From Lophium mytilinum (taxonomy: Eukaryota; Ascomycota; Dothideomycetes; Mytilinidiales; Mytilinidiaceae): a stretch of DNA of 64,000 nucleotides. How positions within the stretch are numbered: position 1 is the first letter of the stretch; the number at the start of each line of letters is the position of its first letter. The stretch spans positions 1,631,736 through 1,695,735 of the forward strand of contig MU004195.1 in assembly GCA_010093605.1 (NCBI GenBank). Direction: 5' to 3'. The notes beneath the pieces were generated by a model. That model saw nothing but the letters and a program-made list of their open reading frames with translations. It was not told the DNA's origin and searched no databases. A program made the translations under genes and the position numbers. Shown here in pieces: positions 1 through 64,000 of the stretch.

Positions 1-444
1 GACCCCGGAAAGAGAGGAGTTCTTGTGATAGATGTCGGCTTTTCTGCTCTAGACATGTGAGCATTGAAACGTGGCTTTTCGATCAATAGTGCCAGGTGGA
101 GGTTAGTCTATATACCTAGATGACGGGGTCTGTATTCCTTTTCTCTTGTGGTTAGCAGAATTGACACCTTATTCATGACCACACAAAGAGATACGAGCAG
201 AAAGCTAAAACAGAAAGAGATATATGTAGCCTCAAAATCTAAAGAAACTAAGAAACCATGAAGTAGTGAACATATTCTCATACTATGACAGGCGGTTTCG
301 TGCATGTTGGCGACGAAAGGACTGACTCATGGCAATAGCCTAGGAGACAACGGTCGCATACAAGCTTTACTAGGCGAAGCTTGACTATCTACGAAGTATT
401 GTAGATGGAGGAGGGAGGAGAAGATTTGTGACGTTTAATTAAAG
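1..444. other. no gene seen at left edge
   Basis: Only short, unconvincing open frames on both strands. This is probably intergenic sequence and 5' region of the F-box gene that follows. Confidence 0.4.
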
Positions 445-975
445 TTGCGCTGGCGTCATACTTCCGGAGCTCCCGAAAGCACCGACTTTCTCAGCTCGAC
501 TGTCGACAATAACATCACGACAATTTGCTGCTCATTTGTATTGAAAAATAGAAGAAACACAAGAGTAACCCCTAGCATACTTCCCATAGTCCAGGGCATC
601 AATGTAACCGTCTATTTAGTGGTAAAACTCCGCAAAAAAGCCCTTCAGAAAAACACCCAACAAAATCTCAAAACCCAAAACCCATCAAACTTCCAGACTC
701 TAGGGGAAATATGGGAATCAAACCGCCAAACCCGCCTTGACCGAAGCCAGTCCATTGACCCGCAACTCGGAGAGCGCCAGTACTCCATTTTCAGTCAATC
801 ATCTACCCTGGTAGGAGACTCCAGACCAGTCGACAGCACCGAGCTACTCCACAGCCTCGTCGAGCATGGCGCACTTAACTCCATCACCGACACCATCGAC
901 ATAGCTAGACGTATAGGAGACACCGACATCCTTGCCTCTCTCATCGATCCCCGCCTTATCGCCCAACGAGAACGC

Positions 976-2112
976 ATGATAGCGTCTCTTCCCCCTGATC
1001 TCTGGAAACACATCCTCTCACACCTCGATTTCGTCTCTGCTGCCGCGCTCACCATCACGAGCAAGACCCTGATCTTGAAACTCGGCACATCCTCTCTGGT
1101 CGCTTTAAACGCCCCCCAAAATCGTACCTCCCGCCTCCGCTTCCTCCAGTACCTTGACCCTACTCTCCCGTTCCATCTCCTCTGCTTCCCCTGCGCAACC
1201 TACCATCTCCGCCTCAATCCAGGTCAAGAACGCTTAACAGCTGACTACACCTCCACCCCCGTTTTCATCTGCCCAAAAGTCCACGGCTCCGTCCTTCCCC
1301 GCACCCGCCTAACCCATGCCCGCGCCCTCCCCCTCGCATTCGTGCAACTCGCTCTCCGCGCCCACCGCTACGGCCCCACCTACGGCATCCTCACCACCTC
1401 CCTCTCTCGCCGCTGGAACTGTCCTCACAGCAATTGGCGCCACGCGACGCGCTACATGGTGCACCGCGACCATCTCTTGATGAGGGTAGTTTCGCAGTGC
1501 ATCGCGGAGCCAAAACTCACGCCCACAGGCGAGAGAATCCTTCTCTATTCCCGCGAGGAGTACGAGCCTTACTTCTCCGTCTGCGCGCACTGGCGCGATG
1601 GCGTGCTGATGGATGTGTGTAAATGCGCGCTCAGCCATATCCCAGAGCGGCCGAAAGCAGGGGTGCGGCAGGTCCTGGCTTCGGGACCGAAGGGAACAGC
1701 AACTGCGGCGTTGAGAGGGATGCAAGGTAATGCAGGGCAGGGAATGATGGTTAGGGGGTGTGGAGTGTGCGGGCCTATGCGGCGGTGCAAGGACTGTGCA
1801 AGCGAATATTTGGTTGAGGTGAAGATGGTGGAGGATGAGAAGGATAAGGTAGTGCGGTTTAAGCATGCGATTACGGTAACAAGGTGGGCGGATTTGGGGG
1901 ATGGGAGGGAGTTGGATGGAGGAGAATGGGGAGCGATGAACGGAGTGAAGATGCAAGAGGGGAAGGGGTATGATTCTTTTGGGGTCATTGGGGGGAGGGC
2001 GCTGAGTGGGATTTTCGAGGCGGAGATTAGTGGGAGCATTCCGGGTCAGAGGATATTAAGTTTGAACCCTGAGGGTGCTAAGAGGAATGAGGAAGGGGGT
2101 GCGTGGTATTGA
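976..2112 (+). CDS. F-box domain protein
   Basis: Probable substrate-recognition subunit of an SCF ubiquitin ligase. The first in-frame ATG (976) leads directly into an F-box-like stretch, LPPDLWKHILSHLDFVSAAA. The rest fits the common Pezizomycotina F-box architecture: a Cys/His-containing middle and a terminal CxxC (CGVCGP, then CKDC) followed by a beta-rich segment ending VTRWADLGDG. From 976 the product is 378 residues. The open frame runs back without a stop to 445 and looks coding (for example LLHSLVEHGALNSITDTIDI), but it contains no ATG. The true start may therefore lie in an upstream exon I could not place. F-box identity is fairly secure; the target is unknown. Confidence 0.7.
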   Translation: MIASLPPDLWKHILSHLDFVSAAALTITSKTLILKLGTSSLVALNAPQNRTSRLRFLQYLDPTLPFHLLCFPCATYHLRLNPGQERLTADYTSTPVFICPKVHGSVLPRTRLTHARALPLAFVQLALRAHRYGPTYGILTTSLSRRWNCPHSNWRHATRYMVHRDHLLMRVVSQCIAEPKLTPTGERILLYSREEYEPYFSVCAHWRDGVLMDVCKCALSHIPERPKAGVRQVLASGPKGTATAALRGMQGNAGQGMMVRGCGVCGPMRRCKDCASEYLVEVKMVEDEKDKVVRFKHAITVTRWADLGDGRELDGGEWGAMNGVKMQEGKGYDSFGVIGGRALSGIFEAEISGSIPGQRILSLNPEGAKRNEEGGAWY

Positions 2113-3083
2113 TGGAGCAGTAACGCCAAACTGCGAAGTCGGAGTACATGCGACGAACATCGGCAAGATCTCCACGAAATTGTGACAAGCCGAGGAAAAG
2201 AAACAGAACCTCTCAATAAGTAATGCGCCTAGAATCTCATTTCAATTGATTGCCCTGGAATGGCCTTGGGCAGTTGCCCTTATTCTCAGCCTCGAGCTTC
2301 TAATACACGGCGCTCCAGCAGCGAACTTCGGCAGCGTGTACGTATATTCCTGTATTTATGGGCTACCTGGATAGCAGCTATTCTAAGTTTAGCTGCGATA
2401 GTGGGAGCGGAAGGCAATCAAGATGTCCCATAATCGCAGCCAGAAGAGCGACGGCCACTGCTTCCGAAGTACATCTAAACCCGCCTTGAGATAGACAACG
2501 TGCTGTGAGATAGAGATCACGTGACTGCAGAGGATGAAGGAATAGGAACCGTAAATGCGGGTTTGCTTGCACGTCTCTGCAGTATTTGAAAAGTATGAAT
2601 AACATGGTGAAGGGGCTCTGCGCATAGCTGTCTTCTGGAGGGAGGGGCAGACGTCTGGCTGGATTATTTCGCCGAAGACGACGGACCCATTTTCTCACAC
2701 CCACGAGAATTCGAGTCTGAGTGATAAGCAAGCGCACTTGTCTAGGAACCAAGGTATGCCATAATGGATAAACAACAAAATACGAAGCGTGATTGGCTGA
2801 GAGAGCATGGGGCACAACCCCACAATCCGGAAGTCTTCAAATTTACCAAGGAATGAGCAGAAATTGGCGTCGTGAGAAAGTACCCGGCGAACTCATGGAT
2901 CATTCAGAGTATACGATTTTTTTGTCACGGCACTGTCAAGGGGTCCAGCAGTACAAAGCAGCAGGTATACAGACTCACTTTTATCAAATCTCACTACCCA
3001 GGGTATCATGCACACCAGCCCCCGAACTCCGTAAGATGCCCTCCGCAGAGTCTTTGGTACCAAGAGGCACTCAAATAGCTGCA
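2113..3083. other. intergenic, convergent gene ends
   Basis: Lies between the 3' ends of the F-box gene (+) and the WD40 gene (-). Open frames here are short and none has a recognisable motif. Confidence 0.4.
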
Positions 3084-4862
3084 TCACCAAGCCAATTCAA
3101 TGACATCGTTCCCTCTCGTACACATGATCTTTGGCACGCCTCGCTCATCATCCACAAAGCGTAGAAAGCCATCCGGACGGAAATCTATGCGCGCAGGCAC
3201 GAAAGATTTGATCAACTCGCCTGTTTTGAGAGAGTAAAGGCACACGGCTCCGTCATCTCGCCCAGCAGCCGCAAGACCGAGCTCGCTGTGTACATCTATA
3301 GCCTGCCTGTCGGTTGGCGGAAAGCTGTGGTCGAATCTGAATACGGGCGTGGACGGTACGGCCACAGAGAAATGGTCCCTACCCGGTCGCGTCTTCCTCT
3401 TCTTTGTCCTGACATCGGCACGCCCAATAGTCATACGGAGGTCGTAGAGAAGCATTTCATTTCTTCCAGCTGCAACGACAAGGCGCGTGGGGTCATCTGC
3501 GCGGCGCAAATTTGTGATGATGTGTGGGTGATTCAGGCATATGCGGGTATCCTCGCTTCGGGGGTCGTACAGGTGAACGGAGCCGTCGCGGAGGCCTACT
3601 GCAAGCATTGTAGGTGAGAGCCATGCAAGGGCACGGGCGTCGGTAGAGGTTTTGAAGCCGATAGAGGATTGCCATCCGCCGGCCGGGGACAGATTCAGTA
3701 ATCTGACTGCGTTGGACTCGGCGACGGCGACGACCGGTGGATAATTATCGGACGAGGGCGATGGGGCGGCTGTCCAGACAGTTCGAGCCTGGCTGGGGGT
3801 GAAAGTCTCAGAAATTCCTGCAGCATGGTCGAGGGACGAGAGATGGATACAGGCGTTCCGATCAGATCCCAGAGATGTTGTTACGAGCGTTCGAGCGTTG
3901 TGGCAGATGCTCATGGACGAGACTTCGGATGTCAGGCAGTGGAGACGGTGGCCTGAGTGATATCTCTTGTAAGGATGCTCTATGTCTGGTAGCTCTTGAG
4001 GACTTCGGGGAGAGCTTCCAACAAGCCTTTCGAAGTCGGCCAAGGTCCAGGTTCCCAGGTCGGTGCCATGGGGTAACTTCTGCGGCTGAGCAAGCTGTCT
4101 TGAACGACTCGAAACGGGCACGGGTCCGGATTTCAAACTGAAAGACTCGATAGTCCGGTCCGATTTGGCCGTATAAATTACGTTTGTAACAGGATCAACG
4201 TCAAAGTAAAGAATCCTACTAGAGCTGCCCGAAGGAAGCCGGAGTACGGTAGCCTCAAGGCCGCCCACAAAAGCGTCTGGCCTTGGGTCTTTGTGTCTGA
4301 CCATGTGCTGCTGAAGCCCGAGCTCTCGCCTCATGCAGAGAGCGCTGATATGAGACGGACGAGTTTTAGATCGTTGAACGCGCTGTCTTTTCATTTTCTC
4401 TTCCCGCTCTTTCCGCCATTGTCGGCCCTAGCATAATGGTCAGATGGCTTCCTCTCTTTCCTCCACATTGGGAGATTGGATTGATACTACCTACGCTCAA
4501 ACGCTTATCGGCTTTTGTAATATTGTCTTTCGAATACCTCGACAGGGGTCGCGGCCCTTTGTGTTCTGGAAGAATCGCGAAGTATTTCTTCTTGTCCGGG
4601 TCTAGGTAGACATGGTTAGTTTCTGGTCTGGTGCTTCTTACAGGACTTCGAAGATAAAGGAGGTCGTTTTGAACAGCTTGTAGATTTCCTGGACTATTTC
4701 GTGAAACAACAGGCGAGTGCCTGCAAAGGGACTTTTGACCCATCGAGAAAAAAATCTGAAGAGATCGAAGCACCGGAAGCAAGGGGGGCAGCTCATGTGC
4801 AAATGTCTGAAGGGCTCCTAAAACTTACCCCAATGGAATCCCGGGATCTCTCGGCCGTCCAT
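3084..4862 (-). CDS. DCAF4-like WD40 repeat protein
   Basis: Likely a WD40 substrate receptor of the CUL4-DDB1 type (DCAF4 family). I built three exons: 4862-4829, 4601-4495 and 4427-3084, with introns of 227 and 67 bp. All joins keep frame and give 494 residues. The N-terminus MDGREIPGFHWDPDKKKYF is the family's 'PGFYYDxxKxKYF' signature and is split by intron 1, so the start is well supported. A basic helix (WRKEREEKMKRQRVQRSK) follows, then about 350 residues of degenerate WD40 blades, for example LAVGLRDGSVHLYDPRS. It is transcribed divergently from SelO, with 209 bp between the two ATGs. The DCAF role is inferred from the family, not from a WDxR box I could confirm. Confidence 0.85.
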
Positions 4863-5071
4863 GCCGTCTCTCACAATGATATTGTCGTGATGGTCGCGTT
4901 GTGGTGTTGAGGTTCGGAGGACGATGAAAAAGGCTTAGACAGACTTGGACCCTGCTAAAGTAGTGCCTCGGTAGAAGTTGCTATGACGCCAGAGCGAAGA
5001 ACCACCATCATCACTCAGATATATGTCGCCCCTCTCTCCTCTCCCTCACCACAGCTCCGTTTTCTCCTTTA
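4863..5071. promoter_or_regulatory. shared divergent promoter region
   Basis: The 209 bp between the divergent start codons of the DCAF4-like gene and SelO must hold both promoters and 5' UTRs. I could not identify specific factor sites. Confidence 0.4.
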
Positions 5072-7275
5072 ATGCTCCTCAACAGACCGAAACCACCTCT
5101 CATGCGACTCGCCCAAATGGCAGCCCATCTCAGCAACGGCAGCGCCACTCCGTCCTACACCATGCGAAGCCTCCCCAAATCCAACACCTTCACCTCAAAG
5201 CTCCCACCGGACCCCGCGTTTCCTACTCCCGCCGACTCGCATAAAGCACCACGAGAGACCCTAGGCCCAAGGCTAGTGAAGGGAGCACTGTACACATATG
5301 TACGGCCGGAAATAACGCACTCGCCCGAGCTCCTTGCCGTCAGCGCGCAGGCGATGAATGACCTAGGGCTAGCGGAGGGGGAAGAGAACAGCGACGAGTT
5401 CAAAAGCGTGGTCGCTGGAAACAACATGATAGGATGGGATGATGAGAAACAAGAGGGCGTGTATCCATGGGCACAGTGTTACGGGGGTGAGACTCCATTC
5501 CCCCATTTGTATATAAGAGCAAATGCTGATGGCCAAAGGCTACCAATTGTATGCTTGATGTGCACCTCGCGCTTTGTGAGCAGTATTGACAAGACCAGTG
5601 GTCAATGGGCTGGACAACTGGGTGACGGCGTATGCAACAACTCTTCTCTCTGATCCCAAGACGCCATTGAATTAACCATCTCAGCGCGCAATATCACTAT
5701 TCGAAACCACCAACCCCGCGACTAACACCCGCTACGAGATCCAGCTCAAAGGCGCCGGAAAGACGCCTTACTCCCGATTTGCTGATGGAAAGGCAGTGCT
5801 GCGCTCCAGCATCCGCGAATTCGTAGTCTCAGAGTGTATAGTACCCTTTCCTTCCTTCTCCCCTCTGTTCTTCATTTGCTTAAACTTCGCTTCGATAACA
5901 ACACTGACCATTTAATCGTTCGCAGACCTCAACGCCATTTCCATCCCCTCCACTCGTGCCCTCGCTCTAACCCTCTGCCCGCGCTCCCGCGTCGTTCGCG
6001 AGCGCGTCGAACCCGGTGCCATTGTAACCCGCTTCGCGCCCTCCTGGCTCCGACTCGGCACCTTCGATTTGATCCGCATGCGCGGAGATCGACCACTCAT
6101 GCGCCAGCTCGCTAACTACGCCGCCGAGAACGTGCTCGGAGGGTGGGAAGCTCTGCCTGCAAAACTCAGCGATTCAGCCTCTGACAGCCCTCTCAACACC
6201 GAAACTACCACAGGGGTCTCACGCGACACACTCGAAGGTTCTGGCAAAGACACCGAGAACAGATACGCGCGGCTATACCGAGAAGTGGTCCGAAGAAATG
6301 CGAAAACGGTAGCGGCGTGGCAGGCGTACGGGTTCATGAACGGGGTGCTGAATACGGATAATACTTCGCTTATGGGGTTGAGTATTGATTTCGGACCTTT
6401 TGCCTTTTTGGATACGTTCGATCCCACATACACCCCGAATCACGATGATCACAGCTTGCGATACTCTTACCGCAACCAGCCCACCATCATCTGGTGGAAC
6501 CTAGTTCGTTTTGGCGAAGCGTTGGGAGAGCTGATAGGATCAGGTCCAGGCGTCGACAAAGAACAGTTCGTGGAGAAGGGCATACAGGAAGACGAGGCGA
6601 AAGAACTGGTTGAACGCGCAGAGAATCTGATTGAGAAGACCGGGGAGGAGTATAAGGCCGTATTTATGGGAGAGTATAAGCGGCTCATGACGCTGCGTCT
6701 GGGACTGAAGACATTCAAGGACAGTGATTTTGAGGAGTTGTTCAGCGAGTGGCTGGACCTGATGGAGGCGCACGAGCTCGACTTTCATCATTGCTTTCGA
6801 CGACTGGGCGGAGTCAAACTAGAAGAACTGGAGAGCTCGGAAGCTAGAAAAGACCTTGCAGGGAGGTTTTTTGCGAAAGAACCGCCGCGGGACGAGACCC
6901 CGGCCAGAGAAAGAGTTGCGAAGTGGCTGGAGAAATGGGGGGAGAGGGTGAAGGAGGATTGGGGCACGGGCATGGATGCTGAGCGGGAGACTGAAATGGC
7001 GAAAGTCAATCCGAAGGTTCGTTTCATGTAGCTTTGATCATATTTCGTACGACGCGTTTACTGATATTGCTTAGTTCATTCCTCGTTCTTGGGTCTTAGA
7101 CGAGCTCATAGAGCGCGTGGAAAAGAAGAAAGAGCGCGACGTTCTCCAGGGCGTTATGAAGATGGCGCTGAACCCTTTCGAGCAGAGTTGGGGATGGAAC
7201 GAGAGTGAAGAAGAGCGGTTTTGTGGAGATGTGCCGAAGTATAAGGGTATGATGCAGTGTAGCTGTAGCTCGTAG
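5072..7275 (+). CDS. FMP40: SelO protein adenylyltransferase (FMP40)
   Basis: SelO-family pseudokinase-fold enzyme that transfers AMP to proteins; yeast Fmp40 is mitochondrial and linked to redox homeostasis. Six exons: 5072-5486, 5539-5548, 5599-5629, 5685-5835, 5926-7016 and 7075-7275, giving 632 residues. The second exon is only 10 nt; with it the conserved run [17 protein letters not shown] is restored. Other hallmarks are [35 protein letters not shown] and DFGPF. The protein ends CSCSS, matching the terminal Cys (Sec in animals) motif of the family. The N-terminus is Arg/Ser-rich with few acidic residues, consistent with mitochondrial import. Intron 5 uses a weak GTTCGT donor. ORC5 follows in the same direction after 326 bp. 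Confidence 0.95.
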
Positions 7276-7601
7276 ATTCCGCATAGGAATATGAGTGTAC
7301 GATATAAAAGTTAATATAGCTACCATGTTTGCCTTGTAAGATGTGCGTCTAGTGAGAGTGATGAAAGGGGGCTCACATTAGAGAGATAACTCACGTGACC
7401 TTCTTTGAGAGCTCGAAACTGTAAATATAGGTAATCAACATCTACTATGAGGATTAACTCGATCCAATAGCAGAGATTCACTGCTAATTTACGAACTGTA
7501 GATGTTTCGTAAAGTATAGAAGCACATGATCGCGCACCAAAGTCCGACCTAAAGGCGCGTTAACCTCACCAGTTGAAATACTTCAAATCATCCAGCCCAC
7601 C
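7276..7601. other. intergenic, SelO 3' / ORC5 5'
   Basis: AT-rich spacer between two co-directional genes. No open frame or repeat of note. Confidence 0.4.
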
Positions 7602-9055
7602 ATGTTGCCCGACGAACTTTTTCTAACGACTTTAAACTCGCATTTTCCATGCAGAGAGCTTCAGATACGTCAGCTTTCGTGTTTATTTTCGGTTCGTAGA
7701 CCATTCTGACGCGTGAAAGCCCTACTGATCTCTCCCAGCCTTTTCTCCCTAGTCCTCCTACTCTCGTCGCCCATGGCCTCGATGCCACGGGCAAATCATC
7801 ACTTATTAAGGCCGTGCTCGAAGAGAACACTATCTCTCACGCGATAGTCAATTCCCGAGAATGCATTACTGGCCGACACCTCCTGGAGCGCACGCTTGCT
7901 GCATGCCTCGATGCAGTAGATGCTTCTTCGAAGAGAAACCTGGATAGAAAACCATACGCTCGGTGCGAGAATATCAGCGCTCTATCCACACATCTACAGC
8001 GGCTTTTTGAACGCAGAGATAAGTTCGCATTGGTCTTTGATGGAATAGACAAGCAGCGCGAGGCTCCACCCACCTTACTGCCAGCTCTTGCACGATTTGG
8101 GGAATTGGTGAGCTGAACAATGGCTTTAGATATGTCGACATCAGCTAAACAAAGTCTTTAGATTCCCAACCTCAGCATCGTCATGATAATCACCGTACCC
8201 CACCCTTCCGCCCTCCACCAGACCGGCATACCTCACGTCCATTTCCCACCCTACACCCGCGACGAAAGCGTCACTATTCTCTCCCGCGATCCACCACCCA
8301 TCTTCCTCGAACCGCCCGACCCGGAACTGGAATACACCGAAGATCTTGCGGCTGAGGATAATGCCTGGGTTTGGGGACGCTTCCTCGCTGCAGTCTGGGA
8401 TTCCTTGGCGAAGGGCGCTGCGCGAGATTTAGTCAGTTATCGCGCCGTTTGTACGAGACTTTGGCGACCATTCGTGGCTCCAATCGTGGATGGTACATTC
8501 GGGACCCGAGACTTCTCCCGCCTAATGGTCCACCGACGTGCTATCTTCCAAGGCGAAGACGCGTTGGTATCGCGAATCGTACCCAAGTCTGCTACCGTTG
8601 TAAGCGCAGCACCCACCCACGATTTGCCGTATTACTCCAAATATCTCCTATGCGCCGCATACCTCGCCTCTTTCAATCCGGCCCGCCAGGACAATGTGTA
8701 CTTCATGAAGGCTAGTGAAAAGAAGCGGCGGCGGAGGAACAACAACACAGGCCGCGTTGCGAAGAACCGGAAGATACCTCGACATTTACTTACACCCTCG
8801 CCATTTTCCTTGGATAGGCTACTAGGCATTCTACATGCAATTCTGCCACATGACCTAGCTCAGACGGCGGATATATACACTCAGATCGCGACTTTGTCTT
8901 CTATTCGATTGCTTGTGAGAACAGGAGCTGCAGGACCAGATGTGCTGGACCCAGGGAGCAAGTGGAGGGTCAATTATGGGTTTGAGTATGTTGCAAAACT
9001 CGGCAGGAGTGTAGACTTTGAGATAGGAGAATACCTCGCTGGCGGTGGCGAATGA
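7602..9055 (+). CDS. ORC5: origin recognition complex subunit 5
   Basis: AAA+ family subunit of the ORC that marks replication origins in the nucleus. Exons 7602-7691, 7739-8107 and 8162-9055 (introns 47 and 54 bp) give 450 residues, usual for ORC5. The N-terminus MLPDELFLTTLNSHFPCRE leads to a Walker A-like HGLDATGKSS. A Walker B-like ALVFDGID follows, then SIVMIITVPHPSALHQTGI after intron 2. The C-terminal part has PYYSKYLLCAAYLASFNPA and the Lys/Arg patch EKKRRRRNNN characteristic of ORC5, ending with a winged-helix-like region. Intron 1 has the weak donor GTTCGT, as does SelO intron 5. It converges on the unknown gene at 9597-10910. Confidence 0.93.
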
Positions 9056-9596
9056 GGGGAACCGGGATCGGATATGGCCCAGCGAATTTACGGTTTGTTC
9101 CACACCACCAAGCTCTATCAGTCCAAAGCTTAGGCACCGCTTTGATGACCCATACGCAGTGGAAATACAAAGTATATAGACCTGTGGAGACGCGTTTGGA
9201 CGTGAGCATCCGTGAGTATGTTCTCACAAGTACACGACCTAATCATCATCACAGGTTGGAATATGGAGTACTTGGTTCCATGCATGAGCAGACAGCAGCC
9301 ACTGGTCACTGAATACATTCACAAATGCGTAGCAAAAGGCTTCTTGCCTCCTCTGTGGACTTTCACTGTCTTTGAGCTGTATCATAAGATCCAAGATGGA
9401 CTGTTCATTTCAATTCTGTTTGTCGGCTCGAACTTCTCAATGCCTTGTTAAATCACTGGGACTGCGTCGAGGCTAAGATGTTGGTTTGTTCACTATATTT
9501 AGAGACCGACAGCAAGCCTGGGCAGTATCAAACCTGTTGTAGCTGGGCCCACCCGACATGTACGTGCAAACTTCCGGGCCGTATCCTCCTCAGAAA
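9056..9596. other. intergenic, convergent gene ends
   Basis: Short overlapping open frames only. I see no conserved motif or repeat. Confidence 0.35.
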
Positions 9597-10910
9597 TTAC
9601 GGCAGAACGCCCTGACAAACGCACCAGCTCTCTTGACAAGCTCCTCTACAGAACCTGATACACGGCTTCAGCCCAACGTCTACGCACTGTCCCATTATGT
9701 TATGACTCAAGACCGTCGATAGCTGCCCACCTCTGAGGTCCTGTAGTAGTTGGAGATAGTGAGTGCGAACTTGCGGATTGATGCAGCCAGTCACCTCGAC
9801 AGTATCGAAATGCGCCAGGATGAACCTTCCCTTCCAAAGGACTTTCCCAACAAGCTCTCGCCAGCATTTTCTTTGGCATGGGTCTAAGAACATCTCATCG
9901 TCGTGTTTAGACCGATGTGGCAGCTTGATTACCAGTCGTACCGAAGGGGAAAAGAGTAGCAGCACTTGACACCGACAAGTGTTGGTATTTATCCGCTTTC
10001 TATTCTCAAACCATCCATCTACAGATCTTGGGCTTGCCTGAAGGGTGATGCGACGGATGGCTTGACGATTGACTTTCGAGATTGCGTATGCAAACCGCTC
10101 CAGCTTGAAATTCTGGTCCCCATGCTCTTGGAACCGAAACTCCATACTCTTCCATAGGAGGCCGCTTACTTCATAGTATATCTGCTTGCTGCTCAACAAA
10201 AGCCCCTTCAAGGCTGCGGCGCCGATTAACACCCCTTGCCTGAAGCTAGTGCTGGCACACACTGCCGTGCGCACGTGGGTACCCATTGGGCCATGTTCAC
10301 TCTTCAGCAGGCCAGTCGACCCTGAACCATCCCATTCTGTGAGTTTCAGGAGGGCATTGCGCCCGCGCCACGAGTATGGGTAGACAACGGTACAAACCAG
10401 GTACTTATAAACTTCATTTCTCAACTCGCCGGGTAGGGAAAGGAACTCGAACGATCCACCTCTTGCTATCCACCAGTTCCTCAACTCCTGATATCCTATC
10501 GTTCCTGTGGGCTGCAACGCTATAGGTCGATTCTGCAGAATCTGGCGGAGTGGGATCCATCTTCCCCCCTCACGACCGTCGACGCTACGGCGCTTCCCAC
10601 CAGGACTGTTCACAAGTCGCAATGATACGGTTTTTGTCCATTCTCTTTTCGGCTTTGGCCTGTACCACGGGAATCCTTCGAGTTTGAGCTCGAATTTGAA
10701 GAAACGGTGGGATGTGCCGGGCCATGTGGCGGTGACTGGTGTTGTCTTTATGCGGTGGAGATAGTGGAGGAAATTCGCATCATTGGATTCGTGGACTTCC
10801 TCCCGTACTGCGATTTCGAGCTCCTTTTGTGTTGCGTCTTTTATACCAACATCGCCCTGGTCGTCGAGCTCGCGGGTATCGAGTCTTGAAGCTATCACAG
10901 GCGATACCAT
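9597..10910 (-). CDS. unrecognised family, intact copy 1 (LPxELR motif, Cys tail)
   Basis: A single-exon 437-residue protein I cannot assign to a named family. Visible parts: an acidic N-terminus (ELEIAVREEVHESNDANFLH), a block RWIPLRQILQNRPIA, and an F-box/2EXR-like motif FLSLPGELRNEVYKYLV near residue 180. Next come SSKQIYYEVSGLLWKSMEF and a conserved core (VIKLPHRSKH, CWRELVGKVLW, HFDTVEVTGCINPQVR). The tail is Cys-rich, ending WCVCQGVLP. Two further copies lie at 12313-13589 and 17901-18776, so this is a locally amplified family, and this is its only intact member here. The LPxELR motif resembles those in many Dothideomycete proteins of unknown role; a link to ubiquitin ligases is speculative. 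Confidence 0.75.
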   Translation of the reverse strand: MVSPVIASRLDTRELDDQGDVGIKDATQKELEIAVREEVHESNDANFLHYLHRIKTTPVTATWPGTSHRFFKFELKLEGFPWYRPKPKREWTKTVSLRLVNSPGGKRRSVDGREGGRWIPLRQILQNRPIALQPTGTIGYQELRNWWIARGGSFEFLSLPGELRNEVYKYLVCTVVYPYSWRGRNALLKLTEWDGSGSTGLLKSEHGPMGTHVRTAVCASTSFRQGVLIGAAALKGLLLSSKQIYYEVSGLLWKSMEFRFQEHGDQNFKLERFAYAISKVNRQAIRRITLQASPRSVDGWFENRKRINTNTCRCQVLLLFSPSVRLVIKLPHRSKHDDEMFLDPCQRKCWRELVGKVLWKGRFILAHFDTVEVTGCINPQVRTHYLQLLQDLRGGQLSTVLSHNIMGQCVDVGLKPCIRFCRGACQESWCVCQGVLP

Positions 10911-11432
10911 TGTGTTCGAGGCTTGTGCTCGTTAACGACGGTTTCGATGAACTAGGTGCTTCTTCGTCTTTCGTAACAGGTGCAATATCCGAGTTGTCGA
11001 GGTGTGGAGTACTCGACCTTTGTGATAGGTGGGAGCGGAAAACGGAGGTATGTTGAATTTCTTCTTAACTAGGTTTCTGTCTGGGTACCTGCTTATAATT
11101 CCCCTGAAGTGCCGGCTGCTTTGTGCGCAGAGGTATATTTGTAATATTGTCATCTTTGCCGACTCATTCAATAGCGCTGTCTATGTTTGGTGAGTTAATG
11201 ACTCAAGATCAGATCGTTCCATGGTTGAGTCCGGGCTGTCCTAGGCTAGGGCAATCTTTTCTTACAACAATCAGTGCAACGTTATCTCAAAATTATGGCA
11301 TGCCTTTGGCACTCTCCAGGTTGGGCTTACGAGTTTAACAGTTGTTCAACACGCCGGTCTTCTAGACGATCGATGATTCTGAAAACGCCCTGAGGTACAG
11401 TCACAAGCCAGAAGTATGGGTCACACTGCTTC
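10911..11432. other. intergenic
   Basis: Upstream of copy 1 of the unknown family. Short open frames only; probably contains its promoter. Confidence 0.35.
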
Positions 11433-11561
11433 GACACTGCTTGGGGTACCCCCATAAGGTCCTAAAACTCTAGCCGCGATGTCAAGTTCCAGACAGTGCA
11501 AATCAGACTGCTACGCAATTCACCGCCTATTAGCTGGCTGGGCTACTCCTCTCGGTGGTGT
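11433..11561 (-). repeat. 131-bp inverted-repeat element, copy (reverse)
   Basis: Reverse-oriented, diverged copy of the element seen cleanly at 36893-37023 and 62738-62868. It starts CACTGCTTGGGGTACCCC and ends CTCTCGGTGGTGTC. It is non-coding and MITE-like. A second copy follows after 13 bp. Confidence 0.7.
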
Positions 11562-11574
11562 CAGGCACACTGGT

Positions 11575-11704
11575 ACGCCACTGCTTGAGGTACCCCCATA
11601 GGGTCTCTAAGACTTAACGGAGATGTCAAGCTTGAACAGTGCCGATTAGACTGCCTCTTGCCTAAATGCCTGCTCGGCAGCCAAGCTACCCCTAACGGTG
11701 GTGT
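11575..11704 (-). repeat. 131-bp inverted-repeat element, tandem copy (reverse)
   Basis: Second reverse copy, next to the one at 11433-11561, with ends ACGCCACTGCTTGAGGTACC and ACGGTGGTGT. The sequence TCAGGCACACTGGTACGCCA before it is the reverse complement of the flank after the 62738-62868 copy, so the repeated unit extends beyond the inverted ends. Confidence 0.75.
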
Positions 11705-12312
11705 TGAGTGGGCAAATTGAAGCCGAGCTGTGATGCGTCCGTGTGCCCAGACTTGTGGCCTAAGATTGTACATGCTATATTATACATTCACTACTTCTAC
11801 AAACGCGAACCAACAGACGCCTAGGTATTTATACAGCTACTCGGACGCGTTCTTCTGGACACCAAGCTCCCCGACCCACCACCGTTCTTCGAACCGCCAC
11901 TGGTCTTCGACCCACCACGCTCGTCCCGATTTCGCATACAGTGTCAAGGTATCGATTTCTGTGGAGTCCTTGGGCACCGCCTGCGGTTTAAGGTAAGTAA
12001 GCCTATACCTCTTTCTGAAAGCCGTAGACGATGCCGTCCGCGATGGCTCGGTGAGTTCACAGGACTGACACTGTTGACGTATAGGTCCTTGGAACGGTCT
12101 AGCGGCCCACCTCCATCACTGATATCTAGCCACAGCGTGGCAGTCCTCATACACCGAGGCTTAATCTACACATTCGCTGTCATTAGGCCTGTATACCTTA
12201 GCCTAGCGCCACCTTGGGTCCTCTGGTACATTGTCAACGTTGCGAAGGGACTCTGTTGGCAGGCCTGATAGCTCTCTGAGTCCTCTTAGGCTGTGGAAGC
12301 TGACTTGAGAAC
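11705..12312. other. non-coding stretch before copy 2
   Basis: A repeat flank (GTGTGCCCAGACTTGTGGCC at about 11740) followed by unique sequence. Open frames are short. Presumably it includes the former promoter of the pseudogene that follows. Confidence 0.4.
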
Positions 12313-13589
12313 ATGCCGCCACTTTCATTCGCACAGGCACTCAAAGGCCGGGCAGGTACGACATCTGCCAACGAACCGAGCATCAAATACCTCGAAGAGG
12401 CAGTAGAAAAAGAGGTCCATGCCTTCAATAACCTAAACCTCCTCAACTATCTCAACTCGGTGGTAGTCAAGCGATTGCCTAACGTATTGCAACGCAACAT
12501 CTTCTTTAACCTGGAGCATGCTGGCAGGAATGAGGCCCTCTGCATGCGCCTTCAACAGTCAAAGGTCGAGGCTAGGGTGAAGGGCAGTTGGGTTTCCATA
12601 CAGGACGTTCTTGCTACTCGGCCCATCGTCAACGAAATATCCTCTGGCTTGGATCGCACGTGGGCTTACCAGGAGCAACATCAGTGGTGGCTTAGCAATG
12701 GCAAGACTTTCGACTCCTAGCGCTTCCAGCAGAGCTACGGAACCTGATCTACCAGAATCTGGTGGGCACTGTTGTGTATCTATACCAATACGGCGGACAC
12801 CACAAGGATGTCAAGACTACGTATTGGTTCGAGTCATCTTCTCCCGGTTTACTCAATAGCGAGTTCGGAGCGACGGGTACACATGTGCGAACGGCGCCTC
12901 CGAAGGTCAGATGGATCTCAATTAGACACCATGTCATCGACGGTGCAGCACCCCTTATGGGGCTTCTCACGACGAACAAGCAGGTCAACAATGAAGCAAA
13001 TGACTTGCTTTGGAAAGAGATGGACTTTCGATTCCAGACACTGTTCTACGATAACGACGACATACCCAGTAATTTGGAACGATTCGGAACAGCACTATCC
13101 ACGGTCCATCGCAACACAATACGCCACATCACAATCCAATCAAGTCCAGACGAACTTCGTAGAGCCATGCGACTCTTCGCGTCGAACCCTAAACCATTTC
13201 ATCAATTTTTGCCATCACTGAAGCTCGAAATTCGACTGCCGCATCGACGCAAGTACAGTCGCGGATGGGATGATGGATCGGACTGGGGCTTGAAATTGCG
13301 CTGCTGGCGGGGCGTCCTCGGAGAAATTCTATGGTCAGGGCGAACGGCTCTAGCGCACTTTGACGACCTACAATTGACTGGTTGCATCAGCTTGGAGCTG
13401 CGGAGCAAGTTCTTGCAGCTGCTGAAGGATATCAAGCTCGGACAGCCCTCCAACATCGCCGAAGAAGACATACGTGGACTGTGTGGGCTTGTTGGCCTGG
13501 ATGACCATCATTGTACTACCCGGACTTCGAGGGCCTGCCGTGACGACTGGTGTGTATGCCAGGGGGTCAGGGCTCCGGCAGGTTATTGA
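12313..13589 (+). pseudogene. unrecognised family, copy 2, frameshifted
   Basis: Paralogue of the 9597-10910 gene on the opposite strand. The first frame (12313-12720) carries EEAVEKEVHAFNNLNLLNYL and SWVSIQDVLATRPIV, aligning with copy 1. It stops at 12718-12720, just before the LPxELR motif. The next frame at once continues LLALPAELRNLIYQNLVGTV and runs to 13589 through LEIRLPHRRKY, CWRGVLGEILW, FDDLQLTGCI and the tail WCVCQGVRAPAGY. A one-base loss near 12713-12716 explains the break. There are no usable intron signals in the gap. Everything else looks intact, so the break is either recent or a sequencing error. Confidence 0.75.
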
Positions 13590-14094
13590 AGAGGTGCAGT
13601 ATCAAGTAATTTGATGCTGTTGAAGAGACGTCAAGGTGTTTTCAAAGATTGGGGCATCATGTCTTTGGAATAGCCATATATGACAGTGGGTTATTCGACA
13701 GTAGCAAGCAAACTTAAACTTCAGTCATTGAATTCTCGCGGGAGGAGTCAAAGGCTCAAAGGATCATGGAAGCAGAGAAGGGTGACGGTAGTTAGACCAA
13801 GGCTTCATTACTACGCTCCAATGTTCAACTATGGCAAATACTCTGACCTGAAAAGCATGCAAAGAGCCTAAATACAGAGTTGGTGACCAGTAAATACACT
13901 AACCCCCTTTTTCAGCAGGCGCGCGCACTTCGTATCATCCAGTCTTCTACTGACTGCTCTAGCCGGGCCAACTTTTTCTGGAGTAGGAATAGTGAACATA
14001 TGTGAATATGTCAATGCTGCCACGCGTCTACTCTAGTACAACCAATAGAGTCAGTAGTGCTGCATATGCACTGTTCGAATCTGCACGACACCAT
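13590..14094. other. non-coding, downstream of copy 2
   Basis: No gene recognised. One 63-codon frame at 13680-13871 has no supporting motif. Confidence 0.35.
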
Positions 14095-14420
14095 TGTCTT
14101 ATAGCACCGTCTTACACCTTCTTAGGTGCGGTTTTGGAAGCTATATGCCTCTGTTAGGAGTACCCCCGTTGCCATAATGCGAGCTAGCTAAGAGGAAATC
14201 TAATATTAACTGCGTTATCGTTCATATCGTATACACGGTTAAAAGCGTAGATATACGAATATCACAACTGTGCAAGTGTCACTCTGGATACTCTATACCA
14301 CTGTCAGGAGTACCCCGGTTGCTACAACGTCGGCTAGCCGAAAGGGAACGTAACATTGAGGGGAGCGTTTTGGGAAGATAGATATCATAGGTATAAGACG
14401 AAAATAGTGAACTATCCTGT
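14095..14420 (+). repeat. two units of the 150-bp repeat family
   Basis: Two diverged units about 152 bp apart (landmarks at 14143 and 14295). Each has GGAGTACCCC(C/G)GTTGC followed by a block resembling GCTAGC(T/C)(A)AG and TCTAATATTAACTG. Same family and orientation as the array at 17022-17870. Confidence 0.65.
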
Positions 14421-14527
14421 ATGCAAATGCGGCGCCGAACTGATGCAGGCCGTTACTCCCCGAACTCTCGCGCTACCCATATAATACACCGCCTTGTGCT
14501 TAGGTACTTTACACCAAAGAAGTCCTC

Positions 14528-15407
14528 TCAGCAGCACCCTCCCCCAGCGGCCTTCCCTCTAGCCGCATCATTCATCCCCAAATTCACCGTCCTCGCGGTA
14601 TTCCCTCCTCCTGCACCAGGCCCCTTCACGCCCGATCTCCGATCATTGAGATCGTACCTTCCCGCCTCAATATTCTGATATATGCGCTCCGCGACCTCCA
14701 AGAACGCTCGCTCGACCCCCTCGCCCGATTTTGCAGATGTCTCGACGTACTGCATAACTCCGTTCGCCTGGCACCACTCCTCCGCCTCCTCGATCGTCAC
14801 CTGCCTCTCATTTTTCCCGCTCGTTGATGGATCCTGCGAACCTGTCGACGGCGCGACCAGAGACGACCCAGCGAGATCGCTCTTATTCCCCACAAGCACC
14901 ACTACTATACCGTCTTCCGCTATCTGTCGCAAGTCATGTAGCCATGCTGTAACAGAGGAGAAGGTCGCGCGGCGGGTGATGTCGAAGACGAGGAGGGCTC
15001 CGGAGGCACCGCGGAAGTAAGAGCGTGTTATCGATTTGTATGTTTCCTGGCCAGCGGTGTCCCAGAGCGAGAGTTTCATGTGCTTTTGCTCTTGTTGCTT
15101 GGTCGGTGATGTAGGATATGTATCTGAGGAAGTGGAGGGCTTCGCGGAGGGGTTGTTGATGCCCAGGGCGAGGGAGGCGGGTGGGCCGACGGAGACGATG
15201 CGGGAGCCGAATTCGACGCCGATGGTGACGTCGTGGTGGGGAGAGAAGCGGCCTTCGCAGAGGCGGACTGTCAACTGGAGGTATATTAGCATGGTTTCCA
15301 GAGATAGGGTGCAGTGGCGTAATGGCATGCACACTTACGCTGGATTTACCACAGCCAGAGTCGCCGAGGGAGACGATCTTTGCTATGTAGTCCCATGGTT
15401 GAGACAT
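14528..15407 (-). CDS. Rab-family small GTPase (Rab2/Rab4/Ypt4-like)
   Basis: Membrane-trafficking GTPase. Exons 15407-15339 and 15274-14528 (intron 64 bp) give 271 residues. Motifs: P-loop GDSGCGKSS spanning the intron, switch I region DVTIGVEFGSR, WDTAGQE, NKSD, TSAK, and a C-terminal GGGCC for double geranylgeranylation. The run IGVEFGSR and the segment YFRGASGALLVFDITRR point to the Rab2/Rab4 branch. Two insertions relative to compact Rabs, a Ser/Pro-rich one after switch I and a Ser/Gly one after NKSD, resemble those of filamentous-fungal Ypt4-type proteins. It is transcribed divergently from the tail-anchored gene at 15974. Exact subfamily is inferred. Confidence 0.92.
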
Positions 15408-15973
15408 TTGGAGCTAAAGAGCTCAGCAGGAGAGGTTAATGCGTGTAGCCACTACTCAAAGACAGCTCCGTGGATCCAAGATAACGAAGAAGCTTGGGTC
15501 TTTTCACAGTGATCCAGTTATTGACGAGGGTTGGGTCGCGGCTCTGATGGCTGTGATGGCGAGGGTGGATATGTCAGGAGGAATGAAGAAGTCGTGATGG
15601 CGCATGGGTGAAGCTGCCTGGTGATGTGATGGTTCAGAGACATCCCAGCATTCGGTCATTGCGGGCAAGCTCCGGCGATCACGTGAGACAAGATTTCGCC
15701 TCTAATCTCCTCTCCACGACCTCTCATCTGTTAAACAGGATGCATCGTGGCAACATTCGCGCAACTTGTGCTATCTGCTGTACTAAGCTTCAAACAAAGA
15801 CTCGAAGTAGTTCTTCAGAATGACCATCAGCTTGGCTAAGACGCGCTCATGTCAAATCCGGTACCCCCACTGCTTCGAACCATGGGTAGCAATGCCATTG
15901 AAAAGAACACGACGCAATTTCATATTCCATCCACGTAGTTTCATCTCATCCTCAATCAATACTTTCACCCAAC
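15408..15973. promoter_or_regulatory. divergent intergenic region
   Basis: 566 bp between the divergent starts of the Rab gene and the tail-anchored protein gene. It should contain both promoters; no individual site identified. Confidence 0.35.
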
Positions 15974-16513
15974 ATGATCAATCAAGAAGCCCCTTCGCAC
16001 TACAAATTGGAAGAATCCACGACCCCAATTTCCTCCACTCCCAACATGACAAAGGATCCCAGTACGAGAGACCACAAGCTCCATAATCTCTCAACCGCGT
16101 CCGCACGCATCGACGAAATGAAGGCGCAAATTAAGGACCAGACCACCCAAATAGAAGACCTCCTCCAGCAAGTGGCACAGTTCGAAATGGAGAAGAGTGC
16201 TGCCGCAGCCCGCTCAGCGGAGCGGTACGTGAAGAAGCTGGACGCCATATTCGACATCGCCCTCTACCACTATGAGCGGGATTCTGTCAGTCGTCGTGAC
16301 TTGGAGGGACTACTGAAAATGGCCCGCCAGTGCTATACGGAAGCCTTTGTACCGCCAACCAACATTAAGGCCTCGACTACGACCAAACGTACTGCGACCA
16401 AACCCACTGCGAGTAACGAAGAGATCGATTTAGTGGCTTTGGTCACGTCTGTCGTTGTAGGCATTGTTATTGCCGCCCTCTTCATCTGCATTATGCAAGT
16501 ACGCAGGTCATAG
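15974..16513 (+). CDS. small coiled-coil, tail-anchored membrane protein
   Basis: A 179-residue protein I do not recognise. Residues about 40-85 (SARIDEMKAQIKDQTTQIED and following) have heptad-like spacing for a coiled coil. A helical segment (LDAIFDIALYHYERDSVSRR) follows, then a Thr/Lys-rich linker. One hydrophobic segment (LVALVTSVVVGIVIAALFIC) lies 8 residues from the C-terminus, which ends MQVRRS. This is a tail-anchor layout with the N-terminal domain in the cytosol. There is no signal peptide. The ATG at 15974 is the first in frame. Function unknown; it lies in the repeat-rich interval and may be lineage-specific. Confidence 0.65.
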   Translation: MINQEAPSHYKLEESTTPISSTPNMTKDPSTRDHKLHNLSTASARIDEMKAQIKDQTTQIEDLLQQVAQFEMEKSAAAARSAERYVKKLDAIFDIALYHYERDSVSRRDLEGLLKMARQCYTEAFVPPTNIKASTTTKRTATKPTASNEEIDLVALVTSVVVGIVIAALFICIMQVRRS

Positions 16514-17021
16514 GCAAGTGATATAGTTATGACGTGAAAAGCTGCAAGCAAATGCTGACGATTGGTATGTAGATGGTGCTTACGAAGGAGTCAAGAAGAC
16601 AATACTTAGGCTCGCGAAAGAAGGGCAGGTCAACTTAGTGGATGGTCCAGATGTATTCTCCTTGCGCCTGCTAGTCTATCTAGTACTGCTCAATCAAAAA
16701 TTCATCTAAGAAATCAGTTTAGATTGTTCATACTCGTGCTCGAGCCCCCTCGTCGGGTTGTTTCGAAAGAACTTACCCTAACAGTCGTGGATTTTACGAA
16801 AATAAACCCTCATAGAACCTATATCCTCTATAAGGTAGAATATTCAGAAAGCCTTTCCGACAACCCGGGTGACTCTGCATGCTTTGCCCAAAGAACTACC
16901 AGTGTTCTTCCAGATGATCCGTTGTTCCCCATAGAGCTACCATCTAATGACCAGCCCCTCAAAGGATAGTCTCGAGAACATTGAGAAGTGAAATGACATC
17001 AGCTCCGCGCACGCTCCCTAG
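16514..17021. other. non-coding before repeat array
   Basis: AT-rich, with one 81-codon frame (16724-16969) that has no recognisable feature. Confidence 0.35.
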
Positions 17022-17870
17022 ATACCACTGTCAGGGGCAGCCCCAATGCTACCATGACGGCTAATCAAGTGGTAGTCTAATATCGATTGTGTTTCTCTTT
17101 CCACCGTGCTTAGTGTTTCGAATGCCTACACCCGGTAAGATACCTCTATGCGAGTCCTGCGCTGCAGGATTGATACCACTGTAGGGGGTAGCCCCGTTGC
17201 TACAATGCCGGCTGGTCAAGGGGTAGCCTAATATCAACTGTGTCTCGCTTCCCATCCTGCTTTCCGGTCTGAAAACCTACACAAGGGCATTTACTACTAT
17301 GTGAGCTGGTCTCTACAGGCTAGATACCACTACTGGGGGTAGCCCCTTTGGCATGATGTCGGCCGGGTAAAAGGACGCTTGGATTCCACTGCATTAATTT
17401 ATACATCACGTATGACCTCTTAAAACCTAAATAGATAAGTATCACGACTATGTGAGTGTTACGTTGGAAGCAACGCGTCACTGTCAAGGGTGGCCTAGCT
17501 GATGAGTAGGCGGTTGGATAAGAGGTAGTCTGAAATCAACTGTGCTTCCATTCCTATCTTGCTTAGCGCTTCAAATGCCTACACATGGGGACTTACCACT
17601 GTACAAGTGCCAGTTTAGAAGCTATATGCCAAGTTAAGAGTGCCCCCGTTGCTATAACGCTAGATAGTTAGAAGGAAGCCTGATATCAATAGCGTTGATA
17701 ATCACTTCCTGGATACCTTTGCAAAACCTGGATACATGGCTATTACACCTTCTCAGGTGCCGATTTGATAGCTATATGCTATTATTATGAGTACCCCCGT
17801 TGCCATAACGCCATCTAGCCAAGAGGAAGTCTAATGGTAACTGCGTTACCCTTTATATCGGAAACTTCAT
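17022..17870 (+). repeat. 150-bp tandem array, about 5.7 units
   Basis: Landmark positions at 17022, 17173, 17324, 17474, 17624 and 17774 give a period of 150-151 bp. Each unit begins with a form of GATACCACTGTNGGGGGTAG, followed by CCCCGTTGCTACAATG-like, GTCAAGNGGTAGTCTAAT-like and CCTACAC-like blocks. Units are strongly diverged but the length is well kept. No coding potential. The last unit is cut off next to the truncated gene copy at 17901-18776. Confidence 0.75.
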
Positions 17871-17900
17871 GTGCACTTATGAGAATCTCAACCCCATCCT

Positions 17901-18776
17901 CTACGCTTCGTCATTCTCAGTGTCCAAGACACCCTGGCAAACGCACTTATCGTCTCGGCATGCCCAGAAATGGCCAACAGCGCAAGTGGACGAAACGCGC
18001 ATATTCCATACAAGTACCCAGGATATCTCGAGACGAGATCTGCGATGGCCGGCCAGCCTTGATGTCTCTCAATAATTGGAGATACATTGTGCGAACTTGA
18101 GGGCTAATGCATCCAGTGAATCGGACGTTGCCTTCGTCAAAATAAGCCAATATCTCCTTCGCCTCCCATAGAACATCCCCAACGACCTGACGCCAGCAGT
18201 TCCTCTTCAGCCAACAATCCGCACCGTTGTCACGGTATGGGTCGTAGGCACGCCGGTGTGGAAGTCTGAGTTCCACCTGCACGGAGGATGGAAAGAGAAT
18301 CAATGCAGCGCATCCAATGCGGCCATTCTCAGAGTCAATATCAAAAGAAACAGAATGAGTCCAATGGGCTCCCATGTAGCGTGATCCGACGAACTGCATT
18401 CCGGTTGACCGTTGTAAGAGATTTGGCAAACCGCTCGAGGTTGGTTGGTTTCGACGTGCTGCCAGACTCTTGAAACCGGAACTCCATACTCCTGTAGAGC
18501 AGATGGCTCACTTCAGCAGAGATTTGCTTGCTGCTAGTCAAGATTCCGCGAAGCGGACCTGCTCCGTTCAAAACCTCCGCGGCGTTCTGGTGTGAGGCCG
18601 AGTCGCACTCGCTCGTCCGAATGAACGTCGCCTTGGGTCCGTACTCGCTGTCCAACAGCCCGGGAGAGTTCGTACGATACGAAGCTAGCTTGCAGATCCA
18701 TTCATTGGTATACTGGTATAGGTAGACAAAGGTGCATACTAGTAGTATTCGTAGGCCTCTGCGACGATGTCATGGC
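17901..18776 (-). pseudogene. unrecognised family, copy 3, 5'-truncated
   Basis: Third copy of the 9597-10910 family. Homology starts abruptly near 18776, at the position of the LPxELR motif, so about the first 170 residues are missing. Recognisable pieces in order are LVCTFVYLYQYTNEW, GLLDSEYGPKATFIRTSE, SSKQISAEVSHLLYRSMEF, VELRLPHRRAYD, CWRQVVGDVLW, FTGCISPQVRT and the tail KCVCQGVLDTEN. The frame changes near 18341-18370 and again near 17950, so it cannot make a family-type protein. It is flanked on the left by the forward 150-bp array and on the right by reverse-oriented units of the same family. Confidence 0.75.
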
Positions 18777-18869
18777 GGTAGTGTTGGAAAGTGGGTGGGT
18801 GATAGTGAGCTTTTGATAGAGTTGGTGGGTTTTGGGGAATGTGCAAGCTCAGGGGGTCGAGGGTGAATG

Positions 18870-18960
18870 ATGTCGATATTAGGCTACCTTTTAACTGGCC
18901 GGCGTCGTAGCAACCCTAACAGTGGTGTCGAACGAGCAAAGGGAGGGCATCAGCAGTAGC
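18870..18960 (-). repeat. 150-bp family unit, reverse, single
   Basis: Reverse-oriented fragment with TCGATATTAGGCTACCTTTT, GGCGTCGTAGCAACCCTAAC and AGTGGTGTCG, the reverse complement of the array unit's first half. Confidence 0.6.
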
Positions 18961-19250
18961 ATATCTACGTTCTTGGGTATACAAGCTACTCTATTTCAAG
19001 ATATAGTAGAAGAACAGAAGGCGCTTGATTCACGGCCCTAGGTATGTTACATCGTTATGTAGAATTCTGAGTATGTTCAGAAGGCCTGTAAGAGTACTAC
19101 CCTATTCGCAACAAAGTACACATAGCTACTGAGATTTGAAATACATTGCAGATTCACAGCGTGCCTGAAATTGAACTGTACGGTCGAAAACACTGCGGCA
19201 CTAAGAATAGTCTTGAGGGTCTCCCGCACAAACTCACGCGCTGGAGAATA
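18961..19250. other. non-coding between reverse repeats
   Basis: No gene or clear repeat recognised. Confidence 0.3.
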
Positions 19251-19550
19251 GGATGTAAAGATTCATGCCGCGCATATCAGGCTACCTTTTGTTCAAGCGG
19301 CGCTATACCCACTAGTTCACTCCTGACAGTGGTAACCAGCTTCCAAAAGCGGCACTCAATTAGACTAAACTCGCGTGTCTAGACAGAGGACCTCGCGCGA
19401 GGATGTAAAGATTCATGCCGCGCATATCATGCTACCTTTTGATCCAGCGGCGCTATACCCACCAGTTCACTCCTGACAGTGGTATCCAGCTTCCAAAAGC
19501 GGCACTCAATTAAACTAAAATTGCGTGTCTAGACACAGGACCTCAAGCAA
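19251..19550 (-). repeat. 150-bp perfect-period direct duplication
   Basis: Two adjacent 150-bp copies, 19251-19400 and 19401-19550, each starting GGATGTAAAGATTCATGCCG and differing at only about 15 positions. The core (CCTGACAGTGGTA) is the reverse complement of the 17022-17870 array landmark, so these are recent duplicates of the same family. Confidence 0.85.
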
Positions 19551-19688
19551 TAGACATCTCACAGATGTTGGAGATGGAAGCGTTCATTTCAATGATTGAT
19601 TCATAGCCTTCTGACTACTATTACAGGTCGCCGCGGACCCCCCTACCCCTTCAGTAGCCTGCCAATCGTCCTCACCCTCGTCCTAATC

Positions 19689-21515
19689 TCAACCTTTCCT
19701 TGCCTCCGCATTGTCGGGAACCGCGAAATCGACCCTACTAGCCGTGCTTGGGGCCGGAGCTTGAAGATTGGCCTGCTTCTGTTGCGCCTTTAGCTTCTGG
19801 CGGCTTCTGTAGCGCTTCTTCTTGAGGAAGCAATGATTGCAGTTGAGATACCGCATTCCAGATCTCGCGAAGTCCGACTCAGGATGCCACTTGCTACATG
19901 ATGTGCACCAGTCGTGGCCGGGCCGCTTCTCCTCTGGTACCGTACGGGCTCGCGGTTGCCGACGAGGTGGGCGTGGAAGCGCTGCCACTGGCTGCGCCAG
20001 GTTTGCTGACTGGTATTGAGGTGATGGATCCAGGTGAACATAAGCATCCACAGCGAGCGTAGAACTTTGCGGAACCAGTGCACGTTGAGGTAGAGCAGTG
20101 AAAGGGATGGAAGCAGCCGGGCGTGAAACCAAAGAAGGCGTTGTTGTGGAGAAACGAGCAAGGAATTCTGCCGCCGATACCAGTCCTGGATAGACAGGGA
20201 CAATGTATGGGCTAGCGGGCTGTACCACAGTGTGCTCCTCTGACAGAGCGCTTGGGGGTGGAGCAGTAGCTGGAGGGATACTATTCCGATGTGTAATTGT
20301 TGAAGAAACCGACTGAGGGAGTGTTGTTGAAACAATCGACTGAGGAGGTGTTGTTAGATCAATCAACTGAGGAGGTTCTGTTGATACAATCGATTGAGGA
20401 GGTGTTGTTAAATCAATCAACTGAGGAAGTTCTGTTGGGCCGGTAACCCTATCGACAATGCGCGACCGGATCTTCTCGTCACACTGGTTACAGTTAAGAT
20501 GGAAATGAACTTTGCTGGTCCGCTGGTCCAGACGTTCGAATTCATCCCAGGGTTTCTTTGTCATGCATTTGTTACAATGATGCTCCAGTTTTGGCTCATC
20601 CTGCTGCGGATTCTGACTCGTGGCAGGCCGTCGCCTCTTCTTCTGTTTCTTTCGCCGGCGCGTCTTGACCTGATATATTGCACACCGATTACAGACGACC
20701 ATTTCCTGCCCATTTCTCGCGAACTCGGAGCTTGGCCTGCTGTAGAGACAGCTCGTGCATTCCCTCTTGTCCTCTTCCTTGTCTTCCTCGTCTTCCTCGT
20801 CTTCCTCGTCTTCCTCGTCTTCCTCGTGCACAACACCAACCGGTTGCACATATCTTCTTGCTACGCACAAATTGCAAACCCCCATATCGGGCTTTTCTCT
20901 GACGAACTCTTCCCGTGACCTTGACTCATTACAAGCGTGACAGAGGTCGCGGGCGGATTGTTCAATTCCGGATTGGGGAGAGGGGGATATGGGCTCGCCT
21001 GATTCCGGAATCACGGGTTCGTTTGAACTGGAGGAGCCCTCTGATGATTGATTTGCTGGCGCTAAGTCTTGATGTACTTTTGCTGGGGAAGCTATAGGCA
21101 CGGGCGGATTGTATCCCTCGCCATCTGCTTCTGGCACGGTGTTAGGATGTGTCGGACTACCTGGCGATTGCAATACTGCCGCCAATTTCGTTCCCCTTGG
21201 GCTTGACATAGGTGACATATCTGTTTGGATTTGGGGTCGATCGCTGGGTAGACTGGAAGGTGAGATTGACGTCGAAGGGCTCGCTGGAGGCTGGATTGCT
21301 TTGCGCGACTGGCTCTGCGCCTCGGCGGATGGTGTAGCGATGGGAACGGAGGACGGGGAGGGTTCTGGACTCTGACTTGATTGATGGCTCGTTGCTCCTT
21401 CTTCAGTCTCTGTTCCTTGCGTCCAAGCAAGTGGCGGCGGAAGCAGATTTTTGTCTGGCAAGTGCTGTATACGCGCTCGGCGCCTTCGCATGTCCTCGTA
21501 GTAGTCATGATCCAT
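19689..21515 (-). CDS. protein with four CxxC...CxxC zinc-knuckle-like motifs
   Basis: A single-exon 608-residue protein. The first about 180 residues are low-complexity Ser/Pro. Four similar Cys clusters follow, each CxxC, a spacer of 16-22 residues containing an aromatic 'xxxF' core, then CNxC: CHAC...CNLC (about 192), CTSC...CNRC (about 253), CNKC...CNQC (about 315), and CTSC...CNHC (about 538). Clusters 2 and 4 are each followed by a basic stretch (TRRRKKQKKRRRP; KKKRYRSRQKLK) suited to nucleic-acid binding or nuclear import. Between clusters 3 and 4 are two copies of an 18-residue repeat with PPQLIDLTTPPQSIVST. A DEE tract lies between clusters 1 and 2. The layout suggests a DNA- or RNA-binding nuclear protein; the spacing faintly recalls Stc1-type zinc domains, but I cannot name the family. 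Confidence 0.7.
   Translation of the reverse strand: MDHDYYEDMRRRRARIQHLPDKNLLPPPLAWTQGTETEEGATSHQSSQSPEPSPSSVPIATPSAEAQSQSRKAIQPPASPSTSISPSSLPSDRPQIQTDMSPMSSPRGTKLAAVLQSPGSPTHPNTVPEADGEGYNPPVPIASPAKVHQDLAPANQSSEGSSSSNEPVIPESGEPISPSPQSGIEQSARDLCHACNESRSREEFVREKPDMGVCNLCVARRYVQPVGVVHEEDEEDEEDEEDEEDKEEDKRECTSCLYSRPSSEFARNGQEMVVCNRCAIYQVKTRRRKKQKKRRRPATSQNPQQDEPKLEHHCNKCMTKKPWDEFERLDQRTSKVHFHLNCNQCDEKIRSRIVDRVTGPTELPQLIDLTTPPQSIVSTEPPQLIDLTTPPQSIVSTTLPQSVSSTITHRNSIPPATAPPPSALSEEHTVVQPASPYIVPVYPGLVSAAEFLARFSTTTPSLVSRPAASIPFTALPQRALVPQSSTLAVDAYVHLDPSPQYQSANLAQPVAALPRPPRRQPRARTVPEEKRPGHDWCTSCSKWHPESDFARSGMRYLNCNHCFLKKKRYRSRQKLKAQQKQANLQAPAPSTASRVDFAVPDNAEARKG
20330..20437 (-). repeat. 54-bp coding tandem repeat
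   Basis: Two 54-bp units inside the zinc-knuckle gene encode LIDLTTPPQSIVST-type 18-residue repeats. The units differ by a few bases. Confidence 0.8.
20762..20828 (-). repeat. 9-bp coding microsatellite (Asp-Glu-Glu)
   Basis: About six to seven repeats of GTCTTCCTC on the + strand, read as GAGGAAGAC on the coding strand. It keeps frame, so length changes alter only the acidic tract of the zinc-knuckle protein. Confidence 0.85.
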
Positions 21516-21885
21516 TGCGGCAGATCTAATAGATAGGCATAGACCGAAGGGGGGGATGCAAGTTGGGTGCAGAGGGGGACGCTGCTAAGTCCTTGTATTT
21601 GAGCAGTGAACCTTGGGGAGGCTGCAAGATAGGGAGCAGACTTATAGGCTGCGCGCGTGCTCCAAGGCACTGGTGAATGCAATGTCATGTGTGATCCTTG
21701 GCATCTCGGGGAATTCGCGGCCGACGACGTTCCGTATCATTTCATCGACTGCTGGCGTCGTTAAACTAGCCAGATATACTGTGACGTAGGTGCTGGGCCG
21801 GTGGAGAGAAGTTGTGATGTAGAACATGATGATTACTTAGGGTTATAGATACGATTATTCTGGAAAGCTGGTATAAAAGGATCAT

Positions 21886-21985
21886 GCCACTATGGCTCAG
21901 ATGGCCCAAAGTTACCCAGGTGGTGGAAACTTAAAGACGCTGAGTCCAGGTTCGAGTCGCGCAGACTTCTCCTTTTTGCCTTTTT
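21886..21985 (+). other. tRNA-like / Pol III promoter-like sequence
   Basis: TGGCTCAGATGG (21893-21904) resembles an A box and GGTTCGAGTCG (21949-21959) a B box. The spacing is that of a class II tRNA, and T-runs follow from 21972. The acceptor and T stems do not pair, so a working tRNA is unlikely. It could be a tRNA pseudogene or the head of a SINE. Confidence 0.35.
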
Positions 21986-23397
21986 CCTTTTTTTGGTCAC
22001 GTGACCTTATAATTCACTTACTACCTTTAAACCAGCTCTAGGACGCGCAAGCTTTCTTAAAGATGAAACCTTTCTCTTTAGAAAAAGATGACCTACGTAT
22101 TGTGGGCCTACAGGTGCAACTTCCGAAGACACAGATACAGGTAGGTATTCGAGCAGGTTCAGAGATCTACACCTAGAACGAGCCAGCTGGATTAAAACTG
22201 TTCAAACAACGTCTTTTTTTTTTTAGAAACGAGCACGACAACAAAACTTCTTGCTATCAGTCTTGAAGGCGACGTGGAAGAAGCGGTTCATATTTCTTGA
22301 AAGTTGGAGAGAACCTTCAAAGAAGCATGAGCACTGCATATCTTCAGCAACGCACACGCTTACGCAGCGCCTTTGCGCGTCCAGGTCACCCCATCATACA
22401 GCAACGCCTACAAGGACTCACGAGAGACAAGCAATGTTGCTACTTTGATGGGAGCATAGGTTGCCGCTCTATCGAGAGATCGCAATGGTACCGCGGGCAG
22501 GACAGTACTTGCGGCTAGCATTACTCTAGACCAGGCCCCGAGATCGCATCAGGATGGGTTGATGGCGATGGATGAAGTAGGAGAAGAAGAGACGCAGACG
22601 AAGATGAGATGAAAGGAGGCAAAGAGGTACGCAGACCTAAGACGTCAAGCTTGGACCAAGTGGGGTGTTCCGTCGGCTAACGTCACGTTTCGCTATTTCT
22701 TGAGTACCACTATTCTCTTTGGAGCACGTTTATTTATGGCGAAAGGCCTCCTGCTGATTGGCATGTTTCGAAGAGAATTACGAAGGTCACGTCAGCACAG
22801 TGTAAAATACAATCTGAAAAGACAGTGGATATGCTTCGAGTTGGTGATGTGGCGCTTTCGCCGATCACTACGCTTCTAACTTCAATATCAAACACCAAAT
22901 ACTCCTGAATCTCGCTTTCTCGATAGGAAATACTTTGAGATAGCCCGGAGGACTACCTAAGGAGCAGCGCGCTAACAAATCCACCTCGCTTCAATCGCGC
23001 AGCAATATTGGAGACCCCGTCATATCCAATCGCAATTATCGCCGAAATCCCAGTCAGCATCTTGTCTTATTTGATACATTGCAAAGGGGACTATAGCTAC
23101 ATATTAGTACCACTAGCGCTCTGGGACGGGCGATGCCGCTTTCAGGCTTGAGCGTCTTGACTCAGATTTGGATGTCAAAGTCAGGAGAAGCTGAATCGAG
23201 GCTTTAGATGATAGAATAATGGATACATAATAAATTAAGCCCAAGGACCTCCAACCTAGATAACTACATAGTAACTTGTACAAATACAGTCTCATTTTGA
23301 GCCAAATGGAATAGCAGGAGCTGGAACGGGGAACAATTCGAGCATTACGGTCCGCAATCCCGTGTTTTTGGAACCAGAACGCCGGCCTGAAGAAGGG
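21986..23397. other. intergenic, no gene recognised
   Basis: 1.4 kb with only short frames and no repeat family seen elsewhere in the window. The right end abuts the open frame beyond the BTB gene's stop. Confidence 0.35.
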
Positions 23398-23649
23398 TTA
23401 AGGGAAGAAATGTAGGTTCCACTGGATCGATGGCTTGCGTCTCCTCGGCCTGTGCTTAAGCCGAGGCTTTGGTGGGCGACGAGGCAGTGAAGGTTGCTCG
23501 TTCGTGGTGGTCTGAGTCGGGCTGTGGAGCTGTGTATGCGATATGTCTTCAAATTGAACCTTCGGTGAAAGTTTCTCTGGCTCGTCGACTTGCCGGACTT
23601 TCTCTTCGGCCTCCTCTTCCTCCACGACCTTCTCTCCGCCCCGCACACT

Positions 23650-24622
23650 TCAATGCACCCCATTGACCAACCCGTTCGGCAACTGCCCCATCAACTCCTC
23701 CTTCTTCACATCCTCGCCCTTCGATTCCTGCTTAACATCCTCTCCCTGCGCCTGCTCCTGCCCCGCCTCCTCATCCACCTCCGTGTTCTCATCCTCCTCC
23801 TCTTCCACCTCCTCATCTTCTTCCTCGTCATCGTCCTTCACCTCTGGCCACTCCTCCGCCCTCGCATCCGGCACCCTTTCGGGACTCAGCCCCCAGCTCT
23901 GCACCGCCCTCACCAAATCCACGGCCAACATCCCATTCTTCCGCAGCGCCTTATCCCAATGCTGCGGGATCCCATCCCCCCTCAACACCAACCCCCGCGC
24001 CACACTGCTCACCAACACCGCCCGCATCTTACTCCCCTCCTCCGTGTTCGCGTACACGTACTGCACCCGCCTTAGCCCGGGGTACGTGTCGCTCTCCTTG
24101 TACCAGTGCTTGATCTGCGCCATGACCTGCGTCTGCAGGGCGCGGGCGCGGAATTTCGAGCCGAGGAGGTAGAGGTCGTAGAGGACATCGAGGTCGGCTT
24201 CTTTGGCGGGGGTGGGGGTGTGGGCGGAGTAGAGCCAGTGGACGAAGGATTGGAAGGGCTCGGGGTCTTCGTCGGGGAGGGTGTAGGATTTGTCGGTTGA
24301 AGAGGAGGAGAAGGTTTTGGCGAAGAATTGGGAGCGCGCCGTGAGCAGGGCTTCGTGGAGGGCGTATTCGGTGTTGTTGGGGCCGACTTTGATGGTTACG
24401 AGGGAGGGGGTGAGGAGCCTGAAGGATGTTAGTTGGGGGTTAGGGTTTGGGAGAGGGATGGAGTGGCGTGATGCAGGGTGCGGATTAGGATGAGATGATG
24501 GGGGTATGGAGAAGGTGGTTGCGATTGATGGAGTAGATGGTAGAACCGTCCTAGCTCTAACACAACTGAGATAGAAGAGAAATCACGTACTCATTGAGCG
24601 GAGTATCCTTGCCTTCGCCCAT
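23650..24622 (-). CDS. BTB/POZ domain protein with acidic tail
   Basis: Probable CUL3 adaptor or BTB-type scaffold. Exons 24622-24591 and 24418-23650 (172-bp intron) give 266 residues. The N-terminal half is a BTB fold: LLTPSLVTIKVGPNNTEYAL, LLTARSQFFAKTF, YTLPDEDPEPFQSFVHWLYS, LYDLYLLGSKFRARALQ. The C-terminal half has MAQIKHWYKESDTYPGLRRV and RAVLVSSVARGLVLRGDG, then a strongly acidic tail. The start at 24622 lies in a short first exon joined in phase (GA|G). After the TGA the same frame stays open for 83 further codons, starting with another Glu-rich run (see findings). Confidence 0.88.
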
Positions 24623-25640
24623 TGTCAAAAGTAGTCGCAAGCGTCGCGTCAAAAAGAAAAGGTATGTGAAAGAGGCAATGTCGAAATATCAAGCGAAAAG
24701 ACTGAAGGTTCGGAGATAGATAGCGCTTTGGAGATGACTTTGCGCAAAGAGGAGTAATCGAATCAGAAGAAGACGAGAACGGGCTGCCTCTCCTCTTATT
24801 ACGCTCCCTGCCTCCCCCCAGCCTCTCCCATCCCAAAAGCTGGCCAGCATGACGAAATGGCTGTGCAACCCATGCTGCCACACGTTCCCGCGCTGACGAC
24901 GTCACGATGCATCCATCCCGTCCCCAGCCCCCTGCGGCCATCTCAATGCAGCACCAGGCTTCCCTGCACTCGCGACCGAGAGTGGCTGGAGCATAGGGGA
25001 GCATGTGTAAGAGGAGCCGTTGGTGTGTCGGTAGCGTGGCGCAGAAAGGTTGGAAACTTGGACACGAAACGGGCCGTGGCGTGCGAGTTGGCAACACGCA
25101 GGTTGAGCCGGTGTTTCAGACGAGCAGGTTGAGCCGGTGGTTCTCTCCCGCCCGTTCCTCACCATCTCCTTGGCTCCTGGACGAATTATTGCCACGCAGT
25201 ACTGCGATCAAGGAACATATATAGTACATTATCGAGATCGTGAACAGATGGGGTGGCGATAGTTAGGGATGTGCCAACTCTATCTCAACGTCTGTTGTTG
25301 TTATAGTGGCTTTTCCGCTGTAAATGAGGTGCCGTCTCCTCTTTGGTATATTTAGAACCATTCCCAGCCCAAACGTCATGAGTCCGTTCTCCTAACCCGT
25401 GATCGTGTCATTTCAGGGCGGGGCAGAAATGAGAGGATCGTGGCGTTTAGCCGAGGGTTGATAGTAGGTAGCTCGTCGTATAGGTTAGCAGAACCTCGAC
25501 CTCACAAATCATAGCGAGCAGTGCAGAGCAGGAGGCGAAATAATAGAGCACTTCAATTCCTCTGTCTCCACTCTCCAACTACACCATTCCAATCACCAAA
25601 CCCCTCTCACATCCACGATAATATACACGATCTCCGAAGA
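24623..25640. other. divergent intergenic region
   Basis: About 1 kb between the BTB gene (-) and the small gene (+). Several short frames, none convincing; promoters of both genes are expected here. Confidence 0.35.
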
Positions 25641-26002
25641 ATGGCAGGTAGAAGGTTCATCCAAATCGATCCCATCATCCCATCCATCCATACATCTTCA
25701 CCCATCCCTGGCCATCCCGTCACCACCATCGCTCATTTCGCAGACCAAAAGAAAATCGAGAGTTACGATGATCCGACCCACATTTCCGATTCGGGCTTAC
25801 ACAGTCCTATTACGTACGCCGATTTAAGACAATAGAGCGGAACAATAGTAGAAGTAGGCAAAGAAAACCCAACCCAATCAACGGACTGACGTGTAGGATC
25901 AAAAGTCGCAAAGAAGAAGCATTCCAAGACTTAAGCGAGGTAAGAAGCAGAAATGTGGTAGTGTAGATAGCGTAGATGATCTTTCAGTTACGAAAAACGT
26001 GA
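25641..26002 (+). CDS. small protein, two introns (tentative)
   Basis: Suggested from splice signals: exons 25641-25813, 25897-25939 and 25988-26002, introns 83 and 48 bp, 76 residues. The product starts MAGRRFIQIDPIIPSIHTSS, includes HFADQKKIESYDDPTHISD and ends EAFQDLSELRKT. The first intron has donor GTACGC, CTGAC before the acceptor, and GTGTAG. No signal peptide or known domain. An alternative last acceptor at about 26011 would change the final residues. Unrecognised. Confidence 0.4.
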
Positions 26003-26143
26003 GAGATTGATAGAAGAAAAACGTGACGGGGGAATAACCATAACTCCAAAAACGCGCGTGGATACCAATGAGATCAAGGTAAATCCCGCTCCCAACAAAA
26101 CAAAGGAACGTATCAAGGGTCAATCCGCACTCTTCCCCTCCGA

Positions 26144-27608
26144 TCATGAATGGAAAAGATCCCATGCTCTCGCGCATAGGCTAATGAACTCCTCCTTCTT
26201 TCTCCGGTTCTCCTCTGGCGTGTCTCGCGGTTCGCCAAAGGGACCCCTCTTTGCCTCTTGACGTCCGAGCGGTGGAGTTCCCATGTCTCGCTCGTACTCG
26301 TCACGTCCTCTTCTCCTCCCGCTGCCACTGCGGTGCAGATCCATGCCGGACATGCCAAGACCGTGATGCATGCTGTGCTGCATCATTGGGTGAGCCGACT
26401 TTGGCGGCATCGGTGATGGTGGTGTGGGAGGTTGATGGCCGCCATAATGGACGATTCGGGGCAGGAGATCTTCCCGGCCCCCCGACATTGACTGGACTGC
26501 TTCTTCGGCTGACTTGTACTCGCGGGGTCGACCTGAGGTGGGAGCTTGGCTGTTCTGATGCGGGAAGCCAGGTGATGGCAGTGGCGGCTGGATATTCGAG
26601 TGCGAGGAGTGGCCAGGGCTGTTATTGTAGACGTTGCGGGGCTCGCCGAGAGGTTCGCCGGGGAAGACGGAGGCGATGGGTGGTAGGCGGTTGTTTGTCT
26701 GGGTGGCGGGCACGTGGTGGATATGTGATGTGTGGGAGAGATTAGAGGGCTGGTTGGCGACCTGCCTTGAAGGCGGGTGTAGGCCGTTGCGCAGACCGGT
26801 GAAGGATTGGTTGAGCGGCGCGGACTGGATGACACGTTCGTTGGCAAACTGGTTGTGGGACGGCGGGGCGATGGAGAGGCCGGGGGGAGGGCCCTTTCGC
26901 CGCGAGGTGGTGGGTGTCTTCATGCCATTGCGGAACGGGTTGGCGTCTTGTCGAAGGCCTTCGCCGTCGTTGCCACCCTTCTTTTGTCGTTGCTCAATTA
27001 TCTGTCGTTGGCGGTCCCGCATCTCAATGCTCCGCTGAAGCTGCTCCCGCATGGTGGGATCCTGGGTATGGAACCCGGGCGAGAGACAAGCCAGGCCGAC
27101 TTCGTGCATGCCTAGGCCGGCGCTGTCTTTGGAGGTGAGGGGTGCGGATGGGCGTGCGGTGAGGGCGCCGGAGGTGTTGAGGGTAGTGTTACCGGAGAAA
27201 TTCAACCTTGGCGGTCGGTGGCGCGATGAGGGCAGCTCGGGCGAGGATGGAGCCTCTTTTTTTATAGTAATCTTCGGTGCATGCGGGCCTCTCGATCTGC
27301 GACTCGATCTGTGAGCGGCCATGTTGGCAGGAGCGGAGTGGTGAGTGTGGGAGTGGCGGGGAGGGTAAGAGGAAGAACGAGAGTGAATGGTAATAGACAT
27401 ACGAATTAGGCGAGCGTTTCCCGTCTCCTCGCGGGTGCGATGAGCCGTCGCTGGAGGTGGGAGAAACATTGTCGGTGTGCGGTCTCGACTTGCTGGGCGT
27501 CGAGGTGGTCAAGGGCGCAATGGGAGCATATGTGCGCTGGCTGGCCATCTGGTCCATCTGCGGCGGCGCGAGCGGCGCAGTGAGCGGGGGCGCGGCGACG
27601 GTGGTCAT
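26144..27608 (-). CDS. Ser/Pro-rich protein, likely nuclear regulator
   Basis: Exons 27608-27403 and 27308-26144 (94-bp intron, joined in phase TC|A) give 456 residues. The first exon encodes MTTVAAPPLTAPLAPPQMDQ and a Ser/Pro segment; the second opens with SSRRSRGPHAPKITIKKE. Most of the protein looks disordered (Pro, Ser, His, Asn). A short charged helix, TMREQLQRSIEMRDRQRQII, lies about one third along. A compact C-terminus follows, NRRKKEEFISLCARAWDLFH. Basic clusters suggest nuclear location. I do not recognise the family. About 3 kb without genes lies upstream, which in fungi often goes with regulated transcription-factor-type genes; that is inference. Confidence 0.7.
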
Positions 27609-30600
27609 GTTTGAGGCGCGTTGGAGGTGCGGCCGGTGTTGGAGGAGGGTTGCAAAGAGATGAAGGGAGTCTTGTTTGTGTTGGTATGGGAGGCGCAACA
27701 CTTTGCGTGTCTGAGGAGGGCGGCGAAGATATTCTTAGAGCGATCTCAAACGCGAAGGAGCGGCGGAGCCAACAGAGCAAACTGGTGGCCGAAAGCGAAG
27801 GAGCGGAGAGCGCGGCGAGATCCGCTGGACGTGCGGCGACGAGAGAGTGCGGCGTCTGCGGTTGTGCAGTGCTGCTCTTCGGCGGTGGTGAGGAGGGTCG
27901 GATGCTGAGGAGAACAGAGTCGCTCACGTCGGGGTGCAGAGTATTTGGTGGTCGCCGGGGGCAGGTGGGAGGTTAGGGAGCCCTGGCGGTGCCGTCTCGA
28001 TCGGAGTCAGCAGCACTCGTCTGTCTTCGAACGAGGGGCTGCTTGGCCGGGCTGTTAGAGAGACGGACGGGGGCGCAACAAGGGCCAATCGCTGCCGTGA
28101 AGGGGCACGGCCGGTGGTTTCAGCTTGTCGCAGCGGCGAGATCGCTATTTCGGAGGAGCTGGGTGCTGCTGAGGGCTAGAAAAGAAGGAGAGAGGAGAAC
28201 AGAGAGAGGCGGAATAGGAGCACACTATCGTCGTCGACTCGGGCTGACATCTGCTCGCCCTCTTCGGCATCTGCTCTGGGACATGTTCGCAAGCGCTGGC
28301 TGGGCTGTGGTTGAGTGTCGCCCAGCCAGTCGCACCGCGGGCTGTTCCAATAAATCTTTGGCCTGCATCGGGCCAATCGACGCCAGGGCCTGCGTTTCAC
28401 CCACCGGTCTAGCAGCGCCCCAGGCCCTTCACGCACAAGGCGTTTGATGACCACCCGGACCCCGAAAAGATTGCTGTGAGGGCCCAAAAAGCGGAGACAC
28501 CACGAGCACCGAAGACGCATAAACAACCACCCCCGAGTTTCACCCCCATAGCGACATCACAGTGTCACTGATCGCACCCTCTACCGTCCAGGGGTCCGTG
28601 TATGCGCAGGGCTGAGCTGAGCTGGGCCGCAAGGGATCAGAGAGAGAGGGATCAGGAAGAGGATGACTCCAGCGCATCCTCATCCTAACATTCGAGCATC
28701 CCGACCCATCCTTCACTGCCATCCTCTGACTGGCTATTCGCCTCCATCTCTAGCCGCGCCAGCTGCAAACGCACTCCCCTTTCTCCGTCACCAACACGCG
28801 GCCCCGCTGGTTGGCTGTCGGGCCGCTGCATGTTTCTCGGCGCTTATCGAACAAATACTTCCTTTACCGCGCGTCTTGTCCCCAAACTCAACACCAAGAC
28901 CATGGTCCGGCCTCATGTATATCGCGTCTCTTATACCCCATCGTTAGCAGTCTCCGCGTGAGATAGATTGCCACCAAGTCCCCACGTGCCGCACCCACCC
29001 ATCAAACCCTTCACTACCCTTCTTCATATAGCGTTTCCCCGCGAGCCACGCCCCAAACCGCTCCTCCTCCTTGAGACGTGCCATAATTCCCGTCCTCCTC
29101 ACCAGCACGCCTTCATCGCCTCGCCGCCGCAGCCGCGTTTCCACGAGATTGCCCGCTCGCGAAAGGATTGGGCCCCGCGGCGCGTTCTCCGCCCGTTGAA
29201 ACACATCGGCGACCAGGGTCTTGTCGCAGCCTTCCCGTGCTCAACGTGCGTGATGCGATCTCCCACCACTGTGTTTTATGCAGCATGGCGCAATTCTTCG
29301 AAACTAGGTATGTCGCATTGATGCCTTTGTTGACTGTTGATTATCACGACCGCCGTTGCGTGATCGACAACCGCACGGTTCTGCCTTCACATGAACGTGT
29401 GAGAGAGCTAGGTAGGTTAATAGCACAACCTCACCTCCCGGAAAAAAGTCTCTCCCGCCTCTCGCACGCCCCGCCGGTCTTTCTATCCCCCCGGTCTGGA
29501 GGTATTGGATGGCCACAGCCTCCACTGCGCCGTGTCGCCGCATGCCACCTCATCCCCCTCCTCTCGCCACGCTGCGCCGGGTTGTTTCGTTTCGATTTGT
29601 TTCAATTTGCTATTCTGCGCGTTGTTATACTTCCCTGCCCCGCATCGCTCCTATGGAGTCTGGGTCGTGTTTCCAATACCGCGGTAAGTGGCTCGCATGG
29701 CTAAATAGAATAGCCCCTACCATCGCGTTGTAAATAGCCGATGGGATGCAACCGAGCCCGGGGGGAGGGGTGGTGGTTGATATGCGCGGTGTGGGTCGAG
29801 ACCGTTTGAGTGTATATGGTTTTATTTTCAATCCGGTGGGGTAGAAAGTGAGTGAGAGTGTTTGGTGGGTTCAAGACCTTGTTATCGCTACCAAGTGCAC
29901 GAAGATTGCGAAATCGTGCGTGTAGTATAGCCCTACTCTAATCCTCCCACCCTTCCACATCGCTCGACTCGCCTATCCAGTAACTTAAAATGTTCGCTAT
30001 TACTATCTGCAAACCCCGCCAAACGCGCCGCCCTCTACTACCTACAAGCGATTCGTGCGTAATCACTGTATAAGCGCAAACTACTTCGCGTTTTGGCGTG
30101 CAAAATTCCCCTTACGCGTCTACTGTCTATGTACGAAAGGTACAGCCTAGCACACCTAGCATTGGTGGCTATAAGGGAAGCTCGGCGTCGTGTTCACAGC
30201 GCTATCGATTGGCCCCCGGTACGACGCGCCCACTGGGCGGACTCCGAACGCCACTCCCGCTTGGAGTTGTACAAAAGACGCTGGGCGGTGGGGCGGTGAG
30301 GAAATGGGGAAGTGGGTTGGATTGGGGTTTGGGAATGTCGGAATGGTGGGGGGTTGGAAAAGTTGTGATGCCGTTGGACTACTCATGTGGTAATGGTGGT
30401 AGAGGGGGCTTTTGAGCAGGAGGAAGAAAAGGAAGAAGGTTCCTCGATAAGGGAGTCAAAGCCAGGTTCGAGTCTCTGGGTGAAGTCGTGTTGGTTGGTG
30501 AGTCGAATTGTGCTGCAAAGGCAAACATTGATTGAAGGTGAGTTGATGTATTGATAGAGCATAGTATTGAAAAGCTACAGACTTTTATCGAGAACTAGAA

Positions 30601-30686
30601 GGGGATAGGACGTCTTTCGAGCTATTGACAATTCGGAGAGGAAACTCATTGGCACGAAACAGATCGTAACAAGCTTCTCCAGGTCT
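27609..30686. other. 3-kb interval without assignable gene
   Basis: Long upstream region of the Ser/Pro-rich gene. The half next to that gene is GC-rich, which creates many overlapping frames on both strands (longest 178 codons at 29168-29704). None has a domain, and none could be linked by good splice sites. One minus-strand frame at 28944-29204 is the least implausible. Confidence 0.4.
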
Positions 30687-32705
30687 TCATAGAATTGTGA
30701 GTTCAGAGAGGGGCCAATTAATACTAGAGTATGGTTCCCTATCGGTAAAAGTACCTATGCGGCGGAAGGTCATGTCGTTAAGAGAGAGTGGCAGCAGAAG
30801 TAGGCCTACGGTATCGGTGCCTCTTTGAAAGAGCTGCCCAAGGACTAGAAAATGAACAGATTCCGAGGTTCTATCCGTCTCGTCAATAGTATCGAGGCAA
30901 AACCATGATCTCTCCTTCTGTGTATCACTAAAGAAATATCTGGGTCTCGTCCTGAATTTTGCAAAATCTTCATCAAGCTGACTCATAAGAACCGATCTAG
31001 AAGGTTTATATGAAGCTTTCCGTAATCCACCTCGAAGAGTAAGTCGTCCGCTGGAAGCTGCTCCGCAACGTAGAGAAGCGTTCTTTAGAACAACATTGCA
31101 GGCAAGAACCTCGCACCACGAAGGGTGGAGACGCTCGACTTCTACGAAGTCGTCTATTGCTGCCCATGACCAAGTAGGCGCTCTATATTCAAACCGCCGA
31201 AACGTTTTCGGGGGAGCAGCATGCTAAAAGAGTTGCGTCGCAAGTTCTACCTTCCAGAGACCACATGCATAGTCGCCAAGCCAGCTGGAGAAAAGTTCGG
31301 CAATGCTACCAATAGCAATCACTCTGTCGTCCGAGTGCGACAATTTTCGTCCACTGAATTCCTTAACGGCCATGATCCAGTCATCTAGACCTTCTTGGGT
31401 GCGGCCAGAAGTAAGCGGTACGTTCTCTTCTGGGGGGGAGAGATATCGGCTCGGCAAAGAGAGGTAACGGGGGTGCTGCGTGCTTCCCCAAGTAAGTGCA
31501 ACCGTTTGATAGTCATATACGAGCTCGCGACTTCCATTAACAAGACGCCGAGGCGATAGATACCATTCTTGAAGAGTCCATCCACGCTGGTTTACGGGCT
31601 CGGCCTGAGGGAAATATCGTGCTTCCAGGACTAGAAATAGAGTTCCCATTTCGTGATTTGGGCATGGAAAAGGAAACGGCACCGAGAAAGACTCCGGTGC
31701 CAACCGGTCTCCCAGGAAGCCATCCTTGGCGGCACTCGCGCTTGCGGCGACAATGGTGACATGCGCCTGCTGGTATATTCTTCCCATGTTGGCCGACTCG
31801 TGGGCTTTGTCGCCCTCCGAATCTTGGATAATGCACAGCGCATCGGTCCACAAGTACTGAAGTCCTAATTGCCGCGCCCAGAAGATTGCGTCTTGGATGC
31901 TGCGAGACAAATCGTCCACGTTGATGCTGTTCAGTCGAGACTCGAGATTAGCCAAAAGCGTAGGAACACCAGTAGGATCTCGGCCCCAACAGTAGGAAAG
32001 AACAGCGTAGCGCCCTGTTCTCCCTCCGGCAAGAAGGAGCCTTGGTTGTCCGGGATGGTCTTCTGGTGACACCTCAATGACTCTTGTAGGCAACTCCATA
32101 TCTCTCTCCTCGAGGCAATGCTCGTGAAATGCGCAATCCCGGATCCAGGCTCTTGCTTCATTGAAACCCTCTTCGGTGTTAACCTCGTGCTTATACGGGT
32201 GGGCTTTAACGAAATCGAAAGCAACGTCGTCTGGATGAGCCCAAGTCTGTATGCCATAACAACTTTCACCAGACGCATTCAATTCTAAGTAGATGTTATC
32301 ATCTCCCTTGTATCCATATGTCGTGAACCTAATTCGGACATTATATGACAGTGACAGGCTTGATAGCTCAAGGCTAGGTTCGGACTCTCTTAGGTACCGA
32401 GAAATACAGAGATGAATCACCCGGCACCAATTGCAGACAGCCTCCGATTCCTGGAGATGGCCATATGGTATATCATATTCATATCTTAAATATTCTCCGT
32501 CGCTATCTTTATCACCGCGACATACTTTAGCAAAGTGGTTGGAAGTGAAGATGTTGTCCCAACACCTTTGACAGACGAGATCTCTCTGCGGCTTCGAGTT
32601 GAGTTGTTGACGTCTAGTAACACGCTGCTCATCGTCTAACGACGAGCTTCTGAAGCGGGAGGGAAGGGTAGATTTTGACGCCTGTTCCCCGACAGGTGTT
32701 GCCAT
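30687..32705 (-). pseudogene. HET-domain (heterokaryon incompatibility) gene with in-frame stop
   Basis: Host allorecognition-type gene. From the ATG at 32705 the frame encodes a zinc-knuckle-like region (CQRCW), then the HET domain: RYAVLSYCWG, LGLQYLWTDALCIIQD, ANMGRIYQQAHVTIVAASAS, and RGWTLQEWYLSPRR. An amber codon at 31226-31224 stops it after 493 residues. The same frame continues without another stop to 30687 with family-like sequence just downstream: RFEYRAPTWSWAAIDDF is the conserved segment that usually follows in HET proteins. The whole frame would be about 670 residues. No splice pair around the stop is convincing. It is either a null allele or a shorter product. Confidence 0.75.
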
Positions 32706-33167
32706 GATGAATGGCAATGATGATGAGAACTGATGTGGTGTACCCACTGAAAGTAGCACCTTGCGAAGGGATCAAATGAGAGTATAGAAATGATGGATGG
32801 ATCCGCAGGCGCTTTCGTAAATTCTGGGAAAGCTGCCGTAGTTTAGAGATATCTACCAGCGTCGGCCGAAGGCCAGAACTCTAAGCCACCACCTGCATCA
32901 CCCTGCAGGTGCTCCGCCTCACTCACAACTCACCGGAATCTGAAACACGGGCGTATCACATATTGACCCGCAAGTTTAGTAGAGATCTGAATGCAAGAGT
33001 CTTAAGTAGTTTTACACGTCTCATTGACATTACGAGAAACAAAACAATCCATATCATTTTCAGCATCTAGCCTTGTCGACCCCTACTAATCCGCCAAACC
33101 CACCTGGAATAGACGCCCCATGCCCACCAAATGCCCCAAACACCACTCTTTCCCCATCCCCAGGAAC
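32706..33167. other. intergenic
   Basis: Between the HET gene start and the 3' end of the GFA-fold gene, both on the minus strand. No gene or repeat seen. Confidence 0.4.
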
Positions 33168-33730
33168 CTAATTCCCCATTCCCTTCAACTGCTTCGCCCC
33201 ATCGACTGCACACAACCACCCCGACCTCCCCTCCGTAAAGAACTCCAATTGCGGCTTCAACTTTGTCTCCATTAGCGTGAAATCATCCACCGTGCCAATC
33301 CTCAAGATACTCTGCTCCGGCCACGACTCGCCAACCCTGTACAAAAGCGTCCCACAGGTCTTGCAGAAGTAATTCGTCATCAGCTTCTGCGAAGCAGGCG
33401 TCTTCTTTTGCGCGAAGGCGGTAAGGTTCTCCTGGCCGCGCAGATGCTTGAGGTGCGAGTCTTTGACGATGAAATTTGAGCAGAACATAGAGCTACTGAT
33501 CTTGTGACAGTCGCTGCAGTTACAAACGAAGGTAGTTACGAGGCCGTCGCCTTCAGTGGGCTGAGGGGGTGTTAGAGAGGAGATACGCCAGAAGTAGGGA
33601 GAAATGGGCTTACGAATGCAAGTTGGACGGCGCCACAGAAGCAGGTTGCTGTTGCTTCTGTCTCGGTGGACCAGCCGTCTTGGGTCTGGTTGGCGAGGGG
33701 GAAGTTCTGCTTGGTGAGATCGTAACCCAT
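33168..33730 (-). CDS. GFA/CENP-V-fold zinc protein
   Basis: Member of the glutathione-dependent formaldehyde-activating enzyme-like (GFA, Mss4-like fold) family. Exons 33730-33614 and 33560-33168 (53-bp intron, phase 0) give 169 residues. Zinc ligands appear in family order: TCFCGAVQLAF split from the rest by the intron, CNCSDCHK, and FCKTCGTLLYR. The segment FCSNFIVKDSHLKHLRG and the end GRSGWLCAVDGAKQLKGMGN also fit. The start MGYDLTKQNFPLANQTQDGW is the only reasonable ATG. Enzymatic substrate is unknown for most fungal members. Confidence 0.92.
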
Positions 33731-34618
33731 TTTGGTAGATTCTGGTGTGGAGTGTGGTAAGGTTGATGTAGTATTTTGAGTCGTGGCTATCGGAGTTCCC
33801 GAAATTGAGACGATAGCAGTCTTGGAAGATAGTGGGGAAAGGCAAGTCGTTGGCTCAGATGATGATGTGGAAGGAAGTGAGAAGACTTGACGCAGCTGAG
33901 ATTGATATTCAAATTACCTACGAAGTAGCCAGACTTATATACATTTGGCTCGAGCAAGGGATTTCAAAGCGGGACATTGATCTGCACTATTAGAGCCCTG
34001 CCATGGTATAGCTGGGACTATTGTTCTGCTCCTAAATGCTCTATCACTCTCTGATGACGTGGGGGCAGGAACTTCGTGGTTGACACTATTTCCCCCTCAT
34101 TTCGTAATCACAAACAAGCTTACTAAAGAAAGTTCTCCGCAAAACCCTCGGATGCGGGCCGGGAATCCTATCGTCAATGCTGTAAAAACTTTGGATATGC
34201 AGGGCTCAAGCCTTGATGAACAGGGCGTTGGTGTAGGTTAACCCCTTTCTGGTAGCGGGGTCGCTGTAGAATTAGGTACAAGGCATACCCCTCAGTTGCT
34301 TATTTTACTATACTCTAATCAAGCATATAACCAAGCAATCGAAGCAAACTAGTCTACGCATGTTTCTCGGACGGGGGCCGGGGATTTTCAACGGAGCTCG
34401 TTTGGTACAAAGGTACATGCAGGAAATTCCAACGTTGATAAGCGGCGTGGGAGATACCTGCTAAGCCCGCTTAAGACTAGCGGCTCATGATACCATCACG
34501 GAACAACACTTTCTCCGGCACAAACATTGAAACTTCCACTTTCCAGGCAACACAACACGCAGCCCACACGTCCAAAAATACATGACCGCTCAACGACGGG
34601 CTTGGGTGACCTTGAGCC
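33731..34618. other. divergent intergenic region
   Basis: 888 bp between the GFA gene (-) and the FCP1-like gene (+). Short frames only; no repeat identified. Confidence 0.4.
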
Positions 34619-36538
34619 ATGCCAGGCGGAGCTGTCTTTTGTCACTCTCTCCCCAACTGTCACTCCTCTCCTGCCGGCATCATGTCGTCAGACGTAACTT
34701 CACTCGGGTACACTCGCTCGACAAACAACAACAAAACAACAGACGCTGATACTACAGAGATGGCCGAGAGGGATGAACTCGACAACTCCCGCGATGGCAA
34801 GCGTAAAGATCCAGGCGTCATTGCAAGAGAGATGGACCTGTTGGCTCCGCGCCTTCAAGAAGTCTCTCTTGAGGACAAGCGTGCAGGCTACATTACGAGA
34901 GAGATGGACCAGCTAACTCCGCAACTCCAGGGAGTTTCTCTCAGTCCCAATAACGGCCAACCTGCCCAGCAGCAACAGAACCCATCTACGCAGCAACAAA
35001 ACCCACCTCCCTCGCGACGGCAGAAGACACCTCCTTGGCGCCAGCAGCACAACCGACATGCCCAATATTCTCACAGCGTCCAGAATCCACCGCTTTGGCG
35101 CCAACAGCACAACCAACATCCCCAAGAATCCCACAGCGTCCAGAAGCTACCGCCTTGGCGCCAACCACGCAACCAACGCGCCCAATATACCCACAGCGTC
35201 CAGAATCGAATGCAGGTACAGCAATCACAGCCTCAATGGCCCGCCTATGGTGCCGCGCATCAACAGCCGCAAGGTTATACTCACGGTAAGTGGCAGGGCT
35301 TTGGTAACCCCCGAGCAAATCAACAGCAGGTCCAAGATCAATGGCTGAGCCCTGCGAATGCGCAAGAATACCAGCCACACCCCTGTGGCCAGTCGCAAGG
35401 CCATGGTACTGCGCAATATCAACAGCAACAAGCTCCGAATCAATGGCCTGGCTACAGTGTGCAAAACCAGTACACCCAGTGGCCGCCAGCCCTTGGCCAA
35501 TATGTGCACCCACCGCAACAAGGCTACGACGCTCAGCAGCATAATCATCCTGTGCATCCAGCTACCGCTTACCCGGTTGCTGATCATGCTGCGTTGCCTG
35601 GTGGCGGCGTCGCTCTCCCAACAGTTCAGCATCCGGCGCCTGGACAAACCCCTGTCTTGAACACCCCTCAGGGCTTCTCAAACGTTCCCAATCATCCATC
35701 AGGATGGACCCCAATCAACGAGCACCACGGTGGGTTTGCCTCCGGGCTTCTGAATCCAAGTTTGTCGTCTCCTCCGTCCGGCGCGTTCAGAGGGATGCAT
35801 ACGGGGAAGAAGCTCTCACGTGCCAAGTTGCCTTACAATCGTGACGCGAAGGTATATACAGGCCCAGCTCCCGAGCCAACCAAGGAGTATCTCGACCAGG
35901 CTGCGTTGGAGCCGCATCGCAATTATGCACCTACACGCCCGCAGCACCTTCTGATCCTCGACCTCAACGGGACATTGGTCCACCGCCCAGACCGCCGCCA
36001 TCTGAACAAAATAATACCTCGTCCATATCTGGCTCCCTTCCTGGAGTTTATTTTCGCGAATTTTGACGTCATGGTCTGGTCAAGTGCGCGACCTGACAAT
36101 GTCAACCTGATGATCAACAAGGTGCTCGGCAATACATACACCCCGCAGCTTCGTGCAGTCTGGAACCGCAACAATTTCGGTCTTTCTAAGGAACACTACT
36201 CCCAGAATGTCCAGGTGTACAAGCAGTTGACGCGTATATGGAACAGTGAGGAGCTCAGCGGGTGCATGTACGACCAAGCCACCACCATTCTTCTCGATGA
36301 TACGGCCCTCAAAGCCGCCGCGGAGCCCTTTAATTTGGTCGAAATACCTGAATTTACGGCGGCCAAGGACCAGATGGAGTCGGATGTTTTGCGCGAAGTG
36401 GCGGGCTATCTTGAAGAACTTCGCTACCAAATGGACGTGTCAACTTTCATCAAGAGGCACCCCTTCAAGGCGGACGGTACGTGGCAGATGAAGTGGTCGG
36501 ACGAACTGGCGGGCGGAGGAGTAAAACTTGACGGTTAG
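34619..36538 (+). CDS. FCP1/NIF-like HAD phosphatase-fold protein, Gln-rich N-terminus
   Basis: A 639-residue protein. The first about 400 residues are low complexity, rich in Gln, Pro, His and Tyr, with two internal duplications: REMDLLAPRLQEVSL/REMDQLTPQLQGVSL, and three 20-residue units ending HSVQ. Residues about 440-620 form an NLI-interacting-factor HAD domain: LLILDLNGTLVHRP, MVWSSARPDNVN, AVWNRNNFGLS and TILLDDTALKA. In active FCP1-type enzymes the motif is DxDGT; here it is DLNGT, so the second Asp (acid/base) is Asn. The same variant is known in a fungal branch of the family, and activity is doubtful. ATG 34619 or the in-frame ATG at 34682 may be used. Inferred nuclear or RNP-associated. 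Confidence 0.85.
   Translation: MPGGAVFCHSLPNCHSSPAGIMSSDVTSLGYTRSTNNNKTTDADTTEMAERDELDNSRDGKRKDPGVIAREMDLLAPRLQEVSLEDKRAGYITREMDQLTPQLQGVSLSPNNGQPAQQQQNPSTQQQNPPPSRRQKTPPWRQQHNRHAQYSHSVQNPPLWRQQHNQHPQESHSVQKLPPWRQPRNQRAQYTHSVQNRMQVQQSQPQWPAYGAAHQQPQGYTHGKWQGFGNPRANQQQVQDQWLSPANAQEYQPHPCGQSQGHGTAQYQQQQAPNQWPGYSVQNQYTQWPPALGQYVHPPQQGYDAQQHNHPVHPATAYPVADHAALPGGGVALPTVQHPAPGQTPVLNTPQGFSNVPNHPSGWTPINEHHGGFASGLLNPSLSSPPSGAFRGMHTGKKLSRAKLPYNRDAKVYTGPAPEPTKEYLDQAALEPHRNYAPTRPQHLLILDLNGTLVHRPDRRHLNKIIPRPYLAPFLEFIFANFDVMVWSSARPDNVNLMINKVLGNTYTPQLRAVWNRNNFGLSKEHYSQNVQVYKQLTRIWNSEELSGCMYDQATTILLDDTALKAAAEPFNLVEIPEFTAAKDQMESDVLREVAGYLEELRYQMDVSTFIKRHPFKADGTWQMKWSDELAGGGVKLDG
35028..35207 (+). repeat. three 60-bp coding tandem repeats
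   Basis: Three in-frame units inside the Gln-rich region, each encoding a form of PPWRQQHNQHxQxSHSVQ. The first and second are the most similar. Confidence 0.85.
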
Positions 36539-36892
36539 GGTAGGCACTTCGGTTACTCTTGTTCGAACAATTGCCCAAATAGGTATGAAAAGGTGCAAAA
36601 GTAGGTAATGAACCTCTCTTACCACCATTTGGAGTTTTCCTATACTGTTGAAAAATGTGAATGTGAGTGAATTTTCACATGTGTAAGCTCGTTGGGCTAC
36701 CTCCAGTCAAGTTCCAATAAACTTACAAAACTTGTAAGAAGACAACATCTTCAATTTCCTTCTATCTCGCTCTTACTTCTTCTTGAAAATAAGAACATGG
36801 CGGCAAAGTTGTGCCCCTTTTGACCACTGCTTGTGGTACTGTCGTAGGCCACAAGTCTGGCCACACGGATTCGGCTCGGATTTTCCCATTCA
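36539..36892. other. intergenic leading into repeats
   Basis: 3' flank of the FCP1-like gene. From about 36820 a diverged repeat flank appears (GGCCACAAGTCTGG, shared with about 56748). Confidence 0.4.
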
Positions 36893-37023
36893 ACACCACT
36901 GTTCGGGGTAGCCTGACTGTTGAGCAGACAATCAGTCAAGAGGCAGTCTAATTTGCACTGTTGGAAGCTTGACATCGCCCTGAAGCCTTCAGAAACCTGT
37001 GGGGGTACCCCAAGCAGTGGCGT
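36893..37023 (+). repeat. 131-bp inverted-repeat element, full copy
   Basis: Starts ACACCACTGTTCGGGGTAGC and ends GGGTACCCCAAGCAGTGGCG. The ends form an imperfect inverted repeat of about 21 bp. Same length and about 90% similar to 62738-62868. Non-coding and MITE-like. Confidence 0.85.
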
Positions 37024-37820
37024 ACCAGTATGCCCAGCCTTTTGGCCTGTCACTCTATCTCGACATAGCTTCACGTAACCTCTCAAGTCTATTTCCGGCC
37101 CTTCCAGAACATGCAGTCTCTACCCCGAAATTTCTCCACCGTTTTACCACCGCTTAGGGTCCCTCAACACGCCTGCAAATCATTGAGTGAGATCGTTTTA
37201 GAAGGCCAGCAAACTCGATAGGGCCCCTCCCGCGGTGGCAGATGAGCGTACACACATACTTGAGGCCGTGATATGGCCTCATTTCTTTCGTATTTATCTA
37301 GTATATCATTGGAGTGGATCCTCAGTTCCTTGAATCAGGCGCCGCGCATACAAGTTTCTACACTATCTTGCCACTGCATGTGGTACCTCAACGCCCTTTT
37401 CAAAATCTAGGCGGATTGAGTTGGCGCTCCTTATGAAGTTATTGGGGCACCTCGCGCGGTGGAAGATAAGTGTACACTTTTACTACTTACCGCTCGAGCC
37501 GATCCTTCTTGGCATTTTTCTCATAGATTTCCTGAGTCAATTTCCCTTTCTCGAAAGTCGTGCGACGTTCCGAGCCCGCACATTGCTGAGTGGGGTACCT
37601 CGCACAGCCTAATCTGAGTTGGGGGTAATGTCGCAAACTAAGCCTCTCAGATGAAGCTCTCCCATAATCTCAGCTATTTCTATGCAATGCTACTATATGA
37701 GGTCTTTTAGGAGGCTATCCAAAACGGCTGCGGAGTGTCAAGAGCTTGAGACTGTGGATACAGAGTCATGTCTGCGGGGTCTTCATTCTATCACTGCTGG
37801 GCTCGAATCTTGCTCACTTG
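37024..37820. other. non-coding with repeat remnants
   Basis: No gene. Short pieces such as CACTGCATGTGGTACCTC (37372) and TTGGGGCACCTCGCGCGGTG (37441) look like decayed ends of the same element family. Confidence 0.45.
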
Positions 37821-38110
37821 ACACCACTGCTAGGGGCAGCCTAGCAACTGAGCAGCCGGTTAGTCAAGAGGTAGTCTAATCTACGCGACTTGGAATTTGC
37901 TATAGAGTGAGTTACGATTCTATGCGTATGCTCGCAATACACTCTCTCTTCTATCGCTGCTCGACTCGAATCTTGCTCACTTGACACCACCACCGCGGGT
38001 AGCTTGGCTGCAGAGCAGCTAGTCAGTCAAGAGGCAGTCTAATCTGCACTGCTTGAAATCTGCGATGGAGTGAGTTACGATTCTGTGCATGTGCTCGCAA
38101 AACACTCTCT
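37821..38110 (+). repeat. tandem pair with left half of the element
   Basis: Two units 162-163 bp apart. Each starts ACACCAC, carries AGTCAAGAGG(T/C)AGTCTAATCT and continues into GAGTGAGTTACGATTCT. Only the left half matches the 131-bp element. Confidence 0.75.
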
Positions 38111-38426
38111 CTGGAGATGGCTCTTGGAGCACGGTCCTAAAAAAGATAGGGGTTGGGCATGTCGAGGAGAAGAAAGGGTAGCAGCGGGGACGATGAGTCC
38201 ATGGAGCGAGTCACAAAGATCGCATATGTCAAGTAAATTTGAAGGTCAGGAGTTTGTGTTCTGCTTATCTATGTGCAGGAGAAATTCCTTCGGCAAAGTC
38301 GAGTCTCCGTGGTGGAGAAAGAAGCTAGACTTTGCATGTGGCTCCGGATTCAAGCCTCTTGGAGCACTCGTTGCTCTGTTCGTCGCTCCCATTCTGGCCA
38401 TCTTCGACTAGCTCCATTGCAGCTTT

Positions 38427-39388
38427 CTACCAGCCGCCAGATGGTTCCTGACTCTCCTTTCCTTCACACTGTACCTTCAGGGCAAACCAGGCCTTGTTTC
38501 CCTCCACCAAGAAGAGGTCCGACATCATTTCCCAGACCACGTTATGGGTGCAATCGCATCGCCAATTATGCGTATCTGCGTAATCCTCCCTCGTTGGGGG
38601 TTCGGTTCCCCACGTATCGTTAGGATCAACGTTATATCCGGGTCCAACATAACTGACTTGGCCGCACTTGTGTTCGTTTGAAGAGAAGTGGGGAGTATCG
38701 CGAGCGATGAATAGCTCCTCAACAAACCCTTCGGCGCAGATTCCACGAAGAGAAGTCATCATGAAGTCCTGGAACTCGGGAAAGCCGTACTTCTCGCCGA
38801 AAATCCAGCCTTTCACGAAATTCCACATGTGATCGGTACGCTCAGGGTCCTCCTTCTTTGTTGACTTGTAAGGTGAGGTACGATACGCAGCGCCTTCAGA
38901 CTCGTTGTATCCATATTCGTTTCGCTGGAAGTGAGTCCAGAGTCGGAATGCAGCTGGGTCGTCGTCTGGCAGGCGCAAGACTCGTTCTTCTGCCTCGCGA
39001 AACCCGCCCTTCAGTGCGTTGGCAAAGAATTTGGAGACCTGGTATATGTACCGCTTGTCCGTCATGAACGTAGCTTTGTTGTCTCCGGTGCCTACATGGA
39101 CGGTGATGATGTCGTCGTTCGACTTCACCCTGCTTTATGTTAGTCGGCCTTAGTTTACGGGTAAGAAAGGGCTCACATACTCCATGATAGTCTCAGTTGT
39201 GCAACGGACGTACCGGGCTGGCTCAGTTTCGGCTACGGTTCTGATGGGCGAGCAATGTTCGCAAGTTTCTATCGCAAGATCTTCAGCTTGGAGTTTATTT
39301 GCCATCGCTCGGATCACGAAGGCTTACCTCGAGTTGATGGCTCGATCTCCAGCTTCTGGGCCATTTCAGTTACTTCGTTGGCCGCCAT
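38427..39388 (-). CDS. BTB/POZ domain protein A
   Basis: Exons 39388-39328, 39268-39181 and 39129-38427 (introns 59 and 51 bp) give 283 residues. After a short leader (MAANEVTEMAQKLEIEPSTR) the BTB domain reads IITVHVGTGDNKATFMTDKR, YQVSKFFANALKGGFREAEE and RVLRLPDDDPAAFRLW. A conserved helix FVKGWIFGEKYGFPEFQDFM follows. The last about 90 residues are Cys/Trp-containing and unassigned. Same-strand neighbour of BTB protein B, with about 40% similar sequence and identical intron positions, so they are a tandem duplicate pair. Confidence 0.88.
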
Positions 39389-39675
39389 GCTGAAGACAAG
39401 GGCAGTAGAGTTAGTTGTTCGCAAAAAGAGGTGGTTAGGTCAAGGCCTAGGAGATGTAAGTGAGAAGCAGTGCGCAGCGCTTATTGCGTCAGATGATCTA
39501 AGTGGCCCTCGAGTTTCTTATTCACCATTTCACTTAGCGAATCGTACTTTCATCCTCGCTTTATTGAGAGTTTCAAATGTTAGACCCAGCTAACTTGTGG
39601 AGGGATGATATACAATCATCATCCAGAAGTTCCGCGTACTTGGGTCGCTGCTACCTCATGTCCAGACATCCAGTC

Positions 39676-40769
39676 TTACCAACTGTCATTCGGATCCCGC
39701 ACCACATCAACACCTCCGTTCTTTGTGAAGCTGTACCATACGTTCTCTTCGCACAGCTCAGGATGATCCTTCGCTCCACTGACGATCATCATTCCGTTGA
39801 CATTGGCCTGACGCTCGATGTTCGCGCCAACGTGGAAGAGGTGGTCCCGCATCTTCCAGACGCACTGGTCCTTGCCCTCAAAATTGCAGTTGTCACGACC
39901 AACAAACATCTCCTTTGCGAACCCGGTATAATTTTCCATTTCTGAAAAGTCCTCCCATCTCTTGACACGATCGTGGAGCTGTCTGCACATGTTCTCGACC
40001 AGAAAGAATCTCAGAGGTGAGCCCGCAAGCGTATTCTCATAGACGTACTTCATAATGGAGAGAGGTATGCAATATCCAGGTGTTCCATTGGAAGGGGAAC
40101 CGCTGCGCGTGACGCGTCGTAGAATACTCATCAGGAAGTTCTGGAATTCTGGCAAGCTGTATTTTTCCCCGAAGAGCCAGGCCTTGACAAGTTCCCAGAG
40201 GGTCGCGCGAGTTTTGGCATTCGGATGCAACTCCCAGAAGAAGCTACGTGGTTTGTGAGGTGGATTCAGACAGGACTCCCAAGACTTTTTGCGATCGTTC
40301 TTGTCGTAGAAGTCGTGCCAGAGTCGGAAAGAAGATGGCTCATCGTCAGGCAATCGCAAGATACGCTGACTTGCCTCACGGAAGCTCCCTCGAAAAGCGT
40401 TGGCGAAGAAGCTGGAGGCTTTGCAAATGTAGTCCTTTGAAGTTTGGAAGGTCGCTTGGGCGATTCTTCCACCCGCCACGTCGTACTGCCCTGTCCCGAC
40501 AATGATGGTGACCATTTCCTCTCCGGGCCTGATCCTTCACTGCATCAGCTAATACCCCCAGGAAGACCGAGGTCGACTTACTCTAGTAGAGCTTGGGTGG
40601 CATAGCCGGCGATTCCGGGCTCTGGTAGGGATGGCTCTGGATTTGTGCGACTGGTGTACGCCATGTAGGGCTTCCACGACGTTCCTGCACAACGTTAGTT
40701 CTAGAGTCTGTCAATTCATCTGCAGGTGAATAGCGTACCAGTCTGGCTATTGTCCCAATCCGCCGCCAT
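39676..40769 (-). CDS. BTB/POZ domain protein B
   Basis: Exons 40769-40739, 40684-40582 and 40528-39676 (introns 54 and 53 bp) give 328 residues. The leader MAADWDNSQTGTSWKPYMAY and LLEPGEEMVTIIVGTG run into the BTB fold (CKASSFFANAFRGSFREASQ, RILRLPDDEPSSFRLWHDFY). The signature helix is LVKAWLFGEKYSLPEFQNFL. The C-terminus contains CRQLHDRVKRWEDFSEMENY and ends FTKNGGVDVVRDPNDSW. Intron phases match those of protein A. The BTB fold suggests oligomerisation or CUL3 binding; the ligand of the C-terminal part is unknown. Confidence 0.9.
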
Positions 40770-41438
40770 AATGGAGAAGGCGTGGCAAGGCTGTTCTTTC
40801 TTTGACCACGGGTGTCGAAGGTTCCGAGGAGACCTGGTGAAGGACAAGTGCAAGAACAGCCACGCGCTTGTTGCTTCACGTGACTGACACGCTCGATCTC
40901 CCTTCCACTTCACTCTTTCGCTCAGGAACTTTATGTGTCCGTCAGCATATCATTCTTCTAATAAGCAGTATCGCATAAGCCTTGCGTTGAGCTATATCCG
41001 TCACTAGAGCAGAACATCCGCCATAGCAGACCCTAGTCACACGTTATTGCTCACCGCAGTTCGAAATCGTCTCCGCGCCGGTTTCCGACCCTCGTGTCAT
41101 ACAGAGCATATGGAAGACCTCCAGCCTTCGGCTCAGGTGACGAGGTAGTTCTCTATATGCCACATCAGAAATGCAACCCTAGTTTCTCCTCACGAGAATG
41201 ATCCTACTTCTTACCTTACTCTATCTCAAAACTCTCCTGCTTCGGCATTCATTCAACTCATCGTGAAAGCAGTGAAGCCGAGCTCATTCACCCTAACAAA
41301 TATCTCTCGCCAGTACATCTTGGACCTCGCACACCTCGCTCACCACTATCTCCGAGCCCACCACCACAACCTCACCCTCCACAACAGACAACCACACACT
41401 CCCAACCAGACTACAACCCACACACTCCTCCCGCAACA
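40770..41438. other. divergent intergenic region
   Basis: 669 bp between BTB protein B (-) and the SIM-containing protein (+). No repeat or gene seen. Confidence 0.4.
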
Positions 41439-43709
41439 ATGACAAAGAGGAAGAAGGCCAAGACCAGCACGCCCAGGGCCACCCCAGCTAAGAAGCGCAA
41501 ATACACCAAAAAAGCCAAAGCCGTCGGCCCCTCCCCACGCACCCGCCCCATCGTCGCCGACTTCTCCTCGCCCGAGCCCACCGCAGTCGCCGTGCGCTCC
41601 TCCGGCCGCGAGCGCAAGCCCTCCAAGTTCTTCGGCGAAGACGACACTCCCGAGCCCGCGCGCGCGCCTCTTGGCTCCATCGTGCCCAAGATCACAACTC
41701 AGGATATCATCGACGCGGTGAGAGACTACAGACCTATCCGCCCACCGACTCCCACACCGCCTCGGTCCCCGACGCCGCCGCCGCGACAGTTCATTAAGTT
41801 CAAGACGCAGCTTTGGTACCCGGCTGAGATCCAGGAGGAGATCCAGCGGAGGGAGAAGCTGCAGAAGGCGGGCGAGGTGGCTGTGCGGGTGTATTTTGAT
41901 CCTGTGATCCATGGGAAGCGGGTGGCGTTTGAGGAGGTTAAGTGGAAGGCGTTGAGGGGGCAGGCGGAGTACTTGCTGGCGTCACATACGACAGTTGAGG
42001 GCTGGGTGGCGTTCAAGAAGAATTGCGAAGACGGGTACTTGGGAGACAAGCAGATGAGATGGGTGTCGCTCTTGGATGTGGATAGAGGTGACTTTGGGCT
42101 GTTTGCGGCGTGGGCGGAGGAGTGGACTGAGCGGAAGGAGGCTGCTGAGATTGCGAAGCTGGAGAAGAGAAAAGAGAGGAGCAAAAGGCGCATTAGACCT
42201 TCTGCTTCCAAAGCTCCTGCTCCCGGACGTTCGGTTCCTGCTGAAGACGTCGATGGAGATACCACTCAGGGTACTGACAAACTGCGGCACGCCTTCGGTC
42301 ACGCAAGCCTCAACGATGGCTCCCAAAGCGCTTCGACCGCCGCTGCGGAGCGCGGTGCCAACGCAATTCAGCCACTGGAGATGGAGATTGAGGAGATGGA
42401 ATGGCCGTCGGTGCACGTGCACCAACAGCGGCAGTACATTGACGAGCTTGTCCGCGCTTGGCTCTTCGCCAACACCTACTTTCTCTCTGAGTTTCAGAAC
42501 TACATCATGCGCTCCCTGATATGGCACACCCGGAAGATGACAGGGACCAGTCTACAATCACACCCCGCAAACCTCGGAGTTGGTCTGCGGGGCTCTTGGT
42601 GTGAGAGCGGGATACCCCTATTCGACGGTCACCTCTTGAAGAAGATCTGGCGAGCCACCGAGGAGCCAAATACCCTAAGTCGTCAGCATCATGAGTGGTC
42701 CGGTGGCAAGCTCAGGGACTTCGTGTATGCAGCGATGGTGGAGGCATATTATCCAGAGAGCGTGCCATCAAGCGTGTGGGGTGCAATCATAGACTGGGAC
42801 GGTGCGCACCGAACGTGCGACCTTGGAGGCAGCCGGCGGGTATGGCAGGTTGGTGATGAGCAGGCTTGCGAGATTACCGCCTGGGATTCCGACACCTTTG
42901 CGGAAAAAGTGAGCCCAAACTTCCTGGTTGACGTGGAGGATAGGAAGAACGAGATGCAGACGCTGATCTGCAAGGACGAGGGGAATCGGAACGTCGTCTG
43001 GGAGCGTGCTCAAGCCAAGAAGCCAAATTACGACAAATACTTGGCGCTGAAGAAGCAGTTGGGACGTCACCGGATGCAGGGCAAGATGACGGGCCCTTCC
43101 ACTCGCAATATTACCTCTGAAGAGAAGGAAGTACATGTAAAAGGAGCTGAGAACGCCCTACATAATACCGGTGTTGGCATTGATCCGGTGCGGAACAATC
43201 ATCGTCGTGTGCGTTTCGACCTGCCCACCGACCACAACGAGGATGAAGATAGGGCTCGACGTCCGTCCCAGAATACCTCGTCCCAGGAGACAGCATCAGA
43301 CCTCGGCGATAGCGCAGTCCGACCATCCACTCCCATTCCTGAACAACTCGATCTCTCCAACACTTATGACAATAGTGGAAACATCTTCGACATCCCCGAT
43401 ATCATCGTGACGGATGTCGACGACGACGGAGTCTCTCCGGAGACTGTGAAAAAAGAGGCTATCGATCTCACCGAGGTTCAAGATGATCATGATGATGAGG
43501 ATGAGAACGAGAGCGAACACGAGACAACCCCGCACACCATTATCTTGGACGACCAGGACGAAGAGTTCCCTGACCCTGTGAACCTTGGGACTATCGACTT
43601 GACCGAGCTGTCAGATGGCCATAGCAGTGATAGCAGCGACAGTGATGAAGAAGAGGGAGAAGGGGACGAGATGGAGGTTGACGGAATTACTACCGGGGCT
43701 GAGGCCTGA
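41439..43709 (+). CDS. large protein: basic N-terminus, BTB-family C-module, SUMO-motif tail
   Basis: A single-exon 756-residue protein with no family name I can give. N-terminus: basic, AT-hook-like (MTKRKKAKTSTPRATPAKKR) with GRERKPSKFF. Residues about 100-240 are a folded-looking block (QLWYPAEIQEEIQRREKLQK, GWVAFKKNCEDGYLGDKQMR), then Lys/Arg-rich. Residues about 333-470 match the part of BTB proteins A and B after their BTB fold: LVRAWLFANTYFLSEFQNYI against LVKAWLFGEKYSLPEFQNFL; the BTB fold itself is absent. The C-terminal 110 residues are acidic with four SUMO-interaction-like motifs: IIVTDVDDD (about 655), IDLTEVQDD (675), IILDDQDEE (701) and IDLTELSD (719). It probably acts in the nucleus. 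Confidence 0.8.
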   Translation: MTKRKKAKTSTPRATPAKKRKYTKKAKAVGPSPRTRPIVADFSSPEPTAVAVRSSGRERKPSKFFGEDDTPEPARAPLGSIVPKITTQDIIDAVRDYRPIRPPTPTPPRSPTPPPRQFIKFKTQLWYPAEIQEEIQRREKLQKAGEVAVRVYFDPVIHGKRVAFEEVKWKALRGQAEYLLASHTTVEGWVAFKKNCEDGYLGDKQMRWVSLLDVDRGDFGLFAAWAEEWTERKEAAEIAKLEKRKERSKRRIRPSASKAPAPGRSVPAEDVDGDTTQGTDKLRHAFGHASLNDGSQSASTAAAERGANAIQPLEMEIEEMEWPSVHVHQQRQYIDELVRAWLFANTYFLSEFQNYIMRSLIWHTRKMTGTSLQSHPANLGVGLRGSWCESGIPLFDGHLLKKIWRATEEPNTLSRQHHEWSGGKLRDFVYAAMVEAYYPESVPSSVWGAIIDWDGAHRTCDLGGSRRVWQVGDEQACEITAWDSDTFAEKVSPNFLVDVEDRKNEMQTLICKDEGNRNVVWERAQAKKPNYDKYLALKKQLGRHRMQGKMTGPSTRNITSEEKEVHVKGAENALHNTGVGIDPVRNNHRRVRFDLPTDHNEDEDRARRPSQNTSSQETASDLGDSAVRPSTPIPEQLDLSNTYDNSGNIFDIPDIIVTDVDDDGVSPETVKKEAIDLTEVQDDHDDEDENESEHETTPHTIILDDQDEEFPDPVNLGTIDLTELSDGHSSDSSDSDEEEGEGDEMEVDGITTGAEA

Positions 43710-44118
43710 ATGGTGCATTCGGTAGGCGATTGGGAGAGCTTGATGAGTCAGGCAGCTATGTTCGGAGTCTTTCTAAGGAGCTGGGGTGACTTGGAAATGG
43801 AGCAAACTTGGAACCTGGCTTTCGAGGAGTTCTACATCCCTTGGTATCTTGAATAATGAAAGACATTTCGAACTATGCATTGGAGTGCTGATAAAGAAAT
43901 TCGACCCTAGATGACGCAATATATAACGGTGAGTTTCAAACTGATCAGTGGTTGTGGTTGAAGTGACCCGTGGTTGAAGATGAGTTCAAAGTGGCCAAGG
44001 ACCCACAGCCGTGTCCAGGTCCCAAACTGACGCAAGCCCACAGAAGCGCAGAACAAGTCTCCCCATCTCTCCTCATCCCGCCTTGCCCCCCTAACGATAG
44101 CTTCCAATCAACACTACA
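43710..44118. other. intergenic
   Basis: 3' flank of the SIM-tail gene and 5' flank of the F-box fragment. No feature recognised. Confidence 0.4.
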
Positions 44119-44625
44119 ATGTCGCTCATCGAACTTCCTATGGAATTGCACATCGAGGTCGCTAGCTACCTTGAAGATGCGTGTTTGAACCGCCTCATCC
44201 AGGCCCATCGCATACTCCACATGCACCTCCAGGAAGAGCTTTATAAGCACGCACTATCCCGGTATCCAAGAGACTTCCATTCCATCGAATGGCGGGACCA
44301 CAAAGGGAGCCTTCCTCTGCGCTCAGCATTGGGACGCGCAATTGACTGGAAGCATCTGGATCTCGCGGAATGCTGGGAGAAAAGAGCACGGCCTGCGCCT
44401 TGAAGTTCCGCACGAATGCCCTGATGGGCTGGGTAGAGGACGTTCGTTGCTGGACGAAATGCGTAGGTGTGTTGAGGAAATGATTGAAGGCAAGGTACCG
44501 AAGGGATACATCTGGGAAGGCTCCCAGTTTCTTGCCCTTGAGGGACCGGGCGACAAGGAAGTGTTTTGGGCTACCCTGGAAGAAGACGACCGCTGTGTGT
44601 GCGAGGACTTTTGGAAAGTATGACT
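44119..44625 (+). pseudogene. F-box-like gene fragment with frame change
   Basis: The first frame (44119-44403) starts MSLIELPMELHIEVASYLED, a clear F-box-like helix pair, and runs to HLDLAECWEKRARPAP. Coding-like sequence then continues in another frame to about 44623 (RLEVPHECPDGLGRGRSLLD, GYIWEGSQFLALEGPGDKEV). No intron with good signals joins them, so I read this as a broken or mis-sequenced F-box/ankyrin-type gene. A cryptic intron is the alternative. Confidence 0.4.
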
Positions 44626-45097
44626 TGAGAGACGCATTTGAAACAACCTACTCCCCCGATACGGATTTGTCAAGATCAAGGCTAAACCTATATCCGTATA
44701 CATCCCAATGTCAAAGCCAATCAATGAATCTTAGGTTGAGATGTTGAATATCACGTACCATCCCCTTTTTCTCGCAGACCTCACATTACGCGTAGTATTG
44801 AAAATGCGCTTCTCCGCTACCTATTCGGAGACATGAAGATGAAGAAAAACTGAAAAATTGAAGAAAAGCTGACCTACCATTGGCGAAAGCACTGTTCGTG
44901 TCACTGTTATTCGATCACAGGAGATTGCCGCCCTTTTAAATACCAATGTCGATCACATAATCTCAGCATTGACCTGACAATTCTTTACCAACCGAATCTC
45001 CGTATATCAAGCTTGGAACCATGGGCATACTCATACTAGAGCCTGAACTAGTCACCAAGTAAGCGTGTCGCTCGATGGCGTCCTTACCCCATCGTCC
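44626..45097. other. intergenic
   Basis: AT-rich. No gene recognised. Confidence 0.4.
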
Positions 45098-47742
45098 CTA
45101 AGCAATCAAAGCATCCAACTTCCCACTCTCCTCATTCTTCAATCCGCTCATAGTCGAAAACATCAAATCCCGCACCCCCTCACAGCCTCTCTCGCCCAAC
45201 CACTTGACTACAAACAACCGATACAGCTTCCAATTCACCGCAATACCCCCATTCTTCTCCAGCATTAGGAGGCTCTGGTTTGTGACTGGGCCTTGGTGCC
45301 TCGCCTGCTCCTCCTCTCGGTAATATCCCTCCTCAAAGTCGCGCTTCGCTAGCAGTTTCCCCTCCAACTCCCTCCACGCGGCAGCCGACAGCGCGGAGGA
45401 GAGCATTGAATGGGTGAAGCCAAACGAAGATTGGACTCCATACCCCTTTTCGATCCCCTTCAGGTACTCGTTGAGCGAGTAACGCACAGCGTCGTCAATG
45501 AAACACCCTTTCGCATTTGTATCCGTCGTCAGCAGCGCGCGGCTCCTCCAGAGGTTATTGCATGTATCCATCAAATATCCGTTATACGTATTCGTCATCT
45601 CGTACGAGTAGTACGCTGAAATCGGAGGTGTGTGATCGTCGAACTTTCTCTTGAGGTTGGAGAGGATAGTACAGAAGCGGGCGAGGGTGGTAAGGGAGGG
45701 TGCTGTGAGGAGGGAGTGGGTGAGATGTGGTGGAGGGATGAGGATAGGGATGGTGTTTTCGAGGGAGGATGTAGAGACGAGGGTATAGAAGGTTAGGATG
45801 GCGGATATGGCGGGAGAGGAAGGGACGGGCTTGGAAGTCAGGATGGAGAGAGAGAGGGTGGAGACGTGGGCGGTTAGTGCGGTGAAGTGAGGGAAAAGAG
45901 AGCGAGGCGGGGAAACTGGGCCCAGGACGGAAGCGGAGGCGGCCCAGGTGCGGAGGAGGCTGGTGTAGAGATGGAGAAGCTTGACATGTGCGTGAGGGTT
46001 ATTTTCGATTAGGATCGTTTCCGCACGCTGAATATGCGATTTGTAGACATCTAGTCTGCTTTAGTGCTCGCTCGTCGACTCGAATGTGAACTACTTACCT
46101 TCGAAGGGTTGGAGAGGGAGGTGGCCGAGGATATCGATGATAACGTCGTCGTCGCTGATGCCGTCCCATTCGGTTAGGTATGCCCTCAAGAACTCATTCG
46201 CAATCGGGAGAACGGTCTAATTATTAGCCACAGTAGTCACAAACGCAGCAGGGAGCACTCACTTTCGTGTTCCGTATTTGGCTGAGCAGCCCACGAAGAA
46301 TTTCTGCTCGTTGATGGGTACTGGTTCTGAGTTGAGCAGATTCGTATACGTCCCGCAAGCAAGCCTCAAGCCATAATTCTAGTCGCCTCGAAGCGATTTC
46401 TGAAGGTCGGAGAGTGATATATTTCTGCAGAAGTGGATCTCTAAGATACGAGATCATCTGGCCCGGTAGGTCGATCCGGTCGAGCTTTTCGACGAAGTCG
46501 TCGACATTGTCGATCTCCTCTAGCGTCACGGATGTCTAGGTGTAGTGTCAAGGGTGATCGGAAGAACATAGCACAGCTTTCTTACCTCTTTCGCATGATA
46601 CGTATGGACTTCTGGGATGAGGGAGATCTTGCTCCGCTTCGAGCCATGGCGAAGGACTCTGAATCCGTTTTGCTGCTCTGTAGAACCGTCGAAACTCCTC
46701 TCACCAGCTTCCTGAATAGCCAGAATCCGAGTCTTCCATTCCGGAGTAGGGCTCTTCTAAATTTAGCACGCAGAAGAGGATATGATATAGGAGTTCATGC
46801 AGAATGACGCATGAGGAAGGTGTGAAGCAAGCGGAACTATACATGGACTAGAGGAAAGGGAACAGGTGTGTAGCTCTTACCGGAGGGAACGAGTTTCGGG
46901 TGGTCGCGGCGGTGCCGACGATAATATCTGGATAGTAGTCCTTGTATACGCGGAGAAGGCCCTGGAGGGCCGGTTCGTTCCCGATGCCGCGAGACAACTC
47001 GAGTCTGAGATTCTGTCAGTAACCGCTTCAGTCGTACACGGATGTTGTGCAACAGAGAGACAACGTACAGCTGTTGGATCCTGAATGGCCTTACGTGCTT
47101 TCGCCGAGTAATCAGAGACAACAGGTGGCAGAGTGATGTTCTGGAAGGTCAGCTGAGTTCGATACGGGGCTGTATGGGCTGCCTCTTACCTCAGACTGAT
47201 CATATCAAGCATCCCAAAGAGGACGCCATATAGTCTTGACAATACCTTGGCATCTTCCAACACCTCGTGAGTGTTGATCAGCCATTTCACGAGGAGCACT
47301 TGGCTGGCGGGCGTCGGCTTCGTCCGCGCCTGGCCGAATGATCCCACGACACGGATGACGACGTCGGCGGAAACTCGCTGGGCGGGATACAGATTCTTGA
47401 TGAGAGTCGTTACACTCGTCTGGTCCAGATCAGTCCGCCTCGTTACTACGTCGACGATATCGTCGAGGCTGACAGCATCGAGGCCGTCTTCAAACGCATG
47501 GTGGCATATCGCGTCCACGGCGCCATTCACTTTGATTCTGCGCTGCTTTGCTGGCGTCCTCGATGCTGGTGTCGCTGATTAGTGGCAGACGGTGAAGGTC
47601 ACGGCAGAAGACTAACCGTTTTCCAGTGCTTCAATGGCGTCGGGCAGGCTGAGAACGGGGACCACTACACGATACTGCGTCAGTGCGTATATCCTGGCCT
47701 GTCACACGAGTCGGGCTTACCGTCGCTGGCCACGGAAGGCAT
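45098..47742 (-). CDS. mis6: inner kinetochore protein Mis6/CENP-I (Ctf3)
   Basis: CCAN subunit at centromeres, needed for CENP-A chromatin and kinetochore assembly. Nine exons: 47742-47721, 47664-47617, 47565-47190, 47140-47069, 47004-46881, 46756-46586, 46535-46263, 46216-46099 and 46050-45098. Introns are 46-124 bp. All joins keep frame and give 718 residues, typical for fungal Mis6. Family landmarks: SQVLLVKWLINTHEVLED, VLFGMLDMISLR, LCHLLSLITRRKHVRPFRIQ, LLELSRGIGNEPALQGLLRV, then the HEAT-like helical C-terminus with YYSYEMTNTYNGYLMDTCNN. The start in a 22-nt first exon (MPSVASD) is the least certain part. Confidence 0.93.
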
Positions 47743-49773
47743 CGCGATTCTTCCTGTCCAGATGCTCCCTAGATGCAGTGAGACTCGGGTCAGCTTGTCG
47801 GGGTGGTGGTGCGTAGGGCGACGCGTTGTCCAGCATGCGGCGCGTCGATATCAATCGCCCGCCAGGACACCTACCCCAATGCAGTTAGGCGAGCGCCAAG
47901 AGCAGTGAATCTCGCTGTAGCCCTGTGATTCGGGTGTAGGTTGTTGTATTGTATCTAGCTACTACAGGCGGCAGGTATACAGGCGACTGCTTATCTAAGC
48001 AGCCGGCCCACATCGCGGAGGTCTTCCCCACAGTTGTCTCTCCTTGTCTCTCCATGTCTGTCCCCTCCCACGCTTTTTGTGCCCCCATTCACCGACGACG
48101 GTCCATCGTCTGCCCGCACTCTCCCACCCGTTGCCTCCATCCGCCGCAGACACACGGCTAGCACGATTTCGCACCATGTAGCAGCCCGCCGATGCATCTC
48201 CCTGGCTTCTCCCTGGCTTCCTGTCGTCGCGGCACGGAGCTGGCTCCTCGCGCGGCGCGGACGAAGTGCGGATGCCCAATGGCGGCACTCTATCGTGCAG
48301 CAGTCACTTGCATGTCGTCGCGGTCACTGGGCGCCGTCTGCAGCACGCTCGCCTGCAAGCTCTGATTCAGAGAAAGCGAGCATGTTCACGTTGCACAACC
48401 AGCCTACCCAAGTGCTGCCGTCGGTTGGCGCGGCCGCGCTCGAGCGTGCTGCCCGATGTGAGTGGCTGGCAGCCTCGTATGAGTTAACTTTTTTCCCTTT
48501 CCTCTGCAGCAGACCTCCTTGAGCCCTTCCACGCGCCGCCGAACCACATGCACTGCTCTCAAATCGCACACCCCCGCGCACCTGGCCGCCATACGTAAGG
48601 CACATCGTCTGCACCGGTGTCATTCCCGGGTTTCTGGCCGCCATATCGCGTTTGACTGGCTGTTTGGCCGTTGCTCTGCATGGTATGAGTGCTAATCTAT
48701 CTCTGCACCCCCCGAGAGCCCTGGTCCAGACGTTGCGGGCCACGAGGATCGCCGCAATGTGTTCCCCCAGGCCATTCTGAGGAGCCCCGAGCATCGCTTC
48801 TCTCTCACTGTTTCAGCACCAGTTTCCGTATCGCAACGGCATGAGCACATGAGCTGCTCCAGGATGACTCTGGTCCGGTGGGGCCCCGCCCGTGTCAGCT
48901 CCAACGGCCCGTTTGCTGGCAAGCTGGCCCAATCTAGCACCTTTGGAGACCACTGTTCTGCAGGCCTTCTCATACGAATCCTGCTGGTGTAACCCCTCCT
49001 CGCCCGACGACAATTAGGCCGGGCAAGTAAAGACCTCGGATACGCTGCCATTGCCGTTCTTCCGTGCCCTCACTGGCGGAAGCAGTAAGTCTTGCTTTTT
49101 CATCGACCAGTACAGCGTGGGAGTACGCAAGATCTCGTACAACTTCACATTCTCTCCTGCCGTACCACCACATAGCATCATCTCCAGTAATACTTTCTAT
49201 ATCTGAAGACCCGCCGACCTTAATTACTCTTCGGATCTGGGCACTCGTCGGAGGCTACCCTCCCATTCGCAGTGTTTCGAGGCTTCTTACGTCTCATCGG
49301 TGAACACGCGTATGGATCAAGTTGAGGCTCTGTGCAAACCCATGTTCATTCAGACTAGCATATTGCTTTGAGGCGCCTGATTTTAGCATTGTCCATACTT
49401 AGATCCGCTACTTCCAACACATTTCTACTTTGGGATTGGCTATCGCTCTAGCTCCCGTCGGCGTGACTGATTATTGCATGAGCCCTTGGATTCGTACAAC
49501 CTCGACAGCTCGACTCGCTTTCCTCCTTTCGCCTGACGAGTACTTCAACATATGGATTCCGACATCTATTATTAAGACTATACGCTACCGAAAGATCCTA
49601 AACATCCGATACCAAAAATCACTTCTTGTCTATATATCTCATTTGTATCCACCACCAAGCTCTCGACGGCCACTTATCGGAAGCCACTTCCCAACCCGAA
49701 CCTTTCAGAATCTCTTCATCACCCAAAGATCTCAGCTCCTCTTCTCGTCGACGCCATCACCAACCTCAATAGC
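47743..49773. other. 2-kb intergenic interval
   Basis: Between divergent genes mis6 and the unknown gene at 49774. Frames at 48034-48522 (+) and 48324-48794 (-) overlap each other and show no domain. Promoters expected; nothing else supported. Confidence 0.4.
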
Positions 49774-50391
49774 ATGGGCGAACGGAAGTACCAAAACCTG
49801 ATCTCGCCAACCCGCTCTACCGCCCCTTCAACAACCTCAAGCCTCTCAAACCTCCTCCAACAAACATCCCTCTCAGGAATTCAATCAGCCTCCGGCGTAC
49901 GAAGCAACATGTCACCAACCGCCACCCTCCTCCACGGCAACACTACCCCCCTCCGCGCCCTCCACCCTTCCTCCTTCCTTGTCCTATTTACCCCCGTCGT
50001 CCCGCCCCCTTCGCCCTCGGCGTCGCCAAACACCGACCCATTCGAGCCCCTCGGCCGCGCCCTAGCCCAGCACCACGCCCGCATCCGCCATGTGCCCTAT
50101 GTACCTAGCGTCGGCATGACAGACACGCACCTTGCCTTTCTGCGCCACGCGGGCGCCGTCGTGGTGGTGGTAGTGTGTGAGAAAGGGAGCGAGGGCAGGC
50201 AGTGGGAATTTGCGCGGAGTGTGATGACGCATAAGGGGGCGTGTGAGGAGCTGGGGGATGTGCCGGTTTGTTTGGTCCTTGTAGGTGGAGAGGGACGGGG
50301 AGGGGATTTGGGGGGGTTTGGGAGTGTGATTTGGAGTAGGGGTTATGGGGAGGGGGCGTTGAGGGAGGTTGCGGGAGTGATGGTTGGATAG
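49774..50391 (+). CDS. hypothetical protein
   Basis: A single-exon 205-residue frame, ATG at 49774. The N-terminal about 55 residues are Ser/Thr-rich. A compact, Rossmann-like stretch follows: SSFLVLFTPVVPP, HLAFLRHAGAVVVVVVCEKG, DVPVCLVLVGGEGRGG and GYGEGALREVAGVMV. Alternating hydrophobic strands and glycines look real, but there is no catalytic motif I can name. Single gene between intergenic stretches; function unknown. Confidence 0.55.
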   Translation: MGERKYQNLISPTRSTAPSTTSSLSNLLQQTSLSGIQSASGVRSNMSPTATLLHGNTTPLRALHPSSFLVLFTPVVPPPSPSASPNTDPFEPLGRALAQHHARIRHVPYVPSVGMTDTHLAFLRHAGAVVVVVVCEKGSEGRQWEFARSVMTHKGACEELGDVPVCLVLVGGEGRGGDLGGFGSVIWSRGYGEGALREVAGVMVG

Positions 50392-51052
50392 GTGGATAGG
50401 GGGAGGGGATTCTGTGGTGAGGGCGTGGGGAATGTTTGTTTAGGTGGAATAGTGCTTTTGTGGGAGATTAGGGGTGGGTATGTATTCAAGTGTGGTCTGG
50501 TACAAAGCATTGGCGGGCATGGATTATATACACAGGCTGGAGTCTATATTGTGCAGGGGACACCATCTCGATTCTTTTTCACGTAGCGTGCGGTTTCATT
50601 TCTTCTCTCAAGGCTGGTTCAATAATAAGTCGAAGTGGGATGGGCACATAGAATTGGTACATATAGCCGTTGGAATCGTAGTCTTGAAGGACTTTCGGTG
50701 AGTCAATCTATTGATGCGGCATCAATGTGTCATATATCCCCTAGGTATCACCGTGACGACTTTGATATCGAGTTAACCCTTTCCAAGACACAATCTTTGC
50801 CACTCTATCATGGTTCAGTATTACATTAGGTATTGATGCATCTTCATAACCCTCCAGCCTTACTCTTACAGTCTCGAGCTCAACGCCGTCCATACGCCAG
50901 TATCCCAATCATGCCCCAACACACTCTCCCACATCACGCTCATGCCGCCATCTTTCTCGCACTCTAACCATGCATGGTCCCCATCACGCGTATCCCTTGC
51001 CTTCTCCCCTGCTCTCATATGCTGTCATACACCTAACACCTCTCCCTATCGG
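50392..51052. other. intergenic, convergent gene ends
   Basis: No gene or repeat recognised. Confidence 0.4.
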
Positions 51053-51578
51053 CTAAATCCTGGGCTCATCCAAAAACCCCCGGCCCCGTCCACTCAACGG
51101 GCTCGCAAAACCGGGCGTTTCTTTCGCGCCTGTCGCGCTGCTGTCGTCGCCGCCCCAGTAGTAGAAAGCGCGCCGCGCGAGCAGCGAGAGGTGTTCGGGT
51201 AGGTAGAGCGAGGCGGCGATGATGATCATGGAGAGGAAGAGGAAGAGGAAGGAGTCTAATAGACATTAGTAATGTTCGTTCCATTGTATCTAGACACCCG
51301 CCCGCCTGGTTCGGGTCTGGAAAGGGTCGAAGGGTAGGGGAGCTTTTGAAGAAGGGGGGTTTGAGGTATGAGGGATTCGCAGGCTTGAGAGGGGTTGGCG
51401 TACTGAAGATGAATTTCTCCGTCGGCGTGAGCATGTACAGCGAGAACGTGACCTCGTATTGGTAGCGCTTGCGCTGCAGCCAGCGGAGGAAAGAGGACGG
51501 GTACAGCATTGCGGTCAGGAGGAGGGTGGTGGCCGCGGCGAGGAGGATGAGGGTTGCGGTGGAGGTGGTGTCGAGCAT
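51053..51578 (-). CDS. serine palmitoyltransferase small subunit-like membrane protein
   Basis: Small activator-type subunit expected in the ER with the SPT complex at the first step of sphingolipid synthesis. Exons 51578-51404 and 51255-51053 (148-bp intron, ACTAAT branch site) give 125 residues. The conserved core is SFLRWLQRKRYQYEVTFSLY, MLTPTEKFIFN (the Asn codon spans the intron) and SMIIIAASLYLPEHLSLLAR, ending in a polar tail RGRGFLDEPRI. An extra hydrophobic N-terminal segment (TATLILLAAATTLLLTAMLY) precedes the core. Translation could start at the ATG at 51578 or at the later MLYPSS. It is divergent from the release-factor-like gene, 300 bp apart. Confidence 0.87.
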
Positions 51579-51878
51579 GGCCGCGGGCAATTGCGTATCG
51601 CGCGAGTTGCGGAGGCTATCGCTGGGTACAATAGAGGGAGCTGGGAAGAGGGTTGCTTTGGTGGTTGGTCGTTAGGAAGGCTCGGGAGATTTTATGACGG
51701 GATGGGAGAGATGAGCGCGCGGAAAAGGGTCCATGCGCCGCGCGATGCCGAGAGGTCCGCCATTGAGTTTATAGGCGACGCGATATTTACGGAGCTAGCA
51801 CAGCTGTAGCTACAGTCTTCAATCATGAATATAATAATATAGCCCTCGTTAGCAGGTCGTTGAACCTCATCAATCGCA
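51579..51878. promoter_or_regulatory. shared divergent promoter region
   Basis: 300 bp between the divergent start codons of the SPT-subunit-like and mitochondrial release-factor-like genes. No specific site identified. Confidence 0.4.
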
Positions 51879-52439
51879 ATGACATCCTCAAAGCTCCTAC
51901 GCCCACTCCTCCGCCCTCAAACCCTCCGCCTTTCCAAATGCCTCCTCCGACCCTTTAGCACTACCCTCCCTCTGCCTTCCAAACCTCTCCCGCCCCGCCT
52001 CTTAATTCCCGAGAATGACATGATCGAGAACTTCCTCAAAGGCAGCGGGCCGGGTGGGCAGAAGATCAACAAGACCTCCTCCGCCGTGCAGCTTAAGCAC
52101 ATCCCAACGGGCATAGTCATCAAATGTCAGGACACGCGGTCGAGAAGTCAGAATCGGAAGGTGGCGCGCAGGCTACTGGCAGAGCGGGTAGAGGAATTGG
52201 AGTTGGGGGAGGGAGCGCGGACGGCAGTCAAGGCGAGAGAGAAGAGTAAAAAGAAGGCAAGTGGGGACAAGAAGAGGAGGAGGAAGTACAGAGCGCTGGC
52301 CGAGGGAGAGAAGGATGATGGGGACGATCTTGAGGGCGAGGTAGTGGGTGTTGAAGGGAAGGAGAGTGTCGTAGAACAGAGCGATGGTGGGAAGAGTGCC
52401 GTCAGCAAGGCGCATGAGGAGATTCCAGAGAAGGATTGA
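51879..52439 (+). CDS. RSO55: mitochondrial release-factor-like ribosome rescue protein
   Basis: Homologue of yeast Rso55 and human C12orf65/mtRF-R, which help release peptides from stalled mitochondrial ribosomes. A single exon, 186 residues. The N-terminus ([20 protein letters not shown]) is Arg/Ser/Leu-rich with no acidic residue, a mitochondrial presequence. The catalytic loop [20 protein letters not shown] contains GGQ. It is followed by [20 protein letters not shown] and a Lys-rich tail ([15 protein letters not shown]) typical of the group. Codon-recognition domains of full RF1 are absent, as expected. The acidic last 40 residues are extra. Confidence 0.92.
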
Positions 52440-53231
52440 AGTGTCTATGGGGCATTGGAGGTACACTACAATAAGGTACTGGAGATGGCCTCTGTCATAC
52501 AATGGCAACCAACGCTGTCTAATCGACAAGAGGCGGGTTCGGGATCGATTGACGAAGGAATATCGAACGGCTCCACACGTAACATGCCGCAAGCACGACG
52601 GAGCAGGCTATCATATACGCTTGCGTATGAGGACCTGCATCTGTCTAAAAGTATAGATGTATTGATAGTTAAAGATGTTCATATGGAGGTGCACTGTTTC
52701 ATAGCTATCGTGAGCGCACCTCGAGGCACCAGCTTAGTGGCATCGCCCCGTCTTAGCATGCTGTGGTAGAGTTATATAATTAAGATATTACATAGAACTC
52801 ACAAGCAAGCTGGCATATCAGATGTAGATAAATCAGAGCACTCGAGATGGCCTCGTGGCCTCACCTACGAAGGCTTTCGACAACTCTGCAGGTGCAAATT
52901 GTGATGCGCATGACACACGATGGATTGTAGCTACTCTATGATGCTACGTACTCAGATCATAGACAATGACTTAGTACATGGATAGACGAGGAGATCTTCT
53001 GGGAAGGAAAGACCGTTTGGACAGCAGGATCCCGCAGAGCCGATTACCAGCTTCTACACGCGTTGAGGCCCATCACCACCGGCCACGACACAGCCATGCA
53101 GACACCTGTCTTCACGACAAGACCACAGTGGTCTCAAAGATCACGATATCGAACGCTCTTCTTCAACATCCTGCGCAAGGCAGGTGTGTCAATGAAAAGA
53201 TTGCGCCATTTGGCAAGCGGACCAGCAAAAA
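52440..53231. other. intergenic, convergent gene ends
   Basis: No gene recognised. Overlapping short frames at 52384-52769 are not convincing. Confidence 0.35.
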
Positions 53232-53532
53232 TTACGCCAGTGAAGCCCCCGAAGGAGATTCATGGAAAACCATCACCACGCTGTGCAATGCAGGATAGTC
53301 TACCAGATCAACCGGATTCATGAGCTCGGTGATCCCAACAAGGTCTGTGAAGATTGTTAGTTGAGTTGTGGTGGTGCAAACCAAGAAGTGGTGGAAGAGG
53401 GAACTTACAAGTATGAAATTTCGACGAAGGAGCCCGAGGGGGACGGCGGTTATATAGCAGATTTTGCAGCATCGGCGCTAGGTACGAATGGAGAGTGAGA
53501 GGTGGGGCGCACGTGCTGATAAGATTAGACAT
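53232..53532 (-). CDS. small protein, one intron (tentative)
   Basis: Exons 53532-53409 and 53344-53232 give 78 residues. The intron has good signals: donor GTAAGT, branch CTAAC, acceptor TTCACAG. The product starts MSNLISTCAPPLTLHSYLAP and ends VVMVFHESPSGASLA, with GITELMNPVDLVDYPALHS after the join. Beyond the stop another frame looks coding (GVIFAGPLAKWRNLFID), so a longer gene with another intron or a frameshift is possible. It is 93 bp from, and divergent to, the CRT10-like start. Confidence 0.4.
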
Positions 53533-53625
53533 CTCGGCCGCCTCTCTCCCGTGCTTCTATTTATGCCTCGCATCACTCTCCAACCTTGAAACCTGTTTGT
53601 CTCCTGAAATGACCCTCCACCAGCC

Positions 53626-56514
53626 ATGGAAGATCGACGACGCCCATTTCAAGAGGTTTCCGTAAGGTCCATCGTGGGGCACAAGGGCGCCGAGAGATTT
53701 GAACATGACGACAAACCGAAGAGGGTATGCGATTGGCGTGTCAACCTGGTAGGCCTTCGTTGTTCCGTTTTACTGTGTTACGTCTTAGGTATAGGCACAC
53801 TTTCTGCCACCGCGTGTAGGCTTTCATAGCTTTCTCAGAAATCTCGTTCAGATGAGAGTCCGCCTTTTGACCGGCTAGTCAACCAGCGGCGAAGATATGT
53901 ATACGTATTAGAAGTGTGATCCGTCTGAAATTGGCATGAGGCACCACAAACAGTACCGTGTGCGGATATCTACAAACACGCACTGCATAAATATCGTCAC
54001 GCCCGTGTACTTCTTGCCCTTGAATGGGGCATTCGCTAACAGCTTCTTCATAGACCGCACTCTCGAAAAAGTGCAACCTGTTCTTCATTGCCTGTTCCGA
54101 AGAGATACATATCCATCGTCCAACGTTTCCCGAGCAGAGGCTGTCCAGTAAACCTATCTTGAAGCTTCGTCTGCCCGTGTCGAGGCCCGGCCTACAAGGC
54201 TATCTTGATCCCCACAATCCGCACTCTGTGAATCGTGTCCTTCTTGACTTTCTCGGCCACGAGGAAGCGCTTCTAGTTGCCTGTGACGATGGAGACGTCA
54301 TCGGGTTCTTCGTCAAGGACATCCTTAAGCAGGAGCCTCACGCCGCCACCGCTCCAGACGACGTTTGTTCGGTCCGCCCTTTCTTCCACTTGAACGTTGG
54401 GAGGAGCGCTTGGGGCTTGGCTATTCATAGCGAAGCTCGGTTGATTGCTGTCAGTGCAAACACCCGCAAGGTTACCGTGTTCGCGTTGGCACTCAGCCTA
54501 TCTGCGGAATCTTTAGCTTTGAATCCGTAAGAGTTTCCCCCCTTTTAGTGTACTCTTGCTTGCTATTGTTCGGAATCCCTCCATATGTCATCAAGAATTT
54601 GAATTGATTCCAACCTCATCCTACTAGGCGATATGTGGACTCGCTGCACCACAATAGACAGCAGGAAAAGAGTGCACACACTTTTACTAACGAAATCCTA
54701 GGCCGCGAACCTATGAAATGAAGTTAGAATCGAAAGACATGGGCGACAACATTCCGTCAATTCATTTCAACAACACCGGCTTAGATCGCAAGGGCCAATG
54801 GCTACTATGCGGCACCATTGCCGGGCATGTCATCGTCTGGGATACTCACCGAACACCATTCTACGCCGAGACTCTTAGTGTCGGCTCTTGTTTTGGCGTC
54901 GTGCATGAAGTACAGCAACCTGACCAATGCACATGCATCGATCAACACGGATATCCACACGCTATCTGGAATTCCGTGTTCCTAGATCCTCGATCTTTCA
55001 AGTACACTCGTCGAATTGAAGTAGCTCTTGGAACCCCTAAGAAGGAACAGTCTACCTCGTTTTGGGACATTTCGGCAAGCAAACTCGACATCCCTGGAGG
55101 GCAAAAGCTCCTTGGAAGCCCTGATGGTCGCCCCCCTTTATCCGCAATTGTGAGTATTGACAACACTGGCGCTATAGTCGTTATTGACGGTGAATGGAAT
55201 CACGACGATGATTCCACTGGGGAAGAGGAAGGAGAGCCTATTGGTATAGACCGAGCAACTGACCAACCGAGGTGAGTCTTTCTGCTACAAATCGAGGAAC
55301 GTTATCATGGGTCTGCAATGCGTTTCTGGCGCTACGTATGGGGCTTCAGGGAGTCTTCGAGAATTCGAGCGAGACGAAAATTTAGTAATCCACATCCTGG
55401 CTGGGCCACCTCAGACAGAGATGCCCGGGGTTCAAATCGTTGACTCCTAGAAGCCTCATACAGTACTAGAACATGAGTCTGGGCCCATGGATTAATCACT
55501 GCTTGGGTCGAACCCTGCTCACTCAACACCAATCCAAGAGGGGATTGGCTCCTGAGCAGTCAGCCAGTCAAGAGGCATCCTGATCTGCACTTCTTGAAAG
55601 TCGACATCGCCCTTGGATCTTCGAGATCTTGTGGGTGTTCCTCAAGCAGTGGTGAACAAGTGTGCCCAGACTCGTGGCCTGTCACTGTACCGGCCGACTT
55701 GCCGCCTTTCACGATTCGTTGAACAAGAGTGGCAGTTTACGAATGGGTGATACATCACCACTCTTCGGTTATGCATAATTTCCTGGCACTGTTCGAGGCC
55801 CCGTGGCAGGTTAAGAGAACTCAGGAAGTCTGACAGTTCTCCGGGCCACCTCAGACGGATTCGTATAAACTGCCACTTGTGTTCAACGAAGCCTACCTCC
55901 TAGGGTCCACCCGCCAATTATCAGTACATACCTTACTAACGCATACTAGTCCGCCTTTCTACTTGGGACAAGAATTCTCGGACGGCGACCGTACACCTTC
56001 ATCCGATTCCCACTGCCCCGTCCTCATCGTTGCGAAAAGGGACCTATTCCTAGTGCAACCACTCACCTCCGAGGGCTGGTGTCGGCGCCTGCCCGTCATC
56101 GCATTCCACGACCCTCTTGCCCAAAACCAGACTCAATTTCCCAAGTCACGAGACCGAATATGCTTCATTGAGCAGATCCCCGAGCTCGGCGTGGTCATCG
56201 TTGCGTCCAGCATCGGCCGCGCTGCCGTCATCACTTTGACTCAAAGCGACGAACTCGACGAGGAGGATCTCCCAAAACCCGTGTACGGCTTTCGATTGGA
56301 CCATCTTCTCCCGTTTCCAGAACAAGAGAAGGATGGCTGGCGGCGTGGGTGGATGCTCGGTATTGCCGCCAGTCCTTTGCAGGGGATGCTGGACGCGGAG
56401 GGGGTCCGTCGTTGGCGGCTTATGCTCTATTACGCGGATCATACGGTGTTGGCGTATGAGATAGGCAAGATTAGGGAGCCGCAAAACCAGGGCGTTGAGG
56501 CACTGGTGATTTAG
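53626..56514 (+). CDS. CRT10: CRT10-like WD-repeat regulator
   Basis: CRT10-domain protein; yeast Crt10 affects ribonucleotide reductase gene expression. Supported exons: 53626-53748, 54054-54526, 54702-55271 and a last exon from about 55855 to 56514; introns 305 and 175 bp, the third uncertain. Landmarks: CDWRVNL|TALSKKCNLFFIAC, IHIHRPTFPEQRLSSKPILK, RLPVSRPGLQGYLDPHNPHS, EALLVACDDGDVIGFF, AWGLAIHSEARLIAVSANTR, then HFNNTGLDRKGQWLLCGTIA and the C-terminal GVVIVASSIGRAAVITLTQS. Exon 3 ends in phase 2 at its GTGAGT donor, while the best acceptor for the last exon (CCTCAG at 55854) needs phase 0. Either a small exon is missed or the gene is damaged; a repeat element lies in this gap. Confidence 0.8.
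55526..55655 (+). repeat. inverted-repeat element inside CRT10-like gene
   Basis: Diverged copy of the 131-bp element in the third intron region. It has the AGTCAAGAGGC, GATCTGCACT and GACATCGCCCTTG blocks and ends CTCAAGCAGTGGTGA, followed by the usual flank GTGTGCCCAGACTCGTGGCC. Confidence 0.75.
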
Positions 56515-58263
56515 TTCTCGGGACGAGGGATTGGCGTTTCATGGGGCGGTTCTCACGACGAAGAAGTAAGAAGGTCTTTCGGTCTTTGTTTCTGCATGAA
56601 TACCCATGGGTGCTTCCGGCTTTCCTTTCACACATTCATGACCCATGGAGCTCTTTTCCCCATTGTGGTTTAAATACGTCCCATGATGGTAGACTATGTA
56701 AACGTCTTTATCGCTTTCTATGGTGCTCCGACTACCTATAGTGCTAGGCCACAAGTCTAGAACACGGACGTATCTCTCACTCACAAGACACCACTGTGAG
56801 GGTATTTGAGTATTCCAGTAGCCCATCTAGTCATTAGCCAGCGAGGCAAAGCGCAGTCTACATTTCATTGCTTGGAACCTGACATCGCACCTAGGTGTTT
56901 AAAACCTATGGGGTAGCTCTAGGCAGAGGGCAGGGTACATGGACCATTATCACCGTGAAAAGAAGATATCGCCGGAACGACTCGGTAGCTTGGGTGTGTT
57001 GAAACTAACTCCCAAAGACCGTTTCCTCTGGCCTGGAGACGTCAGTCTGAATCCAGAACCTGCGCGAATAGACCTGCGGGCTGCTTATCGGAGATGCTAT
57101 GCAGAATCTTCGAGAAAATAGATTGGTAAAGGGGTTGTTGATTGCAGGCCGTAGCGTCTGATATTAGGTAGAAGGCTAGCAAATATACAGGAATGGACCC
57201 AAGTTTAGACCAAGGAGCCAGACCTCTGTTGGGTATGTTAATCACCTACAGCAATCAATGCGGTGGCAAAATCCAATCAGACCGTCCCCATCATCTCGTA
57301 GAAGCGCGTTCTGCTTCTAAAGTCGGATCCCTTAGTCACAGCAGAGTTCCGTTCTCTCTAGCCTGCGGTACGCCTGAAGTTTCAAAGACTACTCCTTTTG
57401 CACCCTTTTGGGGTCTGGGAACGTGACCAACGCAATTCCATGTTATTATTCGGTAACTCTCACTTTTAGTTGAATTGAGGACTTCTCATGTGATCCACAC
57501 ATGCTCTCACTCTCGGCGGTTCGCAACCTCCTATAAATGAGGCTCCACAGGAACGGTTGCTTCCTTCTATGGCAAGTTTATGTTCTGGATTAGAGAAGCA
57601 GAATCATAGGTGTGGCATTCTTTTTACGGGTACTGTGGAATTTCTTCAAAGACTGAGCCCATCACCCATCCATGAGAGGAAGCTGAAGTCATGGAGGTAT
57701 GAAACAGCTACACGATTCGTCCTGGATGTGTATGGAAACCCAAGATGATAATTTCAGTCACTTGTCTCTTCAAAAACCGGGCATTGCCGTGCGAACGAGG
57801 TAGCAACATTCATACCCCAAAAGAAAAGTGTTTTCTCCACCGGTTTAGGTAGATGTTGAATAGCATCAGTAGTATATTAAAATGATCACCGGAAGGTCGT
57901 GCACCCCGTGCACTGCCACTTCAAGGCATCATGCATTTCGTAATCGTAGTTGATTCCTCACCTGGCCTCTCACAATCCAACCGGGCCATAATGGATCTTG
58001 TTCTGAAATTTTGAAACCTTAGCGAAATGGTCTTTGTACCGATTATGACTGGGGGGAGAGCCGCAGAGGCCTTCGGAACCTGAGTCACATGGCTACGCAC
58101 GTATGGTCCGCTGCATCAGCCCGTCACTCACTAGTTCTGAGAATGTTGTCCGTTGGAACTGTAATGATTCAACGATACCACCGAATAACTTTTGATATTT
58201 CCTTTCCTTCAATATTCCCATTGGCCTCCCTAGCATCCTACAGTTCCTCATCCCCCTTTCCAC
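56515..58263. other. intergenic with a repeat copy
   Basis: 1.7 kb between the convergent 3' ends of the CRT10-like and ADE17 genes. Apart from the repeat at 56788-56937 I see only short frames. Confidence 0.4.
56788..56937 (+). repeat. old copy of the inverted-repeat element
   Basis: Begins ACACCACTGTGAGGGTATTT and contains GCAGTCTACAT, GACATCGCACCTAGG and CCTATGGGGTAGC. It is the most diverged copy and longer by about 20 bp. Confidence 0.55.
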
Positions 58264-60503
58264 CTAGTGATGGAACAACCGGATATGCTGCTCCACAAAC
58301 GTAACCCCCAACTTCTCCGCCGCCTCCATGACCACCCCATCGTTCTGGCTCCCAGTCGGCGCCGCCAGATACTTAACCCCACTCCGCGCCGCGCGATATA
58401 CGTTATCCACGAACGGGAAGAACGCATCACTGCTCAGCGCTACCTCGCTCAGCTTCCCGAGGAACTCCTTCCGCTCTTCAGCCGTGAACGCCTTCGGTGC
58501 CTGACCAGGCTCGAAGTTAGCTTCGAACTCGTCAAGCTCGGGGCCCGGGGCGGTCGGGATGGAGCCGGAGCAGAGGAGGTCGATGGCGTTGGATTTGGAG
58601 GGGCGTTTGGTGCCTTTCTTGAAGGTGAGGGCGAGGGTGCGTTCGTGGAAGCGGAGCCACCAGTTGTCGGCCTTGTCGCCGGCGAGGCGGGTGCAGTGGA
58701 TGCGAGCTGTTCGTGAGGTCAGTGTTATATGAAGGGGATGGGGAGGAGAGACACTGACATTGTTGGCCGGCACCCAGGCCGATGACTTGACCATTTAGGG
58801 CGTAGCAGACGCTGTTGGACTAGAAAGCATGAGGTGCTGTCGAAATGATGTCGATGCATTAGCTTACCTGAGTGTACTTGAGCGCAATGGTAGCGACGGT
58901 CAAGTCTCGAAGTGCTGATTCGGGTAGCGGCGCGGAGTCTTTAGGGGTGATGATAGTATTGAAGGTGTTAGACGGCGAGATATGAGCGTCATTGCGCTGC
59001 TGTCGCAGGTTGATGCCGTAAACTGACCGCGTCTCGGTGGCTGGTGGGTCGTACTCGGGGTCCATTTGGAGGACTAGGTACTTACCGCCCTTCTTCTTCT
59101 TGAGTATTTCGAGGGCTTCCGCAGAGTAGCCAGGTGCGATGACCCCGTCAGAGACTTCGCGGCTGATGATCTTTGCTGTTGGAAGCTACGTTGTTTGAGT
59201 AAAGAAGACCAACATGAGGAAGTAGGACGGCATACATCAACTTCTGACGATAGCGCTATCATGTCACCGAAGCTTGACATGCGATCAGCTCCACGGGCGC
59301 GAGCATAAGCTTGAGCCAGACCAGACTTCTCGATACCTTCGATATCATCCACCATATATACCTTTCTCTCGACGTCATTGAGAGGGACACCAATAGCTGC
59401 TCCTGCTGGCGAGACGTGCTAGTGATGAGTTAGCATGAAGTATCCATTAAGTGAAGGAGCCAATACCTTGAAGCTCGTAGCAGCAGGGTAGTTCAGAGCC
59501 TGGCTGAGCTCCTTCACCAAAGGCCAGGCATTGAGAGCATCAAGTAGGTTGATATACCCCGGAGATCCACATAGAACCTTGAACGGCAGTGCCGAATCCT
59601 TCATGAAGACAGCAGCCGGCTTCTGATGTGGGTTCGCGCCATATCGCAATGCCAGCTGCTGTTGTCCATCTCCAGCATACTTCTTCCGGAAGAAGTCCGA
59701 GATTGCGGTATCGTAGTCCGCGGTCTGCTCAAACGCCTTGAGAGCGTAAAGCTGCCTGCTCTTCTCCGACACGTCGCCCTCTTTCTCTAGCTCGGTGAGG
59801 AAATCGTGGTAGTCTTTGGGGTCGCTGATGATGGTGACGCGGGAGTGGTTCTTTGCGGCGGCTCGGAGCAATGTGACGCCACCTATACAATGAATGGTCA
59901 GTTTAGAGTTGGAAAGGGGTCCGGGGAGAGACTACCGATGTCGATTTCCTGTATGTTATTAGATGGTTGACTCAAGTATCAAGTAGATTGATGCGCACCT
60001 CCACAGCCTCGGGTATCGTAACATTGATCTTCGCTACGGTTTCGGAGAATGGGTATAGATTGCAGACAACGAAGTCGATCTGAGAGTCCAGTGCGGTTAG
60101 CCCACTTCATCCAACATGCGATTGATATTCGTTCGAGATGAATTGCTCGGCCCGTATTGCTGACCTTGTCAATGCTGTTCTCCGCCAAATCCTTCGAATC
60201 TGAGTCGAGGTTCCTCGCCAATATGCCTCCATGGACAGCCGGGTGTAGTGTCTTCACTCGTCCTCCCAACATCTCTGGGGCCTTCGTAATGCTCGACACG
60301 TCTTCGACAGGGAAATTGGCTTCGCGGATCATTTTGGCGGTACCGCCGGACGCCAGCATCTTGACGCCACGGTCCTGGAGGCCCTTAGCCAAGTCAAGGA
60401 GACCGGTTTTGTCATAGACGGAGAGGATGGCTATGTGGAGTTAGCAAGGAGCGCATTGGAGGGAACATGATTTAGTACCAGTTTTCTGCCCGCTGGAAGG
60501 CAT
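58264..60503 (-). CDS. ADE17: bifunctional AICAR transformylase/IMP cyclohydrolase
   Basis: Catalyses the last two steps of de novo purine synthesis (AICAR to FAICAR to IMP) in the cytosol. Nine exons: 60503-60479, 60430-60165, 60079-59999, 59948-59936, 59882-59467, 59418-59236, 59185-58868, 58819-58759 and 58706-58264. Introns are 48-85 bp; the product is 601 residues, as expected (yeast Ade17 is about 590). The fourth exon is only 13 nt (EIDIG). IMP cyclohydrolase part: [69 protein letters not shown]. Transformylase part: [20 protein letters not shown], the downstream [20 protein letters not shown] and [15 protein letters not shown], ending with SDAFFPF and [10 protein letters not shown]. 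Confidence 0.97.
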
Positions 60504-61204
60504 TGTGAGGGTTCTGAGAGCGGTATTGCTCTGGGAAGGCCGGATACTTGTCAAAATTGGCAAAAGAAGGGATGAGAGGAGGTTAGTTGCGGAGAATGGC
60601 TGCTGTCATGAAATCGGCCAAAAGATTTTTGCCCCACTTGACGCTGGATCTGCCCCTCCTGTCCGAACTTCGCAGCCCTGCAAAGGTTGCGCGTCACTCG
60701 GGCGTTGAAACCATCAGCCAATTAGCTTGTCGCATGACTGCATGCTGGAGAATTCTCCGAAGACTCTCATATACTACCTACTACATCAGATATCGAGTTC
60801 TACAGTCTTCAATGAGATGCTTCAAATAAATGTGGCGTGTTGCAACGATCCTCTACATTTCTATCATCTCAGTATGGAGTGCACGGGCCGTGGATTGCCG
60901 AGAATCTTCAGACGACACCTCTTATGAACATTACACTAATCTCACTACATCCTCATCACTTCTCAGGGTAGGAAGAACTCCACACCAAGGTTTTTATTTT
61001 CTGTCTTGTGAGATGTTCAACGAGAACTTGTAGGAGTTGTAGAAGACTGAAGAACAGAGTCCCTAGTAATAGGAGACGTACCCTGTATTCTGACGCTCAG
61101 TCTCACCCGCCTTCGTTGTAGTTCTCGATCTTTAGGTCCGAACCCGCTACCCATCAAGTAATCGTCCAAATCAGAATGGCAACATTCCCGCCGTTTGTAA
61201 AGTC
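60504..61204. other. intergenic
   Basis: Between ADE17 start and the 3' end of the F-box/ankyrin gene. Probably holds the ADE17 promoter; no site identified. Confidence 0.4.
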
Positions 61205-62539
61205 TTACCTTGCTCGCTTTAGAGGGCGTGCGTCGTGGCTCGCGTCACTGTCGTGTCTGTGCACCCTGGACTTGACTGTGCCGAAATACTGGTCATCGAG
61301 ATTGTCCAACATAAAAGCCACGTCCCTTCCGTAGTTCTGCCCGGAGACATGGCTGACAAGAAAGCGTAAGAAGTCTTCGCCCTCTTGAGAAATCTGGGAG
61401 TACATAATATCCCAGAGCAAAGAAAGCAAGAGTTTCGCCGCTGGACTTCCCCAGGCCCAAATCCCGCGTTCAGATATGTCTTCCCGTGAAAATGGATGAT
61501 CGCGGCGCCGAATGAAGTCCGCTCCGTGGTCCATGGCCCAGCGGCAGAATTCCCAGGTCTCCGGTTGCAGTTGACGGCAGTCGCGGGTTAAGAGGTCAGC
61601 TATAGTGCCTCGTGGGATTTCTGCATTGATGGATGCACCACGAGCGACAAGAAACTTTGCAAGCCCGTAGTTGCCATGATCTACTGCCCTGTGAAAGGGA
61701 GTATAGTTGAGTACATCTGTAGAATCAATCGGCGCCCCAGCGTCGGCAAGAATACGGACGACTATCAGCAAGCGAGTCGTCAAGCCTGCTGCTAGATTTT
61801 CTTGTGCGAGGATATGTAGGAGAGTATCGTTTCCCGGAAACCTTCGGAAGTTCGTATTCAGCCCATACTGCAAACACAGTGTCAAGATTTCCGGTTCCAG
61901 GGACCCTACCACCCGACCAAGAGGGGAGTCGTCAAAGGATTGACCTTCCAGTCTCTTGTTGATGTCCGCCCCATTCTGGAATAGCAACTCAAGAGTGTCT
62001 AGTTTCTGACGCATGGAAATGGGAATTCCAACTACCGGCAGGTTCATAGGGAACTGAGACTCCACGTTGGAGTTGACAAAGATGTCGAAAAGTTGGTTCA
62101 TCTGCCCGACCTGGATGGACTTTGTGCTCTTTGAATAGTGCTTGAGAAGAGCGATGAAGGTGTTTACCAAGGCATCTTGATCGTAGGGGGGCAGGCTCCC
62201 TGACCTTTGGGGTCGTCTCCTTGGAAACTTTTGATTGATTTTGTAGCAAAGGGCAATGAAACCTAGAGCATCCCAGGCCTGGCCCTTCACCCACTCGTCG
62301 ATTCCATGGTATAGCAGGTAGGTAACCTTACGAAAGTCAAGACAGTAAAGAGCGTTCTTGAAGCCGGTCTGGCCGTTGATGTCAGCCTTGGCCAACTTGA
62401 GCAGTTCTCCCCAAAGAATCCTGTGGTGATTTTGGTTGGTTTGCATCCAGTTGCTGAGGGAACCTGGGTGCGACATGAGATGTTTGGCGATTTCGAGCGT
62501 GAGCTCATCTGGAAGAGAGTCTAGCTGAGCTCGCGCCAT
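61205..62539 (-). CDS. F-box and ankyrin-repeat protein
   Basis: Probable SCF receptor with ankyrin substrate-binding repeats. From the ATG at 62539 the product is 444 residues: the F-box LDSLPDELTLEIAKHLMSHP at once, then an ankyrin region (ELLFQNGADINKRLEGQSFD, DTLLHILAQENLAAGLTTRL, RILADAGAPIDSTDVLNYTP and FHRAVDHGNYGLAKFLVARG). The C-terminus is helical and ends in a basic RPLKRAR, a possible nuclear signal. The open frame extends to an ATG at 62656, but the 39 extra residues look non-coding, so I prefer 62539. Target unknown. Confidence 0.8.
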   Translation of the reverse strand: MARAQLDSLPDELTLEIAKHLMSHPGSLSNWMQTNQNHHRILWGELLKLAKADINGQTGFKNALYCLDFRKVTYLLYHGIDEWVKGQAWDALGFIALCYKINQKFPRRRPQRSGSLPPYDQDALVNTFIALLKHYSKSTKSIQVGQMNQLFDIFVNSNVESQFPMNLPVVGIPISMRQKLDTLELLFQNGADINKRLEGQSFDDSPLGRVVGSLEPEILTLCLQYGLNTNFRRFPGNDTLLHILAQENLAAGLTTRLLIVVRILADAGAPIDSTDVLNYTPFHRAVDHGNYGLAKFLVARGASINAEIPRGTIADLLTRDCRQLQPETWEFCRWAMDHGADFIRRRDHPFSREDISERGIWAWGSPAAKLLLSLLWDIMYSQISQEGEDFLRFLVSHVSGQNYGRDVAFMLDNLDDQYFGTVKSRVHRHDSDASHDARPLKRAR

Positions 62540-62737
62540 GATGAACGCGTATGAAGCGCAAGGCGAGATGTTGGAGGATGTGTGTTGGGGTTGGTGGGAT
62601 GGTGAAGTCAAGTTCAGGTCGATGATTATATGTTGGAAGCAAAAGTGATGCCACATGACTTGGAAGCAAAAGGTTAACCGTTCAAAGCTGGTTGAGGGTC
62701 TGGCCCGTTATATATCACTATCCAGCTTGCCCACTCG
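62540..62737. other. 5' flank of the F-box/ankyrin gene
   Basis: Likely promoter and 5' UTR; a repeat element follows directly. Confidence 0.35.
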
Positions 62738-62868
62738 ACACCACTGTTGGGGGTAGCCTGACTGCTGAGCAGGCAATCAGTCAAGAGGCAGTCTAATCTG
62801 CACTGCTTGAAGTTTGACATCGCCCTTGAGTCTTCGAAACCCTGTGGGGGTACCCCAAGCAGTGGCGT
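62738..62868 (+). repeat. 131-bp inverted-repeat element, best-preserved copy
   Basis: Left end ACACCACTGTTGGGGGTAGC. The right end, read on the other strand, is ACGCCACTGCTTGGGGTACC; 17 of 21 positions pair. The flanks (TGCCCACTCG before, ACCAGTGTGCCTAGGCTTGT after) are also shared with other copies, so the mobile unit may be larger than the paired ends. No open frame. Confidence 0.85.
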
Positions 62869-63224
62869 ACCAGTGTGCCTAGGCTTGTGGCCTGTCACTG
62901 ATTCTACTATGCTGTATGAGGCCGCCCTAGATATCAAAGTATGTTCACTTATCTTCGAACCGGCCTCGAACCGAGCAAGGGGATATGCGGTTGGTCTTGC
63001 TGTTGGGTTTTTGAAATCGACACCACGAAGTTACAAGCGCAACCCTCTCCTCTAGTTTCCTGTGTACAATCCCCCATCTCGTCGTCCATTTATCTGTTGA
63101 CCCGAGTTGCTCGGACGGTGTAACCAATCGGAGAATTCATGACTCGCGCAGGTCGACAAGCCTCAGCCTAGCCTCACCAAATCCACAAGCTTCCCCAGAC
63201 TTTCCTCTAATATCCCCCAACACC
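62869..63224. other. intergenic
   Basis: Repeat flank, then unique sequence leading to the Nudix gene. No other feature. Confidence 0.35.
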
Positions 63225-64000
63225 ATGGAAACTGGCACGGAGCCACTGATCGCGCATCTCAAGGACGTCTTCCTTGACCTCGCCGCGCACCCCTACCCCG
63301 AAGTCGCCAATCCTCCCACGGCGCCCCGCCGCGCCTCCGTTGCCCTCATCCTCCGCATCCAACCGCACTATTCCCACTGGCCCGCAGCCCGCACCAAACA
63401 CGCGCACGCCCCAAGCCATGGCCACCAGCGGCGGCGCTCCTCAGCCGCCTCGAACCCAGACAAGAAGCTCGAGCTGAAGGATATCCTCGACGCGTTCTTC
63501 GCGCAAGACTGGGTCAAGCACGGGGATCCGGAGCTGCTCTTCATCAAGCGCGCGACACGCGCAGGGGACAACTGGAACGGGCACGTTGCACTGCCGGGCG
63601 GGAAGCGGGATCCGGAGGACGAGGACGATCAGGTCACGGCGGTGCGGGAGGCGATGGAGGAGGTCGGGGTGGATCTAAGCTATGCGCATGCGATTGCGAT
63701 TGGGAATCTGCCGCAGAGGGTTGTTACGACGAGCTGGGGAAAGGTGCCGTACGTATAACCGTTTACGAGTGGAAGGATATTACCGGGCTAACTTGGTGGC
63801 TATGTATAGGCTCATGGTACTCTGCCCCTACATCTTCCTCCTCACGTCCCCTAGCATCCCACCGCTCCGCCTCCAACCCACCGAAGTCGCCTCAACCCAC
63901 TGGGTCTCCCTCCGCGCTCTGCTTTCCCCCGCCCAGCGCACGTTCGAGTACGCAGACGTCTCAAAACGGCTCGCGAAGTCGGAGCTGGGCATTAAGCGCT
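63225..64000 (+). CDS. Nudix hydrolase, CoA-diphosphatase-like (partial at window end)
   Basis: Exons 63225-63748 and 63810 onward (61-bp intron, phase CC|G), running off the right edge. Residues 1-100: MetGluThr start, VALILRIQPHYSHW and a basic linker. The Nudix box follows: GHVALPGGKRDPEDEDDQ and VTAVREAMEEVGVDL. Compared with the canonical GX5EX7REUXEEXGU it has two extra residues between the first Glu and REU, a spacing also seen in some fungal relatives. After the intron: LMVLCPYIFLLTSPSIPPLR and STHWVSLRALLSP. Hydrolysis of a nucleoside diphosphate derivative (CoA-type suspected) is inferred. Confidence 0.85.

Follow-up and report, generated by a model that had tools for sequence, protein, structure and literature searches.

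The gene at positions 41439-43709 (plus strand) lies next to two BTB-family genes in the Lophium mytilinum genome and ends in an acidic tail with several short motifs resembling SUMO-interacting motifs (SIMs), which raises the question of what kind of protein it encodes and how that protein is related to its neighbours. The window is the whole stretch of DNA analysed, 64,000 nucleotides long (C15:1631736-1695735), and genome-wide searches covered 43.2 Mb in 24 contigs. The 756-codon frame sits inside an open stretch of 835 codons, frame 1 is favoured by codon scores in each of the six segments tested, and a scan for intron patterns returned no candidate. Searches with the whole 756-aa protein retrieved no Pfam family at E <= 10, no relative among PDB sequences, and only the protein itself from its own genome at E <= 0.001. 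The pattern stretches retrieved from viral contigs and GTDB genomes (6 and 66, respectively) included no relative of the protein. Titles and opening lines of abstracts about fungal BTB proteins, fungal SIMs or BTB proteins combined with SUMO contained nothing recognisable as this protein or as a fungal protein of such design. The features of the gene and of its two BTB-family neighbours, with the basis for each, are as follows.

41439..43709, plus strand: whole gene, 756 aa, one open frame (ORF, codon scores)
41439..41528, plus strand: basic N-terminus, residues 1-30, with a KKRK motif that we take to be nuclear-signal-like (sequence, charge count)
41529..41780, plus strand: S/P/T-rich stretch, probably disordered, residues 31-114 (composition)
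41847..42152, plus strand: probable decayed first BTB part, residues 137-238 (profile and pairwise alignments)
42153..42416, plus strand: linker joining the two BTB-like parts, residues 239-326, 88 aa, basic at first and low-complexity thereafter (alignments, composition)
42423..42542, plus strand: helical segment shared with the BTB paralogues, residues 329-368, corresponding to the last part of the BTB domain (C-terminal end of PF00651; paralogue alignments)
42543..42878, plus strand: region over which the family alignment possibly extends beyond the BTB domain, residues 369-480, with LKKIW...SGGKLRDFV (alignments by eye)
43395..43511, plus strand: tail repeat copy 1, residues 653-691, with IIVTDVDDD (43401-43427) and IDLTEVQDD (43461-43487) (alignment)
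43530..43655, plus strand: tail repeat copy 2, residues 698-739, with IILDDQDEE (43539-43565) and IDLTELSD (43593-43616) (alignment)
39676..40515, minus strand: neighbouring BTB-family gene P0002, 279 aa, the nearest relative of the helical segment (alignments)
38427..39134, minus strand: second adjacent BTB-family gene, 235-codon open frame, with a presumed upstream exon (ORF, alignments)

Residues 329-368 are homologous to the last helices of the BTB domain. Because the Pfam BTB match of the paralogue L017 (residues 13-111, profile positions 11-106 of 110) includes the equivalent helices, this segment can be assigned to the end of PF00651. PF00651 itself was not matched in the 756-aa protein at E <= 10 with the whole sequence or at E <= 1 with either part alone, and its curated cut-off was not reached. 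The initial annotation had described the middle of the protein as sharing a segment with the adjacent BTB proteins, and the alignments confirm this kinship with both neighbouring genes. Its accompanying statement that the protein lacks the BTB fold is probably wrong, and a separate module detached from that fold is unsupported, since what is shared is the helical stretch that closes the BTB domain, and upstream of it, in the right order, about residues 180-236 form a weak remnant of the domain's earlier part.

The signal for this upstream remnant, the N part, is located in about residues 178-236 (207-236 in the profile alignment with the linker left out), and residues 137-177 were placed in the BTB alignment by eye only. 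The N part was compared with a family profile built from 29 ORFs out of 31 matches (the protein itself, L026, and one row without a locus being omitted; Pfam was run on 19 of the 29). The hhalign score was 20.9, and one of 300 shuffles scored as high. The best alignments of the N part to 18 of the 29 paralogues share one register, which was matched by 1 of 600 shuffles and by none of 89 real fragments. When the linker was omitted, with its ends picked after the alignments had been viewed, the profile aligned over both parts with 24.9 bits versus 18.2 for the C part alone, a score that 3 of 3000 shuffled N parts, but none of 259 real fragments, attained. These three tests overlap and are not independent of one another. 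A match of the N part on C17 (E 0.12) was dropped as chance, as the locus looks by eye like a cyclin-H-type gene. We consider it quite likely from these comparisons that the protein carries a decayed BTB domain split by the 88-residue linker, a reading that is supported but not firm. The protein would thus share with the BTB/POZ proteins of the same genome (PF00651) the helical BTB end and, ahead of it as in those proteins, a probable remnant of the earlier part of the domain, whereas the long linker within the domain, the basic N-terminus, the long repeated acidic tail and the lack of a Pfam BTB match set it apart from them.

Pfam BTB matches number 63 genome-wide at E <= 0.01 (matches, not genes) and often lie near each other, as at C11:926-932 kb, C4:99-120 kb and C16:1175-1179 kb. 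Because BTB matches are this numerous and this often clustered, the adjacency of the trio is expected from local duplication, which it suggests, and a conserved three-gene system, as had been proposed for this locus, is unsupported. The window contains another BTB gene, P0003 (23653-24579, minus strand; Pfam BTB 38.4 bits), which has a long acidic C-terminal tail without IDLT, and the lack of a methionine before the BTB match in its frame makes an upstream exon likely. The paralogue L023 (1375-2397, plus strand) continues past the helical segment into a long acidic low-complexity stretch, which shows that other family members also carry long additions. The C-terminus of L017 (619-1695, minus strand) is weakly HYPK-type UBA-like (25.1 bits, cut-off 27), making it possibly another BTB protein with a ubiquitin-linked addition. 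Just downstream of the gene, the region 44119-44650 (plus strand) has a start that appears F-box-like by eye (MSLIELPMELHIEVASYL...); the F-box-like frame stops at 44403 and a neighbouring frame is open to 44623, indicating an intron or a broken gene. Elsewhere in the window there is an F-box gene at 445-2112 and a HET-domain gene (100 bits) at 31224-32759 on the minus strand, some 6 kb away from the closer of the two BTB neighbours; HET, ORC5 and CRT10 are among the window's genes, a content that suggests a filamentous ascomycete.

The tail is a tandem internal duplication of a unit of about 40 residues. Residues 653-691 and 698-739, segments picked by eye after the alignments had been viewed, align with a repeat score of 66 that none of 2000 shuffles reached. 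The alignment superimposes IDLTE of the two copies, whereas their II[VL] cores, though both present, are offset by one residue. IDLTE is encoded by ATC GAT CTC ACC GAG and ATC GAC TTG ACC GAG, with three silent differences and no replacement, which suggests constraint, though over few sites. Two [VIL]DLT motifs occur in residues 600-756, a count equalled by none of 20000 shuffles, and a loose pattern, devised after the motifs had been seen, finds all four tail motifs, with 46 of 20000 shuffles reaching four. A genome-wide DNA pattern for IDLT[DE] (F for L also admitted) gave 53 matches versus 37 for the reversed control, and the sole same-strand pair less than 5 kb apart among the 53 is the one in this gene. 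The 15 residues after IDLTE contain 9 and 6 acids in the two copies; among the 44 other leucine-bearing matches, coding or not (the 53 less the two in this gene and seven reading phenylalanine at the third codon), only 3 have at least five acids, the maximum being six. We regard the tail motifs as non-chance on account of the internal duplication, the retention of IDLTE in both copies, and the pair being the only close same-strand one among the genome-wide matches.

The initial annotation had read four SIM-like motifs in this tail. All four motifs are where it placed them, and they are non-random and lie in a repeated, acidic tail, but five stricter SIM patterns gave no match in residues 600-756. 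The residue preceding IDLT is A or T, not a large aliphatic residue, in both copies, and for this reason the affinity of the tail for SUMO may be low and dependent on the doubling. Binding of SUMO by the tail is plausible, the motifs themselves being putative. A VKKE at 670, the sole candidate of its kind for a SUMO-attachment site, was set aside as within chance expectation. With regard to SUMO itself, the genome contains a SUMO-like exon (L086; 51.9 bits, above the PF11976 cut-off), which by eye fits SUMO. Another candidate, C20:508346, was rejected as a SUMO gene; its translation is presumably ubiquitin with a ribosomal-type extension, again judged by eye.

The proteins that most resemble this arrangement are known SUMO-binding scaffolds and ligases. 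The animal DNA-repair scaffold SLX4/BTBD12 combines a BTB domain with SUMO-interacting motifs, three in the human protein (PMC8599992). The likeness lies in a BTB-type core and several SIM-like motifs in one protein, the motifs here being putative, while the UBZ4, SAP and conserved C-terminal domains of SLX4 are absent from the 756-aa protein in the Pfam search described above. By analogy, SLX4 is the closest known design and the 756-aa protein may work alike, although membership is unsupported by Pfam. The SIMs of RNF4 read IELV, VDLT, VDLT and VVIV, and the SIM core of PIAS1 is VIDLT (PMC3901395); Slx1 of S. pombe binds SUMO through IIDLE with a KD of 78 uM (PMC4726241); and in work on yeast Rad18, inhibition assays employed a VIDLT peptide and, as its mutant, VADLT (PMC3526273). 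The tail cores resemble RNF4 VDLT and VVIV, PIAS1 VIDLT and Slx1 IIDLE without equalling them. The PIAS-type SIM shares the IDLT core followed by a D/E/S-rich run but differs in that A or T here replaces its first V, and the protein has no PIAS Pfam domain. The RNF4 and Slx5-Slx8 ligases similarly have several SIM-like motifs close together, in contrast to which the 756-aa protein lacks a recognisable RING. Because Pfam gave no RING domain and its five cysteines (196, 388, 460, 477 and 511) are scattered, it is unlikely to serve alone as a SUMO-targeted ligase. It appears to be an unusual form of an already known type of scaffold.

The explanation that we favour, at a probability of about 0.48 for the whole, is that a diverged BTB duplicate became a nuclear adaptor whose doubled tail binds SUMO by avidity. 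On this view the gene would have originated next to its relatives in the large BTB family and diverged fast, with much of its BTB signal lost, the BTB domain interrupted by the linker of about 88 residues, and the basic N-terminus and the long acidic tail added. The tail unit (II[VL] and acids, then IDLTE and acids) would then have been duplicated in tandem. The BTB-derived core would make protein contacts, with itself or with its BTB neighbours, and the doubled motifs would bind SUMO, or SUMO on modified partners. We infer the nuclear location from the KKRK-type basic stretch, and likewise infer the SUMO binding and the adaptor role. The N-terminus had also been thought to bind DNA, which is unsupported, Pfam giving no match there at E <= 10. 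Of the broader proposal of an undescribed chromatin- and SUMO-linked adaptor, what stands is the repeated, acidic, SIM-like tail and the BTB kinship, but not the DNA-binding N-terminus or the conserved trio. We think it very improbable that the split BTB core, alone or with the BTB domains of the neighbours, recruits a putative Cul3-type ligase while the doubled tail selects SUMO-modified nuclear proteins, an arrangement that would form a SUMO-targeted ligase with a RING-less SUMO-binding subunit.

Close to the view of the initial annotation is a reading in which the N part is not BTB-derived at all, a neighbouring BTB gene having contributed no more than its last helices to an otherwise unrelated N-terminal protein. 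HMMER on the N part alone gave 0.1 bits, which is not significant, with shuffles scoring up to 8.5 (1955 of 2000 N-part shuffles and 1693 of 2000 C-part shuffles were given a score). Pairwise, the N part matched neither BTB neighbour (Z -0.3 and 0.6). Summed over the 29 paralogues, its score of 858 is unexceptional, being exceeded by at least 10 of 600 shuffles and 6 of 89 real fragments. No confident structural model was obtained either: two AlphaFold models, from alignments of 3 and 4 sequences comprising only the window's BTB relatives, had mean pLDDT values of 39.2 and 44.0, both unreliable. We nevertheless find this reading unlikely, as the signal in the three overlapping tests is consistent in order.

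The same BTB-derived nuclear protein could instead carry an acidic activation or histone-binding tail, in which the repeats contact co-activators, basic proteins or histones rather than SUMO. The tail is certainly acidic (42 D/E among the 117 residues of 640-756), it fails the strict SIM patterns, and P0003 is likewise acid-tailed. Its cores, however, are built of I, V and L and nearly devoid of aromatic residues (2 F, 1 Y and no W in those 117 residues), as befits beta-strand SIMs rather than activation motifs, and IDLTE is kept in both repeat copies, so that we judge this alternative unlikely. That the gene is merely drifting without a kept function, its tail repeats an ordinary low-complexity expansion, would accord with the large and often clustered BTB family and with its low similarity to every paralogue compared. 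It is quite improbable given 756 stop-free codons, codon bias in frame in all six segments and an IDLTE retained through silent differences.

Returning to the diverged BTB duplicate with a doubled tail, if the BTB remnant is real, the BTB domain tolerates a long insertion, which would be one reason that domain libraries miss such members. If SUMO is indeed bound by the tail, acquiring and then doubling one short unit will have made a SUMO reader out of a locally duplicated BTB gene, which would illustrate how fungi may independently evolve multivalent SUMO scaffolds comparable to animal SLX4.
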